This document shows positions 1 through 37,097 of a stretch of 37,097 nt of DNA, in pieces. The stretch is taken from the NCBI GenBank assembly GCA_003158295.1, contig PMIP01000035.1, forward strand, positions 147 through 37,243. Reading direction: 5' to 3'. Origin of the DNA: Chloroflexota bacterium (GTDB taxonomy: Bacteria > Chloroflexota > Limnocylindria > Limnocylindrales > CSP1-4). A program made the position numbers and the translations under genes. Under the pieces are notes generated by a model, which had not been told where the DNA came from, made no database searches, and saw nothing but the letters and a program-made list of their open reading frames with translations. Within the stretch, counting starts at the first letter, position 1; the number at the start of each line of letters is the position of its first letter.

Positions 1-684
1 GACCTTGCCCGCGAGCAGGCGGCTCGGCTGGATCGTGGCGAGGAGGATTTCCATGATCCGCGTCGCTTTCTCTTCGACCACGCCCTGAGCCACCATGTTC
101 CCGTACTGACCGAGCGCGATCCAGAGCAGGATGCCCAGGGCCAGGCTGGCCAGCACGTTCTGGGTGTCCTTGGGATTGGGGGGCTGCAATAGCTGGACCG
201 GGACCAGGGCCATGGCGGACTTGACGGCAGCCGGTGTGAGGCCGGCGTCGGTGAGCCGTGCGGCTTCCGCGGCCAGGGATAGGGCGGACTCGATGTTCGA
301 TGGGATCGCATCCTTCGCCACCGCCGTCGGGGAGGTCGAGGTCCCGATCACGAGCACGTCGAGCGTGCCCGCCGTTACCTGCGCCTTCCCGGCGGTGACG
401 TCGGCGATGTCGCTGACCGTCACGTTCCCACCCAGGGCCGCGGCCGACGCGGCGAACGTCGGCTCGAGCGCCTGCGATCCGCCGCTGAAGCCCACCCGCA
501 CCGGGTTAGTTTTGCCGGCGAGCAGCGACGCCGCAGCGATCCCGACCACGACGAGAACCGCCATCACGATGGTGCCGCCAAGGAAGACGCGCGAACGCAG
601 ACGCATGCGGACCTCGCGGCGAGCGACGAGGACGATCGCCGGCAGCGGGCGCGTTCCGCCCAAACCTAGAAACCGCGCGTTCAT
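1..684 (-). CDS. ABC-2 type exporter permease, NatB-like (partial, runs off the window)
   Basis: Only the first 228 residues are present; the gene continues past position 1. The ATG at 684 overlaps the TGA of the upstream ATPase gene (ATGA, 681-684), so the two are translationally coupled. Residues about 32-53 form the first membrane helix, followed by a long extracytoplasmic loop and a second helix around 190-208. The visible C-terminal stretch EEKATRIMEILLATIQPS followed by LLAGK matches the cytoplasmic coupling motif of NatB/ABC2_membrane_3 permeases. With the adjacent ATPase it should form an ATP-driven exporter; in NatAB the cargo is sodium, but related systems export other substrates, so the cargo here is open. 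Confidence 0.85.
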   Translation of the reverse strand, partial: MNARFLGLGGTRPLPAIVLVARREVRMRLRSRVFLGGTIVMAVLVVVGIAAASLLAGKTNPVRVGFSGGSQALEPTFAASAAALGGNVTVSDIADVTAGKAQVTAGTLDVLVIGTSTSPTAVAKDAIPSNIESALSLAAEAARLTDAGLTPAAVKSAMALVPVQLLQPPNPKDTQNVLASLALGILLWIALGQYGNMVAQGVVEEKATRIMEILLATIQPSRLLAGKV

Positions 685-1592
685 GCCGCTGCCCCTTCGA
701 TGACCGTCCGGAAGATCTCGCCGAGAGTTGGCTCGACGCGCTCGAACTCGCGCACCGGTCCGGTCTTCAGCCCCGCCTGGAGCAACGCCTGATCGTCGAC
801 GCCCGGATCCAGCTCGAACAGCCGCCGCGTGCCGTCGGCCTGCACGAGCCGCACGCCCGGCACGCCGGCTTCCCAGTCGCTCGGGGCCCCGGGGACGTCG
901 ATCCAGCGGCGCTCCTGCCCCCCGGCCCGGAGCTCGTCCACGGTGCCGCAGGCAACCATCTTGCCGCGGTCGATGATTCCTACCCGGTCGCAGATTCGCT
1001 CGACAAGCTCGAGTTCATGGCTGGAGAAGATGACGGGGACTCTTGCATCCGCCCGTTCGCGGAGCACGTCCGCCATCACGTCCACGGCGACCGGGTCGAG
1101 CCCGGCGAATGGCTCGTCGAGCACCAGGACGTCCGGACCGAAGACCAGTGCGGCGGCCAGCTGGACACGTTGCTGGTTGCCGAGGCTGAGCGCCTGGAGA
1201 TCGTCGTTGGCCCTGTCCTTCAGGCCGAAGCGATCAAGCCAGCGCAGCGCCGAGACCCGAGCGTCCGAACCCGTCATGCCGTGGAGCTCGCCGAGATACG
1301 CCAGCTGCTCGATTAGCCGCATCTTTGGATAGAGCCCACGTTCCTCGGGCATGTACCCGATACGCCGGCGCGTCGCGAAGTCGAGCGGCACGCCACCCCA
1401 TCGCACCTCGCCTTTGTCGGGAGTGAGAACGCCGAGCACGATGCGCATGGTCGTGGTCTTGCCCGCGCCATTGCGCCCCACAAACCCGAACAACTCGCCG
1501 GCATGGACGTCGAAGCTCAGGTCTTGCACCGCGACCGTCTCCCCGTAACGCTTCGAGATCCCATCGATCTCGAGACGGCGATCAGTGCTCAT
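681..1592 (-). CDS. ABC transporter ATP-binding protein, NatA-like
   Basis: A 303-residue ATPase that should energise the downstream permease. Walker A GRNGAGKTT is at residues 39-47, the signature LSLGNQQ at about 135-141, Walker B VLVLDEP at 155-161 with catalytic Glu160, and the switch His at about 192. The LSxGNQQ form of the signature and a C-terminal extension of roughly 80 residues are typical of NatA/DrrA-type exporter ATPases. The start at 1592 is chosen because GGAGGA lies just upstream and the protein then begins right before the conserved nucleotide-binding fold. Longer in-frame readings to 1850 have no family support. The gene is divergent from the FHA gene across a 259-bp gap in which I see no clear -35/-10 pair. 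Confidence 0.93.
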   Translation of the reverse strand: MSTDRRLEIDGISKRYGETVAVQDLSFDVHAGELFGFVGRNGAGKTTTMRIVLGVLTPDKGEVRWGGVPLDFATRRRIGYMPEERGLYPKMRLIEQLAYLGELHGMTGSDARVSALRWLDRFGLKDRANDDLQALSLGNQQRVQLAAALVFGPDVLVLDEPFAGLDPVAVDVMADVLRERADARVPVIFSSHELELVERICDRVGIIDRGKMVACGTVDELRAGGQERRWIDVPGAPSDWEAGVPGVRLVQADGTRRLFELDPGVDDQALLQAGLKTGPVREFERVEPTLGEIFRTVIEGAAA

Positions 1593-1851
1593 GCTTCCTC
1601 CGGCGCAGCGTCCACGTTCGCCTGCCGCGGCGCCATCCGTATTGTCGCCGCTCCATCGGGGGCGAGCCCTCTGACGGCATCCGAACAACGGATACGTTCC
1701 CGCCCCGCGGTCAAGGCCGCCTCGACGGGCATCCGGGCCAACCATACGCTTGAAAGGCACGGACAAGCGATTGTCGAGCGTTCGGTGTCTCGCGCGCCTA
1801 CAGTGAGCGGCACCGGGCCGTTCTGGCCACCGGCTCCGCACGGAGGACAAC

Positions 1852-2964
1852 GTGGGGATCGAGAACGGGGGCGATCTGACGCCAGACGGCCGGGGAGCGA
1901 CGGACCCCGGATTCTCGAGTCCCCCCGAGCCGCCGAGGTTGCCGGCCGATCCATTCGGGCCGGCTGAAGCCCAGGCGCCCGTGCCAACTGGCCTTGCCGG
2001 CGGGCCGTCGCCGGCTGCCTGGGGCTGGACGCCCTCGACGCCGCCGGCCTACTGGTCGGGCGGCGATGGGACCTCGCCGCGCGCCCGCCTACCGATTGTC
2101 GCCACCGTGCTCGCACTGTGTGTGGGGATCACGTTCCTCCTGCCGTGGGTGACCTTCGATGCCTTCGGCATCTCCGTCTCGCTCAGCGATATCTTCGGGG
2201 CCTCAGACTGGATTGGCCGCCTCTGGGCGGATCTGGTGGTTATCGGCTGCCTCGTGGCTCTCATCTCGGCGCTCTTCGACGCTTTCCTCAGACTCGGTCG
2301 ACGGGCCGCGATCGCCGAGGCACTGGGATTCGGGGCCGTCGGAGCCGGGACGGTTATCGGAATGGCCTCGAGGTTCGACTCCTATGTCGGGGATCCTGGG
2401 TTCGGGGCGTGGCTGTGTCTCCTTGTGGCGGTAGCCGGCGTCATCGCGGCGGTCGTCCGCCTAGCCAGCCCCAAGGCATTCACTCCCGGTGGGCCTCCGT
2501 ACGCGACAGCTCACTTTGCTCCTCCGTTCGCCCAGCAATACCCGGGGGGCTGGGCTCCGCCGTACCCCTCGACCCCGTATGTCGCGCCGGTCCCATCCAT
2601 GCCTCCGGCGCCCGTCAGCGAGACCGCTGGGCAGGCTCCAGATCTCTCGGGATCTCCGGGAACCCTGGTGGTTCTCGTGGCCGGACAAACCACGACACGT
2701 ATGGTCAGGCCCGGCGAGCTGCTCGTGGTCGGCCGCGACCCGAATTCGGGGATCGTCCTGGCGGATCCACGGGTCAGCCCCCGTCATGCGTCGATCGAAC
2801 GCCGAGAGCCGGGCTGGTTGGTTCGAGGCCTGGACGTCGCCAACCCCACGTGGCTGCTCGACGCGACCGGCCGAGCCCAGCCGATCAAGGGCGAACTCGG
2901 CCTGAGGTCCGGCGAGCTGCTGATCGGCGGCGCCCAGGTGAGGCTCTACCCGCCGTCGCGGTGA
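1852..2964 (+). CDS. FHA-domain membrane protein
   Basis: A 370-residue protein with a GTG start at 1852 preceded by GGAGG (1842-1846). The N-terminal about 75 residues are Pro/Gly-rich. Four hydrophobic helices follow at about 82-110, 122-148, 153-175 and 182-204, then a Pro/Tyr-rich linker, then a C-terminal forkhead-associated domain at about 268-368. The FHA hallmarks are visible: GRDPNSGIVLADPRVSPRHA contains the GR and S-x-RH phosphothreonine-binding elements. FHA domains bind phosphothreonine peptides, so the protein probably connects the membrane to Ser/Thr kinase signalling; no kinase gene is in the window. The FHA assignment is firm, the role is inference. Confidence 0.85.
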   Translation: MGIENGGDLTPDGRGATDPGFSSPPEPPRLPADPFGPAEAQAPVPTGLAGGPSPAAWGWTPSTPPAYWSGGDGTSPRARLPIVATVLALCVGITFLLPWVTFDAFGISVSLSDIFGASDWIGRLWADLVVIGCLVALISALFDAFLRLGRRAAIAEALGFGAVGAGTVIGMASRFDSYVGDPGFGAWLCLLVAVAGVIAAVVRLASPKAFTPGGPPYATAHFAPPFAQQYPGGWAPPYPSTPYVAPVPSMPPAPVSETAGQAPDLSGSPGTLVVLVAGQTTTRMVRPGELLVVGRDPNSGIVLADPRVSPRHASIERREPGWLVRGLDVANPTWLLDATGRAQPIKGELGLRSGELLIGGAQVRLYPPSR

Positions 2965-3190
2965 TAGAAGTCGCTCCAGGGGGCAGCAGTCAGCCCTCGG
3001 GCGTGTATGCCACGTCGGATTGCGATTCCGTCGCGGTGTCCTCGGTCACGGCCGCCTGTTGGGGTGCGCTAGACACAACGCGCATCATGAACCGCCGGAA
3101 GGGACGGGCGATGTCAGCCTTTCGGCCGCCGAGTCTCGGATCTCAAGGGTTGCTGCAGCGCCGCCGGCCCCTCCGGTCGCCGCTGCCCGC

Positions 3191-4609
3191 TCACTTGCCG
3201 GCGCCGTACTGGTCGCCCGCGATGACACCGCCGGGCAGGGCCAGGATGCCGCCCGTATGGCCGCTCCAGGCGATTTGAGTCCAGGTCCGGGCGTCGCTCG
3301 AGATCCAGGCTTTGCTGCCGTCGCCCTTCACGGCCACGATGACCGTGCCGTTCGAAGAGTAGAAGCCATCCGGCCCCGAAGCGCACTCACCGGTGCAGGC
3401 TACCGGGCCGAGCGGAGCGAAGCTCGGGTCGTCCGTCCAGGTCTGGCCGCCGTCGGTCGAGTAGGCGAGGGTATCGCCGCCGGGAGCCGAGTCGAGCGTG
3501 CCCTCCAGCAGCAGCCCGTGGGCGGCGAGATGGACCGCGCTGGGCAGGCCTGTGAAGTTGCCGCCGGCGAGGTGCCAGGTCTTGCCATCGTCGGACCACC
3601 AGATCGTTCCCCGCGGTGCGGCCGTCGACATGAAGACGTTCGGCTTCTGGCGAAGGGAGGTGCCCGAGTTCGCCGCGGGGCCTATCGCGAAGAGCCGCCC
3701 GCCCACGGATGTTACGAACGGGGGAGCCCATATGTTCGGGGTGCCGAAGGCGACCTGGGCGACCTTGGTCCAGTGGAGTCCGTCGGCGGACGTCTCGGTC
3801 GAGAGGCTGCTGCCGTCAAGGACGCCGTTGGCGTTACCACCGCCCGAATGGTCCCAGACCGCGACCAACGTGTTCGAGTTGCCAGCCAGGCTGACCATGT
3901 GGCCGAGACCCGACGTGGTTCCGGCCTTCGACCATGTGCGGCCGTCGGCGCTTGTCCAGACCGTTTGGGTCTCAGCGCTGCCGCTGCTGCTCAGTCCGAT
4001 GGCCACGAGACCGCTCGGACCCTCGGCCAGGTACACGCCCGTCCCCGCGACGCCACTGGCTTCGGTCCAGGAGACGCCGTCACTCGACGTCCAGACTTGC
4101 CACGTCGCGACCCCGTTGGTCCAATTGCCCTGCCCAATGCCGGAGACCGCGAAGCCGCGAGTCCACTTGAGCGTGCTGGCTTTCTCGACCACGAACGGAA
4201 GTCCGGCCGAGCTGGCGGAGCTCCACGTGAAGCTCCTCCAGTCAGACGCGGGCGCGGTCGCTACCGGCGCCGACGCAAGCGCGGTGGGGGCCACGACAGA
4301 CGAAGGCTCGGGCGACGGCACTCCGGACGGGACCGCCGACGGTAGGCCAGACTGGACCGTCGCCGGGTTCGAGCCGCTCGCGCCCGCACTCTGCGAGGCG
4401 CCGACAGAACCCGGGATCGAGGCGAGTCGTACCCCGATGACTACGGCGATCACTATGACCGCCAGGAGAGTCGCCGCCATGCCGGCCGGCAGACCGGATC
4501 GAGTTCGCCGCTGCATCTGGTTCCCCCCCGGTGCTCGGGCCGGTCGCGGCGCGCTGTCCGCCACCGCCAGCCATTCGTTCAGGATCTGGTCGCTCTTTCG
4601 AGGACTCAT
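3191..4609 (-). CDS. Membrane-anchored BNR/propeller-like protein, putative ECF sigma partner
   Basis: A 472-residue protein whose ATG overlaps the TGA of the upstream ECF sigma gene (ATGA at 4606-4609). The first about 40 residues are charged and cytoplasmic, with a short segment resembling the N-terminus of anti-sigma factors. One membrane helix follows at about 43-63, then a Ser/Pro/Ala-rich linker, then an extracytoplasmic domain from about 120 with recurring blocks such as VWTSADGRTWSKAG, WSDDGKTWHL and YSTDGGQTWTDD. These are sialidase/BNR-type Asp-box (S-x-D-x-G-x-T-W) repeats that build a beta-propeller. The layout suggests a one-pass anti-sigma or sensor; a classical zinc anti-sigma motif (HxxxCxxC) is absent. 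The extracellular ligand is unknown. Confidence 0.8.
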   Translation of the reverse strand: MSPRKSDQILNEWLAVADSAPRPARAPGGNQMQRRTRSGLPAGMAATLLAVIVIAVVIGVRLASIPGSVGASQSAGASGSNPATVQSGLPSAVPSGVPSPEPSSVVAPTALASAPVATAPASDWRSFTWSSASSAGLPFVVEKASTLKWTRGFAVSGIGQGNWTNGVATWQVWTSSDGVSWTEASGVAGTGVYLAEGPSGLVAIGLSSSGSAETQTVWTSADGRTWSKAGTTSGLGHMVSLAGNSNTLVAVWDHSGGGNANGVLDGSSLSTETSADGLHWTKVAQVAFGTPNIWAPPFVTSVGGRLFAIGPAANSGTSLRQKPNVFMSTAAPRGTIWWSDDGKTWHLAGGNFTGLPSAVHLAAHGLLLEGTLDSAPGGDTLAYSTDGGQTWTDDPSFAPLGPVACTGECASGPDGFYSSNGTVIVAVKGDGSKAWISSDARTWTQIAWSGHTGGILALPGGVIAGDQYGAGK

Positions 4610-5091
4610 GGCTGGTCCTCCAGTTTCTGCCGGGCTCGACTGATCGCGGCGCGGACCGCGCCCTGGGAGCAGCCGAGCAACTCCGCGACCTCAGCGGTCG
4701 TGGACCCTTGGAACGTGGTCAGGACGAGGGCCGTCCGCTCGACCTTTGACAGCCGACTCATCGCCGCCTGGACGTCCAGCCAACGATCGTGAGTCGCCTC
4801 GTCCAGGTGCGCCGGAGACGGCGGACGCATGATCCGGCGCTCCAACGCTCTGAACCTGTCGGTAGCCACATGCCGTCCCGCCACGAGCAGCCAGGGCAAT
4901 ATCGGCTCGTCCCAGTCGACCCGGTCGCGGTTCTTCCAGAGCCGCATGAAGGCGTCCTGGGCAAGGTCCTCGGCTGCCCCGAAGTCGTTCGTCCAGGCCA
5001 GCAGGAACCGGAACACAGGTTTCCAGTTCTCGTGGAACGCCCGCTCGTAGAGAAGATCGGCGTCGCGGATGGCTACCACTGTCATACCCAT
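4606..5091 (-). CDS. ECF-family RNA polymerase sigma factor
   Basis: About 161 residues. Sigma region 2 spans about 10-75 (FLLAWTNDFGAAEDLAQDAF is the conserved region 2 helix) and region 4 about 103-155 (TTAEVAELLGCSQGAVRAAI is the helix-turn-helix). The length fits ECF sigma factors, which have only sigma2 and sigma4. Two starts are possible, ATG 5091 or ATG 5085; neither has a good Shine-Dalgarno. The longer reading to 5199 adds a non-conserved, Arg/Cys-rich tail and is rejected. The gene is coupled to the downstream membrane protein, the usual sigma/anti-sigma arrangement, so its activity is probably controlled by that partner. Confidence 0.88.
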   Translation of the reverse strand: MGMTVVAIRDADLLYERAFHENWKPVFRFLLAWTNDFGAAEDLAQDAFMRLWKNRDRVDWDEPILPWLLVAGRHVATDRFRALERRIMRPPSPAHLDEATHDRWLDVQAAMSRLSKVERTALVLTTFQGSTTAEVAELLGCSQGAVRAAISRARQKLEDQP

Positions 5092-5214
5092 GTACACGAC
5101 GGAAGGGCGCGAAACGCACGTCCTAGCTCTGACATTCCACCAAATTCCGGCGCCAGATCGACGACATAGGCGATCAGGTCCACGCTTTGGTCTTCCCACG
5201 CTCGAATTGGGCTT

Positions 5215-5289
5215 TGGAGGGCCGTGTGGGATTCGAACCCACGACCAGCCGATTAAAAGTCGGCCGCTCTACCACTGAGCTAACGGCCC
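5215..5289 (-). tRNA. tRNA-Lys (anticodon TTT)
   Basis: A complete cloverleaf on the minus strand. The acceptor stem GGGCCGT (5289-5283) pairs with ACGGCCC (5225-5219), the D-arm is GCTC/GAGC, the anticodon stem GCCGA/TCGGC encloses loop CTTTTAA with anticodon TTT, and the T-arm GTGGG/CCCAC carries TTCGAAT. Discriminator T is at 5218 and CCA is encoded at 5217-5215. A perfect -10 hexamer TACTAT (5328-5323) lies about 34 nt upstream; no matching -35 is evident. Confidence 0.97.
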
Positions 5290-5366
5290 CCGGAGTGGCA
5301 CACGCCTGGCGACGCTGGCGCGATAGTACCGCCCGGGCGATTCGAGAGACGGGCCCGCGGCTGCCG

Positions 5367-7187
5367 CTAGTTCGTCAGATCGTGGACCGCCGCAAGCAGT
5401 TCGGCGTCGCCCGATGAGTTCAGCTGGGCGGCCGTCATCGTCCCAAGGGCGCTCGGATCGAGCGGCACGGCCCCGCTGGCCAGCGCCACCGCCTCGTCGG
5501 GCTTGATGCCCACGCCGAAGATCTTGTGACCGGACGGCGTCAACCAGTACTTGGTGCCCAGGATAATGACCGAGCCGTCGGACAGCTGGAATTGCTGCAG
5601 GACGGTCCCCGTCCCGAACGTCGCCACGCCGACGACCTTCGCTCGCCCGGAATCCTGCAGCGCGCCGGCAACGATCTCCGATGAGCTCGCCGAACCGTGA
5701 TCGACCAGCACCGCAAGGGGCAGGCTCGTGTGCGGCTGGCTGGTGTCGACCCGGATGCTCGTGTCGTTGCCGCTGGCGTCCTGCTCGATGTAGATGACGC
5801 CGTCCGTCAGGAACTGACTGGCGACGCCGGTGGCCTCCGACGCGTAACCGCCCGGATTGCCGCGCAGGTCGAGCACGATCGACGTGGCTCCGGCGCTCGT
5901 CGCTTGATCGATCGCCGTCTTGAGCTGGTCCGAGGCGCCGCTATCGAACTGCGCGAGGGCGATGTCGGCCACGTGTGTGCCCGGCACGATGCCCCATTCG
6001 ACCAGTGGAACGGCGATGCTGGCGCGGGTGATAGTGAAGTCGAGCGGCGTTGCCGAGCCGGCTCGAGCGACCGTGATCTTGACCGTCGTCCCCTCGGGGC
6101 CGCGGATCCTCGGAGTGAGCTGATCGATCGTCATCCCGGTCGTGGAAACGCCGTCGACGGCCGTGATCAGGTCGCCCGCCTTGAGGCCGGCGGCTGCGGC
6201 GGGAGATCCGGCCACGACCTTGTCGATGGTGAGCGATCCGGCGCTGTCGGAGAGGAGAACGCCGATGCCGACCACGGTTGCGCCGAGTGACTTCTGGAAG
6301 GCCTGATACTCGTCGGGCGTGAGGAAGACCGAATGCCCGGTATCCCCGAGGCTGTCGACCAGTCCCTTGATCGAGCCGTAGAGCAACTGCTGGTCGGTCA
6401 GAGACGACCGGCCCACGAAGTTCTGGCGAATCACCTGGAGGGCCTCGTCGTAGAGGCTGCTGTCCTGCAGCGAACTGCCGGGTCCGACATCTGTCGACTG
6501 GGCCGAAGTCGCGGGCGTGCCCGACCCGAACGCGACGTGGTCGACAACCAGCCCGCCGGAGAACGAGAGCATGCAGGCGGCGATAAGAATGAGGATCTGG
6601 GGCAAGCGGCTGGGGCGGCTGGGCAACGGCCGGTTGGCTCCGACGGGGCTACTCCACGCGGGCGGCGCCGGCGGCTGCGCGGGCTGCGCCGGTGGCCAGC
6701 TCTGATTCGGCTGCGGCGGCCAGCCCTGATATGGCGCCCAGTTCTGGTTGCTTTGCCAGCCCTGTGCCGGTGGCCAGGCAGGCTGCCCGGGCCATCCCGG
6801 CTGCGGTGGCCAGGCCGGTTGCGCCGGCGGCCAGCTCTGCGGGGCGGGTGGGCTCTGGGGCGACCAGGGCTCCGGTGCGGGCGCGGGCTGGCTCAGCGGC
6901 GACTGTATGGGCGTGGCGGGCACGGGCGGCCACGGGTCCGGTGCAGCGGGTGGTGGCGACCAGGGCTCCGGTGCGGGCGGAATCTGCGGCGACTGTTCGG
7001 GCACGACGGGCGCGGGCGCCCACGGGTCAGTCGTAGCGGGGGGCGGGGCCTGCGGCGACCACGGCTCCGCGTCGGCAGGCGCCGGAGCCCAGTCTTGCTC
7101 GGGCGAATCCGCCGGAGTCCAGCCTCCCGCCTGGTCGTCGATCGGACTCCCGGACTTGTTCGGTATCTTGTCGTCGTCGCTTCGCAT
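5367..7187 (-). CDS. S41-family (CtpA-like) protease homologue with proline-rich N-terminus
   Basis: 606 residues, ATG 7187 with GGAGG 9 nt upstream. Residues about 20-190 are a Pro/Trp-rich cytoplasmic tail with repeated EPWSP/DPWxP blocks and PPQPGW-type motifs. One membrane helix lies at about 196-216, a PDZ domain at about 305-375 (GIGVLL, SPAAAAGLKAGDLI) and the S41 fold at about 400-575 (LDLRGNPGG; GSASSSEIVAGALQDSG with the nucleophile Ser in 499-503). In characterised C-terminal processing proteases the general base is the Lys of FGKG; here the motif reads FGTG (Thr526). The enzyme is therefore either a variant with a different base or catalytically dead. The protein should sit in the membrane with PDZ and S41 outside. 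The proline-rich tail may bind cytoplasmic partners. Confidence 0.88.
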   Translation of the reverse strand: MRSDDDKIPNKSGSPIDDQAGGWTPADSPEQDWAPAPADAEPWSPQAPPPATTDPWAPAPVVPEQSPQIPPAPEPWSPPPAAPDPWPPVPATPIQSPLSQPAPAPEPWSPQSPPAPQSWPPAQPAWPPQPGWPGQPAWPPAQGWQSNQNWAPYQGWPPQPNQSWPPAQPAQPPAPPAWSSPVGANRPLPSRPSRLPQILILIAACMLSFSGGLVVDHVAFGSGTPATSAQSTDVGPGSSLQDSSLYDEALQVIRQNFVGRSSLTDQQLLYGSIKGLVDSLGDTGHSVFLTPDEYQAFQKSLGATVVGIGVLLSDSAGSLTIDKVVAGSPAAAAGLKAGDLITAVDGVSTTGMTIDQLTPRIRGPEGTTVKITVARAGSATPLDFTITRASIAVPLVEWGIVPGTHVADIALAQFDSGASDQLKTAIDQATSAGATSIVLDLRGNPGGYASEATGVASQFLTDGVIYIEQDASGNDTSIRVDTSQPHTSLPLAVLVDHGSASSSEIVAGALQDSGRAKVVGVATFGTGTVLQQFQLSDGSVIILGTKYWLTPSGHKIFGVGIKPDEAVALASGAVPLDPSALGTMTAAQLNSSGDAELLAAVHDLTN

Positions 7188-7307
7188 GCCGTTGCCTCCA
7201 ATTCCGCTGCAGCACACATCATGGCCTACCTGCGCGCGGAGGACGCTGAAAGGGGAGCGAGGTTGCGGGTCCCTGAGGCGTACGATGGGCCGAGGAGGGC
7301 GACGGCA

Positions 7308-8162
7308 ATGACCGACGATGACCGAACATCCAGCGACGTCCCGGGCTGGCTCGGACACCCTGACGCGATCGCCCCGACGGTGCTCATCCTGGGCGGGTTC
7401 CTGACCGCCCCACCGATGTACTCGCGGCTCGTCCGCCGTCTGGAGGCGCGAGGCGCCGCCGCCGTCGTCGTCGCGAGTGTGTGGACACCGGACTGGATGC
7501 TGGCCTCGGTCCTCGGCACCGGGTCGATCGCCACGCGCTCGGCCCGCGCCCTGCTGGCCGCGGGCCGAGTCGGCAGGGATCTCTCGGAGGGCGCGCCGGT
7601 CATCGTGGTGGGGCACTCGGCAGGCGGCATCGTGGCGCGATTGCTCACGGCCCCGGAGCCGTTCGCGGGCCGGCGATTCGGCGCCGCGCCACGCATCGGG
7701 GCGATCGTCACTCTCGGCACTCCGCACCGGGTCTCGAGCGGCGAGGGGATCGGCCGTCGCATAAACGATGTGGCTTCATCTATCGCGGACTCGCTCGTCC
7801 CGGGCTCGTTCTTCGCCCCGGAGATCGGGTACGTGTCGGTGGCCTCGCGAGCCGTCCGCGGCGATCCGGGAGGAACTGGCCGGGAGCGTGTCGCGCATCT
7901 GCTGTATCGGTCGGTGATCGGCCGCGCGGCTGTGCCCGGCACCGAGGGCGACGGCCTCGTCCCGGTTGTCGCGACCGCGCTCGCCGGCGCCCGATCGATC
8001 GTCCTGGACCATTCTCTGCACGGACCGGGCGCGGGCGGGCCCTGGTACGGAACGGACGACGAGGTTGACGTCTGGTGGCCGGTCGCGTTCGAAGCCTGGC
8101 GCGAGGCTCTCCGCTGCCGGGCCAGATCGGCCGGAGCAAGCGTCGCCAGACGGGGCGGCTAG
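7308..8162 (+). CDS. Alpha/beta-hydrolase (lipase/PGAP1-like)
   Basis: 284 residues. The start ATG 7308 is preceded by a strong GAGGAGGG (7292-7299). A hydrophobic strand and oxyanion-hole-like ILGGFLTAP (about 27-35) precede the nucleophile elbow GHSAGG with Ser104. The fold continues with VTLGTPH and a C-terminal acid/His region (VPGTEGDGLVPV; LDHSLHGPG) typical of lipase-type alpha/beta hydrolases that act on lipid or polyester substrates. There is no signal peptide, so it is probably cytoplasmic. The substrate is unknown. A longer reading with an ATG at 7221 exists but has no Shine-Dalgarno. The gene is divergent from the S41 gene, and TACGAT at 7281-7286 could be its -10. Confidence 0.82.
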   Translation: MTDDDRTSSDVPGWLGHPDAIAPTVLILGGFLTAPPMYSRLVRRLEARGAAAVVVASVWTPDWMLASVLGTGSIATRSARALLAAGRVGRDLSEGAPVIVVGHSAGGIVARLLTAPEPFAGRRFGAAPRIGAIVTLGTPHRVSSGEGIGRRINDVASSIADSLVPGSFFAPEIGYVSVASRAVRGDPGGTGRERVAHLLYRSVIGRAAVPGTEGDGLVPVVATALAGARSIVLDHSLHGPGAGGPWYGTDDEVDVWWPVAFEAWREALRCRARSAGASVARRGG

Positions 8163-8240
8163 CCTGCGGTCGCCCAAGGCGTTCGGGCGTTAGGGGTTCG
8201 CGGGCCGCCTCTGGCGGACGTATCAGCGCCGCGCTCAAGT

Positions 8241-8269
8241 TTGACGGCCCTCCGGCACGTCCCTACACT
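8241..8269 (+). promoter_or_regulatory. Sigma70-type promoter of the initiator tRNA
   Basis: TTGACG (8241-8246), a 17-bp spacer, then TACACT (8264-8269). The expected start of transcription falls at about 8275-8277, essentially the 5' end of the mature tRNA. Confidence 0.8.
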
Positions 8270-8274
8270 TCCCG

Positions 8275-8349
8275 GGCGGGGTGGAGCAGCGGCAGCTCGT
8301 CGGGCTCATAACCCGAAGGTCGGCGGTTCGAATCCGTCCCCCGCAACCA
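8275..8349 (+). tRNA. Initiator tRNA-fMet (anticodon CAT)
   Basis: The anticodon stem-loop CGGGCTCATAACCCG carries the three consecutive G-C pairs diagnostic of bacterial initiators. The acceptor stem pairs GCGGGG (8276-8281) with CCCCGC. Position 1 is G opposite A72, so the 1-72 pair is unpaired as required for formylation, although most bacteria have C1 there. The T-arm GGCGG/CCGTC carries TTCGAAT, with one non-Watson-Crick pair. CCA is encoded at 8347-8349. The D-loop is two bases shorter than that of E. coli. Confidence 0.96.
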
Positions 8350-8361
8350 AGCTCTGAACCT

Positions 8362-8387
8362 GAAACCCGGTCGAAGGACCGGGTTTC
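8362..8387 (+). terminator. Hairpin terminator after tRNA-fMet
   Basis: A perfect 11-bp stem GAAACCCGGTC / GACCGGGTTTC with GAAG tetraloop begins 12 nt after the tRNA. It is followed by a T-containing but imperfect tract (GTCGTCTGTG). Placement directly behind the tRNA supports a terminator role. Confidence 0.75.
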
Positions 8388-8485
8388 GTCGTCTGTGAGC
8401 ACTAGTGGCGAATGCTAACGTGAACCTGGGCCGGTCGAGCGGCATCGAGTGGGTGAAGGCGTTCCAGCGCACTGGTGGGAGGGAG

Positions 8486-9037
8486 ATGGTGAACGGGGCG
8501 TTAGCCGAACGTTCACTGGTCGACCTTGCCCGCTCCGGGGATACGGCCGCCTTCGAGTCGCTCGTGCGAAGTCGGATGGATGCCATGTATAGACTCAGCC
8601 TGGCGATCCTCGGCGACCAGGCCGACGCCGCCGACGCCGCGCAGGAGACATTCGTCGCCGCATGGCAGGAGCTGCCTCGCCTGCGTGATCTCGATCGCTT
8701 CGATGCCTGGCTCCAGCGCGTCGCGGTCAACTCGTGTCGCATGACGCTCCGCGCCCGTGGCCGGCGGCGGATAAGGGAGATACCGATAGCGGAGATGGGC
8801 TCCGTAGAAGAGCGCGCACTCGTGGCCGCCCCGGCCCGGGCCGACTCCGAAGTCCTCAGGACCGCGATCCAGCGCCTCCCGCTCGATCAGCGGGCCATCC
8901 TCGCTCTCCACCACCTCGACGGCCTACCCGTGGCCGAGGTCGCGGAGATCCTCGGCATCCCGGTCGGCACGGCGAAGTCGCGCCTCTTCAAGGCGCGGAC
9001 GGCGCTCGAAAGGGAGCTCCTCGAGGAGGACCGATGA
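8486..9037 (+). CDS. ECF-family RNA polymerase sigma factor
   Basis: 183 residues. Region 2 is at about 15-85 (AAFESLVRSRMDAMYRLSLA, DAADAAQETFVAAWQELPRL). Region 4 is at about 120-175 (LPLDQRAILALHHLDGLPVA, then EVAEILGIPVGTAKSRLFKA as the helix-turn-helix). The start is either ATG 8486 or the adjacent GTG 8489, the latter better spaced from GGGAGG (8477-8482); the reading from 8405 adds a non-conserved tail. Its TGA overlaps the ATG of the next gene, forming a second sigma/membrane-partner module separate from that at 4606. Confidence 0.9.
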   Translation: MVNGALAERSLVDLARSGDTAAFESLVRSRMDAMYRLSLAILGDQADAADAAQETFVAAWQELPRLRDLDRFDAWLQRVAVNSCRMTLRARGRRRIREIPIAEMGSVEERALVAAPARADSEVLRTAIQRLPLDQRAILALHHLDGLPVAEVAEILGIPVGTAKSRLFKARTALERELLEEDR

Positions 9038-10479
9038 GCGAGCCTTCGGGAGGACCGATCGAACGGTCATGGGACGACGAACGACTCGGAGAGGCCTATC
9101 GAGCAATGACGGCGCGGCAGGTGCCGGTGGGTCTGGCAGACGCCGCGATGGCGGCGGCCGCGGCGAAAGCGCATCGAAGCCGCCGCCGCGGTCCCGAACT
9201 TGCCTGGCCGAGGTTGCGCCCGCTGCGCACCGTACTTGCCGGCAGCGTACTCGTGCTCGGCGCGATCGCGATCCTCGTCGCGGGCCTCTCCTTCCGTGCT
9301 ACGCCCGCCGCAACGCCCGGCGGGACCTCCGCGATCGGCGCCCCGACGATGGTCGACGGGCTGACCGTCCAGACGGTCAGCGCGGCACTGGCCGCCGAGC
9401 CGAATGGGGGCGACGGTCTGGTGGCCATCGAGGGGTGGATCAATCCGATGCCGATCCCCGCGGGATGCAATCCGGAGATAACGCCCGGTCCGGAGTTGGA
9501 GAAGTCCTGCACGGCACGCCAGCTGCTCGTGACGGAGGCCCGTCAAGACCTCGCTAACAATGCCCTGGTGTCCCCTTACCTCTATGCCCGCGAGTTGGCG
9601 GGGGCCAATGTGGATTCGCTTCTACCCGACATGGCCGATACCAGTGCCGCGGCCAACTTCGTTCCGCTTCGGGCGGTGATCGTCGGCCATTTCCACGACG
9701 CTCGCGCCGCCGAGTGTGGCGCCGACCAGCGGGCCGCCTGCGAGTCCGCGTTCGTAGTCGATCGGCTGGCCTGGCTCGACGGCAAGAACCTCGGGCCCAG
9801 CATCTGGATAGGCGGCGACTCCACGGGCGCCGAGCTCAAGCCGCGCCTCTCGGCCGACGGCGTCGTGGCGGCGTTGCAGTCGTCGCTCGATCCGTCGGAC
9901 GAGGTGGTATCGATGGCGGCCGTGAGTCTCATCGACATCACGAGCATCACCGGGAAAGGGACGCAGGCGAGCGGCGACGGGGCCGCAGTCCTCTGGTATG
10001 TGCGTATCGCCGGACCGGCTCCGCGCTACCCTGTGATGGGGTGGGGCGCCGGCAACAGTGGCTGGATGGTCCTGGACGATGCCACCGGCAAGCTGAGAGG
10101 CGCAGGAGGCTGGGGCTTCGTATCGGCCATCGCGAGCTCCTACTCCCCGTCCCCGAGATCGCCGCTGCCAGACGGACTCTACCCACTGCCGACGGTCAAC
10201 TGGTTGGCCGGAGGTGCCTGCGCCGGCGTCGGTCTTGACGCGGTGCTGCGTGGCAGCCCGAGCGACCCGCAGGTTGCCTGGTTGGAGAGCAGCATGGGCG
10301 GCACATTGAGCCGACGCGACGTTACCTGGCCGGCCGGCTACCACGCCCGTTTCAACCCCAAGATAGAAATCCTCGACGAGAACGGCAACGTCGTTCTGCG
10401 CGATGGAGACGCGGTTGAAGGCGCGTGCGGCTACGACCCCGACACGGGGTGGACCTACCTGCAGCCGCCGTTCAAGTGA
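9034..10479 (+). CDS. One-TM membrane protein, putative anti-sigma partner
   Basis: 481 residues, coupled to the sigma gene by an ATGA overlap at 9034-9037. The cytoplasmic N-terminus (about 1-65) begins with a short helical, acidic segment of the kind found in membrane anti-sigma factors. A membrane helix lies at about 68-90 (TVLAGSVLVLGAIAILVAGL). The remaining about 390 residues are extracytoplasmic, with scattered Cys residues (GCNP, SCTARQ, ECGADQRAACESAF, GACAGVG, GACGYD) that could form disulphides. I recognise no named domain in this part. Role by analogy: holds the sigma factor at the membrane and responds to an outside signal. No zinc anti-sigma motif is seen. Confidence 0.72.
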   Translation: MSEPSGGPIERSWDDERLGEAYRAMTARQVPVGLADAAMAAAAAKAHRSRRRGPELAWPRLRPLRTVLAGSVLVLGAIAILVAGLSFRATPAATPGGTSAIGAPTMVDGLTVQTVSAALAAEPNGGDGLVAIEGWINPMPIPAGCNPEITPGPELEKSCTARQLLVTEARQDLANNALVSPYLYARELAGANVDSLLPDMADTSAAANFVPLRAVIVGHFHDARAAECGADQRAACESAFVVDRLAWLDGKNLGPSIWIGGDSTGAELKPRLSADGVVAALQSSLDPSDEVVSMAAVSLIDITSITGKGTQASGDGAAVLWYVRIAGPAPRYPVMGWGAGNSGWMVLDDATGKLRGAGGWGFVSAIASSYSPSPRSPLPDGLYPLPTVNWLAGGACAGVGLDAVLRGSPSDPQVAWLESSMGGTLSRRDVTWPAGYHARFNPKIEILDENGNVVLRDGDAVEGACGYDPDTGWTYLQPPFK

Positions 10480-10516
10480 GCCACCCCCGCTCCGCTCCTC
10501 GCTCCCAGTTGCGCGC

Positions 10517-11092
10517 TCATCGTGTCTGGGCCCGCCGATACTCGCCGCGCGCCCGCGTCATCAGACCTGTGCTTACCAGGTAGCGGCGAAGCGCGGCGAA
10601 GTCCTCGTGATAGGCCGCCAGCCGATCGTTGACCTCCGGCTCGGCGTATGTTCGGTCCTCGGCGAAGCAGTGCTCCATCAGGTAGCGGAGCACCGCCCCT
10701 CGCTTCCTCTCCTGGGCCGGGATCGAGATGAGCTTCCCGTTGCGCAGGAATGCCCGCAGGACCTTGGCGTCGTAGGCGGGCAACGGCTCGCCGTCCGGGC
10801 CCGGCAGCTCGGCTCCCGCCTCGTCGGTCCGTTCGAGCGCAGCCAGCTGACCGGAGACCGCTTGCAGCCGATCGACCCGCAATACGTACTCGACATATGG
10901 ACGACGCGGCGTCGACTCGACGAGCCCGGCCGCCTCGAGCCTCTTCAGGTGGTGGACGACGGTCCCGGCCGAGAGGCCGCTCGCCGCGGCCAGCTCTTCG
11001 ACCGCCATGGGTCGCCCGGCCAGAAGCCCAACCAGCCGCAGCCGCGAGGCATCGGCGAGGGCGCGTAGGGCCAGCAAGAGCAGTTGATCCAC
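10517..11092 (-). CDS. ArsR-type transcriptional regulator with C-terminal DUF2087
   Basis: 191 residues. A winged helix-turn-helix at about 3-70 (LADASRLRLVGLLAGRPMAV, LSAGTVVHHLKRLEAAGLVE) is followed by a C-terminal DUF2087 domain at about 105-180 (VLRAFLRNGKLISIPAQERK, YAEPEVNDRLAAYHEDFAAL, RRYLVSTGLM). ArsR-DUF2087 proteins are known as a family but their inducer is not established; no metal-binding Cys motif is present. The GTG start at 11092 sits exactly where transcription should begin from the promoter at 11126-11099, so the mRNA is probably leaderless. A palindrome in that promoter suggests autoregulation. The gene is convergent with the sigma/anti-sigma pair, 37 bp apart. Confidence 0.9.
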   Translation of the reverse strand: MDQLLLLALRALADASRLRLVGLLAGRPMAVEELAAASGLSAGTVVHHLKRLEAAGLVESTPRRPYVEYVLRVDRLQAVSGQLAALERTDEAGAELPGPDGEPLPAYDAKVLRAFLRNGKLISIPAQERKRGAVLRYLMEHCFAEDRTYAEPEVNDRLAAYHEDFAALRRYLVSTGLMTRARGEYRRAQTR

Positions 11093-11098
11093 GGCCGT

Positions 11099-11129
11099 AT
11101 TGTAGATGCGATTTGACAGTCGTCAAATC
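11099..11129 (-). promoter_or_regulatory. Promoter and operator palindrome of the arsR-type gene
   Basis: On the minus strand TTGACG (11126-11121), a 16-bp spacer and TACAAT (11104-11099) form a near-consensus sigma70 promoter. The predicted +1 is the G of the GTG start (11092). The 8-bp inverted repeat GATTTGAC-agtc-GTCAAATC (11110-11129) overlaps the -35 and spacer, the usual place for a repressor operator. Confidence 0.78.
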
Positions 11130-11173
11130 CACACTGCGGATGGGGAAATGGCCGGACTCCTCGACGCGAGAAA

Positions 11174-11506
11174 TCAGCGGCGCGTCCTGGCGTGGCAGTC
11201 GATGCAGTCGATGGCCCACGGTAGGGCCTCCAGCCGTTCCGGGGCGATGGCCTTGCCGCAGGTCTGGCATCGCCCGAACGTGCCGGCCTCGATCCGCCCC
11301 AGGGCGGCCTCGATCTGGACCAGGTGCTGCTGTTCACGCCCTCGCAGCTGCTGGCCGCGCTGGCTCTCGGTGACCTCCGTGGCGGCGGCGGTCTGCGCGC
11401 CGTGAGAGACGCGGGGATGCTCTACCTCTTCGGCGAGCTCGACACGAAGCCGCTCGCGCTCGGACTCCAGCGCAAGGCGCGCGCCGTCGATCATCTTGGG
11501 ATCCAT
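11174..11506 (-). CDS. DksA/TraR-type C4 zinc-finger protein
   Basis: 110 residues. An N-terminal coiled-coil (about 5-70, RLALESERERLRVELAEEVE) is followed by a C-terminal zinc finger CQTC-x17-CIDC within GRCQTCGKAIAPERLEALPW. This is the TraR/DksA layout: the coiled-coil enters the RNA polymerase secondary channel and tunes initiation, in DksA together with ppGpp. The DxxDxA-type acidic tip of E. coli DksA is not evident, so a general-stress YteA-like or other TraR-family role is also possible. The start at 11506 is preceded by AGG at a 7-nt spacing; an ATG at 11515 would add three residues. Confidence 0.85.
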   Translation of the reverse strand: MDPKMIDGARLALESERERLRVELAEEVEHPRVSHGAQTAAATEVTESQRGQQLRGREQQHLVQIEAALGRIEAGTFGRCQTCGKAIAPERLEALPWAIDCIDCHARTRR

Positions 11507-11677
11507 GGGTGGCATCCTACGCTGCTCGATGAGGTAGCGCGCGCCCTGAGCGCGCTTTCGGCGTGCGGCCGGCTCGTCGAGGGCGTTCGGACGGAAGTGG
11601 CATAAACTCGGTCCGAGCGATTCGATGCCGAACAACCGAATCGCGGAGCAAGACCTGCAGGCGGTTGAAGGAGCACC

Positions 11678-11845
11678 ATGGCGAGCGCGAAGGATCCGGT
11701 TTGCGGCATGGAGGTCGACACCGGCACCGACCTCAAGTTCGAGTACGAAGGCGAGACCTACTACTTCTGCAGCCGCGGCTGCAAACTCGACTTCGAGGAA
11801 GATCCGGAGAAGTACCTCGATCCAACCTACGAGCCGCATATGTAG
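11678..11845 (+). CDS. YHS-domain mini-protein
   Basis: A 55-residue protein consisting of almost nothing but a YHS domain: DPVCGMEVDT at the N-terminus, then YEGETYYFCSRGCKLDFEED, ending KYLDPTYEP. The Cys residues of VCGM and FCSRGC are the probable metal ligands; YHS domains occur in copper-handling ATPases and as free-standing metal-binding proteins. AAGGAG (11668-11673) precedes the ATG. TAAACT (11603-11608) is a plausible -10 giving a leader of about 60 nt. It is divergent from the DksA/TraR gene and upstream of ferredoxin. Confidence 0.88.
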   Translation: MASAKDPVCGMEVDTGTDLKFEYEGETYYFCSRGCKLDFEEDPEKYLDPTYEPHM

Positions 11846-11846
11846 C

Positions 11847-11874
11847 CCGGCGGGTTCCAAGAAGGCCCCGCCGG
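11847..11874 (+). terminator. Possible hairpin terminator after the YHS gene
   Basis: An 8-bp G+C-only stem CCGGCGGG (11847-11854) / CCCGCCGG (11867-11874) with a 12-nt loop directly follows the stop codon. There is no U-tract, so it may be a stability element rather than a terminator. Confidence 0.35.
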
Positions 11875-11966
11875 AAGCCCGCCGCGTGGTACGCTCAGGA
11901 TGAGCGTTCGGAGTGCCGCTGGGCCTCCAAGCCTGACGAAACAATCACGATTCCTGGAGAAGCCCG

Positions 11967-12254
11967 ATGACCTACGTGATCGCCGAGCCCTGCGTCGATG
12001 TGATGGACCGCGCCTGCGTGTCCGTCTGCCCCGTCGACTGCATCCATGACGAGCCCGGTGTGGACCGCACTCTCTACATCGATCCGGACGAGTGCATCGA
12101 CTGCGGTGCCTGCGAGCCCGAGTGCCCGGTCAACGCCATCTTCACCGAAGACAGCCTCCCGGCCGAGTGGACGAAGTACACGGAGATCAATGCTCTCTGG
12201 TACTCCGACAAGGACGCCGCGCGCAAGCTGGTCGACGCCGCCAAGCCCGCCTGA
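11967..12254 (+). CDS. fdxA: Seven-iron ferredoxin (FdxA-type)
   Basis: 95 residues. The start MTYVIAEPCVDVMDRACVSV and the cluster motifs match actinobacterial-type FdxA. The first half binds a [3Fe-4S] cluster through C-x7-C-x3-CP (EPC, RACVSVCPVDC). The second binds a [4Fe-4S] cluster through CIDCGACEPECPV. The C-terminal helix region (WTKYTEINALWYSDKDAARK) follows. It is a cytoplasmic one-electron carrier. A GGAG Shine-Dalgarno lies 8 nt before ATG 11967. A 24-bp palindrome after the gene probably ends the transcript. Confidence 0.93.
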   Translation: MTYVIAEPCVDVMDRACVSVCPVDCIHDEPGVDRTLYIDPDECIDCGACEPECPVNAIFTEDSLPAEWTKYTEINALWYSDKDAARKLVDAAKPA

Positions 12255-12274
12255 TCTTCTTCGGCATTCCAGTG

Positions 12275-12298
12275 GCGCCCGGCCGGCCGGCCGGGCGC
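12275..12298 (+). terminator. Perfect palindrome after fdxA, probable terminator
   Basis: The 24-bp perfect palindrome GCGCCCGGCCGG/CCGGCCGGGCGC begins 21 nt after the fdxA stop and is followed by TTCGATT. The U-run is short, as is common in high-GC genomes. Confidence 0.55.
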
Positions 12299-12342
12299 TT
12301 CGATTCCCGGGCGAGGCGAAGGGGCCCATAAGTCGGCGCGGC

Positions 12343-12348
12343 TAGACT
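12343..12348 (+). promoter_or_regulatory. -10 box of a leaderless transcript (cobalamin-binding-like gene)
   Basis: TAGACT is followed by exactly 6 nt and then ATG 12355; there is no Shine-Dalgarno. This places +1 at the start codon. Confidence 0.55.
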
Positions 12349-12354
12349 TGGCCG

Positions 12355-13275
12355 ATGCGAATCGTTTCCCTATTCCCCGCGGCCACCGAGATCGTCTGCG
12401 CGCTGGGCTTGCGCGATCGGCTCGTAGGCATGAGCCACGGCTGCGACTTCCCCCCGGAGATAGAGGGCACGGCAGTCGTCACTCGGCCGCGGATCGTCGG
12501 TGACGCGACGGCGTCAAAGTCCGCGGCTTTGGCCGAGGCGACGGTTCCGGGCGAAGAAATGGGCCCTGCGGAGCTGGATCGACCGGCCCTGCTTGCCGCC
12601 CGGCCGGATCTCGTGATCGTTCGCGAGGGCGGGTTCGGACTGGGCGCCGAGGCGGTTCGCGAGGCCTTCGGCGAGGCGGAGACCGCCCCATCGATCATCT
12701 CCCTGGACCCGGTCAGCCTCGAGGGCATCTTTCATGCGATCACCTCGGTCGGGGCCATGGCCGAGACCGAGGACGAAGCGATGGGCTTGGTCGAAATCCT
12801 GCGGGAGGAGATAGGTGCGATCGAGCAGGAGGTCGTGGTGCGGCACGACCAGGGCCTGGCCCCCAGCCGGGTCGTGGTTCTCGAGGCGCTCGAGCCCTTG
12901 CTGGCGAGTGGTCGCTGGGTTCCGGAGCAAGTGCGTCGCGCAGGCGGTTGGGACCTGCTCGGGCGCGAAGGTGAACCCCCATCGCCGACGAGCTGGCAGG
13001 CGGTCCTCGACGTAGATCCCGAGATGCTCATCCTGGCCCCGGCCGGACTCAACCTGCTGCAGACCCAACAGGCCTGGTCTCGGACCCCGAAGCCCGAATT
13101 CTGGGACGAGATCGCGGCCGTGCGGCGAGGCCAGGTCTTCGTCGTGGAGCCCGTCTACTTCTGCCGGCCCGGGCCCAGGGCCGTCGACGGGGTCGGCATG
13201 CTGGCCGAGATCTTCGACCCGGAGGGCTTCGTCGACACCTCACCGCCCAACAGCTGGACACCCCTCTTCGAGTAG
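12355..13275 (+). CDS. Cobalamin-binding-like (BtuF/TroA-fold) protein without signal peptide
   Basis: 306 residues with a periplasmic-binding-protein fold of the BtuF/FhuD type: MRIVSLFPAATEIVCALGLR is the conserved beginning (IVSL.PA.TE...LG), followed by RPDLVIVREG and the C-terminal VEPVYFCRPGPRAVDGVGML. Relatives deliver vitamin B12 or iron chelates to ABC importers. Here the conserved fold starts at residue 1, with no signal peptide or lipobox, and no permease or ATPase gene is adjacent. It is therefore more likely a cytosolic corrinoid-binding or orphan protein than a transport component. The start has a TAGACT box 6 nt upstream, consistent with a leaderless message. Confidence 0.85.
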   Translation: MRIVSLFPAATEIVCALGLRDRLVGMSHGCDFPPEIEGTAVVTRPRIVGDATASKSAALAEATVPGEEMGPAELDRPALLAARPDLVIVREGGFGLGAEAVREAFGEAETAPSIISLDPVSLEGIFHAITSVGAMAETEDEAMGLVEILREEIGAIEQEVVVRHDQGLAPSRVVVLEALEPLLASGRWVPEQVRRAGGWDLLGREGEPPSPTSWQAVLDVDPEMLILAPAGLNLLQTQQAWSRTPKPEFWDEIAAVRRGQVFVVEPVYFCRPGPRAVDGVGMLAEIFDPEGFVDTSPPNSWTPLFE

Positions 13276-13329
13276 CCGGCGGCTCTGTCCCGGCAGGCGG
13301 GCGGCTGCGTCCTACCTCATGCGCGATTC

Positions 13330-13374
13330 TTGACAAGGTCGCGCCCTCATTTCAGGATTTGTTCAGCCTGAACA
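13330..13374 (+). promoter_or_regulatory. Promoter with palindromic operator for a candidate sRNA
   Basis: A perfect -35 TTGACA (13330-13335), a 17-bp spacer and CAGGAT (13353-13358) predict transcription from about 13365. The perfect 15-bp palindrome TGTTCAG-C-CTGAACA (13360-13374) lies over the start site, as expected for a repressor operator. Confidence 0.55.
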
Positions 13375-13480
13375 GTAAATATCTGGGCAGTTACTCCTCC
13401 CTCTCCTCCTCCCTTCCTCCCGCGCAAGACGAGATCACACAGCCGGTCGTCTCCCCCCCTCGACGACCGGCTCTCGTCTG
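13365..13480 (+). ncRNA. Candidate CU-rich small RNA with C7-loop hairpin (6C-RNA-like)
   Basis: From the predicted +1 the RNA would form a small hairpin AGTAA (13374-13378)/TTACT (13391-13395). An unpaired CU tract (13396-13420) with four CCTCC motifs follows. Then comes a long helix AGACGAG (13427-13433) plus AGCCGGTCGTC (13441-13451) pairing with GACGACCGGCT (13462-13472) plus CTCGTCT (13473-13479), with a 7-nt bulge on one side and the loop TCCCCCCCTC. CCUCC equals the anti-Shine-Dalgarno core, so the tract could pair with ribosome-binding sites. C-rich hairpin loops are the hallmark of the actinobacterial 6C RNA, but I cannot confirm membership. Boundaries are estimates. Confidence 0.5.
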
Positions 13481-13576
13481 TCATGGACCGGTTTTGACCG
13501 GCGGAATTGCCTGTCGGTTCGCCCCACAGGGCGCAATTGCGCGCAGGACCGGCCATCACGAGCCTCCTGGCACGCC

Positions 13577-13582
13577 TATACT
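13577..13582 (+). promoter_or_regulatory. -10 box of a leaderless proC transcript
   Basis: TATACT is followed by 7 nt and then ATG 13590; there is no Shine-Dalgarno in between. No -35 consensus is evident. Confidence 0.6.
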
Positions 13583-13589
13583 CGCCCGC

Positions 13590-14531
13590 ATGTCGCCCCT
13601 TTCGAACAGGACCGTGGCCACGATCGGCTCTGGCGTCATGGCCGAGTCGATCATCGCCGGGCTGCTCCGGGGCAAGCTCGTTGGGCCCCGCCAGATCGTC
13701 GGTAGCGAGCCTCGGCCGGAGCGCCGCGAGGAACTCGAAAGTCAGTACGGCGTGCGCATGGTCGCGTCGAACCTGGAGGCGGCGGCCGAGGCGGACGTGA
13801 TCCTGCTATCGGTCAAGCCTCAGACGCTGACCAAGGTCGGCCACGAGCTGGGCGGCCACCTGCGCCCCAACCAGCTGATCGTCTCGATCGTGGCCGGCGC
13901 AACATGCAAGGTCCTGACCAGCCTGCTGAGCCACCGCGAAGTCGTCCGCAGCATGCCCAACACCCCCGCCCAGATCGGGCGCGGCGTCACCGTCTGGTAC
14001 CCAACACCAGAGGTGACCGAAGAGCAGTGCGATCAGGCGAGGGTGCTGCTGCGTGCCCTGGGCACGGAGCTGCAGGTCGAGGACGAGCGGTTCGTGGAGA
14101 TGGCCACGGCGGTCAGCGGAACCGGCCCGGCGTACGTCTTCCTGGTCATGGAGGCGCTCATCGACGCGGCCGTTCACCTGGGCTTTCCTCGCCACATCGC
14201 CCATGACCTTGTGATCGAGACTCTCGAGGGCAGCACGGCCTTTGCCAAGGCAACGGCTCAGCATCCCGCCGTTCTCCGAAACATGGTCACGTCGCCCGGC
14301 GGGACCAGCGCCGCCGCGATTCATGAGCTCGAGTCGGGCCGGCTGCGGACCGTGCTGTCCGAGGCCGTTTGGGCGTCGTACCGTCGGACGATCGAGCTCG
14401 GCGCGGACCTGGAGAAAGGTCTGGGGCTGAACGAGGGTCAGAGCGCCGGGTCGATCGGCGGTGCAACCAACGGCCGCACGGCCGGAGGAGCCCGCTCGAA
14501 GACCTCGACCGGCCGGCGATCCGACCGCTGA
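13590..14531 (+). CDS. proC: Pyrroline-5-carboxylate reductase
   Basis: 313 residues. It catalyses the last step of proline synthesis, NAD(P)H-dependent reduction of pyrroline-5-carboxylate. The Rossmann motif TIGSGVMAES is at about 10-19, SMPNTPAQIGRGVT at about 115-128, and the P5CR signature VTSPGGTSAAAIHELE at about 234-249, which forms the substrate-binding dimer region. The family usually has about 270 residues; the last 40 residues here are a Gly/Arg/Thr-rich tail of no known role. The start at ATG 13590 gives the conserved N-terminus, and the TATACT box points to a leaderless mRNA. It is the first gene of a probable run with PIG-L and S9 genes (1-nt gap, then overlap). Confidence 0.95.
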   Translation: MSPLSNRTVATIGSGVMAESIIAGLLRGKLVGPRQIVGSEPRPERREELESQYGVRMVASNLEAAAEADVILLSVKPQTLTKVGHELGGHLRPNQLIVSIVAGATCKVLTSLLSHREVVRSMPNTPAQIGRGVTVWYPTPEVTEEQCDQARVLLRALGTELQVEDERFVEMATAVSGTGPAYVFLVMEALIDAAVHLGFPRHIAHDLVIETLEGSTAFAKATAQHPAVLRNMVTSPGGTSAAAIHELESGRLRTVLSEAVWASYRRTIELGADLEKGLGLNEGQSAGSIGGATNGRTAGGARSKTSTGRRSDR

Positions 14532-14532
14532 C

Positions 14533-15411
14533 ATGCCTGTAACGGGCGATCCCGGCTCGACGACCGCGCCCCGCGGCCTCCTGGCGATCTTCGCCCACCC
14601 CGACGACGAGAGCTACGGCGCCGGAGGCGTGATGGCCCTGGCGGCGGCCTCGGGCAATCCCGTGTGGGTGCTGTGCGTCACCAACGGCGATCAGGGCGGA
14701 AAGCCCGGCGAGACCAACGTAGACCACTCGCTCGATCCGGAGATTCGCCGCGAGGAGTTGCGCTGCGCCTGTGAGGCGATGGGGATCTCGGAGCCCATCT
14801 TCCTGGGGTACCGCGACTCGGGGATGGAGGGCTGGGGCGCCCCTCCGGGCTCCCTCAGCCTGGCCGATCCGGGCGAGGTGGTGGAGCGGATGCTGGACGT
14901 CATCCGCCGGCTCCGGCCGGCGGTCATCGTGACATTCGATCCGGGCGGCGTGTACGGGCACCCGGATCACGTGGCCACCTCCGCCACCGCCACGGCCGCC
15001 TACCGGCAAGCTGCCGCCGAACCGGGCGGACCGGTGGCCCTCTACCATCAGGCTCTGCCGCGCTCCCGGATTGCCGCGATGCGGGCCGCCATGGAGGAGG
15101 AGCGGCTTCGCTCCGGCGAGACGGAAGCTCCATCAGAGGACGATCTGCGCCAGCAGCAGGCCTTCGAGAGTCTCGCGCGGCCGGACGAGGAGATCACGAC
15201 GATCGTCCAGATCGGTCCCGTCATCGAGCGCAAGATCGCGGCTCTGGCCTGCCACGACAGCCAGATGCGCGGCCGCCGATGGGACGATCCCGATACGCGA
15301 GCCCAACTCGAGGCGATGTTCGGCACGGAGACGTTCGTCAGGGTCGATCCGGCTCCGAGCCCGGGGGAGACAGAAGATCGATTCAGGGCGCTCCAGTGGG
15401 GCACGCGGTGA
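14533..15411 (+). CDS. PIG-L/LmbE-family N-acetyl-sugar deacetylase
   Basis: 292 residues. The zinc site motif AHPDDES is at 21-27 and the second metal motif HPDH at 143-146, with VTFDPGGVYG just before it. PIG-L enzymes (MshB, BshB, GPI de-N-acetylase) remove acetyl groups from GlcNAc conjugates. The sequence, with NGDQGGKPGE and FLGYRDSGMEGW, looks like the MshB/Mca side of the family, so thiol cofactor metabolism or antibiotic/xenobiotic conjugate hydrolysis is possible. No mycothiol or bacillithiol ligase gene is nearby. ATG 14533 is one nucleotide after the proC stop, so the genes are co-transcribed. The TGA overlaps the GTG of the next gene. Confidence 0.88.
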   Translation: MPVTGDPGSTTAPRGLLAIFAHPDDESYGAGGVMALAAASGNPVWVLCVTNGDQGGKPGETNVDHSLDPEIRREELRCACEAMGISEPIFLGYRDSGMEGWGAPPGSLSLADPGEVVERMLDVIRRLRPAVIVTFDPGGVYGHPDHVATSATATAAYRQAAAEPGGPVALYHQALPRSRIAAMRAAMEEERLRSGETEAPSEDDLRQQQAFESLARPDEEITTIVQIGPVIERKIAALACHDSQMRGRRWDDPDTRAQLEAMFGTETFVRVDPAPSPGETEDRFRALQWGTR

Positions 15412-17429
15412 CATATCGGAATACTGCGCGAGGGGGTCCTGGAGACGGCGACCGGAGAGCGGAACTGCCCCTATCCGGCCGCGCGCTGGCCGAAGCCATC
15501 CGCCCGAACGGAGAGAACGGCCGCGTCAGACGCTCCTCCCGCGATGGGCTGACCATCGAGCAGGCTGCCGCCGTGGAGGCCCCGCGCGAGTTCCGGCTGG
15601 CGCCGGACGGCCGCCGCGTCGTCTTCACCGCTGAGGCCGCTGGGGCACGGCAGATCTTCGTGATGCCGATCCGGGGCGGCTACCCGGAACAACTGACCGC
15701 CACCGAGAAGTCCGCCTCCGACCCGCAGTGGTCGCCGGACGGCCGCCGCATCGCTTTCGTACGTGACGAGGCGATCTGGATGATCGACGTGGAGGGCTCG
15801 CATCAGGCCCTGGTCACGCACCACCCGGGCGGCAATCGATCGCCGCGATGGTCGGCCGACGGCCACCAGATCGCCTTCGTCTCGCGGCGACGCGGCTGGG
15901 ACCAGCTCTGGCTCGTCGACGCCCCGGTGCCGCGCCGCGGCCGTCCGGCGGCTCGACCGCGCTCTCCCGAACCAACGCCGCTGACTTCGACCGGTGTGGA
16001 CATCGACGACTACGCGTGGGCCCCCGACGGCCGCCGTATCGCCGTCACTTCACAGAGACTGCCCAACCTGCTGACCTCGCAGATCCACATCGTGGACGTC
16101 GCCACCGGTCGCGACAGGCTCGTTGCCGGAGAAGCGGCCTGGGAGACCGGGCCGCGCTGGCTGGCCGACGGGTCGGGCCTGCTGATGGTGACCGACCAGG
16201 ACGGGTGGTTCCAGGTCGTGTGCGTTTCATTGGATGGCGGCCGGCGCGCCGTACTGACTTCCGGCCCGCATGAGCACGGCGAACCCGGCGGTGGCTGGGG
16301 ATACGCTGCTCTGCCCTCGCCGGACGGGCGACGCTTCGTCCACGTTGAGATCCGAGAAGGGCTGGTAGATCTCCTGGTGGGGAATCTGCCGGCCGGGGAT
16401 GGCGCCGCGCCCGCGGTGGGCCGGACCTCGCCCGTCGCGACCCCGTTCGAGGGGGTGTGGATGGCGATCGGCTGGCTGCCGGGCTCCTCGGCGATTCTCG
16501 CGATCGGCAAGAGCGATCGAACGCCGGACGACCTGTGGCTTCTGCCGATTCCGGAAGCCGCGAACGAGGGGCCGAAGCCGCGCCAGCTGACCCATTCCCT
16601 GCCGACCGTGGTAGACACCGCCCACTTCGCCGTGGGGACACGGATCGCCTTCGAGGCTCGGGACGGGCTGCGCGTCGAAGGGACGCTGTACCTGCCGGCG
16701 AGCGCCGTTGGGGAGGAGGCGACGCGGGTCCCCTGTCTGGTCCACTCACATGGCGGGCCGACTCATCAGTCCTTCCGCGACTGGATGCCGTTCCGACAGC
16801 TAGTCGTGGAGGCGGGGATCGCCTTTCTTTCGGTGGACTTCCGCGGCTCGACCGGCTACGGCCGCGACTTCCGGTGGGCCAACCGCGGGGAGTGGGGCCA
16901 TGCCGATGCCTTCGACGTTATCGATGGCGCTCGTTGGGCGGCTGCCCAGCCGTGGTGCGACGGGCGCCTGGCCCACTACGGAGCCTCGTACGGCGGCTAC
17001 ATGACTCTCTGTGTCCTGACCGAAGAGCCGTCACTCTGGAAGGCCGGGATCGACCTATTCGGCGACTCGGAGATCGCCGACAGCTACCGCCACTGCGACC
17101 GGCCGGGCCGGATCGACCTGGAGCGGATGATGGGTAGTCCGGACGATCCGGAGGCGGCTCCCGGTTATCGTCGCGGCTCGCCGTTCTACAGAGTGGAGCG
17201 AATCGAGGCACCACTGCTCATCCTCCACGGCCGCAAGGACAAGCGCGTGGTGCCGCTCATGACGGACAAAGTCGTCGAGGCGCTCGAGATCGAGGGCAAG
17301 TACTACCAGGTCCATTGGTACGACGAGGAATCCCACGGGTGGCAGAAGCGCGACAATCGTCGTGACGCGTGGAAGCGCTGCCTGGACTTCCTGCGGCGCC
17401 ACCTTCTGGAGCAGCTCGACGAGGAGTGA
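15408..17429 (+). CDS. S9-family prolyl oligopeptidase-like serine peptidase
   Basis: 673 residues from GTG 15408, which overlaps the PIG-L stop (GTGA). An N-terminal beta-propeller (about 60-410) has PD40-type repeats such as WSPDGRRIAFV, WSADGHQIAFVS and WAPDGRRIAVTS. The C-terminal alpha/beta-hydrolase domain carries the triad Ser527 (GASYGGY), Asp611 (HGRKDKRV) and His643 (ESHGWQ), with the oxyanion region HSHGGPTHQ. This is the acylaminoacyl-peptidase/dipeptidyl-peptidase branch of S9: it trims short peptides that fit through the propeller. No signal peptide is evident, so it is probably cytosolic. Longer in-frame readings into the PIG-L gene are not supported. Confidence 0.92.
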   Translation: MTYRNTARGGPGDGDRRAELPLSGRALAEAIRPNGENGRVRRSSRDGLTIEQAAAVEAPREFRLAPDGRRVVFTAEAAGARQIFVMPIRGGYPEQLTATEKSASDPQWSPDGRRIAFVRDEAIWMIDVEGSHQALVTHHPGGNRSPRWSADGHQIAFVSRRRGWDQLWLVDAPVPRRGRPAARPRSPEPTPLTSTGVDIDDYAWAPDGRRIAVTSQRLPNLLTSQIHIVDVATGRDRLVAGEAAWETGPRWLADGSGLLMVTDQDGWFQVVCVSLDGGRRAVLTSGPHEHGEPGGGWGYAALPSPDGRRFVHVEIREGLVDLLVGNLPAGDGAAPAVGRTSPVATPFEGVWMAIGWLPGSSAILAIGKSDRTPDDLWLLPIPEAANEGPKPRQLTHSLPTVVDTAHFAVGTRIAFEARDGLRVEGTLYLPASAVGEEATRVPCLVHSHGGPTHQSFRDWMPFRQLVVEAGIAFLSVDFRGSTGYGRDFRWANRGEWGHADAFDVIDGARWAAAQPWCDGRLAHYGASYGGYMTLCVLTEEPSLWKAGIDLFGDSEIADSYRHCDRPGRIDLERMMGSPDDPEAAPGYRRGSPFYRVERIEAPLLILHGRKDKRVVPLMTDKVVEALEIEGKYYQVHWYDEESHGWQKRDNRRDAWKRCLDFLRRHLLEQLDEE

Positions 17430-17453
17430 CCCGCCGGGCGAAGGGGGGACCAA

Positions 17454-17852
17454 GTGTTTCGCCCCAAGCCGAATCCTCTCGACAGTGACGAGTTGAACGC
17501 CTATTTCGACGCCCTGGACCACCTGGACGGAGTCGAGCTGCTCCGCATGAGCGCGGCATGGCGATCGGTCACGAAGTCGACCCACGAGGAAGCGTGGGCT
17601 GCGGTTCGAGCCGTCGGCGCTCGCTACGGCCTCTCCAAGGAAATCGACTGGGTTCGCAAGCGAGCCATGGCCTGGGCGTCGCGCGGCAACAACTCGATCC
17701 CTTACACGATCAACGACACCGAGACTTGGGCCACGGTCAAGCTTCAGGCCGAGGAGGCGATCGTCGACGCGGCCCTGGCCGTGGCGCTCGGCGACCGGCT
17801 CGACGAGCAGGCTCGCGCGACCTTGCTCGCCACGTGGGACCGCGCCACGTAG
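17454..17852 (+). CDS. Unrecognised small cytosolic protein
   Basis: 132 residues, GTG start at 17454 with a G-rich Shine-Dalgarno (GGGGGG) 5 nt upstream. It is mainly helical by composition, hydrophilic, without Cys pairs or membrane helices. Notable stretches are ELNAYFDALDHLDGVELLRM at the N-terminus, then SRGNNSIPYTINDTETWATV and a C-terminal LDEQARATLLATWDRAT. I do not recognise the family. It begins 24 bp after the S9 peptidase gene and is probably co-transcribed with it. Confidence 0.75.
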   Translation: MFRPKPNPLDSDELNAYFDALDHLDGVELLRMSAAWRSVTKSTHEEAWAAVRAVGARYGLSKEIDWVRKRAMAWASRGNNSIPYTINDTETWATVKLQAEEAIVDAALAVALGDRLDEQARATLLATWDRAT

Positions 17853-17966
17853 CCTCCCGCCGGCGCGTTGGCCCGGCTGCCCCGCCGCCTAGCCCGTCCC
17901 GCCGCCCGGCTGCCCCGGAGCATGACATCAGCTTCGTGGCACCCGGCCTGTTTGGAGCTGCGGATG

Positions 17967-17972
17967 TAGGCT
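17967..17972 (+). promoter_or_regulatory. -10 box of a leaderless transcript (thioredoxin-fold gene)
   Basis: TAGGCT is followed by 6 nt and GTG 17979, without a Shine-Dalgarno. Confidence 0.5.
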
Positions 17973-17978
17973 GGCCGC

Positions 17979-18410
17979 GTGGCGGATCTCAGAGTCGAAC
18001 TACTGGCGATCGAGGACTGCCCTCACCTGGGGCAGGCGCAACACGACCTGGAGAGCGTCCTGCGCAAGGGGATCATCGAGACTCCGGTCCAGCTGATCTT
18101 CGTCGGCAGCCTCGAAGACGCCGAGTTCCTCGCTTTCCCGGGATCGCCCACGATAAGGATCAACGGCGAGGACGTTGTCCCCCAGCCCGACCTGCCGGTC
18201 GCGCTCGGCTGCCGAACCTATCGCGACGGGCAAGGTCGAAGGGTGGGCTCCCCACCGATCGAGTCGATACTCGCCGCCGTCGATCTCCACCGCCGAAGCC
18301 GCCTGGAAGCCTTCCAGCGCCAGGAGGCCGGCCTGGTAGCAAGATTCGCCCGAGAGGCTGCGGAGGCCGAAGGCTTGACCGAATCGGACGACACGAGCGG
18401 CGAAGGCTGA
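17979..18410 (+). CDS. Thioredoxin-fold protein of unknown function
   Basis: 143 residues. The N-terminal strand-turn VELLAIEDCPHLGQAQHDLE, the central FPGSPTIRINGEDVVPQPDL and the later CRTYRD resemble small thioredoxin-like proteins in which a single Cys follows the first strand and a cis-Pro (GSPTI) faces it. The usual CxxC is reduced to C-x-x-L, so it is unlikely to be a classical disulphide reductase. The last about 40 residues are charged and helical. The GTG start at 17979 is preceded by TAGGCT with a 6-nt spacing, suggesting a leaderless mRNA. Proline dehydrogenase follows after 3 bp, so the two genes share a transcript. Confidence 0.75.
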   Translation: MADLRVELLAIEDCPHLGQAQHDLESVLRKGIIETPVQLIFVGSLEDAEFLAFPGSPTIRINGEDVVPQPDLPVALGCRTYRDGQGRRVGSPPIESILAAVDLHRRSRLEAFQRQEAGLVARFAREAAEAEGLTESDDTSGEG

Positions 18411-18413
18411 CCG

Positions 18414-19388
18414 ATGAGCTTCCGCGAAACCGTTCGAGTCCTGCCGCATCGAACGATGCGGTCGCTCTTTATCTCGCTGTCGCATCGCCGGTCCCTGGCG
18501 CGGTTGGCCGTTCGCAGCCCGCTGACGCGGCCCGTGGTCGCGCGCTTCGTCGCCGGGGAGACGCTGGACGCGGCGCTGCCGGCCATCGTCGCCCTCCAGA
18601 ATGCCGGCCTGCGGACCACCGTCGATGTTCTGGGCGAGTCGGTGACTTCGCCCGAGCTGGCCGCGGCCGCCGTCGAGCGCTACCTCGCGACCGTCGCCGC
18701 ACTCTCGGCCCGCGGCCTGGACGCCAACGTCAGCCTCAAGCTGACGCAGATGGGCCTCGAGATCGATCGCGACCTGTGCCGGAACAACGTGATGCGCGTC
18801 GTCGAGGCTGTCGAGACCGTCAACGGCTTCGTCCGATTCGACATGGAGGATCACACCAAGACCGACGCCACTCTCGATATCTGGCGGGCGGCCCACGACC
18901 GCTATGCGCAGGTGGGCGTGGTGATCCAATCGGCGCTGCGGCGCAGCTCGGCGGACGTCGATGCCATCACGGCCGCTGGAGGGCGCGTCCGGCTCTGCAA
19001 GGGCGCCTACGACGAGCCGAGCGGAGTCGCCTACCGGACCAAGCAGGCCGTCGATGCCAACTACGCACGCTTGATGGAGCGGCTTCTGCTGGCGGACGCG
19101 CATCCGGCCCTGGCCACGCACGACCCCAGGCTCATCGCCCGCGCCATCCAGATCGTCGAGAGGGAGGGGATCGCGCGCGACCGGTTCGAGTTCCAGATGC
19201 TCTACGGCGTCCGGCGGGACCTCCAGCGGATGCTGATCGATCGCGGCTACAGGGTCCGGATCTACGTCCCGTACGGCATGGAGTGGTACCCGTACTTCAT
19301 GCGCCGCCTGGCCGAGCGACCCGCAAATGTCGGCTTCATGCTCCGGGCCGTCCTCCACGAGGAGGCTCGGCGGCTGCGCGGCCGATAG
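18414..19388 (+). CDS. Proline dehydrogenase
   Basis: 324 residues, the length of the monofunctional FAD-dependent enzyme (PRODH/PutB type), which oxidises proline to pyrroline-5-carboxylate. A TIM-barrel family match is seen in TVDVLGESV, ANVSLKLTQMGLEIDR, VRFDMEDHTKTDATL, VRLCKGAYDEPSGVAYRTK, ALATHDPRLI, FEFQMLYGVRRDL and the substrate-binding end YVPYGMEWYPYFMRRLAERP. The YxxRRLAER signature is intact. The start ATG 18414 lies 3 nt after the preceding stop. It has the opposite direction of flux to proC 4 kb upstream in the same gene run; no P5C dehydrogenase gene is in the window. Confidence 0.95.
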   Translation: MSFRETVRVLPHRTMRSLFISLSHRRSLARLAVRSPLTRPVVARFVAGETLDAALPAIVALQNAGLRTTVDVLGESVTSPELAAAAVERYLATVAALSARGLDANVSLKLTQMGLEIDRDLCRNNVMRVVEAVETVNGFVRFDMEDHTKTDATLDIWRAAHDRYAQVGVVIQSALRRSSADVDAITAAGGRVRLCKGAYDEPSGVAYRTKQAVDANYARLMERLLLADAHPALATHDPRLIARAIQIVEREGIARDRFEFQMLYGVRRDLQRMLIDRGYRVRIYVPYGMEWYPYFMRRLAERPANVGFMLRAVLHEEARRLRGR

Positions 19389-19486
19389 CGGCTTGGCGCG
19401 ACTCAGGGCGGTCGGCAGCGCCCGGCGCCGGCCCATAGCGCCCCCCGCGGCTCGTCGCGGCTCCGGCACCGCAACCAGCGCGGCCG

Positions 19487-19996
19487 TCAGCCTCTGTCGC
19501 CTCGAGTTGTCTGCTTGCGGTCCAGCGCGGCCGTCATCTGTCGGCAGTGTTCCTCGATGTGCGCGGCGAGCATGACGTCCACGATCTGGCCTACGGTCAT
19601 CTCGCCTCGCTGCTTGTTCAGCCCTCGCCGGGCCACCTGCCGCTCGTCGAGCTCGAGCAGCCGGCGCACGACTCGCTCGAGGGAGTTGTCGAGGCGCGTG
19701 TACAGCTCGGGGACGGGCAGGGTTCGGTCGCGGTCGACGGTCAGGAGGCGAATCAGGTCGCTTGGGGCGCGTCCGAATGGGACGGGCTCGACTCCGCCGG
19801 CCAGGACGCGCTCGATCTCCCCGAGCCAGTAGGGCAGCATCTCGTCGATGTGAGCGAGCACCTCGCGTCCGACCCACTCGCGACGGCGCGGCAGGTCATC
19901 CGGCGGAAGGGGGCTCAGCTCGATGCGACTGCGGACTCGTACCAGATTGTCGCGAGCGACGCGCAGTCGTTCGACCTGCGCGTAGAGGGTTGCCAT
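19487..19996 (-). CDS. DinB-like four-helix protein
   Basis: 169 residues from ATG 19996. A helical bundle with metal-ligand-like His residues is seen: EVLAHIDEMLPYWLGEIERV early on and VDVMLAAHIEEHCRQMTAAL near the C-terminus, the arrangement of the DinB/YfiT superfamily (HxxxH plus an early His). Those proteins are mostly thiol-dependent transferases (mycothiol, bacillithiol) or stress proteins. AGGAG lies 13 nt upstream; a TTG start at 20047 would add 17 residues, and TACATT (20058-20053) is the likely -10. The gene is convergent with proline dehydrogenase. Confidence 0.72.
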   Translation of the reverse strand: MATLYAQVERLRVARDNLVRVRSRIELSPLPPDDLPRRREWVGREVLAHIDEMLPYWLGEIERVLAGGVEPVPFGRAPSDLIRLLTVDRDRTLPVPELYTRLDNSLERVVRRLLELDERQVARRGLNKQRGEMTVGQIVDVMLAAHIEEHCRQMTAALDRKQTTRGDRG

Positions 19997-20129
19997 GAGT
20001 CGGGACTCGCTCCTGAACGGGACCGGACGACGGGCCGGCAGTGTCAACGAAGAATGTAGCGAAGTCCGCGGCGGCTGTGGTCACCCGGTCGCGTGGAGCG
20101 GGCGCTTGCGACGCCGGGGCAAGACGCGG

Positions 20130-21098
20130 CTAGGGCTCCTCCAGCACGATCGTTCGCGCTTCGGAGGGCGTGGCAACCTGGGCCAGGAGTACGCCGGCCA
20201 GGACGATGGCCGCTCCCAGGACCCGAATGGGAGAGAAGGTTTCGTTCAGGAACGTGATCCCCAGGATGATCACCACGACGGGCTCGACAGTCGCCATCAG
20301 CGAAGCCTGCGCGGCGCCGATCCGGGCGGCCGAGGCGTAGAAAGCCTGAATCGCGATCGCCGCGGCGACTATCCCAATCCCCAGCAGGCCCGGCCAGGCG
20401 GCCGCCGGTATCTGCGTGGGTAGTAGAGGCTCGCGGGCCACGATCCCGACCACCATCGTGGCGACGAAGGTGCCGGTCATCATGACCGCGCCGGCAACCG
20501 GCGGGGAGACCTCCGCACCTCGGCCCCGCGAGCGCATGTCGGCTGTCTGGCCGGGTCGTTCGCCGGCCATCCACGCGGTCAGGACGATGTAGACGGCGTA
20601 GGCGACCGGCGACAGCAGGGCAAGCAGGATTCCCTCCCGGTCCGTATCCGGCTTCACGCCTCCGATGGTCAGGACGGTCCCGAGGATCACGATCCCGAGC
20701 GACCCCCATGCGAGCCGGCTCTGGAACTTGTAACCGAGGCGCAGGCATAGGACGGCGACCAGCGCCGGGTAGGCGCTCATCAGAAGAGCGACGAGCGAGA
20801 TGTCTATGCGCTCGATGGAGGCGTAGTAGACGCTGGCGTTGACGATGAAGAAGGCTCCCGTGAACAGCAGCCGGACCAGGGTTCTTCGATCCAGTTCCCT
20901 TAGCTCGGCCCGGGCGCGTGGCTGGGACAGGAGCCAGACCCAGCTGACCAGTGTGGCAAAGAGAAATCGCCATACCAGCATCGCGATCCAGTCCACGCCG
21001 GCAGGGTGGACGTAGCCCTTGAAGAAGAGCGGGCCCGTGCCGTAAGCAGCGCCCGCGAGGGCGCCCAGCGCGATCCCGACGATGCGGCGGCGATCCAT
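20130..21098 (-). CDS. EamA/DMT-family transporter
   Basis: 322 residues with ten hydrophobic helices in two five-helix halves, each an EamA domain. Helices are seen for example at about 7-25 (IVGIALGALAGAAYGTGPLF), 75-98, 100-120, 128-148 and, in the second half, at about 205-228 and 285-310 (VLGAAIVLAGVLLAQVA). DMT transporters move metabolites, often exporting amino acids, purines or drugs; the substrate cannot be read from sequence. The loop between the halves (about 185-205) is enlarged and charged. TAGCCT (21110-21105) lies 6 nt before ATG 21098, again with no Shine-Dalgarno. Confidence 0.9.
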   Translation of the reverse strand: MDRRRIVGIALGALAGAAYGTGPLFFKGYVHPAGVDWIAMLVWRFLFATLVSWVWLLSQPRARAELRELDRRTLVRLLFTGAFFIVNASVYYASIERIDISLVALLMSAYPALVAVLCLRLGYKFQSRLAWGSLGIVILGTVLTIGGVKPDTDREGILLALLSPVAYAVYIVLTAWMAGERPGQTADMRSRGRGAEVSPPVAGAVMMTGTFVATMVVGIVAREPLLPTQIPAAAWPGLLGIGIVAAAIAIQAFYASAARIGAAQASLMATVEPVVVIILGITFLNETFSPIRVLGAAIVLAGVLLAQVATPSEARTIVLEEP

Positions 21099-21104
21099 TT
21101 GCGA

Positions 21105-21110
21105 AGGCTA
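21105..21110 (-). promoter_or_regulatory. -10-like box of a leaderless transcript (EamA gene)
   Basis: TAGCCT on the minus strand, then 6 nt, then the ATG at 21098. The match to TATAAT is modest (T1, A2, T6). Confidence 0.4.
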
Positions 21111-21364
21111 GCAGGAGCCGCTTCAAAGCCGCCGGACGCGCGGTCTAACGTGCAAAGTGCCGGGCGCCCGAGTTCACGGTGTTAGTCGCCCCTTGACGGC
21201 CCCGGCGCTGTGCGGACCGGTCCCGGTTCAACCCTGGACGCCATCCGGACTACGGCCCGAGTACCGATGCAACGGTACGAGTGAGTCATATGCCGGGTCG
21301 GCGCCTCCTCGTAGGATCGCATCATCAGAGCGGTCGAATGGCCGCATTCCTGAGGTCGTATGCG

Positions 21365-21622
21365 ATGACTTCTCGGGCTCGCGAACGCTGCCCACGCTGC
21401 GGCAGGCGCCTGGTAAGCACGCGCTTCGATACGACTTTCAGACTGCCGGATCGGAGCGAGCGTCTCTGTTTCGGCATTCCCGGCGGCCTGTGCGAAGACT
21501 GTCATCAGCTGTACATCGACCCGGAGCTGATAGAGCTGCTCGACCTGGGTCAAGGCCGCTGCGTCTTCGCCATCGAAAGCGACGTCGTCGTCCAGGAGCA
21601 GGCCTGGTCCAGCGCCGAGTAG
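21365..21622 (+). CDS. Small zinc-ribbon protein
   Basis: 85 residues with two Cys pairs, ERCPRCGRR and LCEDCHQLY, about 37 residues apart, the spacing of a zinc ribbon. The stretch between them (FRLPDRSERLCFGIPGGL) and the placement of GIPGGLCEDC recall YgiT/MqsA-type zinc fingers, but the helix-turn-helix and toxin partner of that system are missing here. A start further upstream (21338 or 21281) is possible; 21365 is preferred because GAGG lies 9 nt upstream and the conserved part begins there. The 240 bp upstream hold nothing I recognise. Confidence 0.6.
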   Translation: MTSRARERCPRCGRRLVSTRFDTTFRLPDRSERLCFGIPGGLCEDCHQLYIDPELIELLDLGQGRCVFAIESDVVVQEQAWSSAE

Positions 21623-21821
21623 GTTCGCCCGGTTGTCTCCTCGCGCTCCCCTGAACCCGATGTGTGCGTGCGCCTCGGCACGCTGGGTTCCGCAGGAGCG
21701 CAGGGCCTGAGTTCAGGGCTCGCCAAGTGGTCCACGCGTTGTAGCCGGGTGCTCGGCGGGGTAGTGTGGCGCCCCGCATCACGACGAATCTGGCGCGGGA
21801 CCGCCACGGAACGGATCTCAC

Positions 21822-22451
21822 GTGTACCAGCGTCCCAGCGAATACTCCGATGACGTGGACGAGCCGCTGGTTCGACCGGTCAAGCTCGCCATGAAGGGCC
21901 GCGGGCTGCCCGCTCCGCCGCTGGTGCCGCTGGTGGGCGCGCTGGGTATCATCCTGGGACTCGTTCTTGGCCTGGGATTCGCTCCGCATCCGACGCCAGC
22001 CCCGACTCCCGCTCCCCTCGTGACGGCGGCAATCTTGCAGTCGGCCATGCCCGACGCCACGGCGTTGGCGATCGTTGGGCCGCCGTACGACGAGCTCCCG
22101 CTCCCCGTGCCGACCGACGGGCTCTCTCTGGTGCAGGCGCTGGGTGCCTTCGTGGCGGCCGGAACCGGCATCCCGCCGTACGACGTCCTGTCCGCCAGGG
22201 TGGTCCGGCTCGCGGACGTGTCGTCGTCATCCTGGTCCGCTCCGGCGGGCTCGCAGTGGGTCTGGGCCGTGAGCGTTCGACGACCCGAGTGCTTCGCAGG
22301 ACAGAGCGGAGGCAAGACCCCAACCGCTTCGGTTCCGGCGGCGCCGACGCAGAACGACGCCGGGGGAGTGTGCGCGGGGGATACGACCAGGCTGATCATC
22401 CTGGATTACTACACGGGGGCCCATCTGGTGGCCTTCGACCCGGCGCCCTGA
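21822..22451 (+). CDS. One-TM protein of unknown family, paralogue A
   Basis: 209 residues from GTG 21822. A short acidic cytoplasmic N-terminus (YQRPSEYSDDVDEPLVRPVK) is followed by a Pro-flanked membrane helix at about 34-53 (LVGALGIILGLVLGLGFA), a Pro/Thr linker, then an outside domain with GLSLVQALGAFVAAG, VLSARVVRLADV, WVWAVSVRRPECF and a C-terminal LIILDYYTGAHLVAFDP. The last two match a shared core with the next gene (W-VWV-A/I-T/V-R ... L-DY-TG). I do not recognise the family. Two Cys residues could form a disulphide outside the cell. Confidence 0.72.
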   Translation: MYQRPSEYSDDVDEPLVRPVKLAMKGRGLPAPPLVPLVGALGIILGLVLGLGFAPHPTPAPTPAPLVTAAILQSAMPDATALAIVGPPYDELPLPVPTDGLSLVQALGAFVAAGTGIPPYDVLSARVVRLADVSSSSWSAPAGSQWVWAVSVRRPECFAGQSGGKTPTASVPAAPTQNDAGGVCAGDTTRLIILDYYTGAHLVAFDPAP

Positions 22452-22543
22452 CCCGCCCCTGACCAACGTCCGGCGCCCCGTTCCGGCGCCCCGCTCCGAC
22501 GCCCCGTTCCGGTGCCCGACCCGCCCCTGACCAGCGTCCGGCG
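22450..22543. repeat. Direct repeat flanking a 13-bp tandem triplet
   Basis: A 26-bp segment at 22450-22475 recurs at 22518-22543 with one mismatch (begins GACCCGCCCCTGACC, ends CGTCCGGCG). Between and overlapping them, CGCCCCGTTCCGG is repeated three times (22474-22486, 22487-22499 with two changes, 22500-22512). Confidence 0.85.
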
Positions 22544-22758
22544 TCGGCCCGATCCGGCTCCTGCTTGCGGCGATCGATGCGCCGGTGACAGAGGGCCCCC
22601 GAGTTGCGTATCGGCTGTTCCTCTACGGATTGCCAGAATTGTGTTTGCGCAGGAAGATGGCGCAGCCGGGCGTCAATTGCAGGGGCGGAATCGGCGACCG
22701 GAAGACGAGACAGCGATCTCCTCTCTCTGACGGCTGGGCTCCAGCGGAAGGACCCAAG
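22452..22758. other. 307-bp spacer between the two paralogues
   Basis: Its first third is the repeat block at 22450-22543. The rest (22544-22758) has an open frame joined to the next gene from a GTG at 22585, but that translation is unlike paralogue A, so I treat it as leader. No confident promoter pair was found; CAGAAT (22634-22639) is a possible -10. Confidence 0.55.
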
Positions 22759-23373
22759 ATGGACGAGCGTCCGGACGCGTATTCAGATGCCTATGACACC
22801 CGGGTCGGGCGGGTCAAGCCCGTGATGAACGGGAGGTCGATCGCACTTCCGCCCATCGCGCCGATCGTCGGCGCGCTCGGACTCCTGCTCGGTCTCGTGG
22901 CCGGCCTCGGCCTGGCACAGAACGCTGTCCCGGTCCCCACCGCCGGCCCGACAGAGATTGCGGTTGCCTCTCCCACGTTCTCGGCCGCGCCTTCGGTCGT
23001 TCCGGACGATGTGAATCCTGTCGCCGATGCCACATTCGAGCTGCCGCCCGCCGACGGCCTGTCGCTGGCCAAAGCGCTGGAAACTCTGAGCTCCGTGAGC
23101 ATAGCTCCGTCCGCGTCCGAAGCCGTTTCGGCCCGGGTTGCCCGCTGGTCGGAGATATGGCCGTCGCCGGCTGCCCCGAAGGACGTGTGGGTCCGGGCGA
23201 TTACGATGCGCAGCGCCTCGCCTTTCTGGTGCACCGACGACATGGCTTCGGCATCCGCGAGCCCGCCGACATGGCGTCTGCCGGTTTCGTGCTCGGGGCC
23301 CACGACCGAGATGTTCGTCCTCGACTACCGCACGGGCGATTTCCTGGAGGCCATGAGCCCGGCCCGGCCCTGA
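22759..23373 (+). CDS. One-TM protein of unknown family, paralogue B
   Basis: 204 residues from ATG 22759, preceded by GGAAGGA. It has the same architecture as the gene at 21822: an acidic N-terminus ending RVKPVMNGR, a Pro-flanked helix at about 35-55 (PIVGALGLLLGLVAGLGLAQ), a Pro/Ala linker, then DGLSLAKALETL, AVSARVARWSEIW, DVWVRAITMRSASPFWC and MFVLDYRTGDFLEAM. The shared positions run through the whole length, so the two genes arose by tandem duplication and then diverged. Function unknown. The outward part again has two Cys residues. Confidence 0.75.
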   Translation: MDERPDAYSDAYDTRVGRVKPVMNGRSIALPPIAPIVGALGLLLGLVAGLGLAQNAVPVPTAGPTEIAVASPTFSAAPSVVPDDVNPVADATFELPPADGLSLAKALETLSSVSIAPSASEAVSARVARWSEIWPSPAAPKDVWVRAITMRSASPFWCTDDMASASASPPTWRLPVSCSGPTTEMFVLDYRTGDFLEAMSPARP

Positions 23374-23412
23374 CCACCGGGCGGCTTGCGCGGCAGGCGC
23401 ACAATCGACCGC

Positions 23413-23790
23413 GTGACTGAATCGGATCGTGAGCGGTCCGCGTCCGACGGCGGGGGGCCGGCGCGACGCCCGGCCGCGGTATGCCACGGTGCGGGCCACG
23501 TAGTGAAGTACGGCAATCCGGCCTTCGTGACCATCTTCGGGGCGCAGTGTGTGGGCCTTCCGGCTCGCGAGGGTTTGCTCGACCTACCTGCCGACGCCTT
23601 CGCCCTGTTGGACGTGGTGCTGGCTCAAGGCCGCCCGTTCTCGCGCTGGTTGCGCCTGGGCGACGTCGAATGGCGGATGACCGCGGTACCGCGGATAGAT
23701 CCGGGCACGCATGAGGTCTACGGGGTGGCGTTCCATTTGCGGTCGCGCTCCGATCTGCCCGTCTTGGCTACCCGGTCCGGCGAAGAGTAG
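23413..23790 (+). CDS. PAS-like single-domain protein
   Basis: 125 residues from GTG 23413. After a charged N-terminus the core reads like a PAS fold: HVVKYGNPAFVTIFGAQCVG (the N-x-A/PF-x-x-x-F/L-G turn), then GRPFSRWLRLGDVEWRMTAV and VYGVAFHLRSRS (the last strand, as in G-x-x-x-H/D). No kinase, cyclase or other output domain is attached, so it may be a sensor or scaffold acting in trans. CACAAT (23400-23405) lies 7 nt before the GTG, which would make the message leaderless. The PAS call is a pattern judgement, not an alignment. Confidence 0.6.
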   Translation: MTESDRERSASDGGGPARRPAAVCHGAGHVVKYGNPAFVTIFGAQCVGLPAREGLLDLPADAFALLDVVLAQGRPFSRWLRLGDVEWRMTAVPRIDPGTHEVYGVAFHLRSRSDLPVLATRSGEE

Positions 23791-23848
23791 GCAGACTCAG
23801 CGCGAACCCGGCCGGCGCTTACCGGCGCTCGGCCCCGGGGCGCCCGAA

Positions 23849-24886
23849 TCAGCGTGAACCCGGCCGGCGCACTTTCTCGGCTATCCAGAGGCTGATCGCC
23901 GCCCGACGCCGAAGCTCGCTGCCACCCTCGCGGCTCTTGAGCGCGGCATCCAGCTCGAGGAGCCCCACAAGAGCAGCGTCCAGCTCCGGGAGCGCCCAGG
24001 TTCGGGCTTGTTCTGCCAGGCGTTCTGCGCGGTACGGGTTCAGCTTGAGGGTCCGCACCAGTGTCGCGGCAGGAGTCCCAGCCGCCAGGAGGTCGGCGAT
24101 CTCGATCAACTCCCTGATGCGGCGATGGAGATGAACGACCAAGACGGGACCGGGGACGTCGGCCAGGCGTTCTGCCAGCTCTGCGGCCTCGCCGGCGCGG
24201 CGCATGCCGACCGCGTCCAGGAAGGCCCACGTGGATCCGGGGACGGCGTCGGCCACCAGGGCCTTCACGTCCTCGGGGCGGATCTGGTCGTCCAGACGGT
24301 AGACGGCCAGCTTCTCCAGCTCGGCCACGGCCAGCTCGCCCTGGCGCCGCCGGTCGATGTCGCGCTCACGAACGTTGGCACCCACTCGCTCCGCGAGCAG
24401 GGCCGCGGCAGGAGAAGAGATGTTGATGCCGCGCTCCCTGGCGCGGTCCGCGATCCAGCGCGCCATTTGATCCCGGGTCGGCGCCTTGAACTCGCGGACC
24501 TCACCGCCGGCCGCCGCCACCGCGTTGCGCAGCGTCTCGAGGGAAGCCGGTCGGCGAGCGGTGCCGTCCACCGTGTCAAGGAATGCCAGGCCGTTGCCGG
24601 TGGCCACGGTACCGAGCGCCTCGACCAGACGTGCCGCCAGAACTTTGGTGGCTATCAGCGGAGCCGGCTCGGCCACGACCACGAGAGTCCCGCCGCCGAA
24701 GAGCGTGGCCGTGGCCACTCTCTCGGCGATCTCGTCGGCCGAGGTGGTGGCGCCGGTCAGGCGCATTCGTTCCAGCGGGGGGCCGTCGCCCGCCAGCCGA
24801 GTGGCCAGAGCGTCCGGGCCGTGTCCCACGCTGTAGGAGTCGTCGCCCCAGTAGTAGCCCAGCGGGGCGGAAGGTCCCGTGGCCAC
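23849..24886 (-). CDS. holA: DNA polymerase III delta subunit
   Basis: 345 residues. The delta subunit opens the sliding clamp within the clamp loader. The N-terminus GYYWGDDSYSVGH is the degenerate P-loop region of HolA, followed by LFGGGTLVVVAEP, REFKAPTRDQMARWIADRAR, RRRQGELAVAELEKLAVY, STWAFLDAVGMRRAGEAAEL and the C-terminal collar domain with VLVVHLHRRIRELIEIADLL and LNPYRAERLAEQARTW. The GTG start at 24886 is one nucleotide after the HD gene's stop. Its place downstream of comEA-comEC is the common order in many bacteria (e.g. yqeN after comEC in Bacillus). Confidence 0.93.
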   Translation of the reverse strand: MATGPSAPLGYYWGDDSYSVGHGPDALATRLAGDGPPLERMRLTGATTSADEIAERVATATLFGGGTLVVVAEPAPLIATKVLAARLVEALGTVATGNGLAFLDTVDGTARRPASLETLRNAVAAAGGEVREFKAPTRDQMARWIADRARERGINISSPAAALLAERVGANVRERDIDRRRQGELAVAELEKLAVYRLDDQIRPEDVKALVADAVPGSTWAFLDAVGMRRAGEAAELAERLADVPGPVLVVHLHRRIRELIEIADLLAAGTPAATLVRTLKLNPYRAERLAEQARTWALPELDAALVGLLELDAALKSREGGSELRRRAAISLWIAEKVRRPGSR

Positions 24887-24887
24887 G

Positions 24888-25514
24888 TCAGCCGGCCCTG
24901 GCGGATCGCAGGGCGCGTCCGGTCCAGGCCAGGCGGCGAACCTCGTCGGGAGTGACGCCGGCCAGCTCGCAGACCAGTAGCTCGAGGGTCTCGGCCCGGC
25001 GCCACACGGCCTCGAGCGTGTGGGAGCTCCAGCCGCCACGCGCCCGCTCGGCCCGGGCCTCCGGCGGGTATCGGCGCTCCCATGAGCCAAAACGCGCCGC
25101 CATCGACTCGAGGCGCTGGCCGGCGCGCTTGTCCGCGTAGGCGAGGACGAGTGCCTCCGACGATGCCGTGTCCAGCCACCGCTCGAACCAGGCCGCGTCC
25201 GCAAGCCTGGACACCGGGTGTCCTGCGACTACCGGCGCCAGCTCCGCGCATCCCCGCCGGGTCAGCCAGGCGGCCGACCCTTCGCCATGTGGTAGCCCGT
25301 CGACCTCCCGCTTCACCGAGGCGAGCTTGTCCACGTCATGCAGGAGTGCGGCCGACTCCACCAGGCGGCGATCGAGCGACCGTCCAGCCGAGACCGCCTG
25401 CCATGCCAGCCAGGCCGCCGTCTCGGCAACTGCCCGCGCGTGGTGAAGGTGCCAGGCAGGAGGCTCCAATGAGAGGAGAAGGGCCGCGCTCTCGCGACGG
25501 TCGGGAATGGACAT
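24888..25514 (-). CDS. HD-domain phosphohydrolase
   Basis: 208 residues. Metal-ligand motifs of the HD superfamily are visible: HLHHARAVA (His22-25), the doublet HD in SAALLHDVDKLASV (59-60), then GLPHGEGSAAWL and VVAGHPVSRL. Such proteins cleave phosphomonoesters, nucleotides or cyclic nucleotides; the target here is unknown. The first ligands lie within the 179 bp shared with the comEC frame, so a start downstream of the comEC stop is excluded. TACGAT (25527-25522) lies 7 nt before ATG 25514, suggesting a separate leaderless transcript from inside comEC. It is inserted between comEC and holA, one nucleotide before holA. Confidence 0.82.
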   Translation of the reverse strand: MSIPDRRESAALLLSLEPPAWHLHHARAVAETAAWLAWQAVSAGRSLDRRLVESAALLHDVDKLASVKREVDGLPHGEGSAAWLTRRGCAELAPVVAGHPVSRLADAAWFERWLDTASSEALVLAYADKRAGQRLESMAARFGSWERRYPPEARAERARGGWSSHTLEAVWRRAETLELLVCELAGVTPDEVRRLAWTGRALRSARAG

Positions 25515-28053
25515 CGGACGAATCGTACAGGAGCCCGGATGACCTGACCGCAGCGAGTTGAGAGGCGCCGTTGCCGGTTCTGCGCGAGGAAGCACCGTTG
25601 CCGGCTCCCGGCGACGAGGTGCCGTTGCCGGCGGCACCGTTGCCGGCGGTGACGGTCACGGCCGTTCGATCCAGCGTCGTCTCGACCGTACCAGCCTGGT
25701 CCGTCCTCAGGGCGGTCCGGCTGTGGGCGCGGATCCGAGCCATCGTGCCCGCGTTCGGGTGGCCATACCTGTTGTTCGCCCCGACCGAGACGACGGCCAC
25801 GAATGGACGAGTCGCGGCCAGCAGATCGTCCGACGAGGCCGTCGCGCTGCCGTGGTGAGCAACCTTGAGCATGTCGACCGCCGGGAGGCCCCGGGCCAGC
25901 AGGATCGGGTCCACGTCATCCTCGACGTCGCCGGTCAGAAGGAAGCGGCGCCCTTCGTAGTCGCCGAGCAGGACGATCGAGGCATCGTTGGCCTTGCGAT
26001 TGTCTGTGGCGTCTGGGTCCAGGCCGCTCGGTCGTGTGGTTCCGTCATCGGGCCAGAGGACCTCGAGCGTGGCGTCGTCCAGGCGCAGCGTCTGGCCGGC
26101 GGAGAGCCGCTCCGCCCGCAGTCCGTTCGACGCCAGGGCGGCCTTCCAGGCTTGATAGGTTGGGGTTGTTGCCGGCCAGCCCGACTCGAACGCGCGGCCG
26201 ACTCGATACCGCTCCACGACCGCGACGAGGCCGGCCACGTGGTCGTCATGAGGGTGCGTCAGGACGATCGCGTCCAGGCGCCTGTCCCACGACGGAACGT
26301 ATCGATCCAGGGCGGTCATGAGGAGGTTCGCGTCCGGGCCCCCGTCCACCAGGACCCGGCTGCCGCGGTCGCCCTCGAGGAGTATCGAGTCGCCCTGGCC
26401 GACGTCCAGAACGATCACGTGGACGCTCCCGTCCGGCCGGGCCGCCACTACCGATCCGGCTGCCGCGATGACGAAGACCGCCCCCACCAGCGCCCATCGC
26501 CGTCTGGTCCGGAGCGGTGATCCGCGGGCACCGCCCGTGGGCTTCTCGGTTCCGATGGGACGCTTCCGCTGCCGGACCTCGCGCGCATCCGGCCGGGAGA
26601 GCGCTCGATGCATTCGCACCAGGAGCAGGCCGGCCACGGCCGCCGCGACCACGTTCGCGGGGAACGGGAGGGTCTCGTTGGCGCCCGGGACGGCAGCGGC
26701 CAGCTGGACGACCGCCACGAGCGCGTCGAGCAGAAGCTGGGCCGGTAGCGCCAGCAGCCCGGTCAGCCAGACTGGCGCACCGGCAACCGCCAACCAGCCG
26801 GCCACGAACGCGACGGCCCCCGCCGCCATCGCCGGAGGAACGAGCGGGACCGCAACGAGGTTCGCCGCGGGCGCGATGAGAGAGAGCCGGCCGAAGGTGA
26901 GCAGCGCGATCGGGAGCGTGGCGGCCTGGGCGGCGAGAGACACGCCCAGGGTGTCGCGAAGAGTGCCGGGCAGTCGCGGGAAGTGCTCCCCGATCCGCCG
27001 GGTGAGCGGCGTAGCCCAGGCGACCAGCCCGGCAGTGGCCGCGGCGGAGAGCTGGAACCCGACGTCGTCGATAGTCCCCGGGTCCAGCAGCAACATGATG
27101 GCGATCGCCCAGGCGAGGCTGAGCATCACCCTTGAGCCGCGGCCGCTCTCGACCGCCATCAGGGCCACTCCCGACATGAACGCGGCTCGGACAACCGAAG
27201 GTGAGGCTCCGGCGAAGAGCGTGTAGGCCACGATCGCGCCGATCGTCACGGCTGCCCTTCGCCGCCGGCCGACGAAGCTTCGCAGGAGGGCTGCCACCGT
27301 CGCCGCCACGATGGCGATGTTCCAGCCCGAGATGGCGACTATGTGGCTGACCCCCGCGGTCGTGAACGCGGCCGCCAGGTTGCGGTCGACGCGGTCCCGC
27401 AGCCCGATGAGGATCGCCGTGGCCAGGCCTCCCTCAGGCTCCGGCATGACCTTCTGGAGTGCGTCGCCGGAAGCCTGGCGGACCGCCTCGAGACGACCTA
27501 CGGCCGAGTTGTCATGGCTCATCAGAGCCAGGTCGGTGGCCTCGCAAGTGGCGGAGATTCCCTGGGCGGCGAGATAGCGGTCGTAGTCGCCGTCCGCGAG
27601 AGACCGCACCCGGCCGGACCACGTGACGAAGTCGCCGGCGATCAATCGCGGGTAGGCGGGGAATTGAGCCGAGCAGCGCAGAGAACGGTCGGCCAGGTCG
27701 ATAGTCGCGATCTGGAGGCCGTTGGTCGTGTGGGCGCTCTCCACGGTAGCGTTCCACGGCCCGGAGCCCTCTGGCAGAGCCGTTGTCTCGACAGGGCCGG
27801 CGCCGCTCCCGACGACGAGGCCGATCGAGACCCGGGCGGCAACCAGCGAGGCCCCCAGCGAGGCGACCACGAGCGCTTCTCCGAGAGTGCGCCGGCCGCG
27901 AGCCCGGTACAGGCACGCGGCCAGCGCCAATACCGCCGAGACGGCCGCGGCCGCGATGACGGCCACGACCGAGTCTCCGCTCAACGGTTCGTACGACGCG
28001 GTTCCCGCGGCGACGATCAGGCCGAGAGCCAGCCACGCAGGCCTGGCGCGCAT
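25336..28053 (-). CDS. comEC: DNA-uptake channel ComEC
   Basis: 905 residues. ComEC carries transforming single-stranded DNA across the inner membrane. In order: N-terminal helices, a DUF4131-type soluble segment (about 90-180), the competence domain (about 215-480, including GVSHIVAISGWNIAIVAATV, GASPSVVRAAFMSGVALMAV) and the metallo-beta-lactamase domain (about 560-800) with HPHDDH at 600-605 and VDMLKVAHHGSATASSD. The fold should end at about residue 802. The remaining about 100 residues are low-complexity (four GNG repeats) and run 179 bp into the HD gene, which is odd. ATG 28053 is 4 nt after the comEA stop. Confidence 0.93.
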   Translation of the reverse strand: MRARPAWLALGLIVAAGTASYEPLSGDSVVAVIAAAAVSAVLALAACLYRARGRRTLGEALVVASLGASLVAARVSIGLVVGSGAGPVETTALPEGSGPWNATVESAHTTNGLQIATIDLADRSLRCSAQFPAYPRLIAGDFVTWSGRVRSLADGDYDRYLAAQGISATCEATDLALMSHDNSAVGRLEAVRQASGDALQKVMPEPEGGLATAILIGLRDRVDRNLAAAFTTAGVSHIVAISGWNIAIVAATVAALLRSFVGRRRRAAVTIGAIVAYTLFAGASPSVVRAAFMSGVALMAVESGRGSRVMLSLAWAIAIMLLLDPGTIDDVGFQLSAAATAGLVAWATPLTRRIGEHFPRLPGTLRDTLGVSLAAQAATLPIALLTFGRLSLIAPAANLVAVPLVPPAMAAGAVAFVAGWLAVAGAPVWLTGLLALPAQLLLDALVAVVQLAAAVPGANETLPFPANVVAAAVAGLLLVRMHRALSRPDAREVRQRKRPIGTEKPTGGARGSPLRTRRRWALVGAVFVIAAAGSVVAARPDGSVHVIVLDVGQGDSILLEGDRGSRVLVDGGPDANLLMTALDRYVPSWDRRLDAIVLTHPHDDHVAGLVAVVERYRVGRAFESGWPATTPTYQAWKAALASNGLRAERLSAGQTLRLDDATLEVLWPDDGTTRPSGLDPDATDNRKANDASIVLLGDYEGRRFLLTGDVEDDVDPILLARGLPAVDMLKVAHHGSATASSDDLLAATRPFVAVVSVGANNRYGHPNAGTMARIRAHSRTALRTDQAGTVETTLDRTAVTVTAGNGAAGNGTSSPGAGNGASSRRTGNGASQLAAVRSSGLLYDSSDVHSRPSRERGPSPLIGASCLAPSPRAGSCRDGGLAGMAGGLGWTVARSPPGGVGRTPA
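25522..25527 (-). promoter_or_regulatory. -10 box of a leaderless transcript (HD gene) inside comEC
   Basis: TACGAT on the minus strand, 7 nt before ATG 25514. It lies within the low-complexity 3' part of comEC. Confidence 0.45.
25564..25647 (-). repeat. Four in-frame 15-bp repeats in the comEC tail
   Basis: Copies of a 15-mer of the type GCCGGCAACGGTGCC (minus strand) lie at 25633-25647, 25618-25632, 25591-25605 and 25564-25578. Periods are 15, 27 and 27 bp, all multiples of three, encoding AGNGA/AGNGT/AGNGA/TGNGA. Confidence 0.85.
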
Positions 28054-28057
28054 CCGG

Positions 28058-28711
28058 CTATCCGACCGTGACCTGGCCCCGGAACTTGGCCAGCGTCGCC
28101 GCGGTGACGAGCTTGCGAGTGACCAGGTCGTCGACCGAGGCGAACGGCCGCTCGCTTCGCGACGCGATGATCTTCGTGGCGGTTGCCGGGCCAATCCCCG
28201 GCAACGTGTCCAGTTGCTCCGCCGTGGCCGTGTTCAGGTCGAGGAGACCGCTCGTGGCGCCCGCCGGCGGCGCGGTGCCCGATCCGTCGCCCAGCCTGGG
28301 GACCGAGACCAGCTCGGCGTCCTGCAGCTTCGCCGCCAGATTGAGCTTCGTCTCGGCTTGCCGCGGGTCCACGTCCGGCGAGTAACCGCCGGCCGCCCGG
28401 ATGGCGTCCGCAACTCTCGAGCCCTGCGGCAGCGAGAAGACGCCGGGGCGCAACACCGCTCCCGCGACCTGAACGACCAGCATCGGCGCGGATGGCACCG
28501 GCGACCCCGACGCCGCCGGACCGGAGATCACCTCGACCCGTCCGCTCGGGCCCATCTCGACAAACGCGACGACCGCGAGCGACACGATGGCGAGAATGGC
28601 CGCGATCGCGATGGTCGCCACGAAGACGGTCGATCCCGACCGCCCGGTGGGAGCCTCGCTGGTACCGGCTTCCGGCACCTCCAACGCCCGCCAGGGCGCG
28701 CTGGTATCCAT
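28058..28711 (-). CDS. comEA: Competence DNA receptor ComEA
   Basis: 217 residues. It binds double-stranded DNA outside the membrane and hands it to ComEC. A membrane helix lies at about 27-50 (VFVATIAIAAILAIVSLAVV), then an SLBB domain (VQVAGAVLRPGVFSLPQGSR, VADAIRAAGGYSPD), then a C-terminal helix-hairpin-helix pair (LLDLNTATAEQLDTLPGIGP, ATKIIASR) that contacts DNA. ATG 28711 is chosen because GGAG lies 6 nt upstream; GTG 28735 would add eight residues. It is first in the comEA-comEC-HD-holA run. The 22-bp tandem repeat array lies in its upstream region. Confidence 0.94.
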   Translation of the reverse strand: MDTSAPWRALEVPEAGTSEAPTGRSGSTVFVATIAIAAILAIVSLAVVAFVEMGPSGRVEVISGPAASGSPVPSAPMLVVQVAGAVLRPGVFSLPQGSRVADAIRAAGGYSPDVDPRQAETKLNLAAKLQDAELVSVPRLGDGSGTAPPAGATSGLLDLNTATAEQLDTLPGIGPATATKIIASRSERPFASVDDLVTRKLVTAATLAKFRGQVTVG

Positions 28712-28766
28712 CCTCATCTCCGATCGAGCGACCACGGCGGTGTGCCGCGCACCCTATCGGAGGCCG

Positions 28767-28887
28767 CTTATCTGCCGCTTACGGCGCGCTTATCTGCCGC
28801 TTACGGCGCGCTTATCTGCCGCTTACGGCGCGCTTATCTGCCGCTTACGGCGCGCTTATCTGCCGCTTACGGCGCGCTTATCTGCCG
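28767..28887. repeat. 22-bp tandem repeat array, 5.5 copies, upstream of comEA
   Basis: Five exact copies begin at 28767, 28789, 28811, 28833 and 28855; a sixth starts at 28877 and keeps its first 11 bases. Each unit begins CTTATCTGCC and ends CTTACGGCGCG, and holds the small inverted repeat GCCG-CTTA-CGGC. The array fills most of the gap between comEA (start 28711) and the end of the next minus-strand gene (28943). It is not coding: the unit is not a multiple of three. Confidence 0.95.
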
Positions 28888-28942
28888 GGGATCTGGGCCG
28901 ACGGGCCCTCGGTCCTTGTGTGGCGCCGGTCGCTCGTCCCTT

Positions 28943-30280
28943 CTACGGCGCCCGCCTGGCGATCTCCTGCAGATAAGCGTCGATCTCGGGGACCGAGCGA
29001 AGCATCCGCTCGAAGTAATCGTTTACCGCCTTCATCGCCACATCGGAGATCCCGCTCATGTCGCCCGCTCGAGCGGCCGCGTCGCCCCGCCTGGCGATCG
29101 AGTCGCGCAGGCGCAGCAGGTGACCGACCATTTCGGCCTCCGCCGGTCCGTCGAGTGCCTGGATGGCCGACATGATCAGCTTGTCGACCTGTTCGGTCAT
29201 CGTCTCGGAGTCGAAGTCCTCGCCCGAGTTGGCTGCGTCGTCGAGCGTTTGGATCAGCGCCGCGACCTGGTACAGCGCCGTGATGGGCTCGTCGAAGAGC
29301 TCGCGGATGAACGCCGCTTCGGCGTAGTGGCCATTCATCCGGAAGACGTTGTAGAGGCGCCGCGCAACCTTGCCGTAGCTCGGATGCTCAACGGTGTACT
29401 TCCAGATCTCGTGTTCGAGCGCCTCGACGTAGTCATCGACCGTGTCGGCCGAGAGTTCCTTCACCAGCTTCTTGAAGAGCGGGGCGGAGTCGGTGTCGAG
29501 GTAAACCTCCTGGAAGGCCGGGTCCAGGAAGCCGTCGAGCGGAACGATCGACCCGTCCGGCGCTTCCCAGGTGGTGTCCAGGACGTTGCTCGCGTTGGCC
29601 AGCTTGCCGCGCGAGCTGTCGGCGATGACCCAGTCGAGCTTGCACCAGCCGGGGTCGCGGGTGGCGTCGGCCCAGGTGTATGTGGCCCTGGAGCCGTCCA
29701 TCAACTCGACCTCCATCTGGCCGGCGCGGACCTCGTCGGGGGTCCACGACATCGGCGACTTCACGCCGACCGGCTTGCCACCCTTCTTCGCCTCCACCGG
29801 ATGCTGGCCGAACTTCACCTCCCACAGCCGATGTCCGGGCCCGCTGGCGGTCGCCAGGGCCTTCTCGCGGATCATGTCGGCCAGGATCGAGCAGGCTTCC
29901 TCTCGCGACTCGGCCTTGATGTTGATGCGCTCGAAGAAGTCGCAGTCGGCCGGGAAGGTGTTGATCTTGCTTTGCGCGGCCGAACCGGAGATCGAGAGCG
30001 CGGTCAGGACGTTGGGCGGGCGGTCATCGAAACCGACGATCTTGCCCATCTCACGGAAGCGGGCGAGGTCCGCGGGCGCGAAGTCCAGCATCGAAACGCG
30101 GCTGCCGTACACGCCGGTGTTGACGTCGACCACGAGATCGCCGCCGCTGGCCTCGGCCTCCATGGCGGCAACCCACTCCTTCGCCTCGCGCTCGTCGATC
30201 TCGACACCGAGTCGCTGGGCCGACTCGATCACCTTGGCGATGGCGTCCGGATCGGCCGCCTTCGGCTTGCCTGGTTCCAT
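28943..30280 (-). CDS. Unrecognised 445-aa protein with nucleotidyltransferase-like signature
   Basis: The start ATG 30280 has AGGAGG 7 nt upstream; TACAAT (30328-30323) is a likely -10. I do not recognise a named family. Residues 97-116 show ISGSAAQ, then FPADCDFFE, a GS followed after 11 residues by D-C-D. A third acidic position occurs in GWCKLDWVIAD (Asp216/221). This is the order of catalytic residues in the polymerase-beta nucleotidyltransferase fold (GS...DxD...D). The second half (about 260-445) is helical, with VEHPSYGKVARRLYNVFRMN and LYQVAALIQTLDD, like a substrate-binding helical domain. No membrane helices. It is divergent from the rhamnosidase gene by 82 bp. Confidence 0.7.
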   Translation of the reverse strand: MEPGKPKAADPDAIAKVIESAQRLGVEIDEREAKEWVAAMEAEASGGDLVVDVNTGVYGSRVSMLDFAPADLARFREMGKIVGFDDRPPNVLTALSISGSAAQSKINTFPADCDFFERINIKAESREEACSILADMIREKALATASGPGHRLWEVKFGQHPVEAKKGGKPVGVKSPMSWTPDEVRAGQMEVELMDGSRATYTWADATRDPGWCKLDWVIADSSRGKLANASNVLDTTWEAPDGSIVPLDGFLDPAFQEVYLDTDSAPLFKKLVKELSADTVDDYVEALEHEIWKYTVEHPSYGKVARRLYNVFRMNGHYAEAAFIRELFDEPITALYQVAALIQTLDDAANSGEDFDSETMTEQVDKLIMSAIQALDGPAEAEMVGHLLRLRDSIARRGDAAARAGDMSGISDVAMKAVNDYFERMLRSVPEIDAYLQEIARRAP

Positions 30281-30348
30281 GACGACTCCTCCTGCGGCGT
30301 GACGGGTCCCCGGAGTGTCGAGATTGTACGGCCGGGGAGGAGGCCGGA

Positions 30349-30354
30349 TAGCAT
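30349..30354 (+). promoter_or_regulatory. -10-like box of a possibly leaderless GH78 transcript
   Basis: TAGCAT lies 8 nt before ATG 30363. A G-rich AGGAGG at 30338-30343 is 19 nt from the ATG, too far for a normal Shine-Dalgarno. Confidence 0.4.
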
Positions 30355-30362
30355 GTGGACCC

Positions 30363-33083
30363 ATGGCCGTCAGCGTCGTTGGCGTCACTTTCGAGCATCA
30401 CCGCGAGCCGTTCGGGATCGGCGAGGCCAGTCCGCGGATCTCCTGGCGTCTCGCGGCGAATGGCGCCGCCGGGGGCGGTGGGGCCGCCGACGCGGCCGGA
30501 TGGCAGCAAGCGGCCTACGAGATCGAAGTCTCGGCAGGGGACGGCGACCGGCCCTGGTCGAGCGGGCGGGTCGGGTCGGCCGAATCCGTCCTGGTGCCAT
30601 GGGAAGCGCCGGCTATGCTCTCCCGAGATCGCCGAAACGTGCGCGTTCGTGTCTGGGGCGCCGGCGACGAGACGCCTTTGCCGTGGAGCGACCGAACCGC
30701 CGTCGAGGCAGGCCTGCTGTCGCGGTCCGACTGGTCGGCCGAGTTGATCGGGCCGGACCGTGACCTGGGCGACCGGCCGGATCGCCCGCCGGTCCTCTTC
30801 CGAGGGGCGTTCGAGGTTCGTGGAGAGATCGATCGGGCGCGCCTGTACGTCACGGCTCATGGCGTCTACACGGCCGAGATCAACGGCCGGCGGATCGGCG
30901 ACCACGTTCTGGCGCCCGGCTGGACGAGCTACCGGCACCGCCTGCGGTATCAGACCTTCGACGTCACCTCGCTGTTGCTGGCGGGCACCAACGTCCTGGG
31001 CGCGACCGTTGCCGAAGGCTGGTACGCCGGCCATCTGGGGTTCCACGGCGGGCGGCGGCGAATCTGGGGCGACGACGTTGCGCTGCTCGCCCAGCTCGAG
31101 GTCCGGTACGCTGACGGGCACGTGAAGACGATCGTCACGAATGGCGAATGGCGCTGGGCGAATGGGCCGACGACCTCGGCAGGCATCTATGCCGGCGAAA
31201 CGTATGACGCCAGGCTGGAGCGGCCCGGCTGGTCCGCGTCCGGGTTCGAGCAGGCGGGCGACGGCAGCGACTGGGCGCCCGTTCGAACGCTCGGCCGGGA
31301 GCGGGCGGATCTGCTCGCGCCCGCAGGCCCGCCGATCCGCCGCACGGAGGAGCTGGCCCCCGTGGCGATCTCCAGGTCTCCTGCGGGCCGGACGATCGTC
31401 GATTTCGGCCAGAACCTCGTCGGCCGCGTCCGGCTCAGAGTGAGTGGTGAAGCGGGCACGACCATCACGCTGCGCCACGCCGAGGTGCTCGAAGACGGGG
31501 AGCTGGCCACGCGGCCGCTTCGGGGCGCCGCGGCCGTGGACCGCTACACCTTACGTGGCGGCGGTACCGAGGAGTGGGAGCCGAGCTTCACATACCACGG
31601 TTTCCGCTACGTCGAGGTGGACGGCTGGCCCGGGTCGCCGTCGGAGTTGTCGGCCGCCGAGATCCGGGCCGTGGTGATCCATACCGACATGGCCCGTACC
31701 GGCTGGTTCGACTGCTCGGAGCCGCTGCTCAACAGGCTGCACGAGAACATCGTCTGGACGATGCGCGGCAATTACATGGACGTTCCCACCGATTGCCCGC
31801 AGCGCGACGAGCGGCTCGGCTGGACCGGCGACGCCGGGGTCTTCGCGCCGAGCGCCACGTTCCTGTACGACTGCTCGGGCATGCTGGCGAGCTGGCTGGC
31901 CGACGTCGCCATCGAGCAGCAGGCGTACGGCACCGTTCCCTTCTATGTCCCGTGGTTCCAGCTGACCTTCCCGCTCGCGCCCTCGTCGGTCTGGGGTGAC
32001 GCGGCCGTACTGGTGCCGTGGCTCATATACCAGCGGTTCGGGGACGTGGGCTTGCTGCGCCGCCAGTACGCCAGCATGAAGGCCTGGGTTGATCAGGTGG
32101 CGGAGATCGCCCGGCCGAGCCATCTCTGGCAGAGCGGGCTGCACCTGGGCGACTGGCTGGACCCGTCCGCTCCCGCGGACGCCCCGGAGGCGGCCCGAAC
32201 GGACCGCTTCTTCGTAGCCACGGCCTACCATGCGCTGACGGCCCGCGTCCTGGCGCAAGCAGCGGCGGTGCTCGGGGAGACCGCGGACGCAAGCCGGTAC
32301 GGCCGGCTGGCTTCGGCGATTCGCGAGGCGTTCGAAGGCGAATATGTGTCGCCGAACGGGCTCGTCGTCTCCGACGCGCAGACGGCCTATTCAATGGCCC
32401 TGGAATTCGACCTCCTGTCCGGGGAGGCGCAACGCGGGCGCGCCGGCCGCAGGCTCGTGGATCTGGTACGGGCGAACGGCCACCGGATCGGGACCGGATT
32501 CGTGGGCGCCCGGCTGATCTGCGACGCGCTCACAAACGCGGGGGCCATCGACACCGCCTACCACCTGCTGCTCCAACGCGAATGCCCATCGTGGCTCTAC
32601 CCGGTCACGATGGGAGCGACCACCGTATGGGAACGCTGGGACAGCATGCTGCCCGACGGCCGGCTGAACCCGGGCGACATGCTCTCCTTCAACCACGGCG
32701 ACCTGGGAGCGGTCGCGGACTGGCTGCACCGAACCGTCGCCGGCCTGGCTCCGGCCGAGCCCGGGTACCGCCGTATCCTGGTCGTGCCACGGCCCGGCGG
32801 CGGGTTGACCCACGCCTCCGCCGCGCACGAAACCCCGTACGGTAGGGCCGAAGTGTCGTGGGTTCGGATAGACGGCCGGCTGGAGGTGGAGGTGGTCGTT
32901 CCGGTCGGAGCTGGGGCAATCGTGCGCCTGCCCGATCCGGCCTGGACGGAGGCCGAGGTGGGGCCGGGCCGGCATCGCTTCGCTTGTCCGTATCGTCGCG
33001 TGGAGGAAGACCCGGCGCGCCCGCCAGCCCCACAGCTCCTGGGTCTTCAACCCGCGGGAGAATCGGGGCTCTTCGAGGCGTAG
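30363..33083 (+). CDS. GH78 alpha-L-rhamnosidase
   Basis: 906 residues. It releases terminal alpha-L-rhamnose by an inverting mechanism. Order: N-terminal Ig-like domain (about 1-120, PRISWRL), beta-sandwich carbohydrate-binding domain (about 125-330, LYVTAHGVYTAEINGRRIGD, GWYAGHLGF), linker sheet (FGQNLVGRVRLRVSG), (alpha/alpha)6 barrel (about 450-800) and C-terminal sheet. The catalytic region VPTDCPQRDERLGWTGDA holds the family's conserved Asp/Glu/Asp positions, and MGATTVWERWDSM holds the second conserved Glu. No signal peptide, so it acts on imported rhamnosides. No transporter or rhamnose pathway gene adjoins, so it stands alone here. ATG 30363 gives the family N-terminus. Confidence 0.93.
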   Translation: MAVSVVGVTFEHHREPFGIGEASPRISWRLAANGAAGGGGAADAAGWQQAAYEIEVSAGDGDRPWSSGRVGSAESVLVPWEAPAMLSRDRRNVRVRVWGAGDETPLPWSDRTAVEAGLLSRSDWSAELIGPDRDLGDRPDRPPVLFRGAFEVRGEIDRARLYVTAHGVYTAEINGRRIGDHVLAPGWTSYRHRLRYQTFDVTSLLLAGTNVLGATVAEGWYAGHLGFHGGRRRIWGDDVALLAQLEVRYADGHVKTIVTNGEWRWANGPTTSAGIYAGETYDARLERPGWSASGFEQAGDGSDWAPVRTLGRERADLLAPAGPPIRRTEELAPVAISRSPAGRTIVDFGQNLVGRVRLRVSGEAGTTITLRHAEVLEDGELATRPLRGAAAVDRYTLRGGGTEEWEPSFTYHGFRYVEVDGWPGSPSELSAAEIRAVVIHTDMARTGWFDCSEPLLNRLHENIVWTMRGNYMDVPTDCPQRDERLGWTGDAGVFAPSATFLYDCSGMLASWLADVAIEQQAYGTVPFYVPWFQLTFPLAPSSVWGDAAVLVPWLIYQRFGDVGLLRRQYASMKAWVDQVAEIARPSHLWQSGLHLGDWLDPSAPADAPEAARTDRFFVATAYHALTARVLAQAAAVLGETADASRYGRLASAIREAFEGEYVSPNGLVVSDAQTAYSMALEFDLLSGEAQRGRAGRRLVDLVRANGHRIGTGFVGARLICDALTNAGAIDTAYHLLLQRECPSWLYPVTMGATTVWERWDSMLPDGRLNPGDMLSFNHGDLGAVADWLHRTVAGLAPAEPGYRRILVVPRPGGGLTHASAAHETPYGRAEVSWVRIDGRLEVEVVVPVGAGAIVRLPDPAWTEAEVGPGRHRFACPYRRVEEDPARPPAPQLLGLQPAGESGLFEA

Positions 33084-33150
33084 CGCCGCGGTCGTGCGCG
33101 CCGCGCCCACGGGTACCTGCGTCCGTCCCTGCCGGCCGCCTGGGTTGGTG

Positions 33151-35751
33151 CTACCGAACGACCACGTTGACCAGCCTGCCGCCGGCGTGGATCACCTTGA
33201 GCGGTTTGCGGCCCTCCAGGGCGGCCACGATCTTGGGCCGGGCCAGGACGATCGCCTCCAGCTCCGCCTCGGCGATCCCGACCGGAACCATGACCTTGTC
33301 GCGGAGCTTGCCGTTGACCTGGATCGGGACCTCGCGCTCGCTCTCGGCGGCAGCGGCCTCGTCCACAGCCGGCCAGGGCTGGAGGTGGATGGATGACGCG
33401 GCCCCGTCGCCGGACTCCTCTCCGCGCGCCGCGGCCAGTCTGGCCCATAGCTCCTCGGTGATGTGCGGCGCCGCCGGCGCCAGCATCAGCAGCAGCAACA
33501 ACACGGCCTCGTTCCACGCCGCGCTGCCGGCCGCTTCGGTGCCGCGGTACCGCATCAGCAGGTTGGACAGCTCCATCAGGTGCGCGACCATCGTGTTGAA
33601 GCGCAGCTCCGCGTACTCGTCGGTGACCACGCGCAGCGTTCGATGGGCGGCCGCGCGCAGGGCCTTCTCCGCTGTCGCGCTGTCCTGGCCTGCCGGCAGG
33701 ACGCCCGACTCCGGATCGCCCGCTTCGCCGCCGTGCGGATCGAGCGCCGCCGTCCAGACGCGGTGGAGGAACCGGCTGATCCCACCGATACCGGTGGGGC
33801 TCCACGGTCCGCCCTGATCCCACGGCCCCATGAACATGAGGAAGAGCCGGACCGTGTCCGCGCCGTATTGCGAGACCAGCTTGTCGGGATCCTCGACGTT
33901 GCCGCGCGACTTGCTCATCCGCTCGCCGTCGGCGCCCAGGATCTGGCCCTGGTTGAAGAGCCGCTTGAACGGCTCGCGTTCGTGGACCAGGCCCAGGTCC
34001 GCCATCGCCTTGGTGAAGAAGCGGGCGTAGAGCAGGTGCATCACGGCGTGTTCGGAGCCGCCGGTGTACTGGTCGACCGGGCACCAGCGGGCCTCGATCC
34101 GGCGGTCCACTGGGGCGTCCACGTTGGCGGGCGAGAGGTAGCGGAACCAGTACCAGCTCGAATCGATGAAGGTGTCCAGCGTGTCGGTCTCGCGCTGCGC
34201 CGGCCCGCCGCACTTTGGGCAGGTGGTGTTCATGAAGGCCGCGTCCGACTTGAGCGGGCTGTTGCCGCTGCCGCCGTAGTCGACCGTGTCGGGCAGGCGC
34301 ACGGGCAGCTGGTCGAGCGGGACCGGGACGATGCCGTCGGTGTCGCAATAGACCATCGGGATCGGCGTGCCCCAGTAGCGCTGACGGCTGATCAGCCAGT
34401 CGCGCAGCCGGTAGTTGACCGCGGCCTTGCCGCGGCTCTGGTTCTCCAGCATAGCCACGATGGATGTGAAGCCTTCGCGTGCGGGCAGCCCCGAATGAGG
34501 CCCGGAATTCACCAGCCGGTCCTTGGTGTCGTGCGAGACGTAGGCTGCCTCCACCGGCTTGGCCACGTCCTTGTACGAGACCTCCGGGCCGGCGATGACG
34601 CGCCTGATCGGGAGGCCGAACTTCCGGGCGAATGCGAAGTCGCGCTCGTCGTGGGCGGGGACGGCCATGATGGCGCCGGTGCCGTAGCCGGCCAGAACGT
34701 AGTCGGCGATCCAGATCGGTATGCGCTCGTCATTGACGGGGTTGACCGCGTACGAGCCGGTGAAGACGCCGGTCTTCTCGCGGTCGGTCGACATCCGCTC
34801 GATCTCGGTTTCGCGGCCGGCCGCCTCGATGTAGGCCGCGACCTCGGCTGCTTGCTCCGGGTGCGTCAGCTTGGAGACGAGCGCATGTTCGGGCGACATG
34901 ACCATGAAGGTGGCGCCGTAGAGCGTGTCGGGCCGGGTCGTGAAGACGCGCAGCTCGTCGCCGCCGGGCTGGTGTGCGTCCCGCGCTGTCGTGAAAACTA
35001 CTTCGGCGCCTTCGGACCGGCCGATCCAGTTCGTCTGCATGAGCCGGATCGGTTCCGGCCATTCGATGCCCGAAAAGTCGAGCAGCTCGTCGGCGTACTT
35101 GGTGATGCGTAGATACCACTGGTCGAGCTGGCGCTTCTGGACTCGGGCGCCGCACCGCCAGCAGTGGCGATCCGTGCCCTCGACCTGCTCGCGCGCCAGC
35201 GTCCCGTCGTTGGGGCACCAGTCTACGGGGGAGCTGGCGCGATAGGCCAGGCCCGCTTCCAGGAACTTCAGGAACAGCCACTGGTTCCAGCGGTAGTACT
35301 CGGGTTCGCAGGTGACGACTTCGGCGTTCCAGTCGAACAAGGCGCCCATCGACCGGAGCTGCCCGCGCATCTTGTCGATGTTCTTGAGGGTCCATTCGCG
35401 GGGGTCGACGTTGTTCTTGATCGCGGCATTTTCGGCCGGCAGCCCGAACGCGTCGAAGCCGATCGGCATGAAGACGTTTTCCCCGCGCATGCGATGGAAA
35501 CGTCCCAGAGCGTCCGTTGGGGTCTTGACGTACCAGTGCCCGATGTGGAGGTTGCCCGACGGGTAGTCGTACATCGTCAGGAGGTAGTACTTGGGCCTGG
35601 TGGTGTCGCCCAGATCCGTGTCGGCCAGGCGCAGCTCCGCCCAGCGCCGCTGCCAGCGCGGCTCGATGGCCGTGGGCTCATAGCGATCGATGCGGATCCG
35701 TTCTTCTGCCGACACGTGCAACCTCATGGCCAGGGTTCGGGCGTACGCCAC
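33151..35751 (-). CDS. leuS: Leucyl-tRNA synthetase
   Basis: 866 residues from GTG 35751, close to the usual bacterial length. The class I motifs are HIGH (69-72) and RMSKS (611-615, a KMSKS variant with Arg first). The editing (CP1) domain has [16 protein letters not shown] and AVPAHDERD; zinc-ribbon segments are WCPNDGT, HCWRCG and CPKCGG. The C-terminal anticodon-binding domain and the tail [12 protein letters not shown] are present, so the gene is complete. AAGG lies 6 nt before the GTG; ATG 35727 is an alternative start. TAAACT (35790-35785) is a plausible -10. I found no T-box antiterminator upstream. It is convergent with the rhamnosidase gene. Confidence 0.96.
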
Positions 35752-35891
35752 GGGCTACCTTGCCCGCATACGCTCGAGCCCCAAGTTTAGCGGAGCGGCG
35801 GCCCGCGTCGGCCCCGCGTCGCCCCTACCGTGCTCGCGCCGGCCGGGGCCACCCAGTGCTCGTGCCGGACGTGCCGGGATTCTGGTCATCT

Positions 35892-35957
35892 GCTAACCCG
35901 GGTAGCGCTATCCGTGTCGGGCTGCTCGGATCCTGCCGTTCGCTAACCCGGGTAGCG
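35892..35957. repeat. Twin near-palindromes upstream of leuS
   Basis: GCTAACCCGGGTAGCG occurs at 35892-35907 and again, identical, at 35942-35957, exactly 50 bp apart. Each copy is a near-perfect dyad (GCTA-CCCGGG-TAGC with one mismatch). On the minus strand each is followed by a related CAGgATCC-type segment, so the repeat is longer than its core. It lies between leuS (start 35751) and the broken regulator gene (end 36021). Confidence 0.8.
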
Positions 35958-36020
35958 TTGGGCTGCATCGCGTTGATCATTACTATCCGGTCAGCGTACC
36001 GCGGGGCCCGTCCAGCGGCA

Positions 36021-36791
36021 CTAGCGACTTGATCTCGCCCCCGCCGAAGGACCCAGCTCGGAATCCGCCGTCTTTCGCGGCCGAATCCGTGTCCTATTCC
36101 GACCGCCATCAGACCCAGTGCCACCCCCGTTTGAATCTGGCCAGAATGATTGGCCCCACACACTCCGTCCCGGTTTCGCCAGGAAGCCGCGGAGCTGGCG
36201 GCCGTCCATCGGGAACCGGCCCCGCAGCAGGGTCGCGTGCTGGCCGAAATGCCGTCGATTCGTTCGCGTGTCCGACACGATCAGCCAGGCGCTGACGTGG
36301 CGTGGTTTTCAGCCTCGGCTTGAAGCTACCGCTCCAGCGAGGCGGACCTTTCGATCAAGAGTCCCGATCAGTTCGTTGACGTCCGCGAACTCCGTCTTGA
36401 GTTCGATCGCCAGCAGCTGACCGGACGCCCCATGCCAGGCAAGCAGGTCGATGACCCCGCGCTCGCCGTAGATCGCGAACGAAACCTCCGGTTCGACGAT
36501 CCATCCCTGGAGCGCCGTCAGGAAAGCAACGACGCTCTCTGCCAGCAACGAATGGCGGCGATTCAGGAGCCGGTCCGCGTCGCCTCCGCGCCACCGGCCC
36601 ATGACGTCGACCCGAATGTCGAGCGCGGCGGCGATGGCGCGCACCGTTGCGAGCGACAGCTTCTGCCAGTGCTCGCGCTCGACCAGCGACACGGTCGAGT
36701 GCGAGACGCCGGCGAGGCGGGCCAGATCTTCCTGCCGCATGCCACGACGGCGCCGCACCGCTCGGATCAGCGCGCCCAATCGGTCTTCCAT
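36021..36791 (-). pseudogene. XRE regulator fused to PD-(D/E)XK-like domain, interrupted by in-frame TGA
   Basis: The intact part (36309-36791, 160 residues) has an XRE helix-turn-helix at about 8-62 (QEDLARLAGVSHSTVSLVER). A nuclease-like core follows, with YGERGVIDLLAW (Asp115) and LLAIELKTEF (Glu130, Lys132), then LDRKVRLA. After ...ASSRG comes TGA (36311-36309). In the same frame the protein then continues KPRHVSAWLIVSDTRTNRR, RFPMDGRQLRGFLAKPG, to a TAG at 36021, 95 more residues. As I recall the family, the conserved sequence at this point is GW.P..V, so the TGA replaces the Trp codon TGG. TGA is a normal stop elsewhere in this window, so this is a nonsense mutation, recent because the downstream frame is intact, or a readthrough case. 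Confidence 0.78.
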
Positions 36792-36994
36792 AGCCAGCAG
36801 TCTGACCAGGGGCTCTTCTCTGCCCCTTATGCACCGACCGACGACTGGGCGTAGCAGCCTCGTCTGCGCCCTCGGGCCGGAAGGTCAAGGCGGCCGAAGA
36901 TCCATCAGGGGCTGGCCCAGCCGGCTGCCTCAACGTCACGCCCGGAACTCGACCGTGCGGGCAGCCGCAAGGGCCGGCGCGTGTCAGGGGGGTT

Positions 36995-37070
36995 TGGTGG
37001 AGCTACAGGGACTCGAACCCTGGCCCTCCTGCATGCCATGCAGGCGCTCTTCCAGCTGAGCTATAGCCCC
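36995..37070 (-). tRNA. tRNA-Ala (anticodon GGC)
   Basis: Acceptor stem GGGGCTA (37070-37064) pairs with TAGCTCC (37005-36999) and includes the G3-U70 wobble that identifies alanine tRNA. The anticodon stem CCTGC/GCAGG encloses loop ATGGCAT with anticodon GGC, and the T-arm CAGGG/CCCTG carries TTCGAGT. Discriminator A, then CCA encoded at 36997-36995. TATCAT (37088-37083) upstream is a likely -10; the -35 would lie beyond the window. Confidence 0.97.
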
Positions 37071-37097
37071 ACGCGACCGCGAATGATACAGCAACGG

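Follow-up and report, generated by a model that had tools for sequence, protein, structure and literature searches.

A conserved CCUCC-rich candidate small RNA shares a promoter box with HtrA and MacAB-type loci in a Chloroflexota genus

We describe a candidate small RNA that is conserved throughout a genus of Chloroflexota and folds into a stable hairpin behind a pyrimidine tract with several CCUCC motifs. Its promoter box also stands before HtrA-type genes and before MacAB-type operons that encode a response regulator and a histidine kinase, and it occurs in a genome where Shine-Dalgarno (SD)-led and leaderless starts coexist. We therefore favor, as the probable reading, a response regulator-activated small RNA of an HtrA/MacAB-type envelope-stress regulon that masks SD sites. 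These observations suggest that the cell uses the RNA to turn down selected messages when the envelope is stressed.

Results

A conserved unit of box, −10, CU tract and hairpin

The window, i.e. the whole stretch of DNA that was analyzed, is 37,097 nucleotides long. An earlier note on this sequence had proposed a trans-acting small RNA with anti-SD motifs at 13330-13480, and all of the elements that it named are present in the sequence there (Table 1). The region is free of genes, as had been claimed, over a gap of 314 bp from the end of the Peripla_BP_2 gene (13275) to the ATG of proC (13590). Scans of 12900-13900 called neither a consensus sigma-70 promoter nor an intrinsic terminator, and the hairpin of the RNA is without a T-run.

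Table 1. Features of the intergenic region and its neighbors, with positions in the window.
Feature	Position	Strand	Remark or basis
Peripla_BP_2 protein gene, upstream neighbor	12355..13275	+	
TTGACA	13330-13335		17 nt, then CAGGAT (13353-13358); sequence inspection
Direct-repeat box TTCAGGATTTGTTCAG (TTCAG repeated at 11 bp)	13351..13366	+	presumed OmpR-type response-regulator site
Perfect 15-bp palindrome TGTTCAGCCTGAACA	13360-13374		sequence inspection
−10-like hexamer AAATAT	13377..13382	+	10 bp 3′ of box; alignment of 22 promoters
Proposed small RNA, ~90-95 nt	13389..13480	+	homologs in 21/21 genus genomes; alignment A1; 5′ end (13389) predicted from the −10, 3′ limit (~13480) putative
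Pyrimidine tract, 28 nt, four CCTCC (anti-SD) motifs	13394..13421	+	
Outer helix, 5′ arm AGACGAG	13427..13433	+	pair analysis of alignment
Inner helix, 5′ arm AGCCGGTCGTC	13441..13451	+	4/11 pairs with a double change in one or more sequences
C-rich loop TCCCCCCCTC	13452..13461	+	CCTCC here in 15/21 homologs
3′ arms GACGACCGGCT and CTCGTCT	13462..13479	+	pair analysis of alignment
TATACT, 7 nt, ATG	13577..13592	+	proC start with a leaderless promoter of its own
proC (pyrroline-5-carboxylate reductase), downstream neighbor	13590..14531	+	P5CR_dimer 1e-32, F420_oxidored 2.6e-19

When 61 genomes were searched with 13310-13500 as the query, the genome of origin and all 20 other genomes of the same genus gave matches, with best E values between 7e-96 and 1.8e-6; outside the genus, the lowest E value was 0.007. 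The earlier note had proposed a covariance model from related genomes. Such a model (R1), run on 107 genomes of the family, matched 21/21 genus genomes at E ≤ 4e-15 and, in the genome of origin, a single place at E ≤ 0.1. Outside the genus, R1 gave weak matches (E ≤ 0.1) in 22 genomes of other genera, none above 27.7 bits, and these were not accepted as homologs. Thirteen records of the GTDB collection contain a 19-mer of the 3′ arm without mismatch, and 12 of these are 'Chloroflexi bacterium' MAGs (nine of these 'fen' isolates). The Acidobacteria record (L115) was taken as a chance match, as the stretch examined held no CU tract or matching hairpin. One genus genome (G009) carries two copies of the RNA, the second at a contig end; this near-identical copy (L021) was left out of alignment A1 and of the pair counts, which cover 21 of the 22 sequences.

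The homologs keep four parts in a fixed order, namely a TTCAGGAnnnnTTCAG-type box, a −10 near GAATAT, the CU tract, and the hairpin AGACGAG...GCCGGTCGC-loop-GCGACCGGC.CTCGTCT. Both the tract, with the four CCTCC motifs that the note had counted in the window, and the 18-bp interrupted helix (7+11 pairs) are kept in 21/21 aligned homologs; each RNA holds two to five CCTCC in its 5′ tract, with at least two in 21/21. The C7 loop, by contrast, is present in the window but atypical, because the loop carries CCUCC in 15/21 homologs and that of the window is an exception. The predicted fold of the window RNA (−34.8 kcal/mol, compared to −21.8 ± 3.1 kcal/mol for shuffled sequences; z = −4.2) was equaled by none of 200 shuffles, and it leaves the CU tract open apart from a short stem of 5 bp on the 5′ edge of the tract.

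Over the 18 pairs and 21 aligned RNAs, 97.1% of helix cells are paired; four of the 18 pairs show changes on both sides (10 cells) and nine are invariant. None of 500 shuffles reached the covariation score, and slid controls had zero to two double-changed pairs. Nevertheless, we grade the covariation support for the hairpin as only moderate, because two weaker measures, the count of double-changed pairs and the count of pair types, were reached by 10/500 and 355/500 shuffles, respectively. The note had named a lack of stem conservation or covariation as grounds against a small RNA; what we found was a conserved stem with moderate covariation. Its central guess is strengthened, the RNA being conserved, structured, and equipped with several CCUCC motifs.

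The promoter box is shared with HtrA-type genes and MacAB-type operons

Promoters regulated by the OmpR family carry a direct repeat of ~11 bp immediately 5′ of the −10, and this layout is found at the RNA: TTCAGn6TTCAG is present in 22/22 RNA promoters, followed at nearly fixed spacing by a −10-like hexamer with a genus consensus of ~GAATAT (22 promoters aligned). The exact 11-bp direct repeat, TTCAGGATnnnTTCAG, occurs in 17/22 RNA promoters, with variants in G001, G002, G010, G015, and G016. The earlier note had instead read TTGACA-17-CAGGAT as the promoter and had drawn attention to the palindrome over the predicted start. The letters of both are in place, but neither role was upheld, since TTGACA occurs in 2/22 sequences, CAGGAT is part of the direct repeat, and the palindrome is found in 1/22.

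Across the 21 genus genomes there are 28 exact copies of TTCAGGATnnnTTCAG, compared to none for the reversed control and one for a spacing one base wider. Seventeen of these boxes are at the RNA, nine precede HtrA-type genes, and two precede an adaptor gene 3′ of HtrA. When one mismatch was allowed, the genome of origin showed four further box-like sites, which were not placed in the regulon. A PhoB (phosphate) regulon, a candidate for an 11-bp repeat, was dropped because the genes behind the other exact boxes are HtrA and adaptor/MacB-type genes. Neither htrA combined with a TTCAG repeat nor an MprA box turned up in the literature searched.

Pfam assigned Trypsin_2 to all HtrA proteins that were submitted, i.e. 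six of the nine box-led ones and the HtrA upstream of the box in the genome of origin (G000); the remaining three box-led proteins were recognized by the motif NPGNSGG. In G000, the order is HtrA, box, an adaptor-like protein, a MacB-type ABC transporter (MacB_PCD, ABC_tran, and FtsX domains), a small secreted-looking protein, and a response regulator with a histidine kinase. The adaptor-like protein had no Pfam match, and the label 'MacA-like' rests on its place before MacB. In 5/5 MacAB-type loci that could be followed far enough, the last genes of the operon encode an OmpR-type response regulator and histidine kinase, identified by Pfam in G000 and by sequence motif in G002, G005, G012, and G017; this count leaves out G003, G004, and G014, whose contigs end too early, as well as G010 and G018. 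The two proteins are in separate frames in G002, G005, G012, and G017. We noted that in G000 (L130, 7284-9524) Response_reg and HisKA/HATPase_c fall in one ORF, with an apparent frameshift in the C-terminal part of the regulator. In G001, the box-led HtrA is of the PDZ type and is without MacAB; a histidine kinase-motif gene and a response regulator-like gene converge on it.

In 6/6 HtrA-first loci examined, a second TTCAGn6TTCAG precedes the adaptor gene. The adaptor-gene boxes have CATACAT-like −10s at the same spacing, and the −10s at HtrA are weaker. From the shared box and the gene context, we infer that the response regulator of the HtrA-MacAB-type locus is the candidate driver of the RNA. 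Since the box stands before HtrA and before the MacAB-type operon that encodes the response regulator and histidine kinase, the RNA would belong to an autoregulated envelope/secretion-stress regulon.

The linkage recurs in a second genus

The pattern TTCAGn6TTCAG, 20-45 nt, and CCTCC was found in 37/107 genomes of the family (21/21 in the genus and 16/86 outside it), and its reversed control gave three matches. In a second genus (g7), 24 TTCAGGAnnnnTTCAG boxes were found in 7/8 genomes, compared to none for the control. Fifteen of these 24 could be placed: six precede an RNA with a CU-rich 5′ hairpin, five of which have a second hairpin with a C-rich loop; four precede HtrA-motif genes; and five (L188, L201, L203, L207, and L208) precede variants of another strong hairpin, GTCGGGGTGCGGGTGCGCAGGAACGCGCACCCCGAC in L203 and L208. 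Among the other nine, some resemble HtrA leaders cut by contig ends. The linkage of box, CU-rich RNA, and HtrA is thus repeated in g7. One copy of the g7 RNA (G026) sits inside a long open frame in the gene calls, which we took as a spurious frame arising from GC-rich DNA.

Other C-rich-loop RNAs occur in the same genomes. A second RNA family is a double hairpin, GACGCCrGTGACGGGGCGTC followed by the C-rich-loop hairpin CAAGCGGCCyGGG..CCGGGCCGCTTG, and is present in 18/21 genus genomes, 14 of them with two to three places; those in the genome of origin are G000:C82:18264-18448 (−), L210, and G000:C32:63134-63209 (−), L232. An upstream TTCAGn6TTCAG box was seen in 5/25 copies examined, and three of four scanned copies gave sub-threshold ftsZ-DE matches (28.7-36.0 bits; cut-off 72.2). 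A third C-rich-loop hairpin, of the GCAGCCGGTCGCTCCCCCCTCCGCGACCGGCTGC type, occurs in ten genus genomes (L085, L087, L088, L089, L091-L095, and L100) and follows a TTCAGCrnTTCATCAGGA-like sequence, the strict pattern of which is found in 3/21 genomes. In G009 (L086, ~1405-1490), CCTCCTCCTCC is combined with a hairpin with the loop CTCTCCTCCCTGG, and a TPP riboswitch lies downstream; this CCTCC RNA gave a sub-threshold CcsR1 match (29.9 bits, E 0.0012; cut-off 65.3). Lastly, L090, L096, and L099 hold a tandem pair of C-rich-loop hairpins in a 6C-like layout. L096 gave a sub-threshold ar14 match (28.0 bits), and neither L090 nor L096 matched 6C at E ≤ 1.

SD-led and leaderless starts form separate classes

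The note had supposed a genome in which many genes look leaderless. We examined 400 kb of the genome of origin (68% G+C) with 263 starts predicted by codon usage. SD 4-mers precede 100 of these starts (25 in the control window), a TANNNT −10 at leaderless distance precedes 37 (control 9), and a single start has both. The genome does have leaderless genes, and SD-led and leaderless starts form separate classes. The −10 of leaderless-type genes peaks at −12/−13 in this genome; TATACT-N7-ATG is found at proC in 17/17 loci where the start was found, and on this promoter sequence proC belongs to the leaderless class.

Discussion

Proposed mechanism and predicted pairing

In the mechanism that we propose, an OmpR-family response regulator would bind the 11-bp direct repeat TTCAGGAnnnnTTCAG and activate + strand transcription of the ~90-95-nt RNA, which would be induced upon envelope stress. 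The CCUCC-rich 5′ tract would then pair with GGAGG-type SD sites on target mRNAs and keep ribosomes from binding, and in most species the CCUCC loop, presented on a stable hairpin, may pair with SD sites as well. Leaderless mRNAs such as that of proC would be without the SD site with which the RNA is predicted to pair.

Predicted duplex energies of the tract with the 25 nt before starts fit SD masking, with averages of −15.9 kcal/mol (SD-led genes), −8.7 (leaderless genes), and −10.5 (all others). After shuffling, the CU tract reached −14.9 kcal/mol with SD-led genes, near the value of the true tract, and the two tracts were alike when all 263 genes were taken together (−12.3 kcal/mol each). 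Because the shuffled tract pairs nearly as well, target specificity beyond 'CU-rich' is not supported, and a ranking of targets by duplex energy was rejected as unspecific. The 16S rRNA gene was found in 0/21 genus assemblies, hence the anti-SD label was not taken from the clade's own 16S.

Alternative explanations

The shuffled-tract result would also suit an RNA that binds a protein, for example by titrating a CU- or C-binding protein, in place of SD sites. The number of CU motifs drifts between two and five, as in a protein-binding array, and the arms of the hairpin are nearly invariant, which pairing with mRNA would not need. We consider this unlikely, given that the repeat unit is CCUCC, the anti-SD core, which is also displayed in 15/21 loops on a stable stem, and that the CCUCC arrangement resembles that of ar14-type RNAs as far as the available text describes them (PMC10746234). 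It is most improbable that the hairpin is merely a terminator or a repeat and the CU tract compositional noise. Related C-rich-loop hairpins do occur elsewhere in these genomes, but box, −10, tract, and hairpin are retained as one unit in 22/22 sequences, the T-run is missing, the fold stands out from shuffled sequences, and R1 finds one place in the genome of origin.

The position of the element raises a further alternative, namely that it is no free RNA but belongs to proC as a structured 5′ leader or attenuator. proC adjoins the RNA in 21/22 loci (all but the second G009 copy, which lies at a contig end) and starts 95-210 nt past the hairpin in the same direction in the 17 loci measured; the scan of 12900-13900 called no terminator. 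We set this reading aside because proC has its own conserved leaderless-type promoter in all 17 loci. The twofold variation in RNA-proC spacing also argues against it, as do a box that is the one of htrA and of the two-component operon, and comparable RNAs in g7 where the stretch examined had no gene with the proC motif MPNTP. A proC leader is therefore very unlikely in our judgment.

An SD-masking RNA of the envelope-stress regulon is our preferred reading. Whether such RNAs would act as a class-selective switch, in which one or more anti-SD RNAs of a two-component envelope-stress regulon damp SD-led messages while leaderless ones are still translated, is more doubtful, and we offer it as a speculation. 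If true, the type of leader would decide which messages are heard during stress. The system allows one to test directly whether messages escape an anti-SD RNA according to their leader type, leaderless or SD, and a genome whose two start classes hardly overlap favors that test.

Comparison with known systems

6C RNAs have two C-rich-loop hairpins. The kinship to 6C that the earlier note had suggested was not borne out, as Rfam gave no 6C match on 13270-13600 at E ≤ 10 and the RNA has one hairpin, not two. The C-rich loop is a likeness to 6C/B11 of Actinobacteria; a single hairpin with a CU tract is the difference. According to the excerpt available for B11, it has two C-rich-loop hairpins, and an mRNA whose 5′ UTR holds a six-G tract is repressed as long as one of the two loops is intact but no longer when both are mutated (PMC10470900).

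The best Rfam match of the same region was ar14 (RF02344), at 23.2 bits (E 0.017) and below the gathering score of 58.8. Of two relatives, L017 scored 26.0 bits and L008 had no ar14 match at E ≤ 1; among four g7 RNAs, two scored 32.8 and 24.8 bits and two gave none. Like the ar14/NfeR1 (cuckoo-type) RNAs of Alphaproteobacteria, the RNA carries several CCUCC-type anti-SD motifs in unpaired regions (the tract in 21/21 homologs and the loop in 15/21). In the accessible part of its description, ar14 has three hairpins, and every one of them holds CCUCCUCCC in an unpaired region (PMC10746234), whereas here there is one conserved hairpin and an open tract, in another phylum and under other promoter control.

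CcsR1-4 of Rhodobacter are likewise small RNAs, which Rfam names for a conserved CCUCCUCCC motif and for induction by stress. Membership in CcsR (RF02791) was rejected, as the window region gave no match at E ≤ 10. In the passages available, CcsRs and the DUF1127 gene ccaF1 are transcribed together, and the promoter is of the RpoHI/RpoHII type (PMC10253847); here the upstream gene matches Peripla_BP_2 only (E ≤ 1e-5), and the RNA has a separate promoter with a direct-repeat box.

In its wiring of protease and two-component system, the regulon resembles the secretion-stress systems CutRS/CssRS (Streptomyces), described in the main text of one paper as two-component systems that control HtrA proteases (PMC12802291). 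CutR binds TAWATAAA, in place of which we found the TTCAG repeat, and the main text nowhere uses the term 'sRNA' (PMC12802291). A literature search found no description of a CCUCC/anti-SD small RNA in Chloroflexi. The Chloroflexi-1 RNA from Chloroflexus aggregans has been named, in a text whose available portion is without CCUCC or Shine-Dalgarno (PMC2864571).

We class the RNA with the anti-SD small RNAs but outside the named families, set apart from them by the Rfam cut-offs and by their descriptions. It looks like an independent invention of the ar14/CcsR anti-SD strategy, tied here to a two-component protease/efflux regulon.
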